Source: Thermobrachium celere DSM 8682 (GTDB lineage: Bacteria; Bacillota; Clostridia; Clostridiales; Caloramatoraceae). From it: a stretch of DNA of 51,227 nucleotides. The notes beneath the pieces are model-generated. The model was not told the DNA's origin, made no database searches, and saw nothing but the letters and a program-made list of their open reading frames with translations. A program made the translations under genes and the position numbers. This document shows, in pieces, positions 1 to 51,227 of the stretch. Within the stretch, counting starts at the first letter, position 1; each line of letters opens with the position of its first letter. Where the stretch lies: contig NZ_HF952039.1 in assembly GCF_000430995.1 (NCBI RefSeq), positions 2,879 through 54,105 of the forward strand, in the 5' to 3' direction.

Positions 1-274
1 GCATTTCCCACATAAGTGCAAGACCTGCTGATGCTGTAGCAGTCATAACTCTACCACCTGCAGCTGCAGCACCAATACATGCTGACATTGCACTGTGTTC
101 TGATTCTACTGCTACGAATTCTGTATCAACTTCACCATTTGCAACGAATTGTGAGAAATATTGTGGAACTTCTGTTGATGGTGTTATAGGGAAAGCAGCA
201 ACAACATCTGGATTAATTTGTTTCATACCAAATGCAACTGCTTCATTACCACTTAAAGATACTCTCTTTGCCAT
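1..274 (-). CDS. porA: Pyruvate:ferredoxin oxidoreductase alpha subunit, N-terminal part (cut by window edge)
   Basis: About 91 N-terminal residues are visible, starting MAKRVSLSGNEAVAFGMKQ; the rest lies off the left edge. The visible part matches the PorA pyrimidine-binding domain: the SGNEAVAFG start, AAFPITPSTEVPQ, the EFVAVESEHSAMSA stretch and the glycine/alanine-rich turn after it. In the four-subunit enzyme this subunit works with beta (TPP and an Fe-S cluster), gamma and delta to decarboxylate pyruvate to acetyl-CoA and reduce ferredoxin. The ATG has a GGGGAGG Shine-Dalgarno six to seven bases upstream. It lies 19 bp after porD in a porC-porD-porA order; porB is expected next, outside the window. 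Pyruvate rather than another 2-oxoacid is the family default, not proven by this fragment. Confidence 0.93.
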   Translation of the reverse strand, partial: MAKRVSLSGNEAVAFGMKQINPDVVAAFPITPSTEVPQYFSQFVANGEVDTEFVAVESEHSAMSACIGAAAAGGRVMTATASAGLALMWEM

Positions 275-293
275 TGCCTAATTCCTCCCCTCA

Positions 294-599
294 TTATTCT
301 TCTGGTACAAAGTCAAGGGCACCGAACTTACATTGTTTTGTACATACTCCACATCCCTTGCAGTGGTCATAATCAAATCCTGCAAGTTTGCCGTTTTCAA
401 CCTTTATTGAGTTGTCTGGACAAACAACCCAGCAAAGTAGGCAATGCTTACATTTATCTTCATACCAAACTGGTCTCATTGCTCTCCAGTCACCAGTCTT
501 GAAGTCTTCTGCATTACCTGCATCTAAAATAACTCCACCTGGTGTAGTTTCTCTCCAAGTTGTTTCATTTGTAATGTTAACCTTTCTTTCTTTATTCAT
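294..599 (-). CDS. porD: Pyruvate:ferredoxin oxidoreductase delta subunit (2x[4Fe-4S] ferredoxin type)
   Basis: A 101-residue protein with two complete 4Fe-4S motifs in its C-terminal half: CKHCLLCWVVCP and CKGCGVCTKQC. Length and the N-terminal approach (TTPGGVILDAGNAEDFKTGDWRAMRP) are typical of PorD, which passes electrons from the catalytic subunits to external ferredoxin. The start overlaps the end of porC by 8 bp, so translation is probably coupled. The ATG has a GGAGGTGA Shine-Dalgarno within the end of porC. All eight cluster cysteines are present, so the subunit should be functional. Confidence 0.96.
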   Translation of the reverse strand: MNKERKVNITNETTWRETTPGGVILDAGNAEDFKTGDWRAMRPVWYEDKCKHCLLCWVVCPDNSIKVENGKLAGFDYDHCKGCGVCTKQCKFGALDFVPEE

Positions 600-1170
600 T
601 TCCCTTCACCTCCTCAAGTGCTCTTTTAACAGCTTCCATGTTCTTTGGAACAACGTGAGGCTTGTTAGCAAACTTATGCTTGAATGAAGCTTCTATGCTG
701 TTTAGGAATGTTTCAACTGGAACTACTCCTGTAATCTTTACAACTGCTGCAAGCATAGGAGTATTTGGGAAGTATGCTCCTAATGTTTCTTCTGAAATTT
801 TTCTTGCATCTATTGTATAAACCTTTCCGTCGAAGTTTAATTCCTTCTTGATTTCTTCAGGTGATTTTGCAGTATTTACTATTACTGCACCATCCTTCTT
901 TAATCCTGCTGTAACAGGTACAGACTTAATTAAAGTTTCATCTACAACTACTACATAATCTGGTTCATAAATATTGCTATGTATTGTTATAGGTTCGTCA
1001 CTTATTCTGTTGTATGCAGTAATTGGAGCACCCATTCTTTCTGGTCCGTATTCTGGGAAACCTTGAATGTACTTTCCAGTATTAAAAGCTACTTCTGCAA
1101 GTAAAAGTGAAGCAGTCTTTGCACCTTGGCCTCCACGACCATGCCAACGAATTTCAACTAGCTTTGCCAT
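592..1170 (-). CDS. porC: Pyruvate:ferredoxin oxidoreductase gamma subunit
   Basis: A 192-residue protein in its likely form. It carries the gamma-subunit signature RWHGRGGQGAKTAS near the N-terminus, which forms part of the CoA-binding subunit, followed by FPEYGPERMGAP and a conserved body ending in VKRALEEV. An upstream in-frame start at 1284 would add 38 residues unlike any PorC. The ATG at 1170 has AGGGAGGAT eight bases upstream and starts exactly at the family N-terminus (MAKLVEIRWHG). It is the first gene of the por operon. Upstream, 1199-1325 holds several copies of a TTATAACAG-like motif, which suggests regulation at this promoter. Confidence 0.96.
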   Translation of the reverse strand: MAKLVEIRWHGRGGQGAKTASLLLAEVAFNTGKYIQGFPEYGPERMGAPITAYNRISDEPITIHSNIYEPDYVVVVDETLIKSVPVTAGLKKDGAVIVNTAKSPEEIKKELNFDGKVYTIDARKISEETLGAYFPNTPMLAAVVKITGVVPVETFLNSIEASFKHKFANKPHVVPKNMEAVKRALEEVKGNE

Positions 1171-1198
1171 TAATTTTATCCTCCCTTCACACTCTTTT

Positions 1199-1325
1199 AT
1201 ATAACAGAAAATTCTGAACAAACCTGTTATAATATAATTACCCTCAATTGTATTATAACAGGATGTACATGCCTTATAACACAAGGCCTGTCATTACAAC
1301 AGATTTACAATTAAAATTGTAACAG
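1199..1325. promoter_or_regulatory. Cluster of TTATAACAG-like operator motifs upstream of the por operon
   Basis: Four same-direction copies lie at 1253-1261 (TTATAACAG), 1274-1282 (TTATAACAC), 1294-1302 (TTACAACAG) and 1317-1325 (TTGTAACAG), spaced 21, 20 and 23 bp. An opposite copy CTGTTATAA lies at 1224-1232 and a partial one at 1199-1207. The outer pair forms a perfect 12-bp inverted repeat, 1223-1234 with 1251-1262, which contains TATAAT on the minus strand and so may cover the -10 of the por promoter. The regulator is unknown. The spacing of about two helical turns suggests cooperative binding on one DNA face. Confidence 0.5.
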
Positions 1326-1412
1326 ACTAGCAAAAACCTGTCAATAAACTTACCTAAAAAATTAGACTTGTCTAAAAATTTGTTAGTTCTTTAACATTTA
1401 TTAAGCAAAAAT

Positions 1413-1440
1413 AAAAGAACAAGCTTAAACTTGTCCTTTT
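1413..1440 (-). terminator. Rho-independent terminator after bofA
   Basis: Minus-strand hairpin with arms 1413-1423 and 1430-1440 (11 bp, one wobble pair) and a six-base loop. The stem ends in U-rich sequence (TTTTAT). It overlaps the bofA stop codon by two bases. Confidence 0.7.
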
Positions 1441-1711
1441 AAAATATAGCCCACTTCATCAATGCCAACACCAAAATACCAGGTATTCCAAGCATTCCAA
1501 CACATGCAGAAGTCCAAATATTAAGTGGGATTGATATGTTAAATTTTTGTCCTATAAAATTTATTAAAAATATTATTACTGCACCAAGCACTGTTTTAAA
1601 AATTATCTTTAATAATAACAACCCTCTTTCCTTTAAAGCCATTACAAATATAAACAGAAGAAATATTATCAAAACATATATAACAACATTAAAATCAACA
1701 TTTAAAGGCAT
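1439..1711 (-). CDS. bofA: Pro-sigma-K processing inhibitor BofA family membrane protein
   Basis: A 90-residue, very hydrophobic protein with about three membrane segments (roughly 8-25, 32-55 and 64-88). It ends in the BofA pattern CVGMLGIPGILVLALMKWAIF. In Bacillus, BofA holds the SpoIVFB protease inactive in the forespore membrane until sigma-K is needed; the family also occurs in Clostridia. It follows yaaL as in the conserved recR-yaaL-bofA order, which strongly supports the call. Here that pair is separated from recR by about 6.5 kb. The ATG has AGGGAGG just upstream. Confidence 0.9.
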   Translation of the reverse strand: MPLNVDFNVVIYVLIIFLLFIFVMALKERGLLLLKIIFKTVLGAVIIFLINFIGQKFNISIPLNIWTSACVGMLGIPGILVLALMKWAIF

Positions 1712-1751
1712 ATATTCCTCCCTATAAACTTATTTGTTATATGTATATGCC

Positions 1752-2021
1752 TTAAAAATTAACTATATTATTAATTCTTCTTGCAACTTTAAACAAATAA
1801 CACAACCTTGCAAATTCAGCCTTCTCTTTAAATATTGCATAGTCAATTATATCTGGATCAGTTGAATATTTAAATATTTCTTGTGCGTTTTTTATTTCTA
1901 AAAGTGTCCTTTCTATTTCGTTTTTTACCTCCATTAGTTCCTTATTTTCTTCAACCTTTGGTGAACTTATAACCTTTATTGCTCTTTCTATTAAGTCTAT
2001 AGTTGAAACATGTCCATCCAT
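1752..2021 (-). CDS. yaaL: DUF2508 (YaaL) family protein
   Basis: An 89-residue soluble helical protein. It shows the YaaL layout: an early stretch of conserved acidic and leucine residues (KNEIERTLLEIKNAQEIF), then STDPDIIDYAIFKEKAEFARLCYLFKVAR, which matches the family pattern 'DPDLIDxAIYxxxAAxxRYxxLxxxAR'. The function of this family is not known. A longer in-frame start at 2129 would add 36 residues with no family similarity. The ATG at 2021 has a very strong GGAGGAGGGG site. It immediately precedes bofA, as in Bacillus and Clostridium, but its usual upstream neighbour recR is 6.5 kb away. Confidence 0.85.
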   Translation of the reverse strand: MDGHVSTIDLIERAIKVISSPKVEENKELMEVKNEIERTLLEIKNAQEIFKYSTDPDIIDYAIFKEKAEFARLCYLFKVARRINNIVNF

Positions 2022-2139
2022 TATAACCCCTCCTCCAAATTCTTTATTTAGATTATTAACATTTTTAGGAGAAGTTATACAAACAAATGAAAAATAACCA
2101 ATTTTTAAATTGATATAAATTAATCTCAAATAAATTTAA

Positions 2140-2167
2140 CCCCATGCAAAAACTTTTTTGCATGGGG
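2140..2167 (-). terminator. Terminator after the GGDEF/HD-GYP gene
   Basis: A 12-bp perfect hairpin (arms 2140-2151 and 2156-2167, CCCCATGC at the base) lies ten bases after the stop at 2177. The downstream minus-strand sequence TTAAATTTATTT is only moderately U-rich. It separates this gene from yaaL-bofA. Confidence 0.6.
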
Positions 2168-2176
2168 AAAAGGATC

Positions 2177-4333
2177 TTACTTTTGAATAATGTTTAAAAA
2201 AGCTTCAACGACATCTGGATCAAACTGAGTTCCGCTACATCGTTTTATTTCTTCTATTGCCTCTTCATGAGTTTTTACTTTGTTATAACCTCTTGAATTT
2301 GTCATTGCATCATATGAATCAGCAACTGCTAAAATTCTGCACTCTATTGGTATTTCATCTCCCTTTAAACCAAGAGGGTACCCCTTACCATCCCATCTTT
2401 CATGATGTTTTAAAATCAAATCTGCAATACTTGATAGCTCATTTGAATTTAGTGCAATTCTATATCCCTTCTCAGTATGTGCCTTCATTATTTCCCATTC
2501 TTCATCCGTCAATTTACCCTTTTTATTTAATATATCATCAGGTATGGCAACCTTTCCTAAGTCGTGTACATCTGCAAGAAGAAGTAAATTGTTCTTTTTA
2601 GCATCAGATAAATTCATTCTGTCTGCAATCTTTTCACAAATTTTCCTTACCCTTTCTGTATGACCATGTGTAATAAAGTCTTTTTCCGCCAACGTTGCCA
2701 TTAATACATTCATTATTTGATTTTTACTACTTGCCTTATTTAAAAGTTTATCTTTATACATCATATCATCTGCTTCTTTTATGGCATCTTTTATTGTTTT
2801 ATTCCTCTTTGCTGTTGAATAACCCATCGCTACACTCAATGTCAATATTTTCTCATCAAGAGTTTCATTGAACTTTTCAATCTCACTCTTTATTTTCTTA
2901 ACAAGGTTTTCAGCATCTTCCTCATTATAATTTGGCATTATAATAACAAATTCGTCTCCACCAATTCTTGCACAAATTTCTCCATTCTTTATACATCTTT
3001 TAACTACCACTGCAAACATCTTTAGAAGCTTATCTCCATATTGATGTCCCATTGTATCGTTAATCAATTTTAACCCATTAACATCTGCCAATATTACACT
3101 TACAACACTACCCTTTTTGCCTTCAAATGCATCTACAACCTTGTTATAATAATTTAGGTTGTAAAAACCGGTTAAGCTATCATGAAGACTTAAATACCTA
3201 AGCTGTTTCTCATAATCCTTTATTTCTGTTATATCAGTGTATATTGCATATCCACCTACTACTTTACCATTTATTCTTATTGATACACTTCTTAATAATA
3301 CATTTATCGGGTTATTATATTTACCATAACGTACAGTTTCAATATTAACCATGCCTTCTCTAATGGCTATATCTGTACATTCCCTTGCCTCTTTATACCT
3401 TTCCTTTGGAACCACCAAAGTGTCTATATCCTTACCTATACACTCTTCCCTTGTATAACTAAACATTTTAAGAAAGGCATCATTAACATTAACAACATAC
3501 CCTTCTCTATCAAACTCTGCTATTCCATCTTGAGAGTTACAAAAAAGAGCCTGCAAATATTCCCTCTGCTTAGTTTCCCTTTCTTTTTCTTCTACCAATC
3601 TCTCTTCTGTTTCTTTTCTCCTTTCTACTTCTCTTTTTAACATCTTATTCAACTTAGAAAGCTTTATTAAATAAACAATAAATAAAAGCATACCCATTAG
3701 GGACGTTAAAGTAAAGAGAATCCTCTGCTGTTTTAAGATTATATTCATATTTTTAAATGCACTATTTACATATACCCCTGTTCCAATATATGCATTGATC
3801 TCTGGAATTCCTTTAACATATGAAAGTTTTTCTTCATATTCATTAGAATTAGGTAGAAATGCCTGATACTTAACATATGCTCCATCCTTTGATGATTTTG
3901 CAGCCCTTGTTAGCTCCTGTATTACATACTTTCCTGTTGGATCTTTGTAATTCCATTGATTTGTGCCTTCTTTTTCTGGCTGAAATGGTTGAACTAGATA
4001 AATTCCATTGTATGTGCTCATGAATATATAGTTGTAGGAATATTCATCTTTATAAATCATTCTTCTTACTACATTTGCAACTTCTCTTCTAGCTTCTTCC
4101 TCTGTAATTTTCCCCTGCCTTTTTTGTTCTAATATAGGCTCAATTGCGTTGTATGCTATTTCTACCTTCTGCTTCAGCTCTAATCTTCTCTGTTTCTCAA
4201 CCTCATTTAAAAACCTTTTAGATAGATTATCTGTAAAATAAAGCTGAAGAAAAACTAACACAAAAACTAAAAACATAATCACCTGTCGGTTAATTATACT
4301 ATTTATAAATGCTTTAATCTTCTGTCGAAACAT
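2177..4333 (-). CDS. Membrane sensor with Cache, PAS, GGDEF and HD-GYP domains (c-di-GMP turnover)
   Basis: 718 residues. TM1 lies at about 17-35 and an extracellular single Cache domain at about 55-195 (NYIFMSTYNGIYLVQP, YIGTGVYVNSAF). TM2 lies at about 205-223, then a coiled coil (225-260), PAS (262-372), GGDEF (378-535) and HD-GYP (545-718). The cyclase motif is intact (IGGDEF, 458-462). The residues at the usual RxxD inhibitory site are K449-NGE452, so product inhibition is probably lost. The HD-GYP motifs are intact: H590-D591 followed by GK, HH at 643-644, and GYP at 651-653. The protein could therefore both make and break c-di-GMP in response to an external ligand. It is a single-gene unit lying between recR and yaaL. 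Ligand and net activity cannot be read from sequence. Confidence 0.92.
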   Translation of the reverse strand: MFRQKIKAFINSIINRQVIMFLVFVLVFLQLYFTDNLSKRFLNEVEKQRRLELKQKVEIAYNAIEPILEQKRQGKITEEEARREVANVVRRMIYKDEYSYNYIFMSTYNGIYLVQPFQPEKEGTNQWNYKDPTGKYVIQELTRAAKSSKDGAYVKYQAFLPNSNEYEEKLSYVKGIPEINAYIGTGVYVNSAFKNMNIILKQQRILFTLTSLMGMLLFIVYLIKLSKLNKMLKREVERRKETEERLVEEKERETKQREYLQALFCNSQDGIAEFDREGYVVNVNDAFLKMFSYTREECIGKDIDTLVVPKERYKEARECTDIAIREGMVNIETVRYGKYNNPINVLLRSVSIRINGKVVGGYAIYTDITEIKDYEKQLRYLSLHDSLTGFYNLNYYNKVVDAFEGKKGSVVSVILADVNGLKLINDTMGHQYGDKLLKMFAVVVKRCIKNGEICARIGGDEFVIIMPNYNEEDAENLVKKIKSEIEKFNETLDEKILTLSVAMGYSTAKRNKTIKDAIKEADDMMYKDKLLNKASSKNQIMNVLMATLAEKDFITHGHTERVRKICEKIADRMNLSDAKKNNLLLLADVHDLGKVAIPDDILNKKGKLTDEEWEIMKAHTEKGYRIALNSNELSSIADLILKHHERWDGKGYPLGLKGDEIPIECRILAVADSYDAMTNSRGYNKVKTHEEAIEEIKRCSGTQFDPDVVEAFLNIIQK

Positions 4334-4460
4334 ACCCTCACCAAACCTCTTGATAATTTATGACAATATTATACATTAATGAAAATATAAAATAAACACC
4401 AATATATAAAATAAATTGTTACAAGCGATAAAGCAAATAAATCACTTTTAAGCATAATTT

Positions 4461-4483
4461 AAGGAAGGTATAGTACCTCCCTT
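4461..4483 (-). terminator. Terminator-like hairpin after LysR gene
   Basis: Arms 4461-4470 and 4474-4483 (10 bp with one wobble) with a three-base loop, followed on the minus strand by AAATTATG. It lies 19 bases after the LysR stop. The U-tract is weak, so termination strength is uncertain. Confidence 0.45.
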
Positions 4484-4501
4484 TATGGTTTTAATATCAA
4501 A

Positions 4502-5404
4502 TTATTTTTTATAATCATTTAGACTTATATTCATTATACAAAAGTCTATAAAATTGCCTATAAATTCATCTTTAGCCTCTTCTAAATATATAAAGTTAAA
4601 TTCCCTATATATACGAATATCTTTAATTGGAACTTCCTTTAAAGTTCCAATGCTTAATTCCTTTTTTATGGCCTCTTTTGATATTATAGTGTATCCTAAG
4701 TTAGCCTCTACCAAGGATATAATTGCATTGATACTTCCTATCTCCATATATGGTTTTATATCATTTATGTTATATCCTATTTCCTCTAATTTTTGCTCAA
4801 ATATCTTTCTTGTACCTGAACCCTTTTCTCTAAGTATTAAATTCCCTTTTAAAACTTCTTCAATATCAACCTCTTTTTGTGTTGCAAAATAATGTTCAGG
4901 TGATACAGCTAAAACCAATTCATCATCTTTAAATTTATTATAACAGAACTTATTTCTATCAAATGGTCCTTCAACAACTGCAAAATCAAGTTCTCTTTTC
5001 AGTAGCTTATCTTCAATATCTTCTGTATTATATACTTCAAGTAATATTTTTATATTTTCATTTATCTTTTGAAATTCTGCTATAATCTTTGGTAAAACAT
5101 ATCCACCAATAGTCATACTTGCACCAACATTATATGTTTTTTGTATACCAGTCTTGTTTTTTATTTCATCAAAGGCTTTTCTATATAATATTTCTATATT
5201 CTGTGCATATTTAAATAAAATTTTTCCTTCATCTGTAAGTTCAATATTTCTGCCCTTTTTTCTAAAAAGTTTAACCCCATAATAATCCTCAAGGGATTTA
5301 ATATGTTGAGATACAGCGGGTTGTGTTAAATTAAGATACTCTGCTGCATTTGTATAATTTTTAAATTTTGCAAGTGCTATAAATGAAGTTAATTTAGCAT
5401 CCAT
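4502..5404 (-). CDS. LysR-family regulator, probable regulator of yeiH
   Basis: About 300 residues. The N-terminal winged helix-turn-helix is clear (FIALAKFKNYTNAAEYLNLTQPAVSQHIKSLEDYYGVKLFRKKGR), followed by the usual LysR effector domain with a periplasmic-binding-protein fold. It is divergent from yeiH across 144 bp, and a perfect dyad (5446-5466) lies between them, the classic layout for a LysR activator and its target. It resembles the CysL/YeiE type that controls sulfur genes; that is inferred from target and family. Start choice is uncertain: ATG 5404 fits the family N-terminus, while in-frame ATGs at 5416 and 5440 lack well-spaced ribosome sites. Confidence 0.9.
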   Translation of the reverse strand: MDAKLTSFIALAKFKNYTNAAEYLNLTQPAVSQHIKSLEDYYGVKLFRKKGRNIELTDEGKILFKYAQNIEILYRKAFDEIKNKTGIQKTYNVGASMTIGGYVLPKIIAEFQKINENIKILLEVYNTEDIEDKLLKRELDFAVVEGPFDRNKFCYNKFKDDELVLAVSPEHYFATQKEVDIEEVLKGNLILREKGSGTRKIFEQKLEEIGYNINDIKPYMEIGSINAIISLVEANLGYTIISKEAIKKELSIGTLKEVPIKDIRIYREFNFIYLEEAKDEFIGNFIDFCIMNISLNDYKK

Positions 5405-5445
5405 CAAATCTATCATCCCCAGAATAAATATAAAATGCAATTCTA

Positions 5446-5466
5446 ATTATAACATATTGTTATAAT
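5446..5466. promoter_or_regulatory. Perfect dyad, probable LysR operator between lysR and yeiH
   Basis: Inverted repeat ATTATAACA (5446-5454), three-base spacer TAT, TGTTATAAT (5458-5466). The two nine-base arms match exactly. It contains the T-N11-A LysR signature and sits between the divergent regulator and its presumed target. Confidence 0.65.
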
Positions 5467-5548
5467 CTTATCATAAATTCTTTATTGTTCATTTAAATGC
5501 TTATATTTATATTATTAGTATAAAATTACTTATAAAGGAGTTGACATT

Positions 5549-6544
5549 ATGAAGTGGATAAAGGAAAACTTAAGTGGTATAACTTTATGTTTTATTTTAG
5601 CTACTATATCATATAAACTTGGGAAAGTGTTCCCTATAGTAGGTGGACCTGTATTTGGCATTATTTTAGGTATAATAATTAACAATACAATAGGAAAACC
5701 TAAAAACACTCAAGAAGGAATAAAATTTACTTCTAAAAAAATTCTTCAATGGGCAATCATTGTTTTAGGTGCAGGTTTAAATATAAAACAGATTTATCAA
5801 ACAGGATTAGAATCTTTATCTGTTACTATTGTTACACTTATTGTAGCGTTTGCTACAGCATTTATTTTCGGAAAACTTCTTAACATCCCATATAAATTAA
5901 AATCCCTCATAGGAGTTGGAACTGCAATTTGTGGTGGCTCTGCGATTGCTGCAATATCTCCAATAATAGAGGCAGATGAAATGGAGGTGGCCTACTCAAT
6001 ATCTACAATATTTTTATTCAATGTAATTGCTGTACTTATATTCCCACCACTTGGTCATATACTTGGCTTTGATGATAAGGCCTTTGGACTTTGGGCTGGA
6101 ACTGCAATAAACGATACGTCATCTGTTGTTGCTGCAGGATATATATACAGCAATACTGCTGGTGCCTATGCTACAATTGTTAAATTAACTAGAACTACTA
6201 TGATTATTCCTATCTCACTTATCTTTGCAATAATTACATCATTACAAAAGAAAAAAGACTCAAAACAAAATAACTCTGTAAATTACAGCTTCAATAAAAT
6301 ATTCCCTTGGTTTATCATTTGGTTTTTAGTCGCTTCTATTTTAAATACAATAGGTTTATTCCCTAAGGAAACTATTTCATATATAAATTCAGTAGGTAAA
6401 TTTATGATTATTATGGCACTTTCTGCTGTTGGACTTTCAACAGACTTTAAAAAGATACTCAAAACTGGTATAAAACCACTATTATTAGGCCTAATTGTTT
6501 GGTTTGCAGTTGCAGTATCAAGCATAATAGTTCAAGCTCTATAA
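5549..6544 (+). CDS. yeiH: YeiH/UPF0324 family membrane protein (putative sulfate/anion exporter)
   Basis: 331 residues and about ten hydrophobic membrane segments. Family features include GPVFGIILGIIINN near the N-terminus, the glycine-rich VGTAICGGSAIAAISPII, and AGTAINDTSSVVAAG in the middle, then LLGLIVWFAVAVSS at the end. The family (PF03601) is annotated as a putative sulfate exporter; the substrate has not been firmly shown for most members. AAAGGAG lies eight bases upstream of the ATG. A divergent LysR gene and a perfect dyad lie upstream, and a bidirectional terminator lies downstream, so it is a one-gene transcript. Confidence 0.9.
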   Translation: MKWIKENLSGITLCFILATISYKLGKVFPIVGGPVFGIILGIIINNTIGKPKNTQEGIKFTSKKILQWAIIVLGAGLNIKQIYQTGLESLSVTIVTLIVAFATAFIFGKLLNIPYKLKSLIGVGTAICGGSAIAAISPIIEADEMEVAYSISTIFLFNVIAVLIFPPLGHILGFDDKAFGLWAGTAINDTSSVVAAGYIYSNTAGAYATIVKLTRTTMIIPISLIFAIITSLQKKKDSKQNNSVNYSFNKIFPWFIIWFLVASILNTIGLFPKETISYINSVGKFMIIMALSAVGLSTDFKKILKTGIKPLLLGLIVWFAVAVSSIIVQAL

Positions 6545-6590
6545 GAAATATTAATCATATACTTATCTAAAAAATCAAACCTTTAAATAA

Positions 6591-6621
6591 AAAAGAGCAA
6601 GGTGAAAAACCTTACTCTTTT
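6591..6621. terminator. Bidirectional terminator between yeiH and the GNAT gene
   Basis: Hairpin with AAAAGAG at the left base and CTCTTTT at the right, plus an AAGG/CCTT inner stem. T-rich sequence follows on the plus strand (TCTTTTATTTTAT) and an A-rich run precedes it, so it can serve both convergent genes. Confidence 0.75.
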
Positions 6622-6656
6622 ATTTTATATAATATTTTTTAAGTTATTTTTCTACA

Positions 6657-7160
6657 TTATATATTATATCTTGCCATTAAATACTCATCTACATATTTTC
6701 CATTTTTTATAGCAGCATATTTTTTTGTTCCTTCTATTTGAAAACCTAGAGATTCATATAGATTTATCGCCCTATCATTATCAACGAAAACACAAAGCTC
6801 AACCCTTACAAGCTTTAGCCAATTATCCGCAAGGTCTAATACTTCTTCAAGTAGTGCCTTGCCTATCCCCATACCTTGATAGTCTTTATGTACCATTATC
6901 CCTATACTTGCTGAATGTCTACACCTTGGATTTGAATTAACATGAAGTCCTACAACTCCAACAACTTTTCTCACGCCATTATTATTAACCTCTGCAACAA
7001 ACACATAATCATTAGGTCCTAAATTTTTGATAAAATCCTCTGTTTTATTTATTCTTTCACTTTTAATTCCTAATATTGTTTCCCTAACCCCATCCATTCT
7101 TCTCATTTCATTAACATCCTCTGCATCTTCAAACCTTATCGGTCTTATTATATAGTTCAT
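6657..7160 (-). CDS. GNAT-family N-acetyltransferase (YhhY/RimI-like)
   Basis: 167 residues, a complete single GNAT domain. Acetyl-CoA binding motif A is clear, IGIMVHKDYQGMGIGKALLEEVL (Q-x-x-G-x-G). Motif B follows as VELCVFVDNDRAINLYESLGFQIEG. The beginning, IRPIRFEDAEDVNEMRRMDGVRETI, resembles the YhhY subgroup that acetylates free amino acids or similar small amines. The substrate is not determined. GGAGGGG sits five bases before the ATG. It lies between recR and yaaL with other non-operon genes and 30 bp downstream of the GRAM gene. Confidence 0.88.
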   Translation of the reverse strand: MNYIIRPIRFEDAEDVNEMRRMDGVRETILGIKSERINKTEDFIKNLGPNDYVFVAEVNNNGVRKVVGVVGLHVNSNPRCRHSASIGIMVHKDYQGMGIGKALLEEVLDLADNWLKLVRVELCVFVDNDRAINLYESLGFQIEGTKKYAAIKNGKYVDEYLMARYNI

Positions 7161-7190
7161 ATAACCCCTCCTATTTAATATTAAACTAAT

Positions 7191-7685
7191 TCATATTTTT
7201 ACATCTTCAATTACCCTAATCCACTCATCCAAATTGTTAACAACAAAAACTTCTTCCCTGCCATCTATGGTTTCAATTTCAAGTCCTTTCCTTATTAATT
7301 TAGCAATTAGTTTCTTTTTTAATTCTTTTATATCTGATAACTTAATTATTGTTTGATGAGGCCTAAGATTATATTTATGTGATTGGAAAATAAGTTCATC
7401 TTTAGTTAAAAACAGCCATCCACCTGCTGCTTCAAATTTAGTAAAATGATTAGCAGGACCGTTATAAATTATTTCTTTTCCATTTGTTATCTCTAATCCA
7501 AGCCTTTTAAACTTTTTATTTTGAAAGTACATAAAAATACCAATAAATATTCCAAAAAAAATTCCTGCTAATATTCCTTTAATAATTCCCTTAAATAATG
7601 ATAAGGTTATTAGAGAAAAAAATATACTCATAAAAAAAGCAAAAAGTAAAGTTGCATAGACTGTAGTTTTAATAGCACTTTTCAT
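7191..7685 (-). CDS. Small membrane protein with a GRAM-like domain
   Basis: About 164 residues. Two adjacent hydrophobic segments (about 8-32 and 35-55) form an N-terminal hairpin anchor. The C-terminal half resembles a GRAM/PH-like fold: NGPANHFTKFEAAGGWLFLTKDELIFQSHKYNLRPHQTIIKLSDI, then a beta-rich end. GRAM domains usually bind membranes or lipids; no enzymatic motif is visible. ATG at 7685 is chosen because AGGAG lies eight bases upstream; the in-frame GTG at 7694 overlaps that site. Function is unknown. It is the first gene after the repeat-rich region. Confidence 0.7.
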   Translation of the reverse strand: MKSAIKTTVYATLLFAFFMSIFFSLITLSLFKGIIKGILAGIFFGIFIGIFMYFQNKKFKRLGLEITNGKEIIYNGPANHFTKFEAAGGWLFLTKDELIFQSHKYNLRPHQTIIKLSDIKELKKKLIAKLIRKGLEIETIDGREEVFVVNNLDEWIRVIEDVKI

Positions 7686-7792
7686 TTTATCCACTCCTAA
7701 TTTGTAAATATATTTCCATTTGTAAACTTTCTACACAAACAATATAATTCCTTTTTATAGATGTGATTTTTTAAAAAATACCATATTATAAC

Positions 7793-7882
7793 AAAAAGGA
7801 AGAGCCTTAATTTACTCTTCCTTTTTTGAGCAAGTTTATTTTATTTTGAAGAAGTTTAATTGGAATTGAAGGAGTTTTTTTG
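7793..7882. repeat. Direct repeat copy A (about 90 bp, pairs with 8411-8499)
   Basis: This stretch closely matches 8411-8499: both begin AAAAGGAAGAGCCTTAA, carry a GGAAGAG...CTCTTCC hairpin, then TTTAATTGGAATTGAAGGAG and end in a run of T before G. I count only scattered substitutions and small indels. The hairpin (about 7798-7825) is terminator-like. Confidence 0.75.
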
Positions 7883-7891
7883 GGAAAAATA

Positions 7892-7918
7892 AGTAAGGCA
7901 AAAACCTTACTCTTTTTT
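7892..7918 (+). terminator. Terminator-like hairpin in the repeat region
   Basis: GTAAGG, a CAAAAA loop and CCTTAC, followed by TCTTTTTTATT on the plus strand. No plus-strand gene ends here, so it may be a relic or part of the repeat patch. Confidence 0.5.
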
Positions 7919-7953
7919 ATTGTACATAATTTCAAAACTTCACCTTCAAATTT

Positions 7954-7976
7954 TGGAAAATGTCACATTTCACCTG
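7954..7976. repeat. 23-bp sequence identical to 42880-42902
   Basis: All 23 bases, starting TGGAAAATGTCAC and ending TTTCACCTG, are identical to the hairpin arm beside tRNA-Ser(CGA) at 42880-42902. At 42.9 kb the sequence continues directly into GGTGGCACTT. Here that continuation appears only at 8509-8525, after 532 bp. Confidence 0.9.
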
Positions 7977-8508
7977 TTATCGTCAAAAAAACTCCTTCAA
8001 AACCACCCCTTTAAAACCCTTGAAAAATCTACCTCCCATATAATACCAGTAAAAAAACTCCTTCAAAATTCTCAAAAAAATTTCCAATTTTTATCCTTTA
8101 TTTTCCAAATTAATATATCGAAAAAGAAAATAAAGTTGTTCAAAATTTAGGGTGGGTAAGGGATTAGTTTTTTAGGGTTATAGGATTTATAAGGGAATAG
8201 GATTTTAATAAGATAGGGGTATATCTTTTTCTGATATTTAATCATATTTTTTCTCTATCAAATCCCTATTTCCTTAACACTTGATTTCCCTCATTTCTAA
8301 TTCCAAATCAATCCTCTTTATCAACTATAATCCTATATAACTTAAACCCTAAAAAACTCCATACCCTAACACCCTATCTTCCTATTCTCCTGAAATCCTA
8401 AAATTATACTAAAAGGAAGAGCCTTAAATTTACTCTTCCCTTTTGAACGACTTTATTTTCTTTTGAAGGAATTTAATTGGAATTGAAGGAGTTTTTTTGA
8501 GGAAGACA
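7977..8508. mobile_element. Putative MITE-like insertion with terminal inverted repeats and 7-bp target duplication
   Basis: This 532-bp AT-rich segment has no convincing gene. Near its ends are perfect 18-bp inverted repeats (TCAAAAAAACTCCTTCAA at 7983-8000 and its complement at 8483-8500), each 6-8 bases from the edge. TCACCTG flanks it on both sides (7970-7976 and 8509-8515). Compared with the uninterrupted sequence at 42880-42912, the segment behaves as a clean insertion with a 7-bp duplication. The inside is rich in imperfect inverted repeats, for example AGTTTTTTAGGGTT near 8165 against its complement near 8345. No transposase is encoded, so it would be non-autonomous. The identification rests on this single comparison. 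Confidence 0.55.
8411..8499. repeat. Direct repeat copy B (pairs with 7793-7882)
   Basis: The second copy of the roughly 90-bp repeat forms the right end of the putative insertion, including its inverted terminal repeat. Copy A lies just outside the insertion's left end, so it could be the remnant of another, older copy of the same element. Confidence 0.75.
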
Positions 8509-8525
8509 TCACCTGGGTGGCACTT
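8509..8525. repeat. 17-bp sequence identical to 42896-42912
   Basis: TCACCTGGGTGGCACTT matches exactly the segment next to tRNA-Ser(CGA). It runs to the recR stop codon (8524-8526). It is read as the right half of the repeat interrupted by the 7977-8508 segment. Confidence 0.88.
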
Positions 8526-9117
8526 ATATTTCTCTTCTTCCCTCTAATGCCTTAAGTAGTGTTACTTCATCTGCATATTCTATGTCTCCACCTACTGGAA
8601 TTCCATGGGCTATTCTTGAAACCTTAATACCAAGAGGCTTAATAAGTCTTGCTATATACATTGCTGTAGCCTCGCCCTCAACATTTGGGTTTGTTGCAAT
8701 GATAACTTCCTTAACCTCGTCATTCATTCTTGATAAAAGTTCTTTAATCTTTATATCATCTGGCCCAATACCTAGCATTGGAGATATTGCACCATGAAGA
8801 ACATGGTATAAACCCTTGTATTCCTTTGTCCTCTCCATTGCAATAACATCCTTGGGCTCCTGAACGACACAAATTGTACTTCTATCCCTTGCTGTATTTG
8901 AACATATTACGCATGGATCTGTATCTGTTAAATTACCACATACAGAGCAATATTTTATTGATGCCTTTGCTTCTATTATGGCATCAGCAAGAGATTCAAC
9001 ATCTCTTTTGTCCATATTTATGATATAAAAAGCAAGCCTCTGGGCTGTTTTTGTTCCAACGCCCGGAAGCTTTGATAGTTCTTCAATTAATTTCGCAACT
9101 TTAGTAGGATAAAACAA
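8524..9117 (-). CDS. recR: Recombination mediator protein RecR
   Basis: 197 residues, full family length. In order: an N-terminal helix-hairpin-helix ([23 protein letters not shown]), a four-cysteine zinc finger ([16 protein letters not shown]), a Toprim domain ([16 protein letters not shown]...[22 protein letters not shown]) and a C-terminal Walker-B-like stretch ([24 protein letters not shown]). RecR loads RecA with RecO and RecF at gaps and breaks. It follows ebfC by 12 bp in the conserved dnaX-ebfC-recR order. The stop codon touches a dispersed repeat, and the usual next gene, yaaL, has been displaced. Confidence 0.98.
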
Positions 9118-9129
9118 CTAACTCACTCC

Positions 9130-9468
9130 TTAGAAAAGACCAGGCATGTTTAGGCCACCAGTTAGTTTAGCCATTTCATTTGCCATCATTTCTTCTGCCT
9201 TCTTTAGAGCTTCATTTACTGCAGCTAAAACAAGGTCTTGTAGCATTTCAACATCATCTGGATCCACAACTTCTCTATCAATAACTATATCAACTATTTC
9301 CTTCTTACCATTTGCAACTGCCTTAACCTTTCCACCACCAACAGTTGCTTCAACAGTTTGTTGTTCAAGCTTTGCTCTCATTTCTTCTATTTGTTTTTGA
9401 AGTTTTTGAGCCTGCTTTAAAAGATTATTCATATTTCCACCCATTGGGGGCATTCCACCTTTAAACAT
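9130..9468 (-). CDS. ebfC: Nucleoid-associated protein, YbaB/EbfC family
   Basis: 112 residues with the YbaB/EbfC pattern: a glycine/methionine-rich start ([30 protein letters not shown]), the central [26 protein letters not shown], then [29 protein letters not shown]. The dimeric family binds DNA and is nearly always next to recR and dnaX, as here (called yaaK in Bacillus). AGGGAGG precedes the ATG. Between it and dnaX lies an inserted HepT/MntA pair, so ebfC-recR may depend on read-through or on a promoter in the 82-bp gap at 9469-9550. Confidence 0.95.
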
Positions 9469-9550
9469 ATAAAAACCTCCCTTTATTCACTATCATTTTA
9501 TTATATTCATTTTACCCTCTTATTGTACCAGTTAGTTTTTGTAAATTCAA

Positions 9551-9973
9551 TCACATATTCTGTACTATACAATCAATAAACACTTTTAAATCCTCTATGT
9601 TATTTTTCAAAATACTATATATTACCTTATCGTCAATATCGATATACATATGAACTATTCTATTTCTAAATTTAGCCATCATAAAAAATTTATCTATATA
9701 TTCTTCTGGGATTATACCATTTTTATATAATGCCTCAAAACTATCTTTGTTACTCTCTATCTTTGCCCACTTATTTCTTGCAACTATATGATTTGATATA
9801 TCAAGCATTGCTTCAATTGATGTTTGAAGTAAATACTTTGCACTATATACATTTCTAAAATCACTTAAAAATTCTTCTTCAGTTAAAGCACTCAACTTAA
9901 CTAATTTATTTATGTTATCCTGTAAAAAAGACAATTTCACCAAAATCTTGTCTCTATCAATGTTAAAAATCAT
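9551..9973 (-). CDS. hepT: HepT-type toxin (DUF86/HEPN RNase) of a HepT/MntA module
   Basis: 140 residues, all-helical DUF86 protein. The HEPN catalytic motif is complete: R103-NRIV-H108-M-Y110, the RX4HXY form. In characterised HepT/MntA pairs, HepT is a ribonuclease toxin and MntA inactivates it by adding AMP groups to the tyrosine of this motif. The intact motif and the adjacent nucleotidyltransferase (12 bp upstream, same strand) support an active pair. It sits between dnaX and ebfC, which are normally adjacent, so the pair looks inserted. Length fits the family. RNA target is unknown. Confidence 0.9.
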   Translation of the reverse strand: MIFNIDRDKILVKLSFLQDNINKLVKLSALTEEEFLSDFRNVYSAKYLLQTSIEAMLDISNHIVARNKWAKIESNKDSFEALYKNGIIPEEYIDKFFMMAKFRNRIVHMYIDIDDKVIYSILKNNIEDLKVFIDCIVQNM

Positions 9974-9985
9974 TTCTTAATCACC

Positions 9986-10384
9986 TTAACCTCTATAAAA
10001 ATAATCTTTATAAAAATTGTTTATAAAATATATTTCATCTCTAAATCTTTTATAAACATATTCTATATAATCACAAAACCGATTAAAATCCCTTACATAT
10101 ATTTCTCTTCCCTCATTTATTGTCTTCTTCTGTAATGTAATTGGTGCTTTTTTTAAGTTTACTAAATCAATGTTATCAAATTTCAATATGTCTGAAATAT
10201 TTGCTTCTATCTCAAGTTCAGTTAAAATATCTACTTCTCTATTAAATAATATTGCAAAATCTATGTCACTATCCTCCATTTGAAATTCTGTACCATAGGA
10301 ACCAATTATAAAAACAGCCTCAATTTCATCTCTATTTTTAAAAAAATCTATAAGATTTTGTATCTTTGATTCTATACTGATCAT
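9986..10384 (-). CDS. mntA: MntA-type antitoxin (minimal nucleotidyltransferase)
   Basis: 132 residues. The nucleotidyltransferase signature GS-X10-DXD is complete: G28-S29, then D40-I-D42 (GSYGTEFQMEDSDID). MntA proteins neutralise their partner HepT by AMPylation. The gene begins 8 bp after the dnaX stop and precedes hepT by 12 bp, so it is probably transcribed from the dnaX promoter. The C-terminal half (FCDYIEYVYKRFRDEIYFINNFYKDYFYRG) is a helical tail common in this family. The functional pairing with hepT is inferred from order and intact motifs. Confidence 0.9.
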   Translation of the reverse strand: MISIESKIQNLIDFFKNRDEIEAVFIIGSYGTEFQMEDSDIDFAILFNREVDILTELEIEANISDILKFDNIDLVNLKKAPITLQKKTINEGREIYVRDFNRFCDYIEYVYKRFRDEIYFINNFYKDYFYRG

Positions 10385-10392
10385 ATAACCAC

Positions 10393-11997
10393 CTACTCTA
10401 TAACCTCTACTAAATCCTCTCCAAATGTATTTTTTAATCTATCTATTTCATCATCCATTGGATCTCCTAAAACTCTAAACTCTAACTTTACATCCTTCTT
10501 TAATACCTTTGAAAAATACTCTTCGGCTATCTTTTTATTTTCTGCCTTATCTAAATTATCTTTACTAAAGGAGTATCTTTTATCAAACCCAATAACCACT
10601 TTATTCCCTTTAGTTTCAATAACATCTCCTGGCTCTAGATAAGCATATACTATCATCTTTTTATTTGCCTTAAGTAAATTTAATATATCATGCCAGCTTG
10701 CTCTTACTTCATTTATAGTAACATCTAATGCAGGTAATTCTCCTAATTCTTCTTCCTTCTTTACTGAAACTTCTTCAACTTTTTTAGGCTGAACTACTTT
10801 AGGCTTAATAGGTTGAGGTTTTGCTTCTACATTGCTTACTATAAAAGCCCCTTCCTTAATCTTTTCCTCCAATGTATTAAGCCTTGCCATTATCGTTTCA
10901 ACGGATATGTCATATTCCCTTTTACAGTACCTTATAACAGTCATTTCAAGAAGTATTCTCCATTGATTTGTAATCTTAGTTGAGTTTTCTGCCTCAACAA
11001 ACAGATTAACTGCCCTCATTATTTCTTCACTTCTTAACTTTCTTGACTGTTCTACTAGCATATTTATAGTATCCTTGCTTAAATCCAATATCTCCTCTGG
11101 GTTTTTACTTACCTTTGCAAGAAGCAAGTTTCTAAAGTGCCTTGTCATATCTTTTATAAACTGCGAAACATCTTTACCACTTAATATAACTTCATCAATT
11201 GTCCTTATTGCTCCCTCTATGTTTCTTTCTATCATAAAATCTACTAATTTAAATATATGTTCATTTGACGTAAGACCAAGCATTTCTGACACCCTTTGAT
11301 ATTCAACCTTACCATCTGACATCGCTATTGCTTGGTCTAATATAGAAAGAGCATCACGCATAGCTCCATCTGATACGCGTGATATTAATTCAAGTGTATC
11401 ATCATCACATAAAGCACCTACTTGATTTACAACCTCACGAAGCCTCAAAACCATATCCCTTGTTGTAATTCTCTTAAAATCAAACCTTTGACATCTAGAT
11501 AATATAGTAGGGGGAACCTTCTGTGGATCTGTTGTAGCAAGTATGAATATTACATGTCTTGGAGGTTCCTCTAAGGTTTTTAATAGTGCATTAAATGCAC
11601 TTTGAGATAGCATATGAACTTCATCTATTATATATACTTTGTACTTTGCTCTATGAGGTGGGTACTTTACGTCTTCTATTAGTTCTCTAACATTTTCAAC
11701 TCTATTATTTGAAGCAGCATCTATTTCAAACACATCAATTAGCGTTCCTGCATTTATCTCCCTACATATTTCACATTCATTACATGGCTCTGCATCTTTA
11801 GGATTTAAGCAGTTTACAGCCTTTGAAAGTATCTTTGCAGTAGAAGTCTTTCCTGTTCCGCGTGTTCCACAAAAAAGATATGCATGAGGTATTTTATTCT
11901 GTAATATCTGGTTTTTTAGTGTTCTTACTATATTTTCTTGCCCTACAAGTTGGCTAAAATTTTGCGGTCTAAACTCTCTATAAAGGGCTTTGTACAT
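10393..11997 (-). CDS. dnaX: DNA polymerase III subunits gamma/tau
   Basis: 534 residues, a full tau-type protein. The AAA+ clamp-loader domain occupies about 1-220: the start MYKALYREFRPQNFSQLVGQ, Walker A GTRGTGKTS, a zinc-binding C-x8-C-x2-C-x2-C group (CLNPKDAEPCNECEIC), Walker B DEVHMLS and the sensor region LATTDPQKVPPTILSRCQRF. The collar domain follows (about 220-360). The variable tau C-terminus after about 380 is rich in lysine, proline and glutamate before a conserved terminal fold. It is the first protein gene downstream of the SRP RNA gene, as in Bacillus. The ATG has GGGGTGATA upstream. Confidence 0.98.
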   Translation of the reverse strand: MYKALYREFRPQNFSQLVGQENIVRTLKNQILQNKIPHAYLFCGTRGTGKTSTAKILSKAVNCLNPKDAEPCNECEICREINAGTLIDVFEIDAASNNRVENVRELIEDVKYPPHRAKYKVYIIDEVHMLSQSAFNALLKTLEEPPRHVIFILATTDPQKVPPTILSRCQRFDFKRITTRDMVLRLREVVNQVGALCDDDTLELISRVSDGAMRDALSILDQAIAMSDGKVEYQRVSEMLGLTSNEHIFKLVDFMIERNIEGAIRTIDEVILSGKDVSQFIKDMTRHFRNLLLAKVSKNPEEILDLSKDTINMLVEQSRKLRSEEIMRAVNLFVEAENSTKITNQWRILLEMTVIRYCKREYDISVETIMARLNTLEEKIKEGAFIVSNVEAKPQPIKPKVVQPKKVEEVSVKKEEELGELPALDVTINEVRASWHDILNLLKANKKMIVYAYLEPGDVIETKGNKVVIGFDKRYSFSKDNLDKAENKKIAEEYFSKVLKKDVKLEFRVLGDPMDDEIDRLKNTFGEDLVEVIE

Positions 11998-12055
11998 ATT
12001 ATCACCCCTTAAATAATTATAACCAATTATAGTAATTTAAAAAAGTATAAAAAAA

Positions 12056-12070
12056 AAGCCCTAAAGGCTT
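12056..12070 (-). terminator. Terminator of the SRP RNA gene
   Basis: AAGCC/GGCTT stem with a five-base loop, followed on the minus strand by nine T. It lies about ten bases beyond the SRP RNA 3' end. Confidence 0.8.
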
Positions 12071-12079
12071 ATTTTTAGG

Positions 12080-12346
12080 ACCGTGCACCTTACTTCGATG
12101 TAAGCCTACAAGCGTTACCTGGGCAGTAAGCTCCAATCAGGCTTACCCACGGCACACGGAAGTGTTCACTTACCGTTGCTTCCTTCCGGACCTGGCGGGG
12201 TTCATGAATTTCCGTTGCGCAGGACCCAATCTTCAACACCACTTACCCAGGTCAGTCCCTACATGCTTACACCTAGGTAAGGAATTCAACCCTGCTATAG
12301 CGGATTGCAGGTTACAGGGCACCGCTACCTCCCCGTCTAGCACGGT
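12080..12346 (-). ncRNA. ffs: Signal recognition particle RNA, large (Alu-containing) type
   Basis: About 267 nt on the minus strand. It begins CCGTGCTAG...GGGGAGGTAGCGGTGCCCTGTA, the Bacillus/Clostridium Alu-domain start. It contains the S-domain core GTCCTGCGCAACGG and GCCAGGTCCGGAAGGAAGCA with the conserved GGAA tetraloop, and ends GTAACGC...GGTGCACGG. The ends (CCGTGC near the 5' side and GCACGG at the 3' side) can pair. It assembles with Ffh for membrane targeting of nascent proteins. The location between tRNA-Ser and dnaX is the same as scr in Bacillus. Exact ends are uncertain by a few bases. Confidence 0.95.
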
Positions 12347-12348
12347 CA

Positions 12349-12442
12349 TGGCGGAGAGAGGGGGATTCGAACCCCCGATACGGATTTTGTCCGTATACGC
12401 GATTTCCAGTCGCGCGCCTTCGACCAGCTCAGCCATCTCTCC
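12349..12442 (-). tRNA. tRNA-Ser(GGA)
   Basis: 94 nt including an encoded CCA. Acceptor GGAGAGA pairs with TCTCTCC. The anticodon stem GCGAC/... encloses loop CTGGAAA, giving anticodon GGA. A long variable arm (TACGGACAAAATCCGTA) and T loop TTCGAAT confirm a class II serine tRNA. It lies two or three bases upstream of the SRP RNA gene and may be co-transcribed with it. Confidence 0.97.
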
Positions 12443-12537
12443 ATGTGCTGACTTTTATATTATATATATTTTATTAAACTATGTCAAGGTGAGATTTGTC
12501 AGAAATATTTGTCATAAGTTAACAAGGATTGTTATAC

Positions 12538-12840
12538 TTAGATTTCTTTCTCAAGCATTTTTAATCTAGCCTTAATCACACCATCTGCAGCTTCAAACAG
12601 TTTTTTTATCTCATCTGAAGTTAGACTATAATGAATATTAAGTCCTATCTTGTCTCCCTTAACAATTCCTGCATCCTTTAGTATCCTTAAATGTTGTGAA
12701 AGATTTGATTGACTAAACTCTATATTCTCATTTAATTTACAAACGCATTGTGGTCCATCTAGTAAGAACTTTACTATCTTATACCTTATTGGATGCCCTA
12801 AAGCCTTAAACATTTTTACTACTAATTCTTCCTGTGTCAA
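12538..12840 (-). CDS. ArsR-family metalloregulator
   Basis: About 100 residues, a compact winged helix-turn-helix (MFKALGHPIRYKIVKFLLDGPQCVCKLNENIEFSQSNLSQHLRILKDAGIV). The CVC pair just before the recognition helix matches the alpha-3 metal site of ArsR-type arsenic sensors, although no ars gene is adjacent. I place the start at a TTG (12840) with AAAGGGG eight bases upstream; in-frame starts further upstream add a hydrophobic stretch not seen in the family. It is divergent from the APC transporter gene at 13008, which it may control. The inducer cannot be read from sequence. Confidence 0.85.
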   Translation of the reverse strand: MTQEELVVKMFKALGHPIRYKIVKFLLDGPQCVCKLNENIEFSQSNLSQHLRILKDAGIVKGDKIGLNIHYSLTSDEIKKLFEAADGVIKARLKMLEKEI

Positions 12841-13007
12841 CTTTAACACCCCTTTGTATTTAGTTAATAATATTATAATTCCCTTAATAAATACCTGCAA
12901 TATGAAACCTATCTTAAATATAATTTAAAATTATTGACAATCTTATTCATATAAAAGATAATAAATTTAAAGCAATTATAAATTTTATATTAAAGGGGGA
13001 CACCATC

Positions 13008-14444
13008 ATGAGTAACTCAAAAAAGCTTGGTCTTTGGACCCTTGTTATGCTTACCTTTGTTCCAACTTTTGGATTTGGTAACATAACATCAAATGCAGTA
13101 GTATTAGGACCTGCTGCAATTCCTTCATGGTTTATTGTTTCGGTCTTATTCTTCTTCCCATTATCAATCATGATAGCAGAGATTTCATCTGCAAACCAAG
13201 ACAAAGAAGGCGGACTTTATGCTTGGATTGAATCTTCTTTAGGACCAAAATGGGCCTTCATTGGAACATGGTCATATTTTATAGCAAACCTATTCTATTT
13301 ACAAATGGTTTTTGCTAGAATTCCAGTTTCAACATCTTGGGCACTATTTGGTGAAAACAGATTTACAGACCAAAATGCATATCTACTTCCATATTTAAGC
13401 GTTGTACTTGCTATACTACTAACTTTTATTGCAACAAGAGGAGTTAAGCGCTTTGCAAAGCTTAGCGACTTTGGTGGAAAGTTCACACTAGCTGCAACAG
13501 TTATATTTATAGTTTTTGCTATAGTAGGCTATCTAACTGGAACACCATCAGCAACTCAATTTACAGCTGAAAATACAATTCCAAAGTTTGATGTATCATA
13601 TTTTGCTACATTCTCATGGTTACTATTTGCAGTTGCTGGTGCAGAGGTTGCAGGAACTTATATAAAAGAAGTGGACAATCCTGAAAAGACTTTCCCAAAG
13701 GCTGTAATAATAGCTACTATATTTATTGCACTTGCTTATATTATAGGTTCTGTTGCAGTATGCCTTGTTGCATCTCCAGAAGTACTTGAGAGTGCAAACC
13801 TAAAGGACGCAGGATATATAGTTTACAAAATACTAGCTGAAAATTGGGGAATAAATGGTAAAATAGTTGTACAGCTATATGCATTTATATTTACAATTAC
13901 ATCTATTGCTGCATACATCGTATGGATTGAATCACCAATTAGAGCTATGTTTGCTGAAGTTCCAGAAGGAACATTCCCAAGATTTTTAACAGCAAAGAGT
14001 GAAGATGGCACTCTTAAAAATGCTCTATGGGTACAATGTGCAATTGTTATCATATTGATTTTAGTACCACTACTTGGAATTGAATCAATTGACGCATTCT
14101 TTAAATTATTATATGATCTATCAGCTTTATCACTTGTTGTACCTTATATAATCCTAATCGTTGCTTATATATCATTTAGAAAGAAAAATATGGATGCACC
14201 ATTTAAATTCTTTAAAACTAATTCTTCAGCTATGGTATTCTCATGGATAGCTCTTATACTAAGTGTAGCTGGTTTTATAGGTGCTGGATTTGACTATGTA
14301 CTTGGTTCTGAATCAACATCTGAGGCAATTAAACTAGTATTTAAAACATATGGAGGACCAATTATATTAATCTTATTTGGATATTTAATTGCCTTTGGTG
14401 GTAAGAAAAATATAGCTTCAAAATCACAAGATCAATCAATATAA
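13008..14444 (+). CDS. APC-superfamily amino acid transporter (YjeM/GadC-like)
   Basis: 478 residues and about twelve membrane segments. The APC N-terminal features are present: FGFGNITSNAVVLGPAAIPSWFIV in place of the usual glycine-rich TM1 turn, then IAEISSANQDKEGGLYAWIESSLG, a close match to the PxxGGxYxW motif of amino acid antiporters. Later AGAEVAGTYIKEVDNPEKTFPKA is the conserved TM6-loop region. The closest type I recognise is YjeM or glutamate/GABA antiporter-like; the substrate is not known. AAAGGGGGA lies just upstream of the ATG. It is divergent from an ArsR gene and ends at a terminator. Confidence 0.88.
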   Translation: MSNSKKLGLWTLVMLTFVPTFGFGNITSNAVVLGPAAIPSWFIVSVLFFFPLSIMIAEISSANQDKEGGLYAWIESSLGPKWAFIGTWSYFIANLFYLQMVFARIPVSTSWALFGENRFTDQNAYLLPYLSVVLAILLTFIATRGVKRFAKLSDFGGKFTLAATVIFIVFAIVGYLTGTPSATQFTAENTIPKFDVSYFATFSWLLFAVAGAEVAGTYIKEVDNPEKTFPKAVIIATIFIALAYIIGSVAVCLVASPEVLESANLKDAGYIVYKILAENWGINGKIVVQLYAFIFTITSIAAYIVWIESPIRAMFAEVPEGTFPRFLTAKSEDGTLKNALWVQCAIVIILILVPLLGIESIDAFFKLLYDLSALSLVVPYIILIVAYISFRKKNMDAPFKFFKTNSSAMVFSWIALILSVAGFIGAGFDYVLGSESTSEAIKLVFKTYGGPIILILFGYLIAFGGKKNIASKSQDQSI

Positions 14445-14445
14445 A

Positions 14446-14468
14446 AAGGGGCTTATTTCAAGCCCCTT
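14446..14468. terminator. Bidirectional terminator between APC transporter and phosphoesterase
   Basis: Nine-bp perfect stem AAGGGGCTT (14446-14454) with AAGCCCCTT (14460-14468) and a five-base loop. On the minus strand it is followed by TTTTTAT. It overlaps the stop of the convergent phosphoesterase gene by two bases. Confidence 0.75.
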
Positions 14469-15177
14469 ATACTTTTCCTGTTCTTATATTCTTTATAAAA
14501 CTCTCAGGCATTCCTGCCTCCTCCATGTCCTGTGCAGCCCTCTCATAATCATAAGGTACATACATAATTTCAACCTTAAGCTCATCATCCGCATCTATAA
14601 TTATATAATTTGCATCTGGTCTACCGTTTTTGGGTTTACCAACACTACCTGAGTTTATTAACATCTTGTTATAGTATCTTTTAAAATATGGTACATGTGT
14701 ATGTCCACATACTAAAATATCGTGGCTTATTTCCCCCATAACCTCTTCTGCTTCCTTTGAATTTTCCTTTAAATATTCATTTATCTTTCTTGGACTTCCA
14801 TGAACAAATATAAACGTTCTATCTTCAAAGGTTAAAACTGCTTCTTTGGGTAGAGCTCTTAAAAATCTTTTATTTTCTTCTTTTGTATTTTCTATTGTCC
14901 AATTTAATGAAATTGCAGCATTTTCAGCATCCTTTGGATCTGGATAATCACATCCACAAACCATTCTTTCAAATCCAACCGCATCGTCATAGTTTCCCAT
15001 TATCGTTAGTATGTTCTTCTTTCTAATAAGTTCGATTACTTCGTTTGGATGGGTTCCATATCCAACAAGGTCTCCTAAACATACTGTCAAATCAACATTT
15101 CTCTTTTCTATATCCTCAAGTACCTTTTCAAGAGCATATATATTGCTGTGAATATCTGATATAACTGCTATTCTCAT
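14467..15177 (-). CDS. Calcineurin-like metallophosphoesterase (YfcE/MJ0936-type)
   Basis: 236 residues with all motifs of the two-metal phosphoesterase family in order: DIHSN (8-12), GDLVGYG (about 35-41), GNYD (about 61-64), VHGSPR (about 124), and GHTHVPYF (about 158). The C-terminal part ends in a short alpha-beta extension. The family hydrolyses phosphodiesters or nucleotides; the substrate is not known for this subgroup. The ATG has GGGGTGATAAT just upstream. It is a single-gene unit facing a shared terminator with the APC transporter. Confidence 0.9.
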   Translation of the reverse strand: MRIAVISDIHSNIYALEKVLEDIEKRNVDLTVCLGDLVGYGTHPNEVIELIRKKNILTIMGNYDDAVGFERMVCGCDYPDPKDAENAAISLNWTIENTKEENKRFLRALPKEAVLTFEDRTFIFVHGSPRKINEYLKENSKEAEEVMGEISHDILVCGHTHVPYFKRYYNKMLINSGSVGKPKNGRPDANYIIIDADDELKVEIMYVPYDYERAAQDMEEAGMPESFIKNIRTGKV

Positions 15178-15346
15178 ATTATCACCCCACAGAATTATTT
15201 AATCATATAATAATATATAAATATATTGCTTGTAAAGTTAATTTAGTGTTAAAAAATTCTTATTTTACATATATTATTTCCATAAGCTATTGTACTAATA
15301 AGTATAAAATATTATAATATTCATAGCAAGTAAAGGAGGGATTAAA

Positions 15347-16528
15347 TTGAAGGACAAGAAAAAAATTGCTATTGAGTTTATCATCCTATTTGGAATAATT
15401 AGTGCTTTAGGTGATGTTACCTATGAAGGTGCAAGAAGCGTATATGGAACATATCTTGCATCCTTAGGAGCAACTGCAACTATAATAGGACTTATTACTG
15501 GACTTGGGGAATTTTTAGGGTATACTTTTAGGCTTATTTCAGGCTACTTTGTTGATAAAACTGGCCTTGACTGGCCAATTACTATTCTTGGATATGCTCT
15601 TTTACTATCAGTTCCACTACTAGGTTTCTCAAGCACTTGGAAGGTTGCTGCTATATTTGTACTATGTGAAAGACTTGGAAAAGCAATACGAAGTCCAGGA
15701 AAAAGTTCAATGCTATCCCATGCAACTAAACACGTTGGAACTGGTTTTGGTTTTGGAATTTTAGAGGCTGTTGACCAACTTGGTGCTCTAGTTGGTCCAC
15801 TTGTATTTACTTTCGCCCTAACACTTACAGGAACATATAAAGCAGGCTTTAAATTTATGTTAATACCAGCACTTTTAACTATTGCCTTTGTTATATTTGC
15901 AAGAATTAGAGTTCCTAATCCAAAAGAACTTGAAGAAGATGTTAAATCAGAAATAAAAACTGAACTTAAAAACAATAAGGCTGTTTACACTAAAAAGTTT
16001 ATAAACTACTCTCTATTTATCTTCTTTAGTATAGTAGGTTTTGTAAACTTCCCTATATTGTCTTACCACTTCTTGAATAAAAAGATAATATTAGAAGGGA
16101 TAATCCCTACACTGTATGCAGTTGCAATGGCACTTGATGGATTGTTTGCCCTTATAATAGGAAAGTATTACGATAAAAAAGGATTTAGAGCGCTTATATT
16201 TGTACCAATTCTTTCAATAGGGCTTGTAATTTTAGGATTTTCTAAAAATACTTATCTTGCAGTTGTATCAGTTATGCTTTGGGGAATTATAATGAGCATT
16301 CACGAAACTATACTAAAGGCTGCAATAGCTGATATAACAACAAAGGATATAAGAGGAAGAGCCTATGGAATTTTCTACACTATATATGGAATATCAATGT
16401 TAGTAGGAAGTGTTGCTATGGGATATTTATATGAAATATCCACATTATTAACAATTGTATTTGCAACAATATGCCAGATTATCGCTTTTGTATTCTATTT
16501 TAGATTTAAACAAAGTTTACAGAAATGA
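15347..16528 (+). CDS. MFS transporter
   Basis: 393 residues and about twelve membrane segments in two six-helix halves joined by a charged loop (about 185-215, NPKELEEDVKSEIKTELKNNKAV). The MFS loop motif between TM2 and TM3 appears as SGYFVDKTGLDW, and the second half carries IIGKYYDKKGFRAL at the equivalent site. Drug or metabolite efflux is likely but the substrate is unknown. Translation probably starts at TTG with AAAGGAGGG eight bases upstream. It is monocistronic and ends at a long inverted repeat shared with the TrxB-like gene. Confidence 0.87.
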   Translation: MKDKKKIAIEFIILFGIISALGDVTYEGARSVYGTYLASLGATATIIGLITGLGEFLGYTFRLISGYFVDKTGLDWPITILGYALLLSVPLLGFSSTWKVAAIFVLCERLGKAIRSPGKSSMLSHATKHVGTGFGFGILEAVDQLGALVGPLVFTFALTLTGTYKAGFKFMLIPALLTIAFVIFARIRVPNPKELEEDVKSEIKTELKNNKAVYTKKFINYSLFIFFSIVGFVNFPILSYHFLNKKIILEGIIPTLYAVAMALDGLFALIIGKYYDKKGFRALIFVPILSIGLVILGFSKNTYLAVVSVMLWGIIMSIHETILKAAIADITTKDIRGRAYGIFYTIYGISMLVGSVAMGYLYEISTLLTIVFATICQIIAFVFYFRFKQSLQK

Positions 16529-16532
16529 TAAA

Positions 16533-16577
16533 TTAGGCACCCCATGAAGAATATAAAATACTTCATGGGGTGCCTAA
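16533..16577. terminator. Long hairpin between convergent genes
   Basis: A 17-bp perfect stem (16533-16549 with 16561-16577, core GGCACCCCATGAAG) and an 11-base AT-rich loop. No clear U-tract lies on either side, so it may act as a transcription barrier or RNA 3' protector more than a classical terminator. Confidence 0.6.
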
Positions 16578-16580
16578 ATA

Positions 16581-17810
16581 TTATGCTAATGCCTTTATAT
16601 TTTCAATTATTGAAGCCTTTTCAATATTGTTGTCCTTCTTTACAACCTTACCATCCTTTGTGTAATATATTGTAAGTGCTTCAACATCTCCTAGTCTTGC
16701 AGCAAGTGTAGCATTCTTATAAACATCTATCTTAAATACCTTTAATATATCCCTATATTCCCTTTCAATGTCTTCAATAATCTTTAAGTTTTCTCTACTC
16801 TTTTCATCTATTGGAGACCAGAGATATATAAGTCCTATTTTATCCTTCTGCATTATTTCCTTTTCAAAAAGCTCAGATTCTGCAACATACTTCTCTGCCA
16901 TAATTCCAGCAATTGCACCATCCCCAACTGCTGTTGCAACCTGCTTTATAGCCTTTGCTCTAACATCCCCTGCTGCAAAAACTCCATCTATATTTGTCTG
17001 CATATTTTCATCAGTTATGATATAACCATTCTTATTCATATTAATTTGCCCTTTAAAAATCTCTGTGTTTGGTTCATATCCAATAAATAAGAAGCATCCA
17101 TCTACAGGTACTTCAATTAACTCACCTGTCTTGACATTCTTTAGCACAACCTTGTTTAACCTTTCTTCTCCTTCAAAGGAGTGAACCATTGTATTCCATA
17201 TAAATTCCATCTTAGGATTATTCATAGCCTGTTCTTGTGCTATCTTATTGGCATCCATAATACCAACATCATGAATAACAGATACTATAACCTTTTTAGC
17301 AAACTTTGTTAAGAATATTCCCTCCTCTATAGCAGCATCTCCACTTCCTATAACCATTACTGTTTTATCCGTATAATATGCAGCATCACAGGTTGCACAG
17401 AAGGAAATTCCCTTATCATATAAAAATTTTTCTTCATTTAAAGCCTTTGTTAGTCTTGGCTTTCCTCCTGTTGCTATTATAACTGCCTTTGCATGATATA
17501 TTACTCTAAATGTCTCTAGTATTTTATCCTTCCCTTCTAAATTAACAGATTTTACATCTGTCTGCTTAATAGTTACTCCGAACTTCTTAGCCTGCTTTGT
17601 AAAAAGGTTCATTAATCCTGTTCCTGTCTCTCCATCTGGGAAGCCTGGATAGTTTTCTATTTCACTTGTATAGGTAGCTAGTCCACCTAAAAGCGATTTT
17701 TCAAATAATATTGTCTTAAGTCTTGCACGTCCACAGTATATTGCAGCTGTTAACCCAGCTGCTCCTCCCCCTATTATAGCAACATCATAGTATTCATGTT
17801 TCTTTTCCAT
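16581..17810 (-). CDS. Thioredoxin reductase-like flavoprotein with a degenerate thioredoxin-like C-terminus
   Basis: 409 residues, about 95 longer than usual TrxB. Residues 1-315 form a complete low-molecular-weight thioredoxin reductase: FAD motif GGGAAG (14-19), redox pair C138-A-T-C141, NADPH motif GSGDAA (155-160) and the C-terminal FAD motif GVFAAGDVR. Residues about 320-409 look like a thioredoxin fold (IGLIYLWSPIDEKSRENLKIIEDIERE...ALTIYYTKDGKVV), but the WCxxC site reads WSPID with no cysteine. It is the last gene of an operon with two YeeE-type proteins and TusA, so a role in reducing persulfide or thiosulfate-derived sulfur is plausible, although inferred. AGGAGGGTG precedes the ATG. 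Confidence 0.88.
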   Translation of the reverse strand: MEKKHEYYDVAIIGGGAAGLTAAIYCGRARLKTILFEKSLLGGLATYTSEIENYPGFPDGETGTGLMNLFTKQAKKFGVTIKQTDVKSVNLEGKDKILETFRVIYHAKAVIIATGGKPRLTKALNEEKFLYDKGISFCATCDAAYYTDKTVMVIGSGDAAIEEGIFLTKFAKKVIVSVIHDVGIMDANKIAQEQAMNNPKMEFIWNTMVHSFEGEERLNKVVLKNVKTGELIEVPVDGCFLFIGYEPNTEIFKGQINMNKNGYIITDENMQTNIDGVFAAGDVRAKAIKQVATAVGDGAIAGIMAEKYVAESELFEKEIMQKDKIGLIYLWSPIDEKSRENLKIIEDIEREYRDILKVFKIDVYKNATLAARLGDVEALTIYYTKDGKVVKKDNNIEKASIIENIKALA

Positions 17811-17854
17811 ATTTCACCCTCCTAAAACTTAGGCTCGGTTTCCCGAGCCGCTTT

Positions 17855-18388
17855 TTACATAAAATATTTAACTAAAAGCTTGCTTCCTATAAAAGCTCCA
17901 ACAAATATAAATATCATAAATACCCATCCATGTAATGACATTGATGCTACACCACTAAATAGAGCTCCTATATTACATCCAAAGGAAATTCTTGCACCAT
18001 ATCCCATTAAAAGTCCACCAAGGATGGCAGCTACAACCTGTTTCCATGATTTAATCTTTTTAATCTTAAATTGTGAAGCAAGAAGTGTAGCTAAAAACGC
18101 TCCAAATATAATACCTAAATTTGATACGCTATGTCCGTCCATCCAAAAACCTGCTTTAATTGCCTCTGCATGTGCTTTTTGTTGGAAATAGAACCAACTT
18201 TCTGGGTTTCCTCCTAGCGCCTTATATATCCAAGCACCCCAGTATGAAAATGGTGTTGTTACACCCCATGGCTTACCTGTTGATGCAAATAATCCTATAT
18301 TTAAAAGTGCTAATATTACTGCACCTGCTGTATAGCTCCATGGATCCTTTAATAATTTCTTGTAATATGGATTATCTTGAAGTTTCAT
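17855..18388 (-). CDS. YeeE/YedE-family half transporter, C-terminal-half type
   Basis: 177 residues with about four or five membrane segments. It carries the motifs of the C-terminal half of thiosulfate transporter TsuA/YeeE: GYGARISFGCNIGALFSGVASMSLHGWVFM. The conserved cysteine of GCNIG is present. The partner half is the 18666-19337 protein, which has the other motif set. TusA is encoded between them. In full-length TsuA both halves are on one chain of about 350 residues. This would be a membrane channel for thiosulfate or a related sulfur species; substrate inferred. The ATG has GGAGGGGGG upstream. Confidence 0.85.
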   Translation of the reverse strand: MKLQDNPYYKKLLKDPWSYTAGAVILALLNIGLFASTGKPWGVTTPFSYWGAWIYKALGGNPESWFYFQQKAHAEAIKAGFWMDGHSVSNLGIIFGAFLATLLASQFKIKKIKSWKQVVAAILGGLLMGYGARISFGCNIGALFSGVASMSLHGWVFMIFIFVGAFIGSKLLVKYFM

Positions 18389-18422
18389 TTACATCCCCCC
18401 TCCTTCAATCTAATAAAGGGTA

Positions 18423-18650
18423 TTATTTTGTTTTTTCAATATATATTTCCCATTGACCATCATCTACTTCTTCTATTTCCACATTATATCCTTCTTTTCT
18501 TGCCCACTCTGGAACATTCTTTACAGCACAACTGTGGTCAATCTCAACTATTAATATGTCTCCAACCTTTAAAGTCTCCATCTTCTTTTGAGTCTTAAGT
18601 AGTGGTACTGGACAAGCTTCTCCTAAACAATCTAATCTGTATTCTGCCAT
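18423..18650 (-). CDS. TusA-family sulfur carrier (SirA-like)
   Basis: 75 residues, the usual TusA size. The catalytic motif CPVPL is present (LGEACPVPLLKTQKKM), with the persulfide-carrying cysteine at about residue 13. The rest follows the family: GDILIVEIDHSCAVKNVPEWARKEGYNVEI. TusA proteins accept sulfur as a persulfide from upstream donors. In thiosulfate uptake systems a TusA-like protein (TsuB) partners the YeeE channel, and here the gene lies between the two half channels. GGGGGAATTTACT precedes the ATG. Confidence 0.92.
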   Translation of the reverse strand: MAEYRLDCLGEACPVPLLKTQKKMETLKVGDILIVEIDHSCAVKNVPEWARKEGYNVEIEEVDDGQWEIYIEKTK

Positions 18651-18665
18651 AGTAAATTCCCCCTT

Positions 18666-19337
18666 CTATTCATTTACATTTTTATTTCCATACCAATCTG
18701 CAACAATATATATTACAAGTAGCAATCCAAATTGAACTAAAAGTGCAAGAGGCCAACCTAATACATTTGGTAAAAATACTGGCTTTGTCTTTGAGATTAA
18801 ATTCTTTGACCACCATCCAAAATCATGTGCTCCCCAAAGTGATCCTATTATAAAGAACACTAAGGATAGCCATTGCATCATAAATCCTTCTCCTACTCTC
18901 ATAAGTGTACCTGATGCACATCCACCAGCTATAACCATTCCTATACCAAACAATATTGCTCCAATTGCAGTATGAAGTCCAACAGGTGAGATATTGCCTG
19001 GTATCTTTGATGGATCCTTTAAAAACGCAGCATATTGAATTGATGAAAATCCAACTGTTGCAGCAGCAATTGCAATAACAACAGCCTTAGTAAGAGAAGT
19101 ACTTCCAGTTAAAACTGGGTCTCTCATTGAAGCTGTAAAACAAAATCTTGATCTTTGTAGAGTGTAACCTAGAGCGACACCAAAAATCCACATGAGTGCT
19201 GATTTAGGTGACTTGTTTGCTGCAAAAAAGCCCACACCTATAATTGCAATTAAAAGTGCCACTCCAAAAGGAATCTGGTTTACCTTTTTCTTTTTTGTCT
19301 TTGCCCTAGTTGAAACTTCAATTCTTGTTTCTCCCAC
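18666..19337 (-). CDS. YeeE/YedE-family half transporter, N-terminal-half type
   Basis: 223 residues with about five membrane segments after a charged cytosolic start (MGETRIEVSTRAKTKKKK). It has the motif set of the N-terminal half of TsuA/YeeE: QRSRFCFTASMRDPVLTGS and VIAGGCASGTLMRVGEGF, each with the conserved cysteine. Together with the 17855-18388 protein it would reconstitute a complete YeeE channel. Translation starts at GTG with GGGGGG upstream. It is the first gene of the sulfur operon and is divergent from a LysR gene, with a perfect dyad in the intergenic region. Confidence 0.86.
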   Translation of the reverse strand: MGETRIEVSTRAKTKKKKVNQIPFGVALLIAIIGVGFFAANKSPKSALMWIFGVALGYTLQRSRFCFTASMRDPVLTGSTSLTKAVVIAIAAATVGFSSIQYAAFLKDPSKIPGNISPVGLHTAIGAILFGIGMVIAGGCASGTLMRVGEGFMMQWLSLVFFIIGSLWGAHDFGWWSKNLISKTKPVFLPNVLGWPLALLVQFGLLLVIYIVADWYGNKNVNE

Positions 19338-19449
19338 ACAAATCCCCCCTTATTTGTTAATTGATTAACTGTTTAATTTGTATTATTTTTCTTACAATTT
19401 AATTTTAACATAGTTTGTTAACTTTTTATCATTAGTCTTTTTAATACTA

Positions 19450-19486
19450 CATAAGAAATTCTTATGAATATATAAATACATAAGAA
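19450..19486. promoter_or_regulatory. LysR-type dyad plus half-site between lysR and the sulfur operon
   Basis: Perfect 17-bp dyad CATAAGAA-A-TTCTTATG (19450-19466), with another CATAAGAA half-site at 19479-19486. A full site plus a nearby weaker site is the common arrangement of a LysR activator, with the recognition site and activation site between divergent genes. Confidence 0.65.
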
Positions 19487-19550
19487 TAATTGAAAATGTT
19501 TATAAATTAATTATATAATAGAGGTATAAATTAATAAGGGGTTGTTGCCA

Positions 19551-20441
19551 GTGAATATACAAAGCTTAATTTCCTTTAGAGAAGCTGTAAGACAAAATAG
19601 TATATCTAAAGCATCATCAAAACTTCATATGACTCAATCTGCCCTAAGCCAGCAACTTCAAAACCTTGAGAAAACAGTTGGATGTTCACTTTTGATAAGA
19701 AGTAATAAGGGAGTTGAATTGACAAAAGAAGGTGAAATACTTCTTGAATATGCTGAGTCAATAATTAATCTATATGAAAATATGCTTTCCGATATAAATG
19801 AGTCTCTACATAATAAAATTAGTGAAATTAAAATATCAAGCTGCAATATAGTAGGTGAATATCTTCTACCATGTTCAGTTTATATATATAAATCAAAGCA
19901 TTCCAACATAAAATTTGATATAAAGATTGAAAGTACTAAAAGAGTAATAGAAAATGTTCAAAATAAAATAGCCGATATGGGCTTTATAGATAAACCACTA
20001 TTAAACAGCAGCTTAGAAGTTAAAAAAATATGTGCCAATGACTTAGTATTTGTTTATAACCCTAAAAAACATAATTTTAAAGAAAACAAGATAAATATTA
20101 ATAATTTATCTAAAATACCTTTAATCCTTCTATCTAAAGAAAACGGTATAAGATATATTATTGACTCAACTTTTAATCAAGAAAATATAAAAGTCGAAAT
20201 GGAACTTAATACAATAGAATCTATAAAGGCCTCTATCATAGCTGGAATGGGAGCTTCAATACTTCCTTATACATCTATTAAATCTGAAGTACATGCAGGA
20301 ATTTTATCTGCAGTTCCAATAGAAGGAATGTCATGTCTATGTAATATATATTTAATATATAATAAAGAAGCTTTAAGCAAAGATTACTTATGTGAATTTA
20401 TAGAATTCATACTTAAACACGGAAAGGAAACCTTCTGCTAA
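19551..20441 (+). CDS. LysR-family regulator of the sulfur operon
   Basis: About 296 residues. N-terminal helix-turn-helix: ISFREAVRQNSISKASSKLHMTQSALSQQLQNLEKTVGCSLLIRSNKG. The effector domain follows (PCSVYIYKSKHSNIKFDIKIES... MGASILPYTSIKSEV). I chose GTG 19551 because AAGGGG lies nine bases upstream; TTG codons at 19542 and 19545 overlap that site. It diverges from the YeeE-TusA-YeeE-TrxB operon, with a LysR dyad at 19450. Control of sulfur uptake is inferred from context. Its stop overlaps the convergent second TusA gene by 4 bp. Confidence 0.9.
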   Translation: MNIQSLISFREAVRQNSISKASSKLHMTQSALSQQLQNLEKTVGCSLLIRSNKGVELTKEGEILLEYAESIINLYENMLSDINESLHNKISEIKISSCNIVGEYLLPCSVYIYKSKHSNIKFDIKIESTKRVIENVQNKIADMGFIDKPLLNSSLEVKKICANDLVFVYNPKKHNFKENKININNLSKIPLILLSKENGIRYIIDSTFNQENIKVEMELNTIESIKASIIAGMGASILPYTSIKSEVHAGILSAVPIEGMSCLCNIYLIYNKEALSKDYLCEFIEFILKHGKETFC

Positions 20442-20656
20442 AGCTTAGTTATCTTTATATACCATATACCTCCTTCATCTTCAACTTCTATCCTACAGTT
20501 ATAATTCTTAAAGGCTTCTAATATACCCTGTTGCGTACAGCTGTGATCTGTAACAATTGTTACAGTTTCATGGCTTTTTATATTTTTATATGCTATTTTG
20601 GCCTTAATTACAGGAATAGGACAAAATAATCCCACACAATCAATTTCACTATTCAT
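20438..20656 (-). CDS. Second TusA-family sulfur carrier
   Basis: 72 residues. It has the TusA motif CPIPV (CVGLFCPIPVIKAKIAYKNI), followed by ETVTIVTDHSCTQQGILEAFKNYNCRIEVEDEGGIWYIKI, which keeps the family's DHSC site. Start at ATG 20656 with AAAGGGTGG just upstream; an in-frame GTG at 20665 overlaps that site. It is convergent with the LysR gene and overlaps it by 4 bp. Divergent from the methyltransferase gene. It may be paralogous to the operon TusA at 18423, but is not in the same transcript. Confidence 0.88.
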   Translation of the reverse strand: MNSEIDCVGLFCPIPVIKAKIAYKNIKSHETVTIVTDHSCTQQGILEAFKNYNCRIEVEDEGGIWYIKITKL

Positions 20657-20726
20657 TTTGACCACCCTTTAAATAATCTACTAATTTGATATAATATTAT
20701 TGTACCAAAATATTAGGAGGTAACAA

Positions 20727-21293
20727 ATGAACCAAAGGGAATTTTTTAATAGGTTAGCACCTATTTGGGATCAAATAACAAAGCATGATGAGGGTAAAAT
20801 AAATAAAATACTTAACCTTATTGATATTAAAGAAAATTTAAATATACTAGATGTTGGATGTGGAACAGGCATACTTGAATCATTTCTTTTAAAATATAAC
20901 CCAAAATCAATAACTGCAGTTGATATTTCAGAAAAAATGATAGAGGTTGCAAAGTCAAAATATCAAAATCCTAAAATTATTTTCTTAGCACAGGATATAA
21001 TGGAACACAAAGGAATATATGATTTAATTATTATTTATTCAGCCTACCCACACTTTTATGATAAAGAAGCTCTAATTAAGCATCTTTCAAATATGCTAAC
21101 AAATGGAGGAAAACTAGTTGTTGCACATTCTGATTCAAGAGAGAAAATAAATAGTGTTCATAGTCGCCATGAGGAAGTTAAAGAGGATAGACTTCCACCT
21201 GCAATAGAAACAGCAAATTTATTTTCTAAATACCTATATGTAGACCTACTTGTTGATAATGAAGAAATATACATTGTTAGTGGAAGAAAATAA
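20727..21293 (+). CDS. Class I SAM-dependent methyltransferase
   Basis: 188 residues. SAM-binding motif I is clear (NILDVGCGTG, about 42-50), and motif II region ITAVDISEKMIEVAKSKY follows. The start, REFFNRLAPIWDQITKHDEGKINKIL, is common in small methyltransferases of the UbiE/Coq5-like group. The substrate is unknown. TAGGAGG lies about six bases before the ATG. It is divergent from the second tusA and ends at a strong terminator, so it forms a one-gene unit. Confidence 0.87.
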   Translation: MNQREFFNRLAPIWDQITKHDEGKINKILNLIDIKENLNILDVGCGTGILESFLLKYNPKSITAVDISEKMIEVAKSKYQNPKIIFLAQDIMEHKGIYDLIIIYSAYPHFYDKEALIKHLSNMLTNGGKLVVAHSDSREKINSVHSRHEEVKEDRLPPAIETANLFSKYLYVDLLVDNEEIYIVSGRK

Positions 21294-21301
21294 AATTTTT
21301 T

Positions 21302-21328
21302 TGCCCCATGTTGTGATTACATGGGGCA
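21302..21328 (+). terminator. Terminator between methyltransferase and glgP
   Basis: Ten-bp perfect stem TGCCCCATGT (21302-21311) with ACATGGGGCA (21319-21328), followed on the plus strand by TATATTTTT. It may also stop glgP transcription, as A-rich sequence precedes it. Confidence 0.75.
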
Positions 21329-21343
21329 TATATTTTTACCATA

Positions 21344-23752
21344 TCATTTAAACCAAATATCCTTTGCATACTCAAGTATAGTATTGTCACTTGAAAATCT
21401 ACCTGAATGTGCAATGTTTATTAAAGACATTCTATTCCATCTAAATCTATCCTTATAAAGTTCATTAATTTTTTTATGGGCATCACAATATGAAGCAAAA
21501 TCCTTTAATACAAAGAATTCATCATTATAAGTTAATAGGTGATTAAATATCTCTTTGAACTCTCCCCTTGGTGCAAAATAGCCATCGTCTAGCTCATTTA
21601 ATATTCTTGTTAATCGCCTGTCTTGATAGTATAAATCCCAAGAATGATATCCTCCATTTTTATAATAATTTATAACCTCTTCGGATGTCATACCAAATAT
21701 TATTATATTTTCATCCCCAACCTCTTCATATATTTCTACATTTGCACCATCTAGTGTTCCTAAAGTAATTGCCCCATTCATCATAAACTTCATATTACCA
21801 GTACCTGATGCTTCCTTTGAAGCTGTTGAAATTTGTTCACTAACCTCTGCACTTGGAATAAGCTTTTCTGCAAGCGAAACATTATAGTTTTCAGCAAAAA
21901 CAACCTTTATTCTGTCGTTTACTCTTATGTCATTATTTATCTTTTCACCTACACTATTTATTAGCTTTATTATCTTCTTAGCTAAATAATATCCTGGAGC
22001 AGCCTTTGCACTAAATATAAATGTATGAGGAAGTAGATCCATATTAGGATTATCTAAAAACTCATTGTAGAGATTTATAACATGTAATATATTAAGAAGC
22101 TGTCTTTTATATGCATGCAATCTTTTGGCCTGCACATCAAAAATTGAATTAGGATCAATCTTTATGCCCTGTGTCTTTTTCATATAGTCTGCAAATTTAA
22201 GCTTATTATTATATTTTACCTTTTCAAGCCTATCTAAAAATGACTTATCATCCTTATATTTTTCAAGATTTATTAATTCCCTTGGATTTTTTAGAAAATC
22301 ACATCCTATTGCTTCTGAAATTAAATTTGTTAGTTCAGGATTTGCTTTAATAAGCCATCTTCTATGGGTAATTCCATTTGTTTTATTATTAAATTTTCCA
22401 GGGTAATATTCATGGAAATCTTTAAGTTCCTGATACTTTAGTATGTCTGTATGAAGCTTAGATACGCCATTTACACTATGACTTCCCACAATAGCAAGAT
22501 TAGCCATCTTTACCCATCCACCACTTATAATTGCCATTCTGTCAACCTTGTTCCAGTCGTTATTATATCTATCCATTAGTTCTTGGCAGAACCTTCTATT
22601 TATCTCCTCAATTATAGTATAAATTCTAGGTAAAAGCTTCTTCATCATATCAACAGGCCACTTTTCTAATGCCTCAGACATGATCGTATGATTTGTATAG
22701 GCCATGGTTTTGGTTGTTATCTCCCAAGCATCCTCCCATGAAAGATACTCCTCATCAACAAGAATTCTCATAAGCTCAGCAACTGCAAGTGCTGGATGTG
22801 TATCATTAATGTGAATTGCTACATACTTATGAAAATCGTATATCGATCGACCACTCTTTTTAAATGTCCTCATTATACTCTGAACGCCAGCACTAACAAA
22901 GAAGTATTCCTGCTTTAGTCTTAATAGTTTTCCCTTTTCTGTTGTATCATCTGGATATAAAACCTGCGAAATTGATTCAACGGAATATTTATGTTCAACA
23001 GCCTTAGTGTACTCTCCTGCACTAAAGCTTTCAAAGTCAAAATCCCTACTCTTTACCTCTGCACTCCAAAGCCTTAAAGTATTAACAGTTTCTGTTCCAT
23101 AACCTATTATTGGAACATCATAGGGAACTGCAAGTACCTCCTCATATCCCTCATGTTTTGCTGTAAATCTACCATTTTCGTTTGTAAAATATACATAACC
23201 TCCAAATTTTACAATTACAGATTTATCTATCCTTCTTATCTCCCATGGATATCCGTGCCTTAACCAGTCATCAGGCATTTCAACTTGATATCCATCTCTA
23301 ATTTTCTGTTTAAAAAGACCATATTTATATCTAATTCCATTTCCATGCCCTGCAATAGATAGAGCTGCCATTGAATCTAAAAAACAAGCTGCAAGCCTTC
23401 CAAGTCCTCCATTACCAAGCCCAGCTTCTCTTTCAACATTTTCAAGTTCCTCAAGCCTTATTCCTAAATCATCTAAGGCCTCTCTTACCACTTCTTTTAT
23501 ACCTAAATTTATAAGGTTGTTCTCCAATAACTTACCTAATAAGAATTCCATTGAAAAATAATATATCTGCTTTGTACCTTCCTTTTTATACCTCTTATTA
23601 GTCTTCATCCATCTTTCAAAGCTATACTCTTTAACAAGCTCTGCAAGAGCAATATATTGATGTAATACAGAGGACTCTTCCAAGTCCTCTGCAAATAAAC
23701 TTATTAATTTTTTCTGATAATCACTTTTTATTTGTTCCTTAGTTAAATTCAT
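21344..23752 (-). CDS. glgP: Glycogen/alpha-glucan phosphorylase (GT35)
   Basis: 802 residues, full family length. It has the phosphorylase active-site region with the PLP lysine in EASGTGNMKFMMNGA, and the typical motifs YFSMEFLLGKLLENNL, GLGNGGLGRLAACFLDS and HINDTHPALAVAELMRIL. It phosphorolyses alpha-1,4-glucan chains to glucose-1-phosphate. It is the last gene of glgB-C-D-A-P, 11 bp after glgA, so synthesis and breakdown enzymes are co-expressed. The ATG has GGTGGTGG upstream. Confidence 0.98.
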   Translation of the reverse strand: MNLTKEQIKSDYQKKLISLFAEDLEESSVLHQYIALAELVKEYSFERWMKTNKRYKKEGTKQIYYFSMEFLLGKLLENNLINLGIKEVVREALDDLGIRLEELENVEREAGLGNGGLGRLAACFLDSMAALSIAGHGNGIRYKYGLFKQKIRDGYQVEMPDDWLRHGYPWEIRRIDKSVIVKFGGYVYFTNENGRFTAKHEGYEEVLAVPYDVPIIGYGTETVNTLRLWSAEVKSRDFDFESFSAGEYTKAVEHKYSVESISQVLYPDDTTEKGKLLRLKQEYFFVSAGVQSIMRTFKKSGRSIYDFHKYVAIHINDTHPALAVAELMRILVDEEYLSWEDAWEITTKTMAYTNHTIMSEALEKWPVDMMKKLLPRIYTIIEEINRRFCQELMDRYNNDWNKVDRMAIISGGWVKMANLAIVGSHSVNGVSKLHTDILKYQELKDFHEYYPGKFNNKTNGITHRRWLIKANPELTNLISEAIGCDFLKNPRELINLEKYKDDKSFLDRLEKVKYNNKLKFADYMKKTQGIKIDPNSIFDVQAKRLHAYKRQLLNILHVINLYNEFLDNPNMDLLPHTFIFSAKAAPGYYLAKKIIKLINSVGEKINNDIRVNDRIKVVFAENYNVSLAEKLIPSAEVSEQISTASKEASGTGNMKFMMNGAITLGTLDGANVEIYEEVGDENIIIFGMTSEEVINYYKNGGYHSWDLYYQDRRLTRILNELDDGYFAPRGEFKEIFNHLLTYNDEFFVLKDFASYCDAHKKINELYKDRFRWNRMSLINIAHSGRFSSDNTILEYAKDIWFK

Positions 23753-23763
23753 ATAACCACCAC

Positions 23764-25191
23764 CTAAATTCCTTCATACAGGGCTTTGTACAATCTTGCA
23801 GAATTGTTCCAACTATTATCCCTTTCCATACCATGTTTTATTAAATGATACCATGCGTTTTTATTATTTCTATAAACGCTTACTGCATACTTTATAATAT
23901 TCAACATCTCATGTGAATTGTAATTTCTGAAGGAGAATCCCCAACCTTCTCCAGTAAATTCGTTATAGGGCATAACTGTATCCTTAAGTCCACCTGTTTC
24001 TCTAACTATAGGTACTGAACCATATCTTAAAGCTAAAAGTTGACCTATTCCACAGGGTTCAAACAATGACGGCATTAGGAACATATCGCTTGCTGCATAT
24101 ATTTTTCTTGCAAGTGAATCATTAAAGCATATATTTGCAGATACCTTTGAAGGATAAATAGATGCATAATATTTAAATAGGTCCTCATAAACATATTGGC
24201 CTGTTCCAAGTACAACAAGTTGAACATCCTGCCTTAATATTTCTTCTATAACATTAGCAACCAAATCAAAACCCTTTTGGTCTGTTAATCTAGAAACTAT
24301 TCCTATCATAGGGATATTTTCATTTACCTCAAGATTTAGTTCTCTTTGAAGAGCCAGTTTATTTTTCTTTTTGTTTTCAATAGAATGAATATCGTATTTT
24401 ACATATATATTATCATCTGTTTTAGGATTATATACATCATAATCTACTCCATTTAATATACCTGTAAATTTATATGATATACCCGCTAAAAGTCCGTGCA
24501 ATCCTTCACCATAAAATGGAGTTTTAACCTCTTCAGTATAAGTTGGGCTAACAGTTGTTACTTTATCTGAATAGATTATTCCACCCTTCATAAATGAAAC
24601 AGCGTCATAATACTTCATCTTATCTTCTACAAAATAACCATCATCTAGACCTAGTAAATCTCCTAAAACTTCCCTTCCAAATACACCTTGGAATTTAAGA
24701 TTGTGTATTGTTAGCACAGTTTTAATATTTTTATGATAATCGCTGTGCCAATAATGATGCTTCAACAAAACTGCAGAAACTGATGTATGCCAGTCATTTA
24801 AATGAAGTATATCAGGCTTAAAGTCTAAATGATATATTGCCTCAAGAATTGCTCTACTAAAGTATGCAAATCTTTCTCCATCATCATAGTATCCATATGC
24901 ACCTGGTCTTTTAAAATAGTATTCATTATCTATAAAGTAAAATGGTACTCCATCATATTCAAGATACTCTATGCCACAGTACTGTCTTCTCCAACCAACC
25001 CATACATCAAAATGAGTAATGTGCCTCATCTTGCTTTTAAAATCATAGTTTATATCTGAATACTTTGGCATTATAACTCTAACATCTACACCTATTTTTC
25101 TTAACGCCTTAGGAAGTGCATAGGCAACATCCCCAAGCCCTCCAGTTTTTAGGAAAGGATAACATTCAGCTGCTGCAAACAATACCTTCAT
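23764..25191 (-). CDS. glgA: Glycogen synthase (GT5, ADP-glucose)
   Basis: 475 residues from the ATG at 25191 (GGGGTGA upstream); an in-frame GTG nine bases earlier is less likely. The bacterial glycogen synthase start MKVLFAAAECYPFLKTGGLGDVAYALPKAL contains the ADP-glucose-binding KTGGLGDV. The C-terminal domain has GIVSRLTDQKGFDL and SLFEPCGIGQLLALRYGSVPIVRETGGLKDTV. It transfers glucose from ADP-glucose to growing alpha-1,4 chains. The gene lies between glgD and glgP with 12-14 bp gaps. Confidence 0.98.
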   Translation of the reverse strand: MKVLFAAAECYPFLKTGGLGDVAYALPKALRKIGVDVRVIMPKYSDINYDFKSKMRHITHFDVWVGWRRQYCGIEYLEYDGVPFYFIDNEYYFKRPGAYGYYDDGERFAYFSRAILEAIYHLDFKPDILHLNDWHTSVSAVLLKHHYWHSDYHKNIKTVLTIHNLKFQGVFGREVLGDLLGLDDGYFVEDKMKYYDAVSFMKGGIIYSDKVTTVSPTYTEEVKTPFYGEGLHGLLAGISYKFTGILNGVDYDVYNPKTDDNIYVKYDIHSIENKKKNKLALQRELNLEVNENIPMIGIVSRLTDQKGFDLVANVIEEILRQDVQLVVLGTGQYVYEDLFKYYASIYPSKVSANICFNDSLARKIYAASDMFLMPSLFEPCGIGQLLALRYGSVPIVRETGGLKDTVMPYNEFTGEGWGFSFRNYNSHEMLNIIKYAVSVYRNNKNAWYHLIKHGMERDNSWNNSARLYKALYEGI

Positions 25192-25205
25192 ATAAATCAC
25201 CCCTC

Positions 25206-26321
25206 TTATATTCCAACATAGCTACCCTTTTCAATAACAACAGGATAATTTTTATCTCCAATTAGAACCTTATCCATTTCAATTTCAACATTCTTGTCTA
25301 AAATAACATTCTTTAACTTTACATTCTTATTTATTACACACTTAGGAAATACAATTGAATTTATAACCTCAGCGCCTTCCTCAATAACAACTCCACGTGA
25401 TATTATGCTATTTTTTACTGTTCCCTTTATTATACATCCGTTAGCAACAAGTGAGTTTACTACCTCTGATCCATTTAAGTATTTTGTTGGAGGAGAATCA
25501 TTGGATTTAGTATATATTCTTCTTGGAGAATTTAAAAGCTCATTCATAACTTCTGAGTCTAATATATCCATAGATACTCTATAATAGGAGTTAACTGAAT
25601 TTATACATCCTACATAACCTGTATATTCATATGCTCTTACATCAAACTTTTTAAGATTTGCAAATATGAACTGCTTTAATGTATCACATCCACCCTCCTG
25701 TATGCATCTCAAAATGCAGTCAATAAAGAATTCTTTGTTCATTATAAATATATCCATGCTGACATTGGCTGTATCTGTTAAACATAAATTTCTTCCTACA
25801 CTTGAAATTCTTCCATCATCTTCAATTTTTAATGTGTCACAGTTTAAGAACATATTATCTCCATTTTCAACCTTTTTATACACAACAGTTACATCTGCAT
25901 CGCTCTTTTCATGTGCATATGCTATCTCCTCTAGATCAATATTGCATATCATATATGAAGATGTCATAATCACTTTATTTTTTCTACTTCTATATAAAAA
26001 CTCTAGATTGTTCTTTAAAAGCTTTATATCACTATTTATTGCTGAACTTAAATATCTGTTGAATATAAACAGACCATCATTTTTTCTATTCATATCCCAA
26101 GGTTTTCCTGTACCTATATGGTCTATAAGTGACCTTGATGCAGTCTTTGTAAATATACCAACATTAGTAATTCCTGCATTTTTCATATTTGACAACATAA
26201 AATCTATAACTCTATATCTTGCAAATATAGGAATTGAAGCTATTGGCCTGTGTACAGTCAAGCTTCTTATATTGCTTTCATCTTCACTTAATGAAATTAT
26301 ACCCATATAATCCTTTAGCAT
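25206..26321 (-). CDS. glgD: Glucose-1-phosphate adenylyltransferase regulatory subunit GlgD
   Basis: 371 residues. It is related to GlgC but lacks the catalytic GGxGxRLxxLT start; instead it begins MLKDYMGIISLSEDESNIRSLTVHRPIASIPIFARYRVIDFMLSNMKNAGI. The C-terminal beta-helix repeats are present (VVIEEGAEVINSIVFPKCVINKNVKLKNVILDKNVEI). In Firmicutes GlgD joins GlgC to form the active ADP-glucose pyrophosphorylase. It immediately follows glgC. The ATG has a GGGGGGT ribosome site, the same form as glgC. Confidence 0.95.
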   Translation of the reverse strand: MLKDYMGIISLSEDESNIRSLTVHRPIASIPIFARYRVIDFMLSNMKNAGITNVGIFTKTASRSLIDHIGTGKPWDMNRKNDGLFIFNRYLSSAINSDIKLLKNNLEFLYRSRKNKVIMTSSYMICNIDLEEIAYAHEKSDADVTVVYKKVENGDNMFLNCDTLKIEDDGRISSVGRNLCLTDTANVSMDIFIMNKEFFIDCILRCIQEGGCDTLKQFIFANLKKFDVRAYEYTGYVGCINSVNSYYRVSMDILDSEVMNELLNSPRRIYTKSNDSPPTKYLNGSEVVNSLVANGCIIKGTVKNSIISRGVVIEEGAEVINSIVFPKCVINKNVKLKNVILDKNVEIEMDKVLIGDKNYPVVIEKGSYVGI

Positions 26322-26335
26322 ATTTTACCCCCCAG

Positions 26336-27481
26336 TCATGAATTCTTTGTGTTTTCTTTAATATCCTTAAAATCACCTACAAGAACAATTTCCTGACAGT
26401 TACCAACTTGTATACCTGCTCTTACTTTACAGCCTTTACCTATTATAGCTCTGCATACAACTGCTCCATCTTCTATCTCTGTATGGTTCATGATAATTGA
26501 ATCTATAACTTTAGCATTTTTTCCAACCTTTACTCCATAGGATAGCACTGAATTTCTTACTTCTCCCTCTATTATGCAGCCCTCTACAACCAAAGAATTT
26601 TTAACCTCAGCATCTGCCCCAATATATTGTGGGGGGTAGGAGTAGTCCGAAGTATATATCTTCCAGTATGGGTCGTTTAAATTAATTCCACTTCTTTCAT
26701 CTAACAAATCCATATGAGCTTCCCAATAGCTCTCTACTGTTCCAACATCCTTCCAATATCCATCAAATTTATAAGCATAAAGCTTACATCCTCCATTTAA
26801 CATCTTTGGAATGATATTTTTTCCAAAATCCCTCTGTGATTCAGGGTCCTTTTCATCTTCCTTTAAATAGTTCTTTAGCTTTTGCCAGTTGAAAATATAT
26901 ATTCCCATTGAAGCTAGTGTACTCTTTGGCTTTTTAGGTTTCTCCTCAAATTCATATATCCTACCATCATCATGTGTATTCATAATACCAAATCTTGATG
27001 CTTCCTTAAGTGGTACCTCTATTACTGCTATTGTTGCATCTGCCTTCTTTTCCTTATGATAATCAAGCATCCTTGAATAATCCATCTTGTATATATGGTC
27101 TCCAGATAAAATAAGCACATATTCTGGCTCATAGTAATCTATAAAGTTTATATTTTGAAATATAGCATCAGCTGTACCCTTGTACCAATTACCACCTGTT
27201 TCTCCCTCGTATGGTGGAAGAAGTGTTACTCCCCCAAATTTTCTATCTAAATCCCAAGCAGAACCTATTCCAATATGAGTATGAAGTATTAAAGGCTGGT
27301 ACTGTGTAAGTACCCCTACTGTGTCTATACCTGAGTTTGCACAGTTGCTTAGAGTAAAATCAATTATTCTATACTTTCCTCCAAATGGAACTGCTGGCTT
27401 TGCATTGTTGCGTGTTAGTGTTTTTAATCTACTACCTTGACCACCTGCTAGTATCATTGCTATTATTTCTTTTTTAGGCAT
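26336..27481 (-). CDS. glgC: Glucose-1-phosphate adenylyltransferase catalytic subunit
   Basis: 381 residues. Catalytic motifs are intact: [37 protein letters not shown] at the N-terminus, [20 protein letters not shown] and [11 protein letters not shown]-terminal left-handed beta-helix follows. It converts glucose-1-phosphate and ATP to ADP-glucose, the committed step in bacterial glycogen synthesis. Partner GlgD is encoded next. GGGGGGTAACAC precedes the ATG. Confidence 0.98.
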
Positions 27482-27492
27482 GTGTTACCCCC

Positions 27493-29394
27493 CTATACTT
27501 TTTTTACTGGTTTTAGAGCTATAAATGACAGCGGTGCAACCTTTATATTTATATGCTGCTTCCTTCCGTGCCATTCCTCTTTTTTAGCCTTTATTAAGCC
27601 TTCATTAACAAAATTGTTTCCTCCGTAAACACTTCTATCGCTATTGAATATCTCTATGTAATCACAAAATTCAGGTACACCTATTTTAAATTCCTCATAT
27701 TTACCCTTATTGAAATTACATACTATAACCAAAAAGTCTCCCTTCTTATTTCTTCTTATAAATGAAAAAACTGATTGATGTGCATTTGATGCATCTATCC
27801 ACTCAAAACCTTCCATCCTATGATCCAATTCATATAGTTCCGAGTTATCTTTATAAAATATATTTAAATCCTTAACATATCTTTTTAGGGCATCATGCAT
27901 TGGATATTTTAATAAAAACCACTCCAATGATTCGTAAAATCTCCATTCAATAAACTGTCCAAACTCTCCACCCATAAACAGAAGCTTTTTGCCTGGGTGA
28001 GTCATCATATAGCCATATAACGCCCTAAGGTTTGCAAACTTCTCTTCGTAAGTACCAGGCATTTTATCAATTAATGATCTCTTACCATGTACAACTTCAT
28101 CGTGGGAAAATGGAAGAACAAAGTTCTCTGAGAAGGCATACATAATCGAAAAAGTAACTAGATTATGATTATCTTTTCTATATGGAAAATCTGTTTGCAT
28201 ATAACGAAGTATATCATTCATCCAACCCATATTCCATTTATAATTAAATCCTAATCCTCCATCATGTACTGGATAAGTAACAAGTGGCCAAGCTGTTGAT
28301 TCCTCTGCTATCATTAACGGATTTTTAACCCTTTCAAATATAACCTTATTCAACTTCTTTAAAAATTCAACAGCATCTAAATTTTCTATACCACCATATT
28401 TATTTCTGATATCCATATGCTGTTTTCCATAATTTAAATAAAGCATTGCAGCTACTGCATCAACCCTCAGCCCATCAACATGAAACTCATTAAACCAATA
28501 CAATGCATTTGAAATTAAGAAGCTTTGAACTATTTTTTTACCATAATCAAAATTTGCTGTTCCCCAATCCCAATTATCTGCAAGTAGAGGATTGTCAGAC
28601 TCAAACACATGTCCTCCATCAAAACAATAAAGTCCGTGCTCATCTCTGCAGAAATGTCCTGGCACCCAATCCAATATTACCCCTATATTATTTTGATGTA
28701 ATTTATCTATCAAATATTTGAAATCCTCAGGTCTTCCATATCTACTAGTTACTGAGTAGTAACCAGTTGGTTGATATCCCCATGATTCATCAAGAGGATA
28801 TTCTGATACTGGCATAATTTCAACGTGAGTATACCCCATATCTAAAACATATTCACATAGCTTATCTGCTATTTCTCTATATGTTAAAAATCTATTGTTT
28901 TCTCCCCTCATCCATGAACCTAAATGAACCTCATATATGTTTACAGGTGATTCATAAATATTTGTTTTTTCTCTCTGTTCAAGCCATTTACTATCATTCC
29001 ATTTATACTCTTTAAATTCAGTTACTATTGATGCTGTATTTGGCCTAAGTTCAGAATATATTGCATAAGGATCAGCCTTTAAAACAACACTTCCATCTCT
29101 TCTATGTATTTCATATTTGTATAGTTCTCCATCCTTTATCCCTTCAATAAACAGCCACCATAAACCTGTATTTAATACCCTATACATTTTATGTTTTTCA
29201 CCATTCCAGCCGTTAAAGTTACCTACAACCCTAACCTCTCTTGCATTTGGTGCATAAACGCAAAAGCTTGCACCTTCCTTCCCTCTATAATTAATAAGCT
29301 TACTCCCCATAAACTTATAACTTTCAAAGTGTTCCCCCGATATAAATTTATTTACATCGCTTTCAAACAAAAATGCATTTACACGCTTTGGCAA
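27493..29394 (-). CDS. glgB: 1,4-alpha-glucan branching enzyme (GH13)
   Basis: 633 residues. N-terminal CBM48 (GASFCVYAPNAREVRVVGNFNGWNG) is followed by the GH13 barrel: EVHLGSWMR, GYTHVEIMPVSEYPLDESWGYQ, the nucleophile region FHVDGLRVDAVAAMLY, the acid/base AEESTAWP and FSHDEVVHGK, all intact. It moves segments of alpha-1,4 chains to 1,6 branches. Translation starts at TTG with GGGGGGTGA five or so bases upstream. It is the first gene of the glycogen operon; a TATAAT (29464-29469, minus strand) lies 70 bases upstream without a clear -35. Confidence 0.98.
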   Translation of the reverse strand: MPKRVNAFLFESDVNKFISGEHFESYKFMGSKLINYRGKEGASFCVYAPNAREVRVVGNFNGWNGEKHKMYRVLNTGLWWLFIEGIKDGELYKYEIHRRDGSVVLKADPYAIYSELRPNTASIVTEFKEYKWNDSKWLEQREKTNIYESPVNIYEVHLGSWMRGENNRFLTYREIADKLCEYVLDMGYTHVEIMPVSEYPLDESWGYQPTGYYSVTSRYGRPEDFKYLIDKLHQNNIGVILDWVPGHFCRDEHGLYCFDGGHVFESDNPLLADNWDWGTANFDYGKKIVQSFLISNALYWFNEFHVDGLRVDAVAAMLYLNYGKQHMDIRNKYGGIENLDAVEFLKKLNKVIFERVKNPLMIAEESTAWPLVTYPVHDGGLGFNYKWNMGWMNDILRYMQTDFPYRKDNHNLVTFSIMYAFSENFVLPFSHDEVVHGKRSLIDKMPGTYEEKFANLRALYGYMMTHPGKKLLFMGGEFGQFIEWRFYESLEWFLLKYPMHDALKRYVKDLNIFYKDNSELYELDHRMEGFEWIDASNAHQSVFSFIRRNKKGDFLVIVCNFNKGKYEEFKIGVPEFCDYIEIFNSDRSVYGGNNFVNEGLIKAKKEEWHGRKQHINIKVAPLSFIALKPVKKV

Positions 29395-29592
29395 CTACTT
29401 CACCCCCCAGTACAAATTTTCACTAAAATTTTCACAATAACTGGCAAATTAAATTTAAGTTTAATTATACATGATTTATGTTAAAAATCTATAGTTTCTG
29501 TGTAAAAATATAAAATATTATAAATTTTTATTAATTTCAACATTTGTCGACAACGTTATTCCCTATAAATCTTAAAATTTCTTATTGCTTAA

Positions 29593-29612
29593 TTTGTTTA
29601 AATGTAAACAAA
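29593..29612. promoter_or_regulatory. Dyad in the glgB upstream region
   Basis: TTTGTTTA (29593-29600) and TAAACAAA (29605-29612), a perfect eight-bp inverted repeat with a four-base spacer. A second short palindrome, TTGTCGACAA, lies at 29544-29553. Both are between the GH1 terminator and glgB, about 150-200 bases upstream of its start. No regulator can be assigned. Confidence 0.35.
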
Positions 29613-29631
29613 ATTTAACTTATAAAAAATT

Positions 29632-29658
29632 ATGAGATGGGGGTATTTCCCATCTCAT
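29632..29658 (-). terminator. Terminator of the beta-glucan operon (after GH1)
   Basis: Ten-bp stem ATGAGATGGG (29632-29641) with CCCATCTCAT (29649-29658). On the minus strand the hairpin is followed by AATTTTTTATAAG. It overlaps the GH1 stop codon and separates this operon from glgB. Confidence 0.85.
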
Positions 29659-31001
29659 TCACAAAGGCTATTATTCTTAATTACATTGCTATACCAATAT
29701 GCGCTCTCCTTGACTATTCTTTGCTGCGTCTTATAATCTACGAATACAATACCAAACCTTTTTGCATACCCTTCTGCCCATTCAAAATTATCTAAAAATG
29801 ACCATAAATAATAGCCCCTCAAATTAACCCCTTCAGAAATTGCTCTATGAGCTTCTCTTAAATGCCTATATAAGTAGTCTATTCTATAATCATCTACTAC
29901 TTTTCCCTTATAATTTACTATGTCATTAAATGCTGCTCCGTTTTCTGTAATTAAAATATCAACTCCACCATAGTTATGGTGTATATTAGTAAGAAGTTCG
30001 TATAGACCTTGAGGATATATTTCCCATCCCATATCAGTTTTTGGGTTTTCTAAATCCACTAAAGAAGCCTTTAATGGATAAGCATTTTCATCATATTTCA
30101 ACACACTTCTTGTATAGTAGTTTATTCCCAAGAAGTCTATTTTTTCACTTATAATACTCATGTCTTCATCTGTATACTCTGGAAGAATATTTTGTTCCCT
30201 ATATAGTTTCACCATATCTTCTGGATATGTTCCCTTTAATACTGCATCTAAGAACCACCTATTTAAAAATCCATCATAAACCTCTGCTGCACGTACATCC
30301 TTTTCATCATCAGTTAATGGATGTGTGCTTGATAGATTTAGCGTAATTCCTATTTTACCCTTTAAGTTCATGCTTCTATATAACTTAACTACTTTTCCAT
30401 GGGATAAAAGAATATTGTGTGCTACTTGTAGTGCAGTTTTATAATCCTTAATTCCTGGTGCATGAACACCCCAAGCATGACCTAATATTGAAACAACCCA
30501 TGGCTCATTATGTGTAATCCATATAGGAACTACATCACCAAATTCTTTAAACATAAGCTCTGCATATTCTACAAAATAATCTATTACCTTTCTATTTGCC
30601 CATCCTCCCATATCTTGAAGGTGCTGAGGCAAATCCCAGTGATATAGTGTTACAGCTGGCTTAATTCCTTTGCTTATTAATGTATTAATTAACCTCTTAT
30701 AATAATCAAGGCCCTTTTGGTTTATCTCACCATATCCCTTTGGAAATATTCTAGCCCAAGATATAGAAAGCCTATAATTCTTTATTCCAAGCTCTTCCAT
30801 TATCTCGATATCTTTTTCATAAAGATTATAATGATTGCAGGCTACATTACCATTATGATTTTTGTATATATTTCCAGGAATAGAAGTAAATCTATCCCAA
30901 ATATTTTCTCCTTTTCCGTCTACATTATGTGCACCTTCAATTTGATAAGCTGCCGTTGCAACACCCCAAATGAAATCCTTTGGGAAAGTGTATTTTTGCA
31001 T
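29655..31001 (-). CDS. GH1 beta-glucosidase
   Basis: 448 residues from ATG 31001 (AAAGGTGG upstream); an in-frame GTG at 31013 overlaps that site. GH1 hallmarks are present: FPKDFIWGVATAAYQIEGA near the start, the acid/base in WITHNEPW, and the nucleophile in ITENGAAF. No signal peptide, so it acts in the cytosol on imported oligosaccharides. It is the last gene of the operon LacI, SBP, two permeases, phosphorylase, GH30, GH1. Beta-glucosidase is the family default; linkage preference is not readable. Confidence 0.95.
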   Translation of the reverse strand: MQKYTFPKDFIWGVATAAYQIEGAHNVDGKGENIWDRFTSIPGNIYKNHNGNVACNHYNLYEKDIEIMEELGIKNYRLSISWARIFPKGYGEINQKGLDYYKRLINTLISKGIKPAVTLYHWDLPQHLQDMGGWANRKVIDYFVEYAELMFKEFGDVVPIWITHNEPWVVSILGHAWGVHAPGIKDYKTALQVAHNILLSHGKVVKLYRSMNLKGKIGITLNLSSTHPLTDDEKDVRAAEVYDGFLNRWFLDAVLKGTYPEDMVKLYREQNILPEYTDEDMSIISEKIDFLGINYYTRSVLKYDENAYPLKASLVDLENPKTDMGWEIYPQGLYELLTNIHHNYGGVDILITENGAAFNDIVNYKGKVVDDYRIDYLYRHLREAHRAISEGVNLRGYYLWSFLDNFEWAEGYAKRFGIVFVDYKTQQRIVKESAYWYSNVIKNNSLCE

Positions 31002-31017
31002 ATCTACTACCACCTTT

Positions 31018-32355
31018 TCATTTTATTAATATTGTCATTATTGAGTGTTTTAAACTATTAAAATCTGCTACTCCATCTTCAGATTTTAATTTAAAATAAA
31101 TATCCTTATCTGTCTTATTCATAACAACAACTACCACAGTTCCATCAATATTTTTAAATGCTGTTACCTCAAGATCCTCATAAGGATTTTTAAACCCTAT
31201 TCTCTTGGCTCCTCTTTTTATAAATCTACTAAAGTGACCTATATAATAATAGGAACTTTGGTAATATACTCTATCATTTTCTGTATCAACAATAATTGGG
31301 GCATCGCAGTAATTACCAACATGGTTGGGTCCTCCCATTGTGTCTAATATTAAGTTCCAGTCCACCCAACCAACAGTATAATTGTTTAAATCACCAATTA
31401 TGTTGTGTCCGTATCTTTCCCCTACATTCCAATCTCCAAGCTTTACTCCACCTTCTTGGCATCCCTCTGTAAATAGAAGCTTTTTATCTGGGAACTCTTC
31501 ATGAGTCTTTTTTAGGTTTTCAAATTGATCTCCTGAATACCAGTGAAAACCTACACCCCAAACATATTTTGCAGCCTCTTTATCAGATAAAATTACCTTT
31601 GCTCTTTCATATAGTAGGTCTCTGTTGTGGTCCCAAACTATAATATTAATATCTTGTAAACCTTCCTTATATAATGTAGGACCTAAATGGTATTTTACAA
31701 AATCTCTTTCTTCTTCTGCTGTATACCTACATGAATCCCATACTTGAGTTGCCTCTGGCTCATTTTGAACAGTAATCCCCCAAATATCTATTCCTTCTTC
31801 CTTCATTGCCTTAATATATTTGGCAAAATATAGAGCCCATGCATCCTTATACTCATCCTTTAATTTTCCACCGTTATTCATTTCCCCATTTGTCTTCATC
31901 CAAGCAGGTGGGCTCCAAGGAGAAGAAAAAATCTTTATCTCCTCCTTAGAAACCTCCTTTGCTTCTTTTATAAAAGGAATAACATATCGTCTTTCTCTTT
32001 CAATATTAAATGTCTTCAATTCAACATCGTATTCATCAACATAATCGTAGTTTCCTAGTGAAAAATCACAGCTGTTTATGTGAGTTCTACAGAGGTTATA
32101 CCCATTCCCTTCTTCACTGTCAAAATAAGCCTTTAGTATTTTTCTCCTATTTTCCTCTCCTAACTTATAAAAGTTATATGATGCTGCTTCAGTAAAAGCT
32201 CCACCGAACCCTTCTATAGTTTGATAAGTTTCTTCTTCAATAATCTCAATTCCATTATCATAATTTTTTTCTGACTCTAACAACCTACTACCTTTAAACG
32301 TTAATCTATCTTGAGTATCTCTTGCTGTTAAATAAACTTTAACTTCTCTTTTCAT
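31018..32355 (-). CDS. GH30 family glycoside hydrolase, cytosolic
   Basis: 445 residues. GH30 motifs: IEGFGGAFTEAASYN at the N-terminus, SPWSPPAWMKTNGEMNNGGKL, the acid/base in TVQNEPEATQVWDSC and the nucleophile in LLFTEGCQEGG. The C-terminal beta-domain typical of the family closes it. Subgroup 1/3-like members cleave beta-1,6- or beta-1,3-linked glucans or glucosides. It has no signal peptide, consistent with action on imported oligosaccharides. ATG 32355 has GGAGGT upstream; the longer in-frame TTG start at 32367 overlaps that site. The GH1 gene begins 17 bases downstream. Confidence 0.92.
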   Translation of the reverse strand: MKREVKVYLTARDTQDRLTFKGSRLLESEKNYDNGIEIIEEETYQTIEGFGGAFTEAASYNFYKLGEENRRKILKAYFDSEEGNGYNLCRTHINSCDFSLGNYDYVDEYDVELKTFNIERERRYVIPFIKEAKEVSKEEIKIFSSPWSPPAWMKTNGEMNNGGKLKDEYKDAWALYFAKYIKAMKEEGIDIWGITVQNEPEATQVWDSCRYTAEEERDFVKYHLGPTLYKEGLQDINIIVWDHNRDLLYERAKVILSDKEAAKYVWGVGFHWYSGDQFENLKKTHEEFPDKKLLFTEGCQEGGVKLGDWNVGERYGHNIIGDLNNYTVGWVDWNLILDTMGGPNHVGNYCDAPIIVDTENDRVYYQSSYYYIGHFSRFIKRGAKRIGFKNPYEDLEVTAFKNIDGTVVVVVMNKTDKDIYFKLKSEDGVADFNSLKHSIMTILIK

Positions 32356-32375
32356 GTCTACCTCCAAAAGAGATC

Positions 32376-35300
32376 TTATTCAAAATAAATATCTATCTTA
32401 TCAACCTTTCCTTCTCTAACTAGCTTTGCATATTCCTCTTCTATTACATTTCCTAATATTTCTACACAAGTTCCATTTGATAGATAGATAATTATCCTTT
32501 GTATTGATGCATCTAAATCATAAGTATTTTTTCTAGAAGGATTATAGTAAGTTACCCTACATCTTCCTAAGAAATTAAAGCTTACTTTATTATCCTCATC
32601 AAACAACCAATCTGGAAGAATAGGATTAAAGCTTAAAGCTAATCTTCCATTTCTCATTGTAAATGGATTCTTTCCAACAAACATTAATCTCCACATGCTT
32701 AAAAATTCAGCTGTAGCTCCACTTAATCTAGCTACAAATCCTGTACCATGAATTGACTCGTCAACATTTGCACTGCTTGCAATAAATGATGAATTTTCTA
32801 GTGGACTTCTACCATATACACTTGGATCCATAAAAGCTATTATTACATTCTTAAAATCACTATAAAATTCTTTGTATAGACCACTCTTTATAAGCTCAAG
32901 CATATACTTATATTCCATATGAAGCCAAATTGATTCATTTTCTAGCCATCCTGGTGTAAATGCCCTAGCTCTACCTATTTCAATTGTTTCATCATTTAAT
33001 GATGCGTTTACCTTATACATATTAAGTTTTCTATCAAACAGATCACTTTCTTTTACCCTGTTATAAATGTCACTTAAGAACTGTTTATCCTTGTATATTT
33101 TAAACCCTCTAACAACACCCTCTAAGAAAAGAGGCATTTTATTTTTTTTAAACTTTAATACTTTTACATACTTTTGCTCGTTTTCATCCTTTGATTCTTT
33201 ATGATTATCTTCAATAACCTCGTATTCTTCAGCTCCATAATAGAAATAAGTAGGCATTATGCCATTGTTTTCTGAAATAGCTCTATTTAGACCTTCTTGA
33301 AGCTTATCCTTAAACTTAATTAATTTTTCTGCTAATTCTCCAGAAGTTACTGCAACTTCTCTTCCTTCAAAACCAAACTTAACTTCCTCTCTATACTTTT
33401 CACGTAAGTCTGACATTAGGTTCCAAAGTTCATAGTCTTTATTATCATTATTTGATTTGTTGTATGCTTCTACAAACTCTACTTCCTTTTCAATTAAATT
33501 TATAACTTCATAAGGAATTTTAATTTGTTCATCTTTATATTCATTTAAAACATCAACTATAAAGTTGAATAACCTTACAAGTTCATAAGCCTCTGCAACA
33601 GATGATCCAAATAATCCTGGCAGACCATTTAATGCATCATACCAACCTGGTTTTCCTGCCTCCATCTCAATTCCCATACCTTGAGGATCTATTGTTGCAA
33701 ACTTAACAGCTGCAAGATTTATAAGCTTAACAATAAGATTTGTTCTATATACTTCACCTAAACCTTTATTTATTCTCATTAAATTTTTATATGTTTTTCT
33801 CTCTTCAATAAGCTTTTTCTTATCCTTATCTTCTACTAGAGAGTTATACTGTCTTACTTTTCCATTAGTTAACACATATCTCTTTTCTCTTGGAAGTACA
33901 ACTTCGCTGTTATCAAAATATGTGTAATCATATTCATTAAATAGTAAATCCTTCTTTTTATCTGGATATACTTCTAAATAGTTTTCGATTAAATCCAAAT
34001 TATACGTCCAATGGTCAGTCCAGAAACCTTCTCCATGAACTGCATCAACTTCTTCTTCACAGTTTTCTATTATTCTTGTTAAAAATTCTTCTTCTGAAAC
34101 CTTTAGCTTAATATTCTTATTCTCTATAAAAGTAAATAGTTTACCAGGTGTAAATGGGTTAGCTAAAAACTCCCTTAATGCATTACCTTCTTCTACTAAT
34201 TCGTCAATGAAGCCTAAATCATTTGAGTTTACTCTATATTTAACCCCATTTATAACAAGAGGGTTGTATCCATCTGCTTGAATTAAATTCATAAATGTCT
34301 TTATGTTATAGCTCTTTACATCTGGGTTAAAGAAAACGTCATTTCTTCTATTTTGATTAACATCTCTATAGTTTCCATTGCCGCTAGAATAGTATTCTGG
34401 TTGTAGAGTGAAATAGTTGTAATCCCTCTCTAAATCTCCATGCTTTCTTGAATACATATAATATACAAGCGGCTTATCTCCTTTATTTAATACTATAGGA
34501 TATCCACCTCTTAAGATATTATCTAGATAACTTTGTTTACAGTATTCATCAAAAAGCTTAGATGATGTTTTTGTATATATATCTTCTGTTATATTCTCTA
34601 TAATCTCTTTTCCTTCAATATATTTACTGTTTATATATTCTTCACTGCTAAATTTATCCTTATATCCTTCTAAAACTGAAACCTCTGGTGTGTGTCCAAT
34701 TACTGAGTATATATCTATAGAATCATTTGAATTCAACTCAACATAAACTGCTGAAAAACTGCATGGTATTTTATTTGAAGTTATTTGTTTTCTCTTTAAA
34801 ATATCCTCTAACGAATTATTAGCAAATATATCAGGATAACTTAAGGATGTATTCATTCCAAAAACTAAATCTGCATCTACTATAGGTTTTATTAATTCCT
34901 TATTTCCATTTATATTTTTAAATGAAATGTAAAAATTGCCTTCTTTAAACTCAGTTACATTGACACTATCTTCTGATGATGATCTCATTCTAAAAATTGG
35001 AGTTCCCTCTTCGTGATTATATACTTCCATCCAAGCCTTTAGCGTATTTCCTACCTGCTTTAATCCTCCATCACTAATACCATAAGGAAGTAGTGCAGGC
35101 ATTCCATCTAAAATTTCTAATTCTTTTCTATCACTTGATATATTCTTAATTGTTACTTTTCTAACTAACGCAGCTATTTTTTCCTGTGGAAGCATATAAT
35201 AAAGAACATTTATTTTTATTCCTTTTTCTTCACTTATTTCTTCTATCTCTAATTCATTCATTCCTATATACATCTTTTGTGAAACTTTATAATTATTCCT

Positions 35301-35594
35301 TGGATTTAAAAATGGTTCATATACTTCATTACTACTTACAAATTTTATAAATGTTCTAAACCCTAAACTCTGTACATTTTGATAACACTTATATGCAGGA
35401 TAAAACTCCATTATAGGATTGTCTTTATTCTTTATTCCAAAGGATGAAATACACTGTCCCCTATTTACATAAAAAATCCACATTGGAATACCTTTCTTAC
35501 CAGCAATTCCTGGTAAGAAGCTCGAAAATGGCTTTGCGTTATTATAATTTTCTATAACAAATCTATTTTTTTCATCAAAATAATAATTTTTCAT
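32376..35594 (-). CDS. Large glycoside phosphorylase (GH94/GH149/GH161-type, beta-glucan)
   Basis: 1072 residues. The overall plan (N-terminal beta-sandwich, long helical (alpha/alpha)6 barrel, final beta region) and motifs such as [48 protein letters not shown] and [23 protein letters not shown] resemble beta-glucan phosphorylases. Its length fits the long 1,2-beta-oligoglucan (GH94) and 1,3-beta-glucan (GH149, GH161) phosphorylases better than the roughly 800-residue cellobiose phosphorylases. Such enzymes release glucose-1-phosphate from the chain end. I cannot decide the linkage from sequence alone. It lies between the ABC permeases and GH30. The ATG has AAGGGAGG upstream. No signal peptide is visible. 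Confidence 0.8.
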   Translation of the reverse strand: [1072 protein letters not shown]

Positions 35595-35686
35595 ATTTAT
35601 CCTCCCTTAATCTCCAGTTCCTTAAAGCACTGTTTTTGTTTCTTCCTCTTATCCAACTTTTAGAAGATTAGAGGATAAACTAATAC

Positions 35687-36538
35687 CTACTCCTTTACTG
35701 AACCTGCAGAAATACTACTAATTATATATTTTGATAGGAACATAAACGCTATTATGATAGGTGCAACTGACATTGAAATTGCAAGATACATTGAACCTAG
35801 GTTTTCTGCAACCTTACCACCCTTTAAGTATCCCATAAGTACTGGTAGAGGATACTTTTCTGGAGAGAATATTACAACTAATGGAACTAGGTAGTTATTC
35901 CATGCTCCGATAAATGTAAATATTGACATTGTTGCAATTGCTGGCATCATTATAGGTAAAATTATCTTATGGAAAATAGCTATTTCACCAGCTCCATCTA
36001 TTCTTGCTGCTTCTATTAAAGCAGGATGCATTGTAGATACTAAGTATTGTCGCATAAAGAAAACTGTAAAAGGTGTTGCTATTGATGGAATTATAAGCGG
36101 AATATAAGTATCTAAAGTTTTTAGTGCCTTGTTTAATTCAAAGAATCCAAGTAGTCCTAATTGGCTTGGAACCATCATCATAAGTAAGATCAAAATAAAT
36201 AGAACTTTTTTGCCCTTAAATTCATATGCAAAGAAACCATAGGCTGTTAATGCTGAAAAATATCCACTTAATACTGTTACAGAAACAGCTATTATAAAGC
36301 TGTTTTTATATCCTAGCCATATACCTTTAAATACACCATCACTAACATCCATGTGATACATCATGTTTTTATAATTTTCTATCAAGCTTTTTCCAGGAAT
36401 TATTGAGAAACCTCTAACTATTTCTGTATTTGAACGTGTTGAATTTATTATCATCATCGCAAAAGGTATTAAACATGTTATTGCAAGTAGAGTTAAAAAA
36501 GCATATAAAATACCTCGGATAAAATTTCTTTTATTCAA
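35687..36538 (-). CDS. ABC sugar transporter permease (MalG type)
   Basis: About 283 residues with six membrane segments and the EAA loop in the form EAARIDGAGEIAIFHKIILPIMMPAIATM. It forms the inner-membrane channel together with the MalF-type permease. I prefer TTG 36538 (AGGAGG nine bases upstream) over GTG 36547, which overlaps that site. The stop precedes the phosphorylase gene by about 90 bp. The operon encodes no ATP-binding subunit; a shared MsmK/MalK-type ATPase elsewhere is the usual solution in Firmicutes. Confidence 0.93.
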   Translation of the reverse strand: MNKRNFIRGILYAFLTLLAITCLIPFAMMIINSTRSNTEIVRGFSIIPGKSLIENYKNMMYHMDVSDGVFKGIWLGYKNSFIIAVSVTVLSGYFSALTAYGFFAYEFKGKKVLFILILLMMMVPSQLGLLGFFELNKALKTLDTYIPLIIPSIATPFTVFFMRQYLVSTMHPALIEAARIDGAGEIAIFHKIILPIMMPAIATMSIFTFIGAWNNYLVPLVVIFSPEKYPLPVLMGYLKGGKVAENLGSMYLAISMSVAPIIIAFMFLSKYIISSISAGSVKE

Positions 36539-36550
36539 AAAGCACACCTC

Positions 36551-37444
36551 CTAAACCTCTTCCTTGAACATGCCCTTGAAGACAATTACAGAGAATACTA
36601 ATATTATCAAGAACAATCCATATGCAACTGCTGCGGCATATCCAAAGTTTCGGTATTTAAATGCTTGATTAAATAGGTATAGTACCATTGTTACTAATGA
36701 GCCTTCTGGACCTCCAAGTCCGTTTTGAGATATTAAGAAAGGTATTTCAAAGAGCTGTAATCCACCAATAAGTGATGTTATAACTACATAAATCATAATA
36801 GGTTTTAATAAAGGTAGAGTTACTTTAAAGAATGTTTGAACTCTGTTTGCTCCATCTATCATAGCAGCTTCAAAGTAGTCCTTTGAAATTCCCTCAATAC
36901 CTGCAAAGATTATGATAAATGTATGTCCAAACCACAACCATGTCTGTATAAGTGACACAGCAAGTTGTGCTGTATGAGGCTGGCCTAACCAGTTAACAGG
37001 TTTTGATATAAGTCCTGCTCTAAGTAGAAGTCCATTTAGAGCACCATGATGCCAGTCTAAAATATATAGGAATAATAGCGCAACAGATGAAACTGTCATT
37101 AAATTAGGTAGATAAAATATTGCTCTAAATAAACTTACACCCTTAAGTTTTAATCTCATATCTGAGAATATAACTGCTAGTATCAAAGCTAATGCTAACT
37201 GAAGAATAATGTTTACTCCCCAAATTTTCCATGTATTTATAAATGCTTGTAGGAAATATGCGTCTTTAATTAATCTTGCATATTGTTGTAATCCTACCCA
37301 GTTTGCACTGTATGGTGAACCAATTCCTTTATAGTCCGTAAAACTCATATATAGAGAAAGAAGTATTGGATATACACCAAATATACTAAATACTATAAAG
37401 AAGGGAGATATAAATAAATATCCGTATTTGTTTTTTGAATTCAT
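36551..37444 (-). CDS. ABC sugar transporter permease (MalF type)
   Basis: 297 residues with six membrane segments. It begins NKYGYLFISPFFIVFSIFGVYPILLSLYMSFTDYKG, the common CUT1 permease start, and carries EAAMIDGANRVQTFFKVTLPLLKPIMIYV as its EAA loop for contact with the ATPase. It pairs with the MalG-type permease encoded next. ATG with AGAGGG upstream. A hairpin between it and the binding-protein gene probably makes the binding protein more abundant than the permeases. Confidence 0.94.
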   Translation of the reverse strand: MNSKNKYGYLFISPFFIVFSIFGVYPILLSLYMSFTDYKGIGSPYSANWVGLQQYARLIKDAYFLQAFINTWKIWGVNIILQLALALILAVIFSDMRLKLKGVSLFRAIFYLPNLMTVSSVALLFLYILDWHHGALNGLLLRAGLISKPVNWLGQPHTAQLAVSLIQTWLWFGHTFIIIFAGIEGISKDYFEAAMIDGANRVQTFFKVTLPLLKPIMIYVVITSLIGGLQLFEIPFLISQNGLGGPEGSLVTMVLYLFNQAFKYRNFGYAAAVAYGLFLIILVFSVIVFKGMFKEEV

Positions 37445-37470
37445 AGTACACCCTCTTTCTATTTATTTAG

Positions 37471-37502
37471 TATAATAGGTGAACTTTCGTCCACCTATTA
37501 TA
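37471..37502. promoter_or_regulatory. Intercistronic hairpin between binding protein and permease genes
   Basis: Eleven-bp perfect stem TATAATAGGTG (37471-37481) with CACCTATTATA (37492-37502), loop ten bases. On the coding (minus) strand no T-run follows, so it may stabilise the upstream mRNA or allow partial read-through. Partial termination at this place is common in sugar ABC operons. Confidence 0.6.
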
Positions 37503-37520
37503 CTTTTTTTATTTATTTTA

Positions 37521-38873
37521 TTATTTCTTATCTAGTGGAGTTATAATTTCAGGATATGCATTTTTCACTTGCTTGTAGAATTCGTTGATTGCTTCTTCCT
37601 TAGTCTTCTTACCATTTACATACTCTGAAACTACATTACCCCAGATATTATCTATTCCTTGGTCATACTTAGTTACTATATTTGGATTAATCTTGTCAGC
37701 TTCTTTTAAGAAGAATTGATAGTGGTTTTGTCCCTTTAGGAATGAATCTGAAGCTGAATCCTTTACCTTATCTGTTACAGGCTTGTATGATAATAGGTCC
37801 CCAGTTTCTTTGTACCACCAATTTAAGAACTCTTCATCATGAGTCATCATCTTAACAAATTCCCAAGCAGCACCTTTATTGTCTGAACCTGAATATATTC
37901 CTATCCATGTACCACCCCAGAAATATGGTGATGGACCATTAGTTAATCCCCAATCTCCTGCTGTATTCTTTGCATTTGGCTTAATTACATAATGTAGTCC
38001 CCATGTTGGCATTACATAACCAAATACTTCAGTCTTATTTCCCTTAACCTTGTTTATATCCTTTTCCCATCCTGCATTAACTGGTACTGGACCTTGCATT
38101 GATGCAAACCATGCTGGTGACCATTCTGGAGCCATTGCTGTATATTCATTATCACGTAGTTTCTTTTGGTAATCCATAAAATCTATTTGTGCTTGAGTAA
38201 GTTGTAATTCATTCTTTTCATTTACCCATGGCTTAGGATCTGATCCCTTAGCAAACCAACGAAGAGCACCTTCATCAGGTAGGATCTTGTATCCTGCCTT
38301 CTTTAATTCTTCTGCAGCCTTTAAAAAGTTTTCCATAGTTGATAGCTTTTCTGCTACAAAAGCAGGATCATCATTTCCCCAAACTTTTCTTGCAATCCAT
38401 CTCTTATATATAAATCCACCTGGAGTTGCTTGCCATGATAGAGCCTTTACATTACCCTTGCTGTCCTTACCTAAATTGAATACGTATGGAACATAATCCT
38501 TTTCCCACTCATCAGCGTTGTATGGATCTTCTGATAGATTTTCCCAATATGGTAGATCTGTCCATTGCTTTAACCAAGCAATTTCTGCAGTAAATACGTC
38601 TGGAGCTCCAACTCCACTTTCTAATACTGGTTGAATTTTTGACGCATAGTTTTCTGTTGGAATAATAGTAAGTTCTGTTTTGATACCATATTTCTTTTCA
38701 AAGTACTCTAATGGTTTCTTTAATTCGTCAGTGAAGGACCAAACTCTTAACACTTTGTCCTTTTTCACTTCTAATGTTTTGCTCTTTTCCCCAGTCTTTG
38801 GCCCGCATCCAACTAGTGATGTAGCAACAACCACTGTGGATAGCAGGATGCTTAAATACTTTTTCATTTTCAT
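37521..38873 (-). CDS. ABC sugar-binding lipoprotein
   Basis: 450 residues. A type II signal peptide is clear: positively charged MKMKKYL, hydrophobic core, and lipobox LVGC with the lipidated C23. The body is a CUT1-type (MalE-like) binding protein: KVLRVWSFTDELKKPLEYFEKKYGIKTELTIIP, and later GLTNGPSPYFWGGTWIGIYSG. Many aromatic residues suggest binding of oligosaccharides. It is anchored outside the membrane and delivers sugar to the two permeases. AGGGGG precedes the ATG. A LacI-type operator lies between it and the lacI gene. Confidence 0.94.
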   Translation of the reverse strand: MKMKKYLSILLSTVVVATSLVGCGPKTGEKSKTLEVKKDKVLRVWSFTDELKKPLEYFEKKYGIKTELTIIPTENYASKIQPVLESGVGAPDVFTAEIAWLKQWTDLPYWENLSEDPYNADEWEKDYVPYVFNLGKDSKGNVKALSWQATPGGFIYKRWIARKVWGNDDPAFVAEKLSTMENFLKAAEELKKAGYKILPDEGALRWFAKGSDPKPWVNEKNELQLTQAQIDFMDYQKKLRDNEYTAMAPEWSPAWFASMQGPVPVNAGWEKDINKVKGNKTEVFGYVMPTWGLHYVIKPNAKNTAGDWGLTNGPSPYFWGGTWIGIYSGSDNKGAAWEFVKMMTHDEEFLNWWYKETGDLLSYKPVTDKVKDSASDSFLKGQNHYQFFLKEADKINPNIVTKYDQGIDNIWGNVVSEYVNGKKTKEEAINEFYKQVKNAYPEIITPLDKK

Positions 38874-38956
38874 TTAATTTACCCCCTCATTAATTTCTTT
38901 ATTTATATGTGTTCCTCACACATATGTAACATTGGAATGTTTATATTATTTTGCAT

Positions 38957-38974
38957 TTCGAAACCGGTTTCGAA
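38957..38974. promoter_or_regulatory. Perfect LacI-type operator upstream of the binding protein gene
   Basis: Perfect 18-bp palindrome TTCGAAACCGGTTTCGAA. It lies 84 bases upstream of the binding protein start and 19 bases past the lacI stop. A similar sequence lies upstream of lacI at 40025-40042 (15 of 18 bases identical). The form, a central CCGG within flanking TTTCGAA, is typical of LacI-family operators, so LacI autoregulation plus operon control is likely. Confidence 0.8.
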
Positions 38975-38992
38975 TTCGTTAAAAAAAGAAGG

Positions 38993-40000
38993 TTATTTTA
39001 AAGATTTACAAGAATCTCTAATAACTAATTCAACAGGAACTATAACTGATGTTCTAGTATTCTTCTTATCAATTGCATTTATAAGAATATCTGCAGCATT
39101 CTCTCCTATCAAATCTGTATTTTGCTTTATTGTTGTAAGTTTAGGAGTTATATATCTACAAATATCCAAATCATCATATCCAATTATTGATATATCTTCA
39201 GGAACTCTTAAGCCCTTTTCTTTAATTGCACTTATTGCTCCAACAGCCATAAGATCTCCTGCTGCAAATACTGCTGTTGGCAAATCCTCTAATTCCAATA
39301 ACTTGCTCATGGCACTAAAGCCACCTTCATAGGTGAAATATCCTCCATCAACAAGGTAGTCATCTCTTATTTCTAAGTTTAACTCCTTTAGAGCTTCTAA
39401 AAATGCGATGTATCTTAAATCACCTGCAAAGGTATCTCTACTTCCATATATGTGAGCTATTTTTCTATGACCTAATGAGTATAGATGCTTAACTGCTAAA
39501 TAACATCCCATAGTGTCATCAGAATGAACACTGCTTGCTTTTCTGCTCTCATTATCAACTAATACACATGGGAAATCACTATTTATAAGTTCTTGTATTT
39601 GTTCATTGTTTGGGTCTGAAGTTATTATTAATACTCCATCCACTCCTCTTATTTTGCAATGGTCAAGATAAGTTATCTTATCCCCACCTATATCTTTTGA
39701 TATAAACAGCAAATCATATCCCTTCATCTCAACATTTTTCTTAAAACTTTCTAAAATAGCACTAAAGAATGGATGTTTAATACCAACGTTTAGCTTTTCA
39801 TCAAATAAAACTCCTATTGTCCATGACTTTTTTGTAGTTAAAATTCTAGCATGTGAGTTTGGTATATATCCCATTTCATTTGCTTTTTTTAGTATAATCT
39901 GCTTTGTCTTTTCGCTTACGTCTGGGTAATTATTTAAAGCCTTTGAAACTGTTGTTGGTGAAAAGCCTGTAGCTTTTGATATATCATAAATTGTTGTCAA
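38993..40000 (-). CDS. LacI-family regulator of the beta-glucan operon
   Basis: 335 residues. Helix-turn-helix and hinge: TIYDISKATGFSPTTVSKALNNYPDVSEKTKQIILKKANEMGYIPNSHARIL. The periplasmic-binding-protein-like ligand domain follows, ending with DLDICRYITPKLTTIKQNTDLIGENAADIL. It probably represses the adjacent importer and enzymes until its oligosaccharide binds. Translation starts at TTG with GAGGTG upstream. Operator-like palindromes lie on both sides of the gene. Confidence 0.93.
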   Translation of the reverse strand: MTTIYDISKATGFSPTTVSKALNNYPDVSEKTKQIILKKANEMGYIPNSHARILTTKKSWTIGVLFDEKLNVGIKHPFFSAILESFKKNVEMKGYDLLFISKDIGGDKITYLDHCKIRGVDGVLIITSDPNNEQIQELINSDFPCVLVDNESRKASSVHSDDTMGCYLAVKHLYSLGHRKIAHIYGSRDTFAGDLRYIAFLEALKELNLEIRDDYLVDGGYFTYEGGFSAMSKLLELEDLPTAVFAAGDLMAVGAISAIKEKGLRVPEDISIIGYDDLDICRYITPKLTTIKQNTDLIGENAADILINAIDKKNTRTSVIVPVELVIRDSCKSLK

Positions 40001-40024
40001 AGCACTACACCTCTTAAATTATTT

Positions 40025-40042
40025 TTCGAAACCCATTTCGTA
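40025..40042. promoter_or_regulatory. LacI-type operator upstream of lacI
   Basis: TTCGAAACCCATTTCGTA matches the perfect site at 38957-38974 in 15 of 18 positions. It is 25 bases upstream of the TTG start of lacI, consistent with autoregulation. Confidence 0.65.
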
Positions 40043-40166
40043 ATCTATTTTCATTATAACAGTGTTAAATATATTACGTCAATACACAATTTAAAAATAT
40101 TTCAGTAAATTTATAATTATATTTTATTTTGTTTTATTTTTATTTTATTTTAATTTCTAAAATTAT

Positions 40167-40187
40167 AGGGCTGTTTTAAACAGCCCT
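40167..40187 (-). terminator. Terminator of the fhs-folD operon
   Basis: AGGGCTGTTT (40167-40176) pairs perfectly with AAACAGCCCT (40178-40187) around a single centre base. On the minus strand the sequence after it is ATAATTTTAG. It lies six bases after the folD stop. Confidence 0.65.
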
Positions 40188-40192
40188 TAAAA

Positions 40193-41041
40193 TCAATAAC
40201 CCATTTGCATCTTACATGCCTTAACCAAATTTTTAAATAAGACTGTGTTTGTTACAGCACCAACTCCTCCTGGCACTGGAGTTATATCTTTTACTAACTC
40301 TTTTACATCATCAAAATCAACATCACCGCAGAGATTACCCACACTATCCACATTAATACCTACATCTATCACAGTTGTTTTATTGCTAACATATTCCCTA
40401 TTTATAAATTTTGCCCTTCCTATTGCTACAATAAGTATATCCGCATTTTTTGTTACTTCCTTAAGATTTTGAGTTTTAGAATGGCATATTGTAACTGTTG
40501 CATCTTCATTTAATAGAAGCATAGATAGAGGCTTACCCACTACCATCGATCTTCCTATTACCACAACATTTTTACCTTTTATATCTATGTTGTAATGCTT
40601 TAATATTTCAACTACTGCAGAAGGTGTACATGGGGCAAAGCCTGTTTTATCCCCCTCCATAACCTTTGCTACATTTATAGGATTTATGCAGTCTATATCC
40701 TTTATAGGGTTTATGGCGTTTTTTATATGGTTCTCATCAATATGCTTTGGAAGAGGTCTAAACAAAAGAATTCCATGTATTAGTTTATCATTGTTTATTC
40801 TTTCTATACATCCTACTAAATCATCTGTTTTTATATCTTCTTGTAGTTCAAAAACTTCAACCTTAATACCCAGCTTTTCAGCTCTTTTTATTGCGCCTCT
40901 CTCATAGGATAGGTCGCTTTCATTTCTACCTACCCTTACAATTGCAAGCTTAGGCTCTATTCCCTTATCCTTCAACTCTTTTACTTCGTTTAGTATTTCT
41001 TCTGACATCTTATCTGCTACTTCTCTACCATATAATATCAA
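40193..41041 (-). CDS. folD: Bifunctional methylene-THF dehydrogenase/methenyl-THF cyclohydrolase
   Basis: 282 residues. Family motifs include LAIVRVGRNESDLSYERGAIKRAEKLGIKVE at the substrate side, the cyclohydrolase/dehydrogenase active-site region, PCTPSAVVEIL, the NADP-binding GRSMVVGKPLSMLLLNEDATVTICHSKT, and the closing DITPVPGGVGAVT. It interconverts methylene-, methenyl- and formyl-THF. The start is TTG with AGGAGGG upstream. It lies 10 bp after fhs, so the two form an operon that makes formyl-THF from formate and reduces it. Confidence 0.97.
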   Translation of the reverse strand: MILYGREVADKMSEEILNEVKELKDKGIEPKLAIVRVGRNESDLSYERGAIKRAEKLGIKVEVFELQEDIKTDDLVGCIERINNDKLIHGILLFRPLPKHIDENHIKNAINPIKDIDCINPINVAKVMEGDKTGFAPCTPSAVVEILKHYNIDIKGKNVVVIGRSMVVGKPLSMLLLNEDATVTICHSKTQNLKEVTKNADILIVAIGRAKFINREYVSNKTTVIDVGINVDSVGNLCGDVDFDDVKELVKDITPVPGGVGAVTNTVLFKNLVKACKMQMGY

Positions 41042-41051
41042 GGTATCCCTC

Positions 41052-42725
41052 CTAGAAAAGTCCTGTTATTCTACCATTTTCATCAACATCTATCTTTTCT
41101 GCTGCAGGAACCTTTGGAAGTCCAGGCATCTTCATTATGCTTCCTGTAATTGCTACAACAAAACCGGCACCTGCTGATACATATACTTCCCTTACAGTTA
41201 TCTTAAATCCTTCTGGCCTTCCAAGTTTAGTTGGGTCATCACTTAATGAATATTGAGTTTTAGCCATACATATTGGAAGGTTACCAAATCCAAGCTTTTC
41301 AAGTTCTGCAATCTGCTTTTCTGCATCTTGTGTAAATACTGCATCCTCTGCACCGTAGATCTTTCTTGCTATTGTTTTAATTTTATCCTTAATTGGCATT
41401 TCTAAGTCATAGCAGAACTGCATATTTCTATCCTTTTGCTCTATTAATCTTAAAACTTCTTGAGCAACCTCTATTCCACCTTCTCCACCTTTTGCCCAAA
41501 CTTCTGATACCTTTACACTAACTCCAAGTTCAGCACATTTTTGCTTTATAAGTTCTATTTCTTCTTCTGTATCTGTTGGGAACTTGTTAAGTGCAACCAC
41601 TGCTGGAAGGTTAAATACCCTTGTAATATTTTCAACATGCTTTAATAAATTTGGAAGTCCCTTTTCAAGAGCCTCTAAATTCTTTTCTCCTAATTTATCC
41701 TTTGGTACACCACCATTATATTTCAAGGCCCTTACTGTTGCAACAATAACAACAGCACTTGGCTCAATACCTGCCATTCTACACTTTATATCTATGAATT
41801 TTTCAGCACCTAAATCCGCACCAAATCCAGCTTCAGTTACAACATAATCTGCAAGATGAAGTGCCATCTTTGTAGCCATTATTGAGTTACATCCATGGGC
41901 AATATTTGCAAATGGTCCGCCATGAACAAATGCAGGGGTTTTGCCTAATGTTTGAACTAAATTAGGCTTTAAAGCATCCTTTAGAAGCGCTGCCATTGCA
42001 CCTTGTGCCTTTAAATCTCCTGCTGTTACTGGTTTTCCGTCCCTTGTATATCCTACAACTATCCTTGATAATCTTTCCTTTAGGTCTGCTATATCCTTTG
42101 ATAAACAGAAAATAGCCATAACTTCAGACGCAACAGTAATATCAAAGCCATCTTCTCTTGGAACTCCATTTACCTTTCCACCAAGTCCGCTCACAATAAA
42201 TCTAAGTTGTCTATCGTTCATATCAACACATCTTCTCCAAGTTATTCTTCTTGGATCGATGTTTAATTCGTTTCCTTGATAAATATGGTTATCAATCATA
42301 GCTGCAAGTAAATTATTTGCTGAACCTATTGCGTGAAAATCGCCAGTAAAGTGAAGATTTATATCCTCCATTGGAACAACTTGTGAATAGCCGCCGCCTG
42401 CTGCTCCTCCTTTAATTCCAAAGACAGGTCCAAGAGATGGTTCGCGAAGTGCCACTGCAGTTCTTTTACCAAGTAGAGTTAATGCATCTGCAAGTCCAAT
42501 TGAGTTTGTAGTTTTTCCTTCTCCTGCTGGAGTTGGGTTGATTGCCGTAACTAATATTAGTTTTCCATTTCTACTTGGCTTATTCTTTAATATGTTATAA
42601 TCCACCTTTGCCTTGTATTTTCCATAAAGTTCAATCTCATCCTCTGTAATATCAAGCTTTCTAGCAATCTCTCTTATGTCTGAGAGCTTTGCCTCCTGTG
42701 CAATTTCAATATCTGTTTTAAACAT
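41052..42725 (-). CDS. fhs: Formate-tetrahydrofolate ligase
   Basis: 557 residues, full length for the family. The ATP-binding site is intact ([22 protein letters not shown]), as are [41 protein letters not shown] and [26 protein letters not shown] at the end. It makes 10-formyl-THF from formate, THF and ATP, used in purine synthesis and one-carbon metabolism, including the Wood-Ljungdahl pathway in some Clostridia; presence of that pathway is not shown here. AGGAGGGTAC precedes the ATG. Confidence 0.98.
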
Positions 42726-42859
42726 TATGTACCCTCCTTTTTTAGTAATACATAAATAAAGATACCGCCTACTCTCTATAAAATATATTCTACACTATTT
42801 ACTTGTATCCTTCTATAAGAACTTTTTTGAATATTTAAAAAATCATTTAAAAAATAAAT

Positions 42860-42912
42860 CCCAGGTGCATGGGACATTATGGAAAATGTCACATTTCACC
42901 TGGGTGGCACTT
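42860..42912 (-). terminator. Hairpin repeat downstream of tRNA-Ser(CGA)
   Basis: CCCAGGTG (42860-42867) pairs with CACCTGGG (42897-42904), and the inner sequences (GACATT/AATGTC) extend the stem. On the minus strand it is followed by ATTTATTTTTT, so it is a plausible tRNA terminator. Part of it (42880-42912) is found again, split in two, around 7954 and 8509 beside recR. Confidence 0.7.
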
Positions 42913-43002
42913 TGGCGGAGAGAGTGGGATTTGAACCCACGGTACGGTTACCCGTACGCACGATTTCGAGTCGTGTGCAATAGACCACTCTGCCATCTCT
43001 CC
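42913..43002 (-). tRNA. tRNA-Ser(CGA)
   Basis: 90 nt including CCA. Acceptor GGAGAGA/TCTCTCC, anticodon stem CACGA/TCGTG, loop CTCGAAA, giving anticodon CGA. A long variable arm (GTACGGGTAACCGTAC) and T loop TTCAAAT confirm serine class II. Upstream is the PadR operon promoter region on the other strand. Confidence 0.96.
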
Positions 43003-43061
43003 ATCTAAATAATATGATAAATGTATTACATTTTAATGTCAACATTTTATATTTAGTTAAC

Positions 43062-43123
43062 TTGTATTGTTTTCTCAATGGTGATATAATTTTTATATCG
43101 TATTTCGATAACGCGTTTCGAAA
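43062..43123 (+). promoter_or_regulatory. Promoter and two dyads upstream of padR
   Basis: -35 TTGTAT (43062-43067), 17-base spacer, -10 TATAAT (43085-43090). A dyad GATATAA-ttt-TTATATC (43083-43099) covers the -10. A second dyad, TTTCGA (43103-43108) and TCGAAA (43118-43123), with AACGCGTT between, overlaps the start of the ribosome site. The first could be the PadR operator; the second resembles the LacI operator upstream of the beta-glucan operon. Confidence 0.6.
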
Positions 43124-43134
43124 GGAGTATTTTT

Positions 43135-43443
43135 ATGGACAATAAAATACTAAGAAAGCTGTTTTTAGGGTTTATTGAAATACATATACTTCATCATGCT
43201 AAAAAAGAGCCCTTCTATGGCTCTTGGATGATAGAGGAACTTAGACACCATGGTTACGATATAAGTCCTGGTACATTATATCCTATACTCCATACCCTCT
43301 ATAAAGAAGGCCTTTTAAACGTAGAGGAGCAAAATGTTAATGGGAAGATTAGAAAATACTACTCTATCACTAAAGACGGAGAAACTGTGCTTAAAATGGC
43401 AAAAGAGAAGGCTCTTGAACTTATCAATGAAATAGGAGGTTAA
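43135..43443 (+). CDS. PadR-family transcriptional regulator
   Basis: 102 residues, the short PadR form. The winged helix-turn-helix is clear: FIEIHILHHAKKEPFYGSWMIEELRHHGYDISPGTLYPILHTLYKEGLLNVEEQNVNGKIRKYYSITKDGE. PadR repressors often control adjacent transporter genes. AAAGGAG lies upstream of the ATG, and the ABC gene begins 3 bp after the stop, so autoregulation of a padR-fetA-fetB operon is likely. The inducer is unknown. Confidence 0.9.
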   Translation: MDNKILRKLFLGFIEIHILHHAKKEPFYGSWMIEELRHHGYDISPGTLYPILHTLYKEGLLNVEEQNVNGKIRKYYSITKDGETVLKMAKEKALELINEIGG

Positions 43444-43446
43444 AGA

Positions 43447-44064
43447 ATGTTTGAAATAAAAAATCTTAAATTTAAAGATATTTTAGATATTGAACATCTT
43501 ATTATAAATAAAAACTCTGTTACAAGCATAGTAGGGGAAAGTGGCAGTGGTAAAACGACTCTACTTAAAATGCTAAATAATATAATTAGCCCAGATGAAG
43601 GGGAAATTTATTATGAAGGAATAGAAATAAACAATTACAACCCAATTGATTTAAGAAGAAAGGTTGTTATGCTTCCTCAAACTCCTGTTATATATAAAGG
43701 AAGTATACTAGATAATATTTTAATAGGTAAAAGGTTTGCTAAGTCTTTCAATTATAATCTTGAGGAAATAAAAACTCTTTTAGAAAAGTTTAATGTAAAT
43801 AAAAACTTAAGTGAATCTGCTGAAAATCTATCAGGTGGAGAAAAACAGAGAATATGCTTAATTAGGGTGCTTATAATGAACCCAGAAGTTATACTTTTAG
43901 ACGAACCAACTTCTGCCCTTGATGAAAACACTGAAGATATAGTTATAAATTATATAGTAGAATATACAAAGAAAAACAATAAGACTCTTGTTATGGTAAC
44001 ACATGCCAAAGACATAGCAAAAAAATATTCCGACTTCATTATTGAAATTAATAAAAGGAGATGA
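43447..44064 (+). CDS. ABC transporter ATPase (FetA/YbbL-like)
   Basis: 205 residues with all ABC motifs: Walker A GESGSGKTT, Q-loop LPQTP, signature LSGGEKQR, Walker B VILLDEPTSALD and the H-loop VTHAKD. It is short, as in FetA/YbbL. The next gene encodes the UPF0014 membrane partner, which identifies the pair as FetAB-type. In E. coli FetAB aids iron efflux and oxidative stress resistance; iron export here is inferred. AGGAGG at the end of padR serves as ribosome site. Confidence 0.9.
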   Translation: MFEIKNLKFKDILDIEHLIINKNSVTSIVGESGSGKTTLLKMLNNIISPDEGEIYYEGIEINNYNPIDLRRKVVMLPQTPVIYKGSILDNILIGKRFAKSFNYNLEEIKTLLEKFNVNKNLSESAENLSGGEKQRICLIRVLIMNPEVILLDEPTSALDENTEDIVINYIVEYTKKNNKTLVMVTHAKDIAKKYSDFIIEINKRR

Positions 44065-44068
44065 TTTA

Positions 44069-44857
44069 ATGAATGGAGCTGTTAGGCTTTCTATTCTGCA
44101 GGTGATATCTGCATATTTATTTATCATAATTCTTCTTTTAATCGTTAGAAAAAGAGGATTAAATAGAGAAAAGGAAATTATAATCTCTACTACAAGAATG
44201 ACTCTACAACTAATATTAACAGGATACATTCTAACATATATATTTAAAACTCCAAACCCAATTATAACTGTACTTGTTATATCAATTATGGAAGTATTCG
44301 CAATACAAAACATTATAAAGCGTTCAAAAAACAGACTTTCAAAGGAACTTAAAAAGGTTGTTATTTTTTCTATGCTCACTGGGACTTTGTTTACATTAAT
44401 TTATTTCATTTTTATAGTAATAAACATAAAACCATGGTATAATCCACAGTATTTTATCCCTCTGGCAGGTATGGTAATTGGCAATTCTATGACAGGAATA
44501 AGTCTTGGAATAAATAAATTAGTTGAAGGGTTTAAAAATCAAGTTGATATGATCGAATGCTCACTTATGCTTGGTGCATCTCCTAAGGATGCCAGCAAAT
44601 CAATATTAGACAATGCCTTTGACTCTGCAATACTGCCTACTATAAACTCAATGGTTGGTATGGGAATTGTATTTTTACCTGGAATGATGACTGGACAAAT
44701 ACTATCTGGCTCATCCCCTTTAGTTGCAATAGAGTACCAAATTGCTATTATGCTAGGTATTTTAGGTAGTGTATCTATAAGTGTAATTATATTCTTATTA
44801 TTAGGATATAAAACCTTCTTTAATAATAGAATGCAAATAAAAAGAGAGGAACTATAA
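44069..44857 (+). CDS. UPF0014/FetB-type ABC transporter permease
   Basis: 262 residues and about six or seven membrane segments. The UPF0014 (PF03649) pattern is present: VIGNSMTGISLGINKL, ECSLMLGASPKDASKSILDNAFDSAILPTINSMVGMGIVFLPGMMTGQILSGSSPLVAIEYQIAIMLGIL. The ATG at 44069 has AAAAGGAG seven to eight bases upstream and starts just after the ATPase stop; a longer in-frame start at 44042 overlaps the ATPase gene. Metal export with the ATPase is inferred from FetAB. Its terminator lies inside the convergent tadA end. Confidence 0.9.
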   Translation: MNGAVRLSILQVISAYLFIIILLLIVRKRGLNREKEIIISTTRMTLQLILTGYILTYIFKTPNPIITVLVISIMEVFAIQNIIKRSKNRLSKELKKVVIFSMLTGTLFTLIYFIFIVINIKPWYNPQYFIPLAGMVIGNSMTGISLGINKLVEGFKNQVDMIECSLMLGASPKDASKSILDNAFDSAILPTINSMVGMGIVFLPGMMTGQILSGSSPLVAIEYQIAIMLGILGSVSISVIIFLLLGYKTFFNNRMQIKREEL

Positions 44858-44872
44858 TCCTCTCTTTTTTTT
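44841..44872 (+). terminator. Terminator of padR-fetAB, overlapping tadA 3' end
   Basis: AAAGAGAGGA (44841-44850) pairs with TCCTCTCTTT (44858-44867), seven-base loop, T-run to 44872. The hairpin contains the fetB stop (44855-44857) and the tadA stop (44852-44854). Confidence 0.85.
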
Positions 44873-45298
44873 AAAAAAATCACTTAAAAGGGTTGCACAC
44901 TCCTTTTCAAGCACTCCCCCAACAACCTCTATCCTATGATTTAACCTTTCATCATAGGCTATGTTATAAAGAGTCCCACAGGCACCAAACCTTTTATCAT
45001 AGGCCCCAAAAACCAGCCTTTTTATTCTACTGTTTACAAGTGCCCCAGCACACATTACACAAGGTTCTAAGGTTACATATATTTCACAATCTATTAACCT
45101 CCAACCACCTAAATTTCTACATGCCTCCTGTATGGCTAAAATCTCCGCATGTGCTGTTGCATCCTTTAAAGTCTCCCTCAAATTATGTCCTCTTCCAACT
45201 ATCTTTCCATCTTTAACAACCACGGCACCAACTGGTACTTCATCAATAAAAAGGCACTTTTTTGCTTCCTTTATAGCTTCCCTCATAAAATATTCCAT
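44852..45298 (-). CDS. tadA: tRNA-specific adenosine-34 deaminase
   Basis: 148 residues. Zinc and catalytic motifs are intact: HAE (in DATAHAEILAI) and PCVMC (in VTLEPCVMCAGALVNSRI), together with the conserved NLRE loop. TadA converts A34 to inosine in tRNA-Arg(ACG). The start is ATG 45298 with GGGTGA upstream; an in-frame GTG at 45310 overlaps that site. The last six bases overlap the convergent fetB gene. Confidence 0.97.
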   Translation of the reverse strand: MEYFMREAIKEAKKCLFIDEVPVGAVVVKDGKIVGRGHNLRETLKDATAHAEILAIQEACRNLGGWRLIDCEIYVTLEPCVMCAGALVNSRIKRLVFGAYDKRFGACGTLYNIAYDERLNHRIEVVGGVLEKECATLLSDFFKKKRGL

Positions 45299-45423
45299 AA
45301 TATCACCCACAGATATTATAAATTATGTTTTTTATAAAATAAATATGGTTATAAAGATAATCTCTTTGCTTTGATAATAATTTTCTGTTAATATAATATT
45401 AATACAAGAAAAGGGGTGGTTAT

Positions 45424-45825
45424 ATGTGTTATTTTATGTTTGTTGAAACAAACAGCAGTATTAATGAAGATGTTATTCTAAGAAACGAAAAAAGTAGCCT
45501 ATACGTACAAAACTTATCTAATATAGTAAAAACTAAATATGATAAATTGTATCACATAAGCAATGGACACTGTGCCTGTGACATAGTTGTAAGCCCACAT
45601 AGATTAACCGAAAATGTTCTTGATATAATAAAAAATATAGATGGAGAATTTAAATTTATTATCATTGACAGCAACAAAGAGGATGTAGAACCCCTACTTG
45701 AAGAAAATAATGATTTTGACATGTTCCTTTCAAAATTTAAATCAGAAGAAATTAGTTTAGATGAATTTATAAAAAAATACCCAAAGGAAATACAGTTTGA
45801 TGTGTTGTATAAAATAAAGAGGTAA
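45424..45825 (+). CDS. Hypothetical small protein with a HCxC motif
   Basis: 133 residues, not recognised. It is soluble, with no signal peptide, and contains an HCAC motif within ISNGHCACDIVVSP (about 46-59), which could bind metal. The second half (KEDVEPLLEENNDFDMFLSKFKSEEISLDEFIKKYPKEIQF) looks helical and acidic. AAAAGGGGTGG lies upstream of the ATG, so it is likely expressed. It is a one-gene unit ending at a bidirectional terminator shared with the DUF948-like gene. No function can be assigned. Confidence 0.7.
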   Translation: MCYFMFVETNSSINEDVILRNEKSSLYVQNLSNIVKTKYDKLYHISNGHCACDIVVSPHRLTENVLDIIKNIDGEFKFIIIDSNKEDVEPLLEENNDFDMFLSKFKSEEISLDEFIKKYPKEIQFDVLYKIKR

Positions 45826-45846
45826 GCAAAACCTTACCTCTTTATT
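45813..45846. terminator. Bidirectional terminator
   Basis: Fourteen-bp perfect stem (45813-45826 with 45833-45846, core AAAGAGGTAAG) and six-base loop, T/A-rich outside. It covers the ends of both convergent genes. Confidence 0.8.
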
Positions 45847-46211
45847 TTATACCTCTTTTTTGAAAATAAACTTTTAAATTGAGAAAACGCAGATATCACA
45901 TCTGAAATAGTTGAAACTATATCATCTATGGTTGCAGCCACCTCATCTGCACTTGATACTATATTTGATATTTCACTTCCCTTTGCTTCAATATTTGATG
46001 CAATTTTATTAACATTTTCCACAAGTTTTGGTAGGATATCTAATGTATTGTTTATGTTTTCCTTGTTCCTATTTACTAAAACCTGTAGGCTATCCAATAC
46101 TGAATATAATTTCTTTAATATCTTAATTAGATAATATGTAACAAATGCTACTGCAAAAATACCTACTATAAAAAACAGATCCTTTAAAGATAATGTAAAT
46201 GTAAATTCCAC
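45834..46211 (-). CDS. DUF948-like membrane-anchored coiled-coil protein
   Basis: About 125 residues. One membrane helix near the N-terminus (LFFIVGIFAVAFVTYYLIKIL) is followed by a long amphipathic helix (LVNRNKENINNTLDILPKLVENVNKIASNIEAKGSEISNIVSSADEVAATIDDIVSTISDVIS), the DUF948 (YtxG) pattern. It lies ten to fifteen bases after the YtxH-like gene, a common pair in Firmicutes, linked to general stress. GTG 46211 has AGAGGTG seven bases upstream; GTG 46220 overlaps that site. Function is unknown. Confidence 0.75.
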   Translation of the reverse strand: MEFTFTLSLKDLFFIVGIFAVAFVTYYLIKILKKLYSVLDSLQVLVNRNKENINNTLDILPKLVENVNKIASNIEAKGSEISNIVSSADEVAATIDDIVSTISDVISAFSQFKSLFSKKRYKIKR

Positions 46212-46226
46212 CCCATTCACCTCTTA

Positions 46227-46616
46227 CTATTCTTCTTTTTTAGCATCTTTATCTTCTTCGCTCTCCTCATTACAGCAACAGTTTGAATCTTGGCATTCTT
46301 CATCCTCTTCACAGCAACATTCTATATTATCTCCACAGCAGCAGTCAAAATCCTCAATGCATTCTTCTCCTTCACAGCAGTAGTTTGTCTTTACAACCTT
46401 TGATTTTACCTTTTCTGCAACTTCTTTAGCTTTGTCTACTGCTTCCTTTGCACCCTCCTTTAAATCCTCTCTTGTTTCTTTACCTGACTTTGGTGCAAAT
46501 AATATACCTGAAATTGCCCCAAGTGCTGCGCCTATTGCTACACCTGTCGCAAGACCTTTTCTTAAGCTTCTTTTTGCTCTCTTTTCTCCAATAAAATCAA
46601 AACTAAACTTTTTCAT
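46227..46616 (-). CDS. YtxH-domain protein with a cysteine-rich acidic tail
   Basis: 129 residues. The YtxH start is recognisable: KRSLRKGLATGVAIGAALGAISGILFAPKSGKETREDLKEGAKEAVDKAKEVAEKVKSK, a glycine/alanine-rich membrane segment and then a helix. After about residue 78 it carries a tail with 13 cysteines in groups (CCEGEEC, CCCGDNIECCCEEDEEC, CCC) amid acidic residues, ending EESEEDKDAKKEE. That tail is unusual for YtxH and could bind metal. It precedes the DUF948-like gene. AAGGAGGTTGG lies upstream of the ATG. Confidence 0.82.
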   Translation of the reverse strand: MKKFSFDFIGEKRAKRSLRKGLATGVAIGAALGAISGILFAPKSGKETREDLKEGAKEAVDKAKEVAEKVKSKVVKTNYCCEGEECIEDFDCCCGDNIECCCEEDEECQDSNCCCNEESEEDKDAKKEE

Positions 46617-46691
46617 GGTACCAACCTCCTTTTGTCATATTATACCACAAAGTATAAAAAAGTAAACTATTTCGACAAATTATATTTAATT

Positions 46692-46719
46692 AAAAAAGCC
46701 TATTTTAAGGGCTTTTTTA
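46692..46719 (-). terminator. Terminator of the nucleotidyltransferase gene
   Basis: AAAAAAGCC and GGCTTTTTT arms with about ten bases between them, closing two bases before the gene's stop region at 46721. The minus strand reads into a T-rich run. Confidence 0.7.
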
Positions 46720-46720
46720 A

Positions 46721-47509
46721 TTACACTGTTATCTCATCTCTTATAGAAATAATATTTAATATATCCTCACGGGTATCAGCATCAATAATTTTAGAATCTA
46801 TAATCATAGTTACTAATCTTCCATCGCTTTCTAATAATCTCTCAGTCATGCTTATTGGTCTTATATGTCTATAGTATTCATCCAGTCTATCTTCTTTTAT
46901 TGCCTTTTTCATCTCCTGCAGTTCCTTATAATTGAAGTGCTCTAAAAATGTATCAATGTACGCCATATAAATGCCTGTATCCTTTACTTCACTTACCTTT
47001 TTACTTATACTGCTTACATATATTTGTTTTTCCTTAATATCACCTATTTTTATGTCCAATAGTAAATTGCTCAACTTACCATATCTACTTCCAAAAACAA
47101 GTATTTTATCTAAATTACCTAATACAAAATTATATCCCATAGTAATTGCCCTTAAAACATCAAGCTCATTATCTAATAGTAGATCTGTTGGTAAAAATAA
47201 AAGAACTGCATTGGGCTGTATTTCTTTTATCTTTAAAGTTGCATACATTATTGCCGCATAGGTATCTCTACACATTGGCTCAAGTATTATATTTCTATCG
47301 TCTATATCAATAAGTTCCCTAATTCTATCCCTATATTCTTTTAAACCAACAACAAAAATCTTCTCTTTAGGTGAAATCTTCTTTGCAAGTTCATAGGTTT
47401 CCTCAAGCATAGTCTTACTATTTTGTAGAGCTACAAACTGTTTTGGTACCTCAGAATTAATGCTAAATCTTTTACCTTGTCCACCAGCTAGAATTACTGT
47501 ATATAGCAT
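46721..47509 (-). CDS. Sugar nucleotidyltransferase (mannose-1-phosphate guanylyltransferase-like)
   Basis: 262 residues. The nucleotide-binding signature is present: VILAGGQGKRFSINSEVPKQFVAL, followed by MLEETYELAKKISPKEKIFVVG, ILEPMCRDTYAAIMYATLKIKEI and LLFLPTDLLL, the equivalent of the PADH site. These fit ManC/mannose-1-phosphate guanylyltransferases, but the protein is shorter than usual (about 350) and lacks the C-terminal isomerase. The sugar and nucleotide are inferred. AGGGGG lies six bases upstream of the ATG. It lies next to the tRNA-Arg fragment, on the chromosome side. Confidence 0.82.
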   Translation of the reverse strand: MLYTVILAGGQGKRFSINSEVPKQFVALQNSKTMLEETYELAKKISPKEKIFVVGLKEYRDRIRELIDIDDRNIILEPMCRDTYAAIMYATLKIKEIQPNAVLLFLPTDLLLDNELDVLRAITMGYNFVLGNLDKILVFGSRYGKLSNLLLDIKIGDIKEKQIYVSSISKKVSEVKDTGIYMAYIDTFLEHFNYKELQEMKKAIKEDRLDEYYRHIRPISMTERLLESDGRLVTMIIDSKIIDADTREDILNIISIRDEITV

Positions 47510-47594
47510 AAAAATGCCCCCTTATATTTCTTTATATATTTATCGACCAAAACTTTAAAATGTTTAATTTTTCTGAAAATATTTTTTTTAAAAT

Positions 47595-47626
47595 AAAAAG
47601 AGTCGGTAAAACACCGACTCTTTTTA
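47595..47626 (-). terminator. Terminator of the tRNA-Arg gene
   Basis: AAAAAGAGTCGGT and ACCGACTCTTTTT form a 13-bp stem around a loop of about six bases (47595-47626). It follows the tRNA-Arg 3' end on the minus strand. It is complete although the tRNA itself is only a fragment. Confidence 0.85.
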
Positions 47627-47628
47627 CC

Positions 47629-47678
47629 TGGTGCACCTGAGAGGATTCGAACCTCCGACACACGGTTTAGGAAACCGT
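47629..47678 (-). pseudogene. 3' fragment of tRNA-Arg(CCU), probable integration site (attR-like)
   Basis: 50 nt on the minus strand from the anticodon stem to the encoded CCA. Visible parts: anticodon stem ACGGT/ACCGT, loop TTCCTAA giving CCU, T arm GGAGG-TTCGAAT-CCTCT, and acceptor strand CAGGTGC-A-CCA. The D arm and acceptor 5' strand (expected GCACCTG) are missing; beyond 47678 the sequence runs into a protein gene. A partial tRNA of this kind is what tyrosine-recombinase integration leaves at the distal end of an element. The intact copy should lie beyond the right edge, same orientation. Confidence 0.85.
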
Positions 47679-47688
47679 TGAAAACGTT

Positions 47689-48897
47689 TCATTTCTTTGC
47701 AGGCCTTTTATCAACTTTACTTTTACAATTTGGACAAATTCCCTCATCATAATACCTTACATTTTCGTCAAACATTTTAACATCTATTTCATTAAATATA
47801 GGTGATTTTTTATAAACATCATCAGGCTTTTTCTGAGGCGTGTTGTCTATTTTCTGTACAATAAAGTTGGTTTCCTTATTTTTTCTTAAATATTTCAAAA
47901 TCGTTTTGACATTTTCATGTGCCGCTTCTAACAACATCTTTACTGTTTCAGCAAATATGTTATTTTGAGTCAACGATGGTATTTCAGGCATTCGTTGGTT
48001 ATCATCTAAAGAATAGTTTGCTAAAATAACTTTTTGCTCTCTTGGAGAATCTGTTATTTTAAATCTATCTAAAGGCATTTCTTCACAGGAGTACGTATCT
48101 ATTAATATTTTTCTTAATTCCTGTTCAAACAAATCTTTCTCATCCTTTATATATCTTTGATTATTAAAACCAACCATTTTTGATATTTTCATTATCTCTT
48201 TGGCTGTTAAACCTTTCTTGAGTACATATTTTGCTAATAAATACATATCATTCACTTCAACATCTTCTATATCTGTTATAGTATTAAAAAACTTTAAAAA
48301 CCAATCTTCCCTCTTATGAAAAATACTCGCAGCTATTAAAGCATTTGTTGTATAATATGTAAAAGACTTATTCTTATGAAATTTCCTTAATCTCAAAATC
48401 ATTTCAAATGCTGAATCTGCATCTCCTAAAAATAAATGTCTTTCTAAACCATAATAAAATAAAAATACATAGCCTATATCTATTTCTTGCTCAATGTTTT
48501 GTAACCAATCTAAATATACCCATCTTTGAGAAGGTGTCAAACCCGTTGATAAAAAATTTGGTCCATATGATGGATAATATCCTAGTTTTTCTACATTGTT
48601 TTTATTCTTTACTTCTCTAATCGGTAATTTAATACTTATAGCACTGGGTTCTACTGTTTTAGGTGAAGAAAAGCTTATTATTATTCCTTCAACTTCAAAA
48701 GTTTTTCCCTGGGCTGGATTATAATTTTTTAGTGGACCATCAACAAACCATAGTAATTTTAAAACATCATATGGTATGTGAAATTTTTTATTATTAATAA
48801 CAATATCATCCTTATTAAAATTATCTAATTCTATAATTTCTTTAGAATTAGATAATTTTAAGTTCTTCTCATTTTTAAACAAATCTAAAAAGCCCAT
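47689..48897 (-). CDS. TerB_N domain protein at the island end
   Basis: 402 residues. The N-terminal domain matches TerB_N: VDGPLKNYNPAQGKTFEVEGIIISF, LGYYPSYGPNFLSTGLTPSQRWVYLDWLQNIEQEIDIGYVFLFYYGLERHLF, the QR..YL.WL and FYYGLER patterns of that family. The middle is helical (about 150-330), and the C-terminus ends CPNCKSKVDKRPAKK, a single CxxC. Such proteins are associated with mobile elements and phage-resistance neighbourhoods; biochemical function is not established. No C-terminal TerB or TerB_C domain is visible. Its stop lies only eleven bases from the tRNA-Arg fragment. GGGGG precedes the ATG. Confidence 0.75.
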   Translation of the reverse strand: MGFLDLFKNEKNLKLSNSKEIIELDNFNKDDIVINNKKFHIPYDVLKLLWFVDGPLKNYNPAQGKTFEVEGIIISFSSPKTVEPSAISIKLPIREVKNKNNVEKLGYYPSYGPNFLSTGLTPSQRWVYLDWLQNIEQEIDIGYVFLFYYGLERHLFLGDADSAFEMILRLRKFHKNKSFTYYTTNALIAASIFHKREDWFLKFFNTITDIEDVEVNDMYLLAKYVLKKGLTAKEIMKISKMVGFNNQRYIKDEKDLFEQELRKILIDTYSCEEMPLDRFKITDSPREQKVILANYSLDDNQRMPEIPSLTQNNIFAETVKMLLEAAHENVKTILKYLRKNKETNFIVQKIDNTPQKKPDDVYKKSPIFNEIDVKMFDENVRYYDEGICPNCKSKVDKRPAKK

Positions 48898-49097
48898 TTT
48901 AATACCCCCAGTATATCTATAATTAATATTTAATAAAATTTATCAAATATAAAATCAATATTTTAATTTATTCGTTTTTTCCACTTTTAATATTTCTTAA
49001 CAAATACTTTTTATCTACAATTTGCGACAATGCTTTAGATAATTTATAGTGTTTTATTCAATAGGTTAAATCTTTTATACTGCTATTTTATAAAAAA

Positions 49098-49118
49098 ATG
49101 AGGCATTATGTGCCTCAT
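49098..49118 (-). terminator. Terminator of the DNA methylase gene
   Basis: ATGAGGCA (49098-49105) and TGCCTCAT (49111-49118), five-base loop, then a T7 run on the minus strand. It lies about 85 bases after the methylase stop. The gap 48898-49202 otherwise holds only the TerB_N ribosome site and AT-rich sequence. Confidence 0.85.
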
Positions 49119-49202
49119 AAATTGATATTTTTAGTCTATATAATCTCTTTTTACTATTTTTTATCTCATTGACAAGTACCTATTAATCAAAATACCACCC
49201 CA

Positions 49203-51227
49203 TTATACCCCATCATGCCTTATTAGTTCTATTAAAAGCTTTGCATACTTTGCTTCTTCATGCCAGTGCTTCATATTTTCTATGTGTTCAAATGTGGCAA
49301 TAAATTCAAGTATACTTATTATTGTATTTCTTTGACTCCAATAGTTTGGAAGCTCATTCTTCAACCAATTTCTACCCTGCATTGTGTTTTCCTCTTTTAT
49401 TGATTGATGAAGTGCAGCAAAAACATTCCTTAAAAGTGAATTACTAAAGTTATCGCTTGTTCCTATGTTTTTCATTCCAAATTCCTTTGCTGTTTTAAGT
49501 CTTGCATTATTTGCCTTCGTACTTTGTAGAAGTTCCTTATATTCCTTAACACCAAAGCCCCTTGCAATTTCTTGATAAGCTGAAAGCTGATTTACTCCAC
49601 TCTTTTCTAAGTCAAGCCCCTTTATATAGAATCTTTCTTCTGATGTTAAGGTCTTCCATGTAAACATATCAAATCCTGTTGGTGTCAAATAGTCATAAGC
49701 AATCTTTACAGCCTCTTGTATTATATTTTCAACAGGTGATACATATCCTCTTTGTCCTTTTTTGGATAGTTCATATTGTATATCTATATCTTCTATTCGT
49801 TTATAGGAGGTCAATACTCTAAGTGCTGCAGCATAAGCTGCTAAAATGTAATCTGCATCATTAAAATTAGGGTCTTCTTTATCATCAAGTTCCCTCATGC
49901 TATCGATTTGTCTTTTTACTTCAAATTCTATTTCTGGATATAGCTCATCTAAAAAGGCTGTTGTATCTGAAAGTTGTTTTCTTAAAACAAGAAGAACGGT
50001 TCCTTTTACATAATTTCCATCCTTAAGTCCACCTGATTCTGTTTCTGTTGCAATTGTCCATGCTGCTGTTACCCTAAGCCCTGCTGCCCAAAGTATTAAT
50101 GTTAAATCTGCCCATACGCTTACTGCTTGGTGGGTAAACATAACAACCTGCATACCATCATCAGGCATATGTTCTGCTAAGTTTCTGTATATATCTATCA
50201 TGCTTTGATTGAAATCTTCCCCTGTTCCTTTGACAGCCAATGCCCTTTTGGAGTCTGCATACCATTCTGGAAATATATCAAGTAGCATCTTCTTGTCCCA
50301 CGCAAGGAAAAATTCAGATAGCTCATGGTAGTTAACAGCATCTGCATAGGGTGGGTCAGTAAGCCAAAACAAATTATAATCTCTAATAACTCGCGCATCT
50401 ATCGGTTTTAGATTTTCACCTTTACTTATCTTAAAATAATTAATATTTAAAAACCAACTACTTCCTAAATGCTTTAAACTCCTAGTTCCATAATTAAACA
50501 ATGTATTTAATGCCTGATTAGAAAATGTATTTTGCGTTGTTTCTACACCAATACCTGTATTCCAAATACTAAGTTTCGAATTCCAATCACAACACTTATT
50601 GCTTCCTAAAAGCCCAACAACCTTCTCCTTCTTTGTTTTAGCTTCTTTATCAATAAGCTCCATTAAAAGCCCGTGTACAAGTAGTTGCCTTGGATTAAAT
50701 AGCTGATGCCAATATGCCCATCCTCTTTCTCGAATAACTTGGCTCGTATTATATCCCTCTTCTATAATACTACTTGGAATATACCCCTTCTCCTGCCATC
50801 TTTCAAATCTTTCCTTTAAAAGCTCTATTACCTTCTCTTCCCTTTTTAAATCTTCCTTTGTTGGTGCTGTATAGTACCTGTTGCCATTTTGGTCTTCATA
50901 TCTTATGCAATATAATCTCTCTTGAAATACATCCTCTTCCCTTGGCATAAATTCATGCTTTTCCCATCTTCTTAATCCATATACTATTGTTCCATCATCA
51001 AGCCTTCTATCCTTCCTTATGGCTGTAATAGGTGTTTCCATATTACAATGTGGACATATAAGCTTACTATCCCTTACAGTCCCTTTTTCAGCCTTCTTCA
51101 TCTCTTCACTTGTTGCATCCATCTTTATCTCAATATCAAATCCACCATGTCCATTATCCTTTAAAATTGCTACTGTCTTTGTCCCTTTACCTATAACCCA
51201 AGATGGTGCAAGTGGAACCTTATATCC
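49203..51227 (-). CDS. DUF1156/COG1743 adenine-specific DNA methylase, 5' end off window
   Basis: About 674 codons are visible; the frame stays open to the window edge, so the start lies outside. The visible N-terminal part reads YKVPLAPSWVIGKGTKTVAIL, then a Zn-ribbon half (ICPHCNME). The methylase motif DPPY is present in LFWLTDPPYADAVNYHELSEFFLAWDKK, followed by family sequence such as LADHMPDDGMQVVMFTHQA (written LAEHMPDDGMQVVMFTH here) and AAWTIATETESGGLKDGNYVKGTVLLVLRK. The SAM-binding motif I region is expected upstream. The COG1743 family occurs in defence islands, including as the methylase of type 3 BREX (PglXI), as I recall. Which system it belongs to cannot be decided without the genes on its right. 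Confidence 0.88.
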   Translation of the reverse strand, partial: GYKVPLAPSWVIGKGTKTVAILKDNGHGGFDIEIKMDATSEEMKKAEKGTVRDSKLICPHCNMETPITAIRKDRRLDDGTIVYGLRRWEKHEFMPREEDVFQERLYCIRYEDQNGNRYYTAPTKEDLKREEKVIELLKERFERWQEKGYIPSSIIEEGYNTSQVIRERGWAYWHQLFNPRQLLVHGLLMELIDKEAKTKKEKVVGLLGSNKCCDWNSKLSIWNTGIGVETTQNTFSNQALNTLFNYGTRSLKHLGSSWFLNINYFKISKGENLKPIDARVIRDYNLFWLTDPPYADAVNYHELSEFFLAWDKKMLLDIFPEWYADSKRALAVKGTGEDFNQSMIDIYRNLAEHMPDDGMQVVMFTHQAVSVWADLTLILWAAGLRVTAAWTIATETESGGLKDGNYVKGTVLLVLRKQLSDTTAFLDELYPEIEFEVKRQIDSMRELDDKEDPNFNDADYILAAYAAALRVLTSYKRIEDIDIQYELSKKGQRGYVSPVENIIQEAVKIAYDYLTPTGFDMFTWKTLTSEERFYIKGLDLEKSGVNQLSAYQEIARGFGVKEYKELLQSTKANNARLKTAKEFGMKNIGTSDNFSNSLLRNVFAALHQSIKEENTMQGRNWLKNELPNYWSQRNTIISILEFIATFEHIENMKHWHEEAKYAKLLIELIRHDGV

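Follow-up and report, generated by a model that had tools for sequence, protein, structure and literature searches.

The window, a stretch of 51,227 nucleotides from Thermobrachium celere DSM 8682, contains on its minus strand the gene recR (8524–9117), whose product carries the RecR Pfam domains. Adjoining its 3' side we located a segment of 534 bp at 7975–8508 (read on the plus strand), with its left tip at 7975 (TGTTATCGTC..) and its right tip at 8508 (..GAGGAAGACA), corresponding to TGT..ACA termini. The right, dense end faces recR, its tip lying 15 bp past the stop codon. The segment holds no open reading frame of 100 aa or more, in keeping with the original prediction of a gene-free segment, and its tips are flanked by an exact 5-bp target-site duplication, TCACC, read from the sequence at 7970–7974 and 8509–8513. 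An insertion of 532 bp with a 7-bp duplication, TCACCTG, had been proposed at this place; insertion and duplication both stood, whereas the lengths had to be corrected to 534 and 5 bp. A duplication of 5 bp is the preferred reading, since it gives TGT..ACA tips; the additional shared TG beside TCACC is assignable to the target or to the tip.

The insertion interrupts a dispersed repeat, whose left (7954–7974) and right (8509–8525) parts rebuild the uninterrupted copy at 42880–42912 (TGGAAAATGTCACATTTCACCTGGGTGGCACTT), all on the plus strand. Excising 7975–8508 together with one TCACC restores this sequence, confirming the proposed split of the repeat into 7954–7976 and 8509–8525. Allowing up to 3 mismatches, we counted 67 copies of the pattern GGAAAATGTCACATTTCACCTG in the 2.64-Mb assembly and 0 of a reversed control, and the window holds two copies of the repeat as against none in shuffles. 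In at least three of its copies (the 42880 region of the window, L012 and L031) the repeat (AGTGCCACCCARGTGAAATGTGACATTTTCC) is part of a short palindrome, and it is sometimes paired around different transposase-like genes. That it forms the ends of one insertion sequence is doubtful, as the transposase-like genes differ between two pairs of equal spacing.

Perfect 18-bp inverted repeats at 7983–8000 and 8483–8500 start 8 bp inside the element tips. Direct reading verified this part of the original prediction. When the window was resampled 100 times under a first-order Markov model, no 18-bp inverted repeats up to 700 bp apart arose; in the real window the scan returned this pair plus two short hairpin-type clusters near 45807 and 48815. 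Each end contains three similar repeats, following one another in wide steps on the left and in 20-bp steps on the right. A pattern search with AAAAAAACTCCTTCAA gave matches without mismatch at 7985, 8051 and 8483 and with three mismatches at 8463 and 8443. On the plus strand of the left end, the putative TnsB-type sites are thus site 1 (7985–8000, AAAAAAACTCCTTCAA), site 2 (8051–8066, 66 bp inward of site 1) and site 3 (near 8126, spanning 8122–8145, with GAAAATAAAGTTGTTCAAAA within it), the last being an inverted repeat of right site 3. The putative sites of the right end lie on the minus strand: site 1 at 8483–8498, site 2, 20 bp from it, at 8463–8478 and site 3, a further 20 bp away, at 8443–8458. 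All six sites are kept in six of seven aligned miniature elements (minis), the seventh, G015, being without the outermost left site as aligned. The ends of Tn7 carry dense TnsB sites on the right and sparse ones on the left, terminate in TGT..ACA and are bordered by a 5-bp duplication. The window element shares with Tn7 and Tn7-like transposons (TnsABC with TnsD/TniQ) these tips, the 5-bp duplication and several TnsB-type sites per end, dense on the right and sparse on the left.

Just inside the right end we found a hairpin with a T-rich tail (8411–8443, minus strand; −14.9 kcal/mol, z −3.2), terminator-like in the direction of recR transcription. Folding of the right-end hairpin in six selected copies gave z-scores between −2.5 and −5.3, with three different stem sequences occupying the same place. 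This variety of stems at one place therefore suggests a kept terminator facing recR, and the hairpin of the element may serve as the terminator of the recR operon.

Searching 40 genomes, the own included, with the window element as query yielded a match at E 0.001 in 13. We fetched the loci of 8 of the 12 other genomes, leaving out G002, G005, G009 and G035 with short weak matches. The match lies directly after recR and in the same orientation in seven of the eight, adjoining recR at all seven fetched loci of the own family; the eighth is a glmS island on contig C57 of G023. Of the 17 family genomes surveyed, 16 gave recR; its 3' end is readable in 15, and in 13 of these 15 a Tn7-like right end follows recR, the right end thus being proximal and at a near-fixed distance from a conserved gene, as for Tn7 and Tn7-like elements. 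G009 and G011 have recR without such an end. The 16 correctly set spacers between stop codon and tip (12 family genomes, 4 others) measure 11–16 nt, all except one falling within 13–16 nt; by eye we read 15 nt in G001, 14 nt in G491 (tip TATATAACCC) and 16 nt in G023. Despite the near-constant length, the spacer sequences are unrelated between genomes. A sample of 60 genomes of the class contained recR in 56, with a right end at 7 of 29 readable recR ends, the window's own included; these ends were read from the 30 best of 57 recR matches, L245 having no readable 3' end, and tips were accepted at up to 2 mismatches without a shuffled control. With up to 2 mismatches allowed, the motif of tip plus first site has four matches in the window, all at the recR locus, against an expected 0.33.

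Farther from recR and in the same orientation, a second Tn7-like element is represented by an older right end (7776–7887, minus strand), with a decayed tip (TAT for TGT). Over 112 nt it is 78% identical to the new right end; it scores 55.7 bits at 7824–7887 and contains AAAAAAACTCCTTCAA without mismatch at 7866. Apart from it and the element itself, the genome yielded only short fragments of these ends. The expectation that the ends would recur was partly borne out, as the genome holds only this end remnant, at the same locus, while copies sharing these ends exist in relatives. Beside the older right end, a gene at 7191–7694 encodes a GRAM-domain protein with no match in the recR locus of G003; this gene is possibly leftover cargo.

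Two relatives inform on the age of the insertion. In G013 a mini directly abuts the tip of an older right end, which agrees with repeated insertion at a fixed distance. In G003 the mini occupies the same place in the same dispersed repeat and, judged from this shared position, the window insertion probably predates the two species. Among six solo minis of the window's type, the exact duplication is present in the window copy only, G013 matching at 4 of 5 positions and G003, G004, G014 and G015 at 0–2. Age and decay fit the poor duplications of the other solo minis, without proving this cause.

Short, devoid of a coding gene and bounded by terminal inverted repeats and a target duplication, the window element resembles a miniature inverted-repeat transposable element (MITE), except for the many dispersed copies: the genome has one full copy and one end remnant. 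Neither tnsA, tnsB and tnsC nor a target selector gene is present in 7975–8508, and no TniQ or TnsB was found in the genome, so that we file the element only as a non-autonomous derivative. No TniQ was found in the five genomes of the own genus, nor any TnsB in a search without positive control; with both searches empty, a full Tn7-like element elsewhere in the own genome was rejected. A search with the Pfam model Mu-transpos_C had no match in any control genome and hence carries no weight. No autonomous element with exactly the site sequence of the window (AAAAAAACTCCTTCAA) was found, the sites of cousin elements reading AAATAAACTCCTTTCA, and the helper is accordingly taken from these cousins. 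Across 225 genomes of the order, the exact site pattern with one mismatch matched 17, the own included, and one of 13 further matching loci, that of G023, contains a site array; a longer site pattern retrieved a single record from genome contigs, Caloramator proteoclasticus. A profile of 10 right ends matched 52 of 391 class genomes at E 0.01, many of them weakly, and its best match outside the own genus was again the glmS island of G023. As no tns genes were found, the window copy should be immobile at present, and with one full copy per genome there is no sign of spread. The original prediction of a transposed non-autonomous element is supported by these data, which add the family, Tn7-like, and the fixed distance after recR.

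Autonomous relatives were identified in other Clostridia. Of 218 genomes of the order, 46 gave a TniQ match, none of them among the five of the own genus. The TniQ on contig C31 of G023, a TniQ-TnsD protein (PF15978, E 6e-62), stands behind TnsA, TnsB, which has the C-terminal domain of Mu transposase, and TnsC (TniB/AAA); this autonomous relative matches the TnsA, Mu-transposase-C, TniB and TnsD Pfam models. Nearly full-length TnsD proteins 74–88% identical to that of G023 are encoded in G277, G491, G438, G304, G243 and G366, the G304 gene being interrupted by an internal TAG stop. Proteins of 81–84% identity are present in G006 and in G007, the latter lacking tnsA and having broken copies of tnsB and tnsC; the TniQ of G012 is of a more distant type (41%). 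With the G023 TnsD as query, 12 of 391 class genomes matched at E 1e-60 or better. In the five genomes with recR and this TnsD on one contig, TnsD invariably lies downstream on the same strand, at about 4 kb (G007), 37 kb (G491), 39 kb (G366), 81 kb (G304) and 135 kb (G438); the two genes are on different contigs in G006, G243, G023 and G277. A right end directly follows recR in eight of the nine genomes with this type of TnsD, the ninth, G243, having none in the 220 bp after recR up to the contig end. The original prediction had called for a search for a transposase with matching ends: tnsABC with tnsD was indeed found at recR in other Clostridia, the exact site type of the window was not.

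In these Clostridia, both borders of the islands that carry tnsABC, tnsD and defence genes are occupied by R..L minis of about 445 bp, similar in design to the window element. One mini follows recR and another lies beyond the tns genes in the same orientation in G304, G366, G491 and G438, with a third between the two border minis in G491. In G007 a partial mini (190 bp) adjoins recR and a whole one occupies the far side; the two minis of G277 are on separate contigs, and in G012 the recR-side mini is present. The recR-side mini of G438 is split by another Tn7-like element, a 71-kb stretch (C1:154494–225305) with an exact 5-bp duplication (GAAGT), a right end of another Tn7-like type with AAAAAACTCGTGTCACG sites and a second TniQ within. 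In nine aligned sequences each, the body starts next to the mini with a conserved TATAGTTAGGATTAAGG.. and ends next to the mini with ..CCTGTATCTA or a near match.

For the whole mini-body-mini units we then placed the tips 10 nt outside the first site, having chosen this rule with the sequences in view. An exact duplication was present in two of five units (G366, G277, G438, G304 and G007, without G491). The unit of G366 is flanked twice by ATATT, and that of G277 twice by ACTTG, its left tip then reading TAT, not TGT, and its ends lying on different contigs. In G438 the same five bases are present but shifted by two, and G304 and G007 have no exact 5-bp duplication. Around the four single minis of G366 and G277 no duplication was found. 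With an exact duplication around 2 of 5 whole units and 0 of 4 single minis, it would appear that full elements possess long direct terminal repeats, each of which forms an entire mini-transposon. Separate insertion of the proximal mini before a normal Tn7-like element was disfavoured, since both inner body flanks are conserved and the single minis have no duplications. The bounding minis of G366 (C15:11179–11622 and 54703–55155) are identical over 442 aligned bp, while the best matches of other minis differ by 6–22%; the identity suggests recent conversion or copying between the ends.

Comparing the island cargo with PADLOC models, we obtained matches, some weak, for 16 of 19 chosen proteins and none for three, a model match not being proof of a working system. 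The G023 glmS island encodes a DUF499/DUF3780/DUF1156-methylase/helicase set and a CBASS-type set, the G366 island type I restriction-modification genes and the G438 island a HamB-like helicase. On contig C57 of G023 the glmS-linked island (L087 1924–12820, L142) has minis and right ends of the window's type at its inner borders, and the same end type is therefore present at a second attachment gene.

Taken together, the segment 7975–8508 is very probably a non-autonomous Tn7-like mini at a recR attachment site. A TnsABC transposase would have inserted it 15 bp past this gene under the direction of a TnsD-type (TniQ) protein that recognises recR, presumably by binding its 3' part. Either this helper acted in trans or the window copy is the solo remainder of a recombination between direct-repeat minis; we place about equal weight on the two, each slightly short of an even chance. 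Solo LTRs are terminal direct repeats left alone with the original target duplication, and by analogy a full recR island could have lost its body through homologous recombination of its two direct-repeat minis. Full elements in other Clostridia have a same-orientation mini at each border, and the outer 5-bp duplication of such a unit would persist exactly as it does in the window. The body-start TATAGTTAGGATTAAGG and body-end CCTGTATCTA are absent from the flanks of the window mini, again as a solo remainder would have it, whereas no full-length element of the window's site type was found beside recR, six of six copies of this type being solo. For the mini having transposed alone as a MITE of the Tn7 family, with TnsABC and TnsD in trans, speak its two complete ends with an exact duplication and the mini of G013, which abuts an older right-end tip like a second fixed-distance insertion (duplication 4 of 5). 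Yet its helper was not found in the genus, the genome holds no full copies elsewhere and the exact duplication is missing in five of six solos.

That the segment is a MITE of an ordinary single-transposase IS family that came to lie near recR by chance, we regard as highly improbable: it is short and gene-free with inverted repeats and a target duplication, but it has several internal sites per end, lies at a nearly constant distance from recR in different genomes with its right end nearest the gene, and is linked to tnsABC-tnsD. Hardly any room is left for an ancestral, vertically inherited and immobile terminator region in the recR operon. Such a region would adjoin recR in most of the family and contain a hairpin, as is the case, and the G003 copy in the same dispersed repeat makes the insertion probably older than the two species; nevertheless, the segment splits a dispersed repeat and is bordered by a target duplication, is missing in G009 and G011, and shares its design with minis that border islands and occur in the glmS island of G023. 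For the Tn7-like mini, the order of events at the locus would be as follows. An older Tn7-like insertion came first, leaving the right end at 7776–7887, the short palindromic repeat then came to lie between this end and recR, and finally the palindromic repeat would have received the mini, either directly or as a full element that subsequently shrank to it. More broadly, we lean towards a Clostridial Tn7-like clade with recR as attachment site and direct terminal repeats of about 445 bp, each a complete mini, of which the solo minis would be scars.

Arrays of TnsB sites have served to locate the boundaries of Tn7-like elements (Benler et al. 2021, PMC8649781), and the described attachment genes include glmS, tRNA, parE, yhiN, comM, guaC, yciA, ffs and rsmJ (PMC11406308, PMC10293859). 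As a whole word, recR is absent from the main text of the latter two papers, whose supplements may list it, and in the main text of PMC8649781 it occurs once, in a reference title. A literature search for recR with TnsD returned PMC8649781 only, and one for recR with Tn7 and Clostridia returned nothing; we found no publication naming recR as a Tn7 attachment site, supplementary listings being possible. Among the matches listed, we recognised no title describing miniature or non-autonomous Tn7-like elements or composite or tandem TnsB ends, and the literature searched gave no description of a modular direct-repeat-mini design of Tn7-like defence islands. The system differs from Tn7 and Tn7-like elements in its attachment gene, recR, in a window copy without genes and in autonomous relatives bearing a whole R..L mini as a direct terminal repeat of about 445 bp at each border, whereas defence genes among the cargo of these relatives are a shared trait. 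Like bacterial MITEs (PMC10969869) and Tn3-derived TIMEs (PMC4133298), as described there, the window element is short, gene-free and presumably mobilised by the helper of a larger transposon; unlike them it belongs to the Tn7 family and resides at one gene with one copy per genome. A lone terminal direct repeat that keeps its original target duplication likens it to a solo LTR, with the difference that it derives from a DNA transposon in which each repeat is a complete transposon with two ends.

If these readings are correct, recR joins the genes used by Tn7-like transposons as safe landing sites, and the recR-type TnsD is a candidate new guide for site-specific insertion. The islands would consist of modules with self-mobile direct-repeat borders, so that any DNA between two minis would be a mobile unit and recombination between minis would swap or remove defence cargo, amounting to a modular, cassette-like building and rebuilding of defence islands. 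A right end about 15 bp after recR could then serve as a marker for past and present islands in Clostridia.

For the recR-side right end of G010 no left half was found, and just beyond this end, at about 2600–2900 of L081, lies a CRISPR-like array with the repeats GTTTCCCTCCCTCATAGGGACGATATAAAC.
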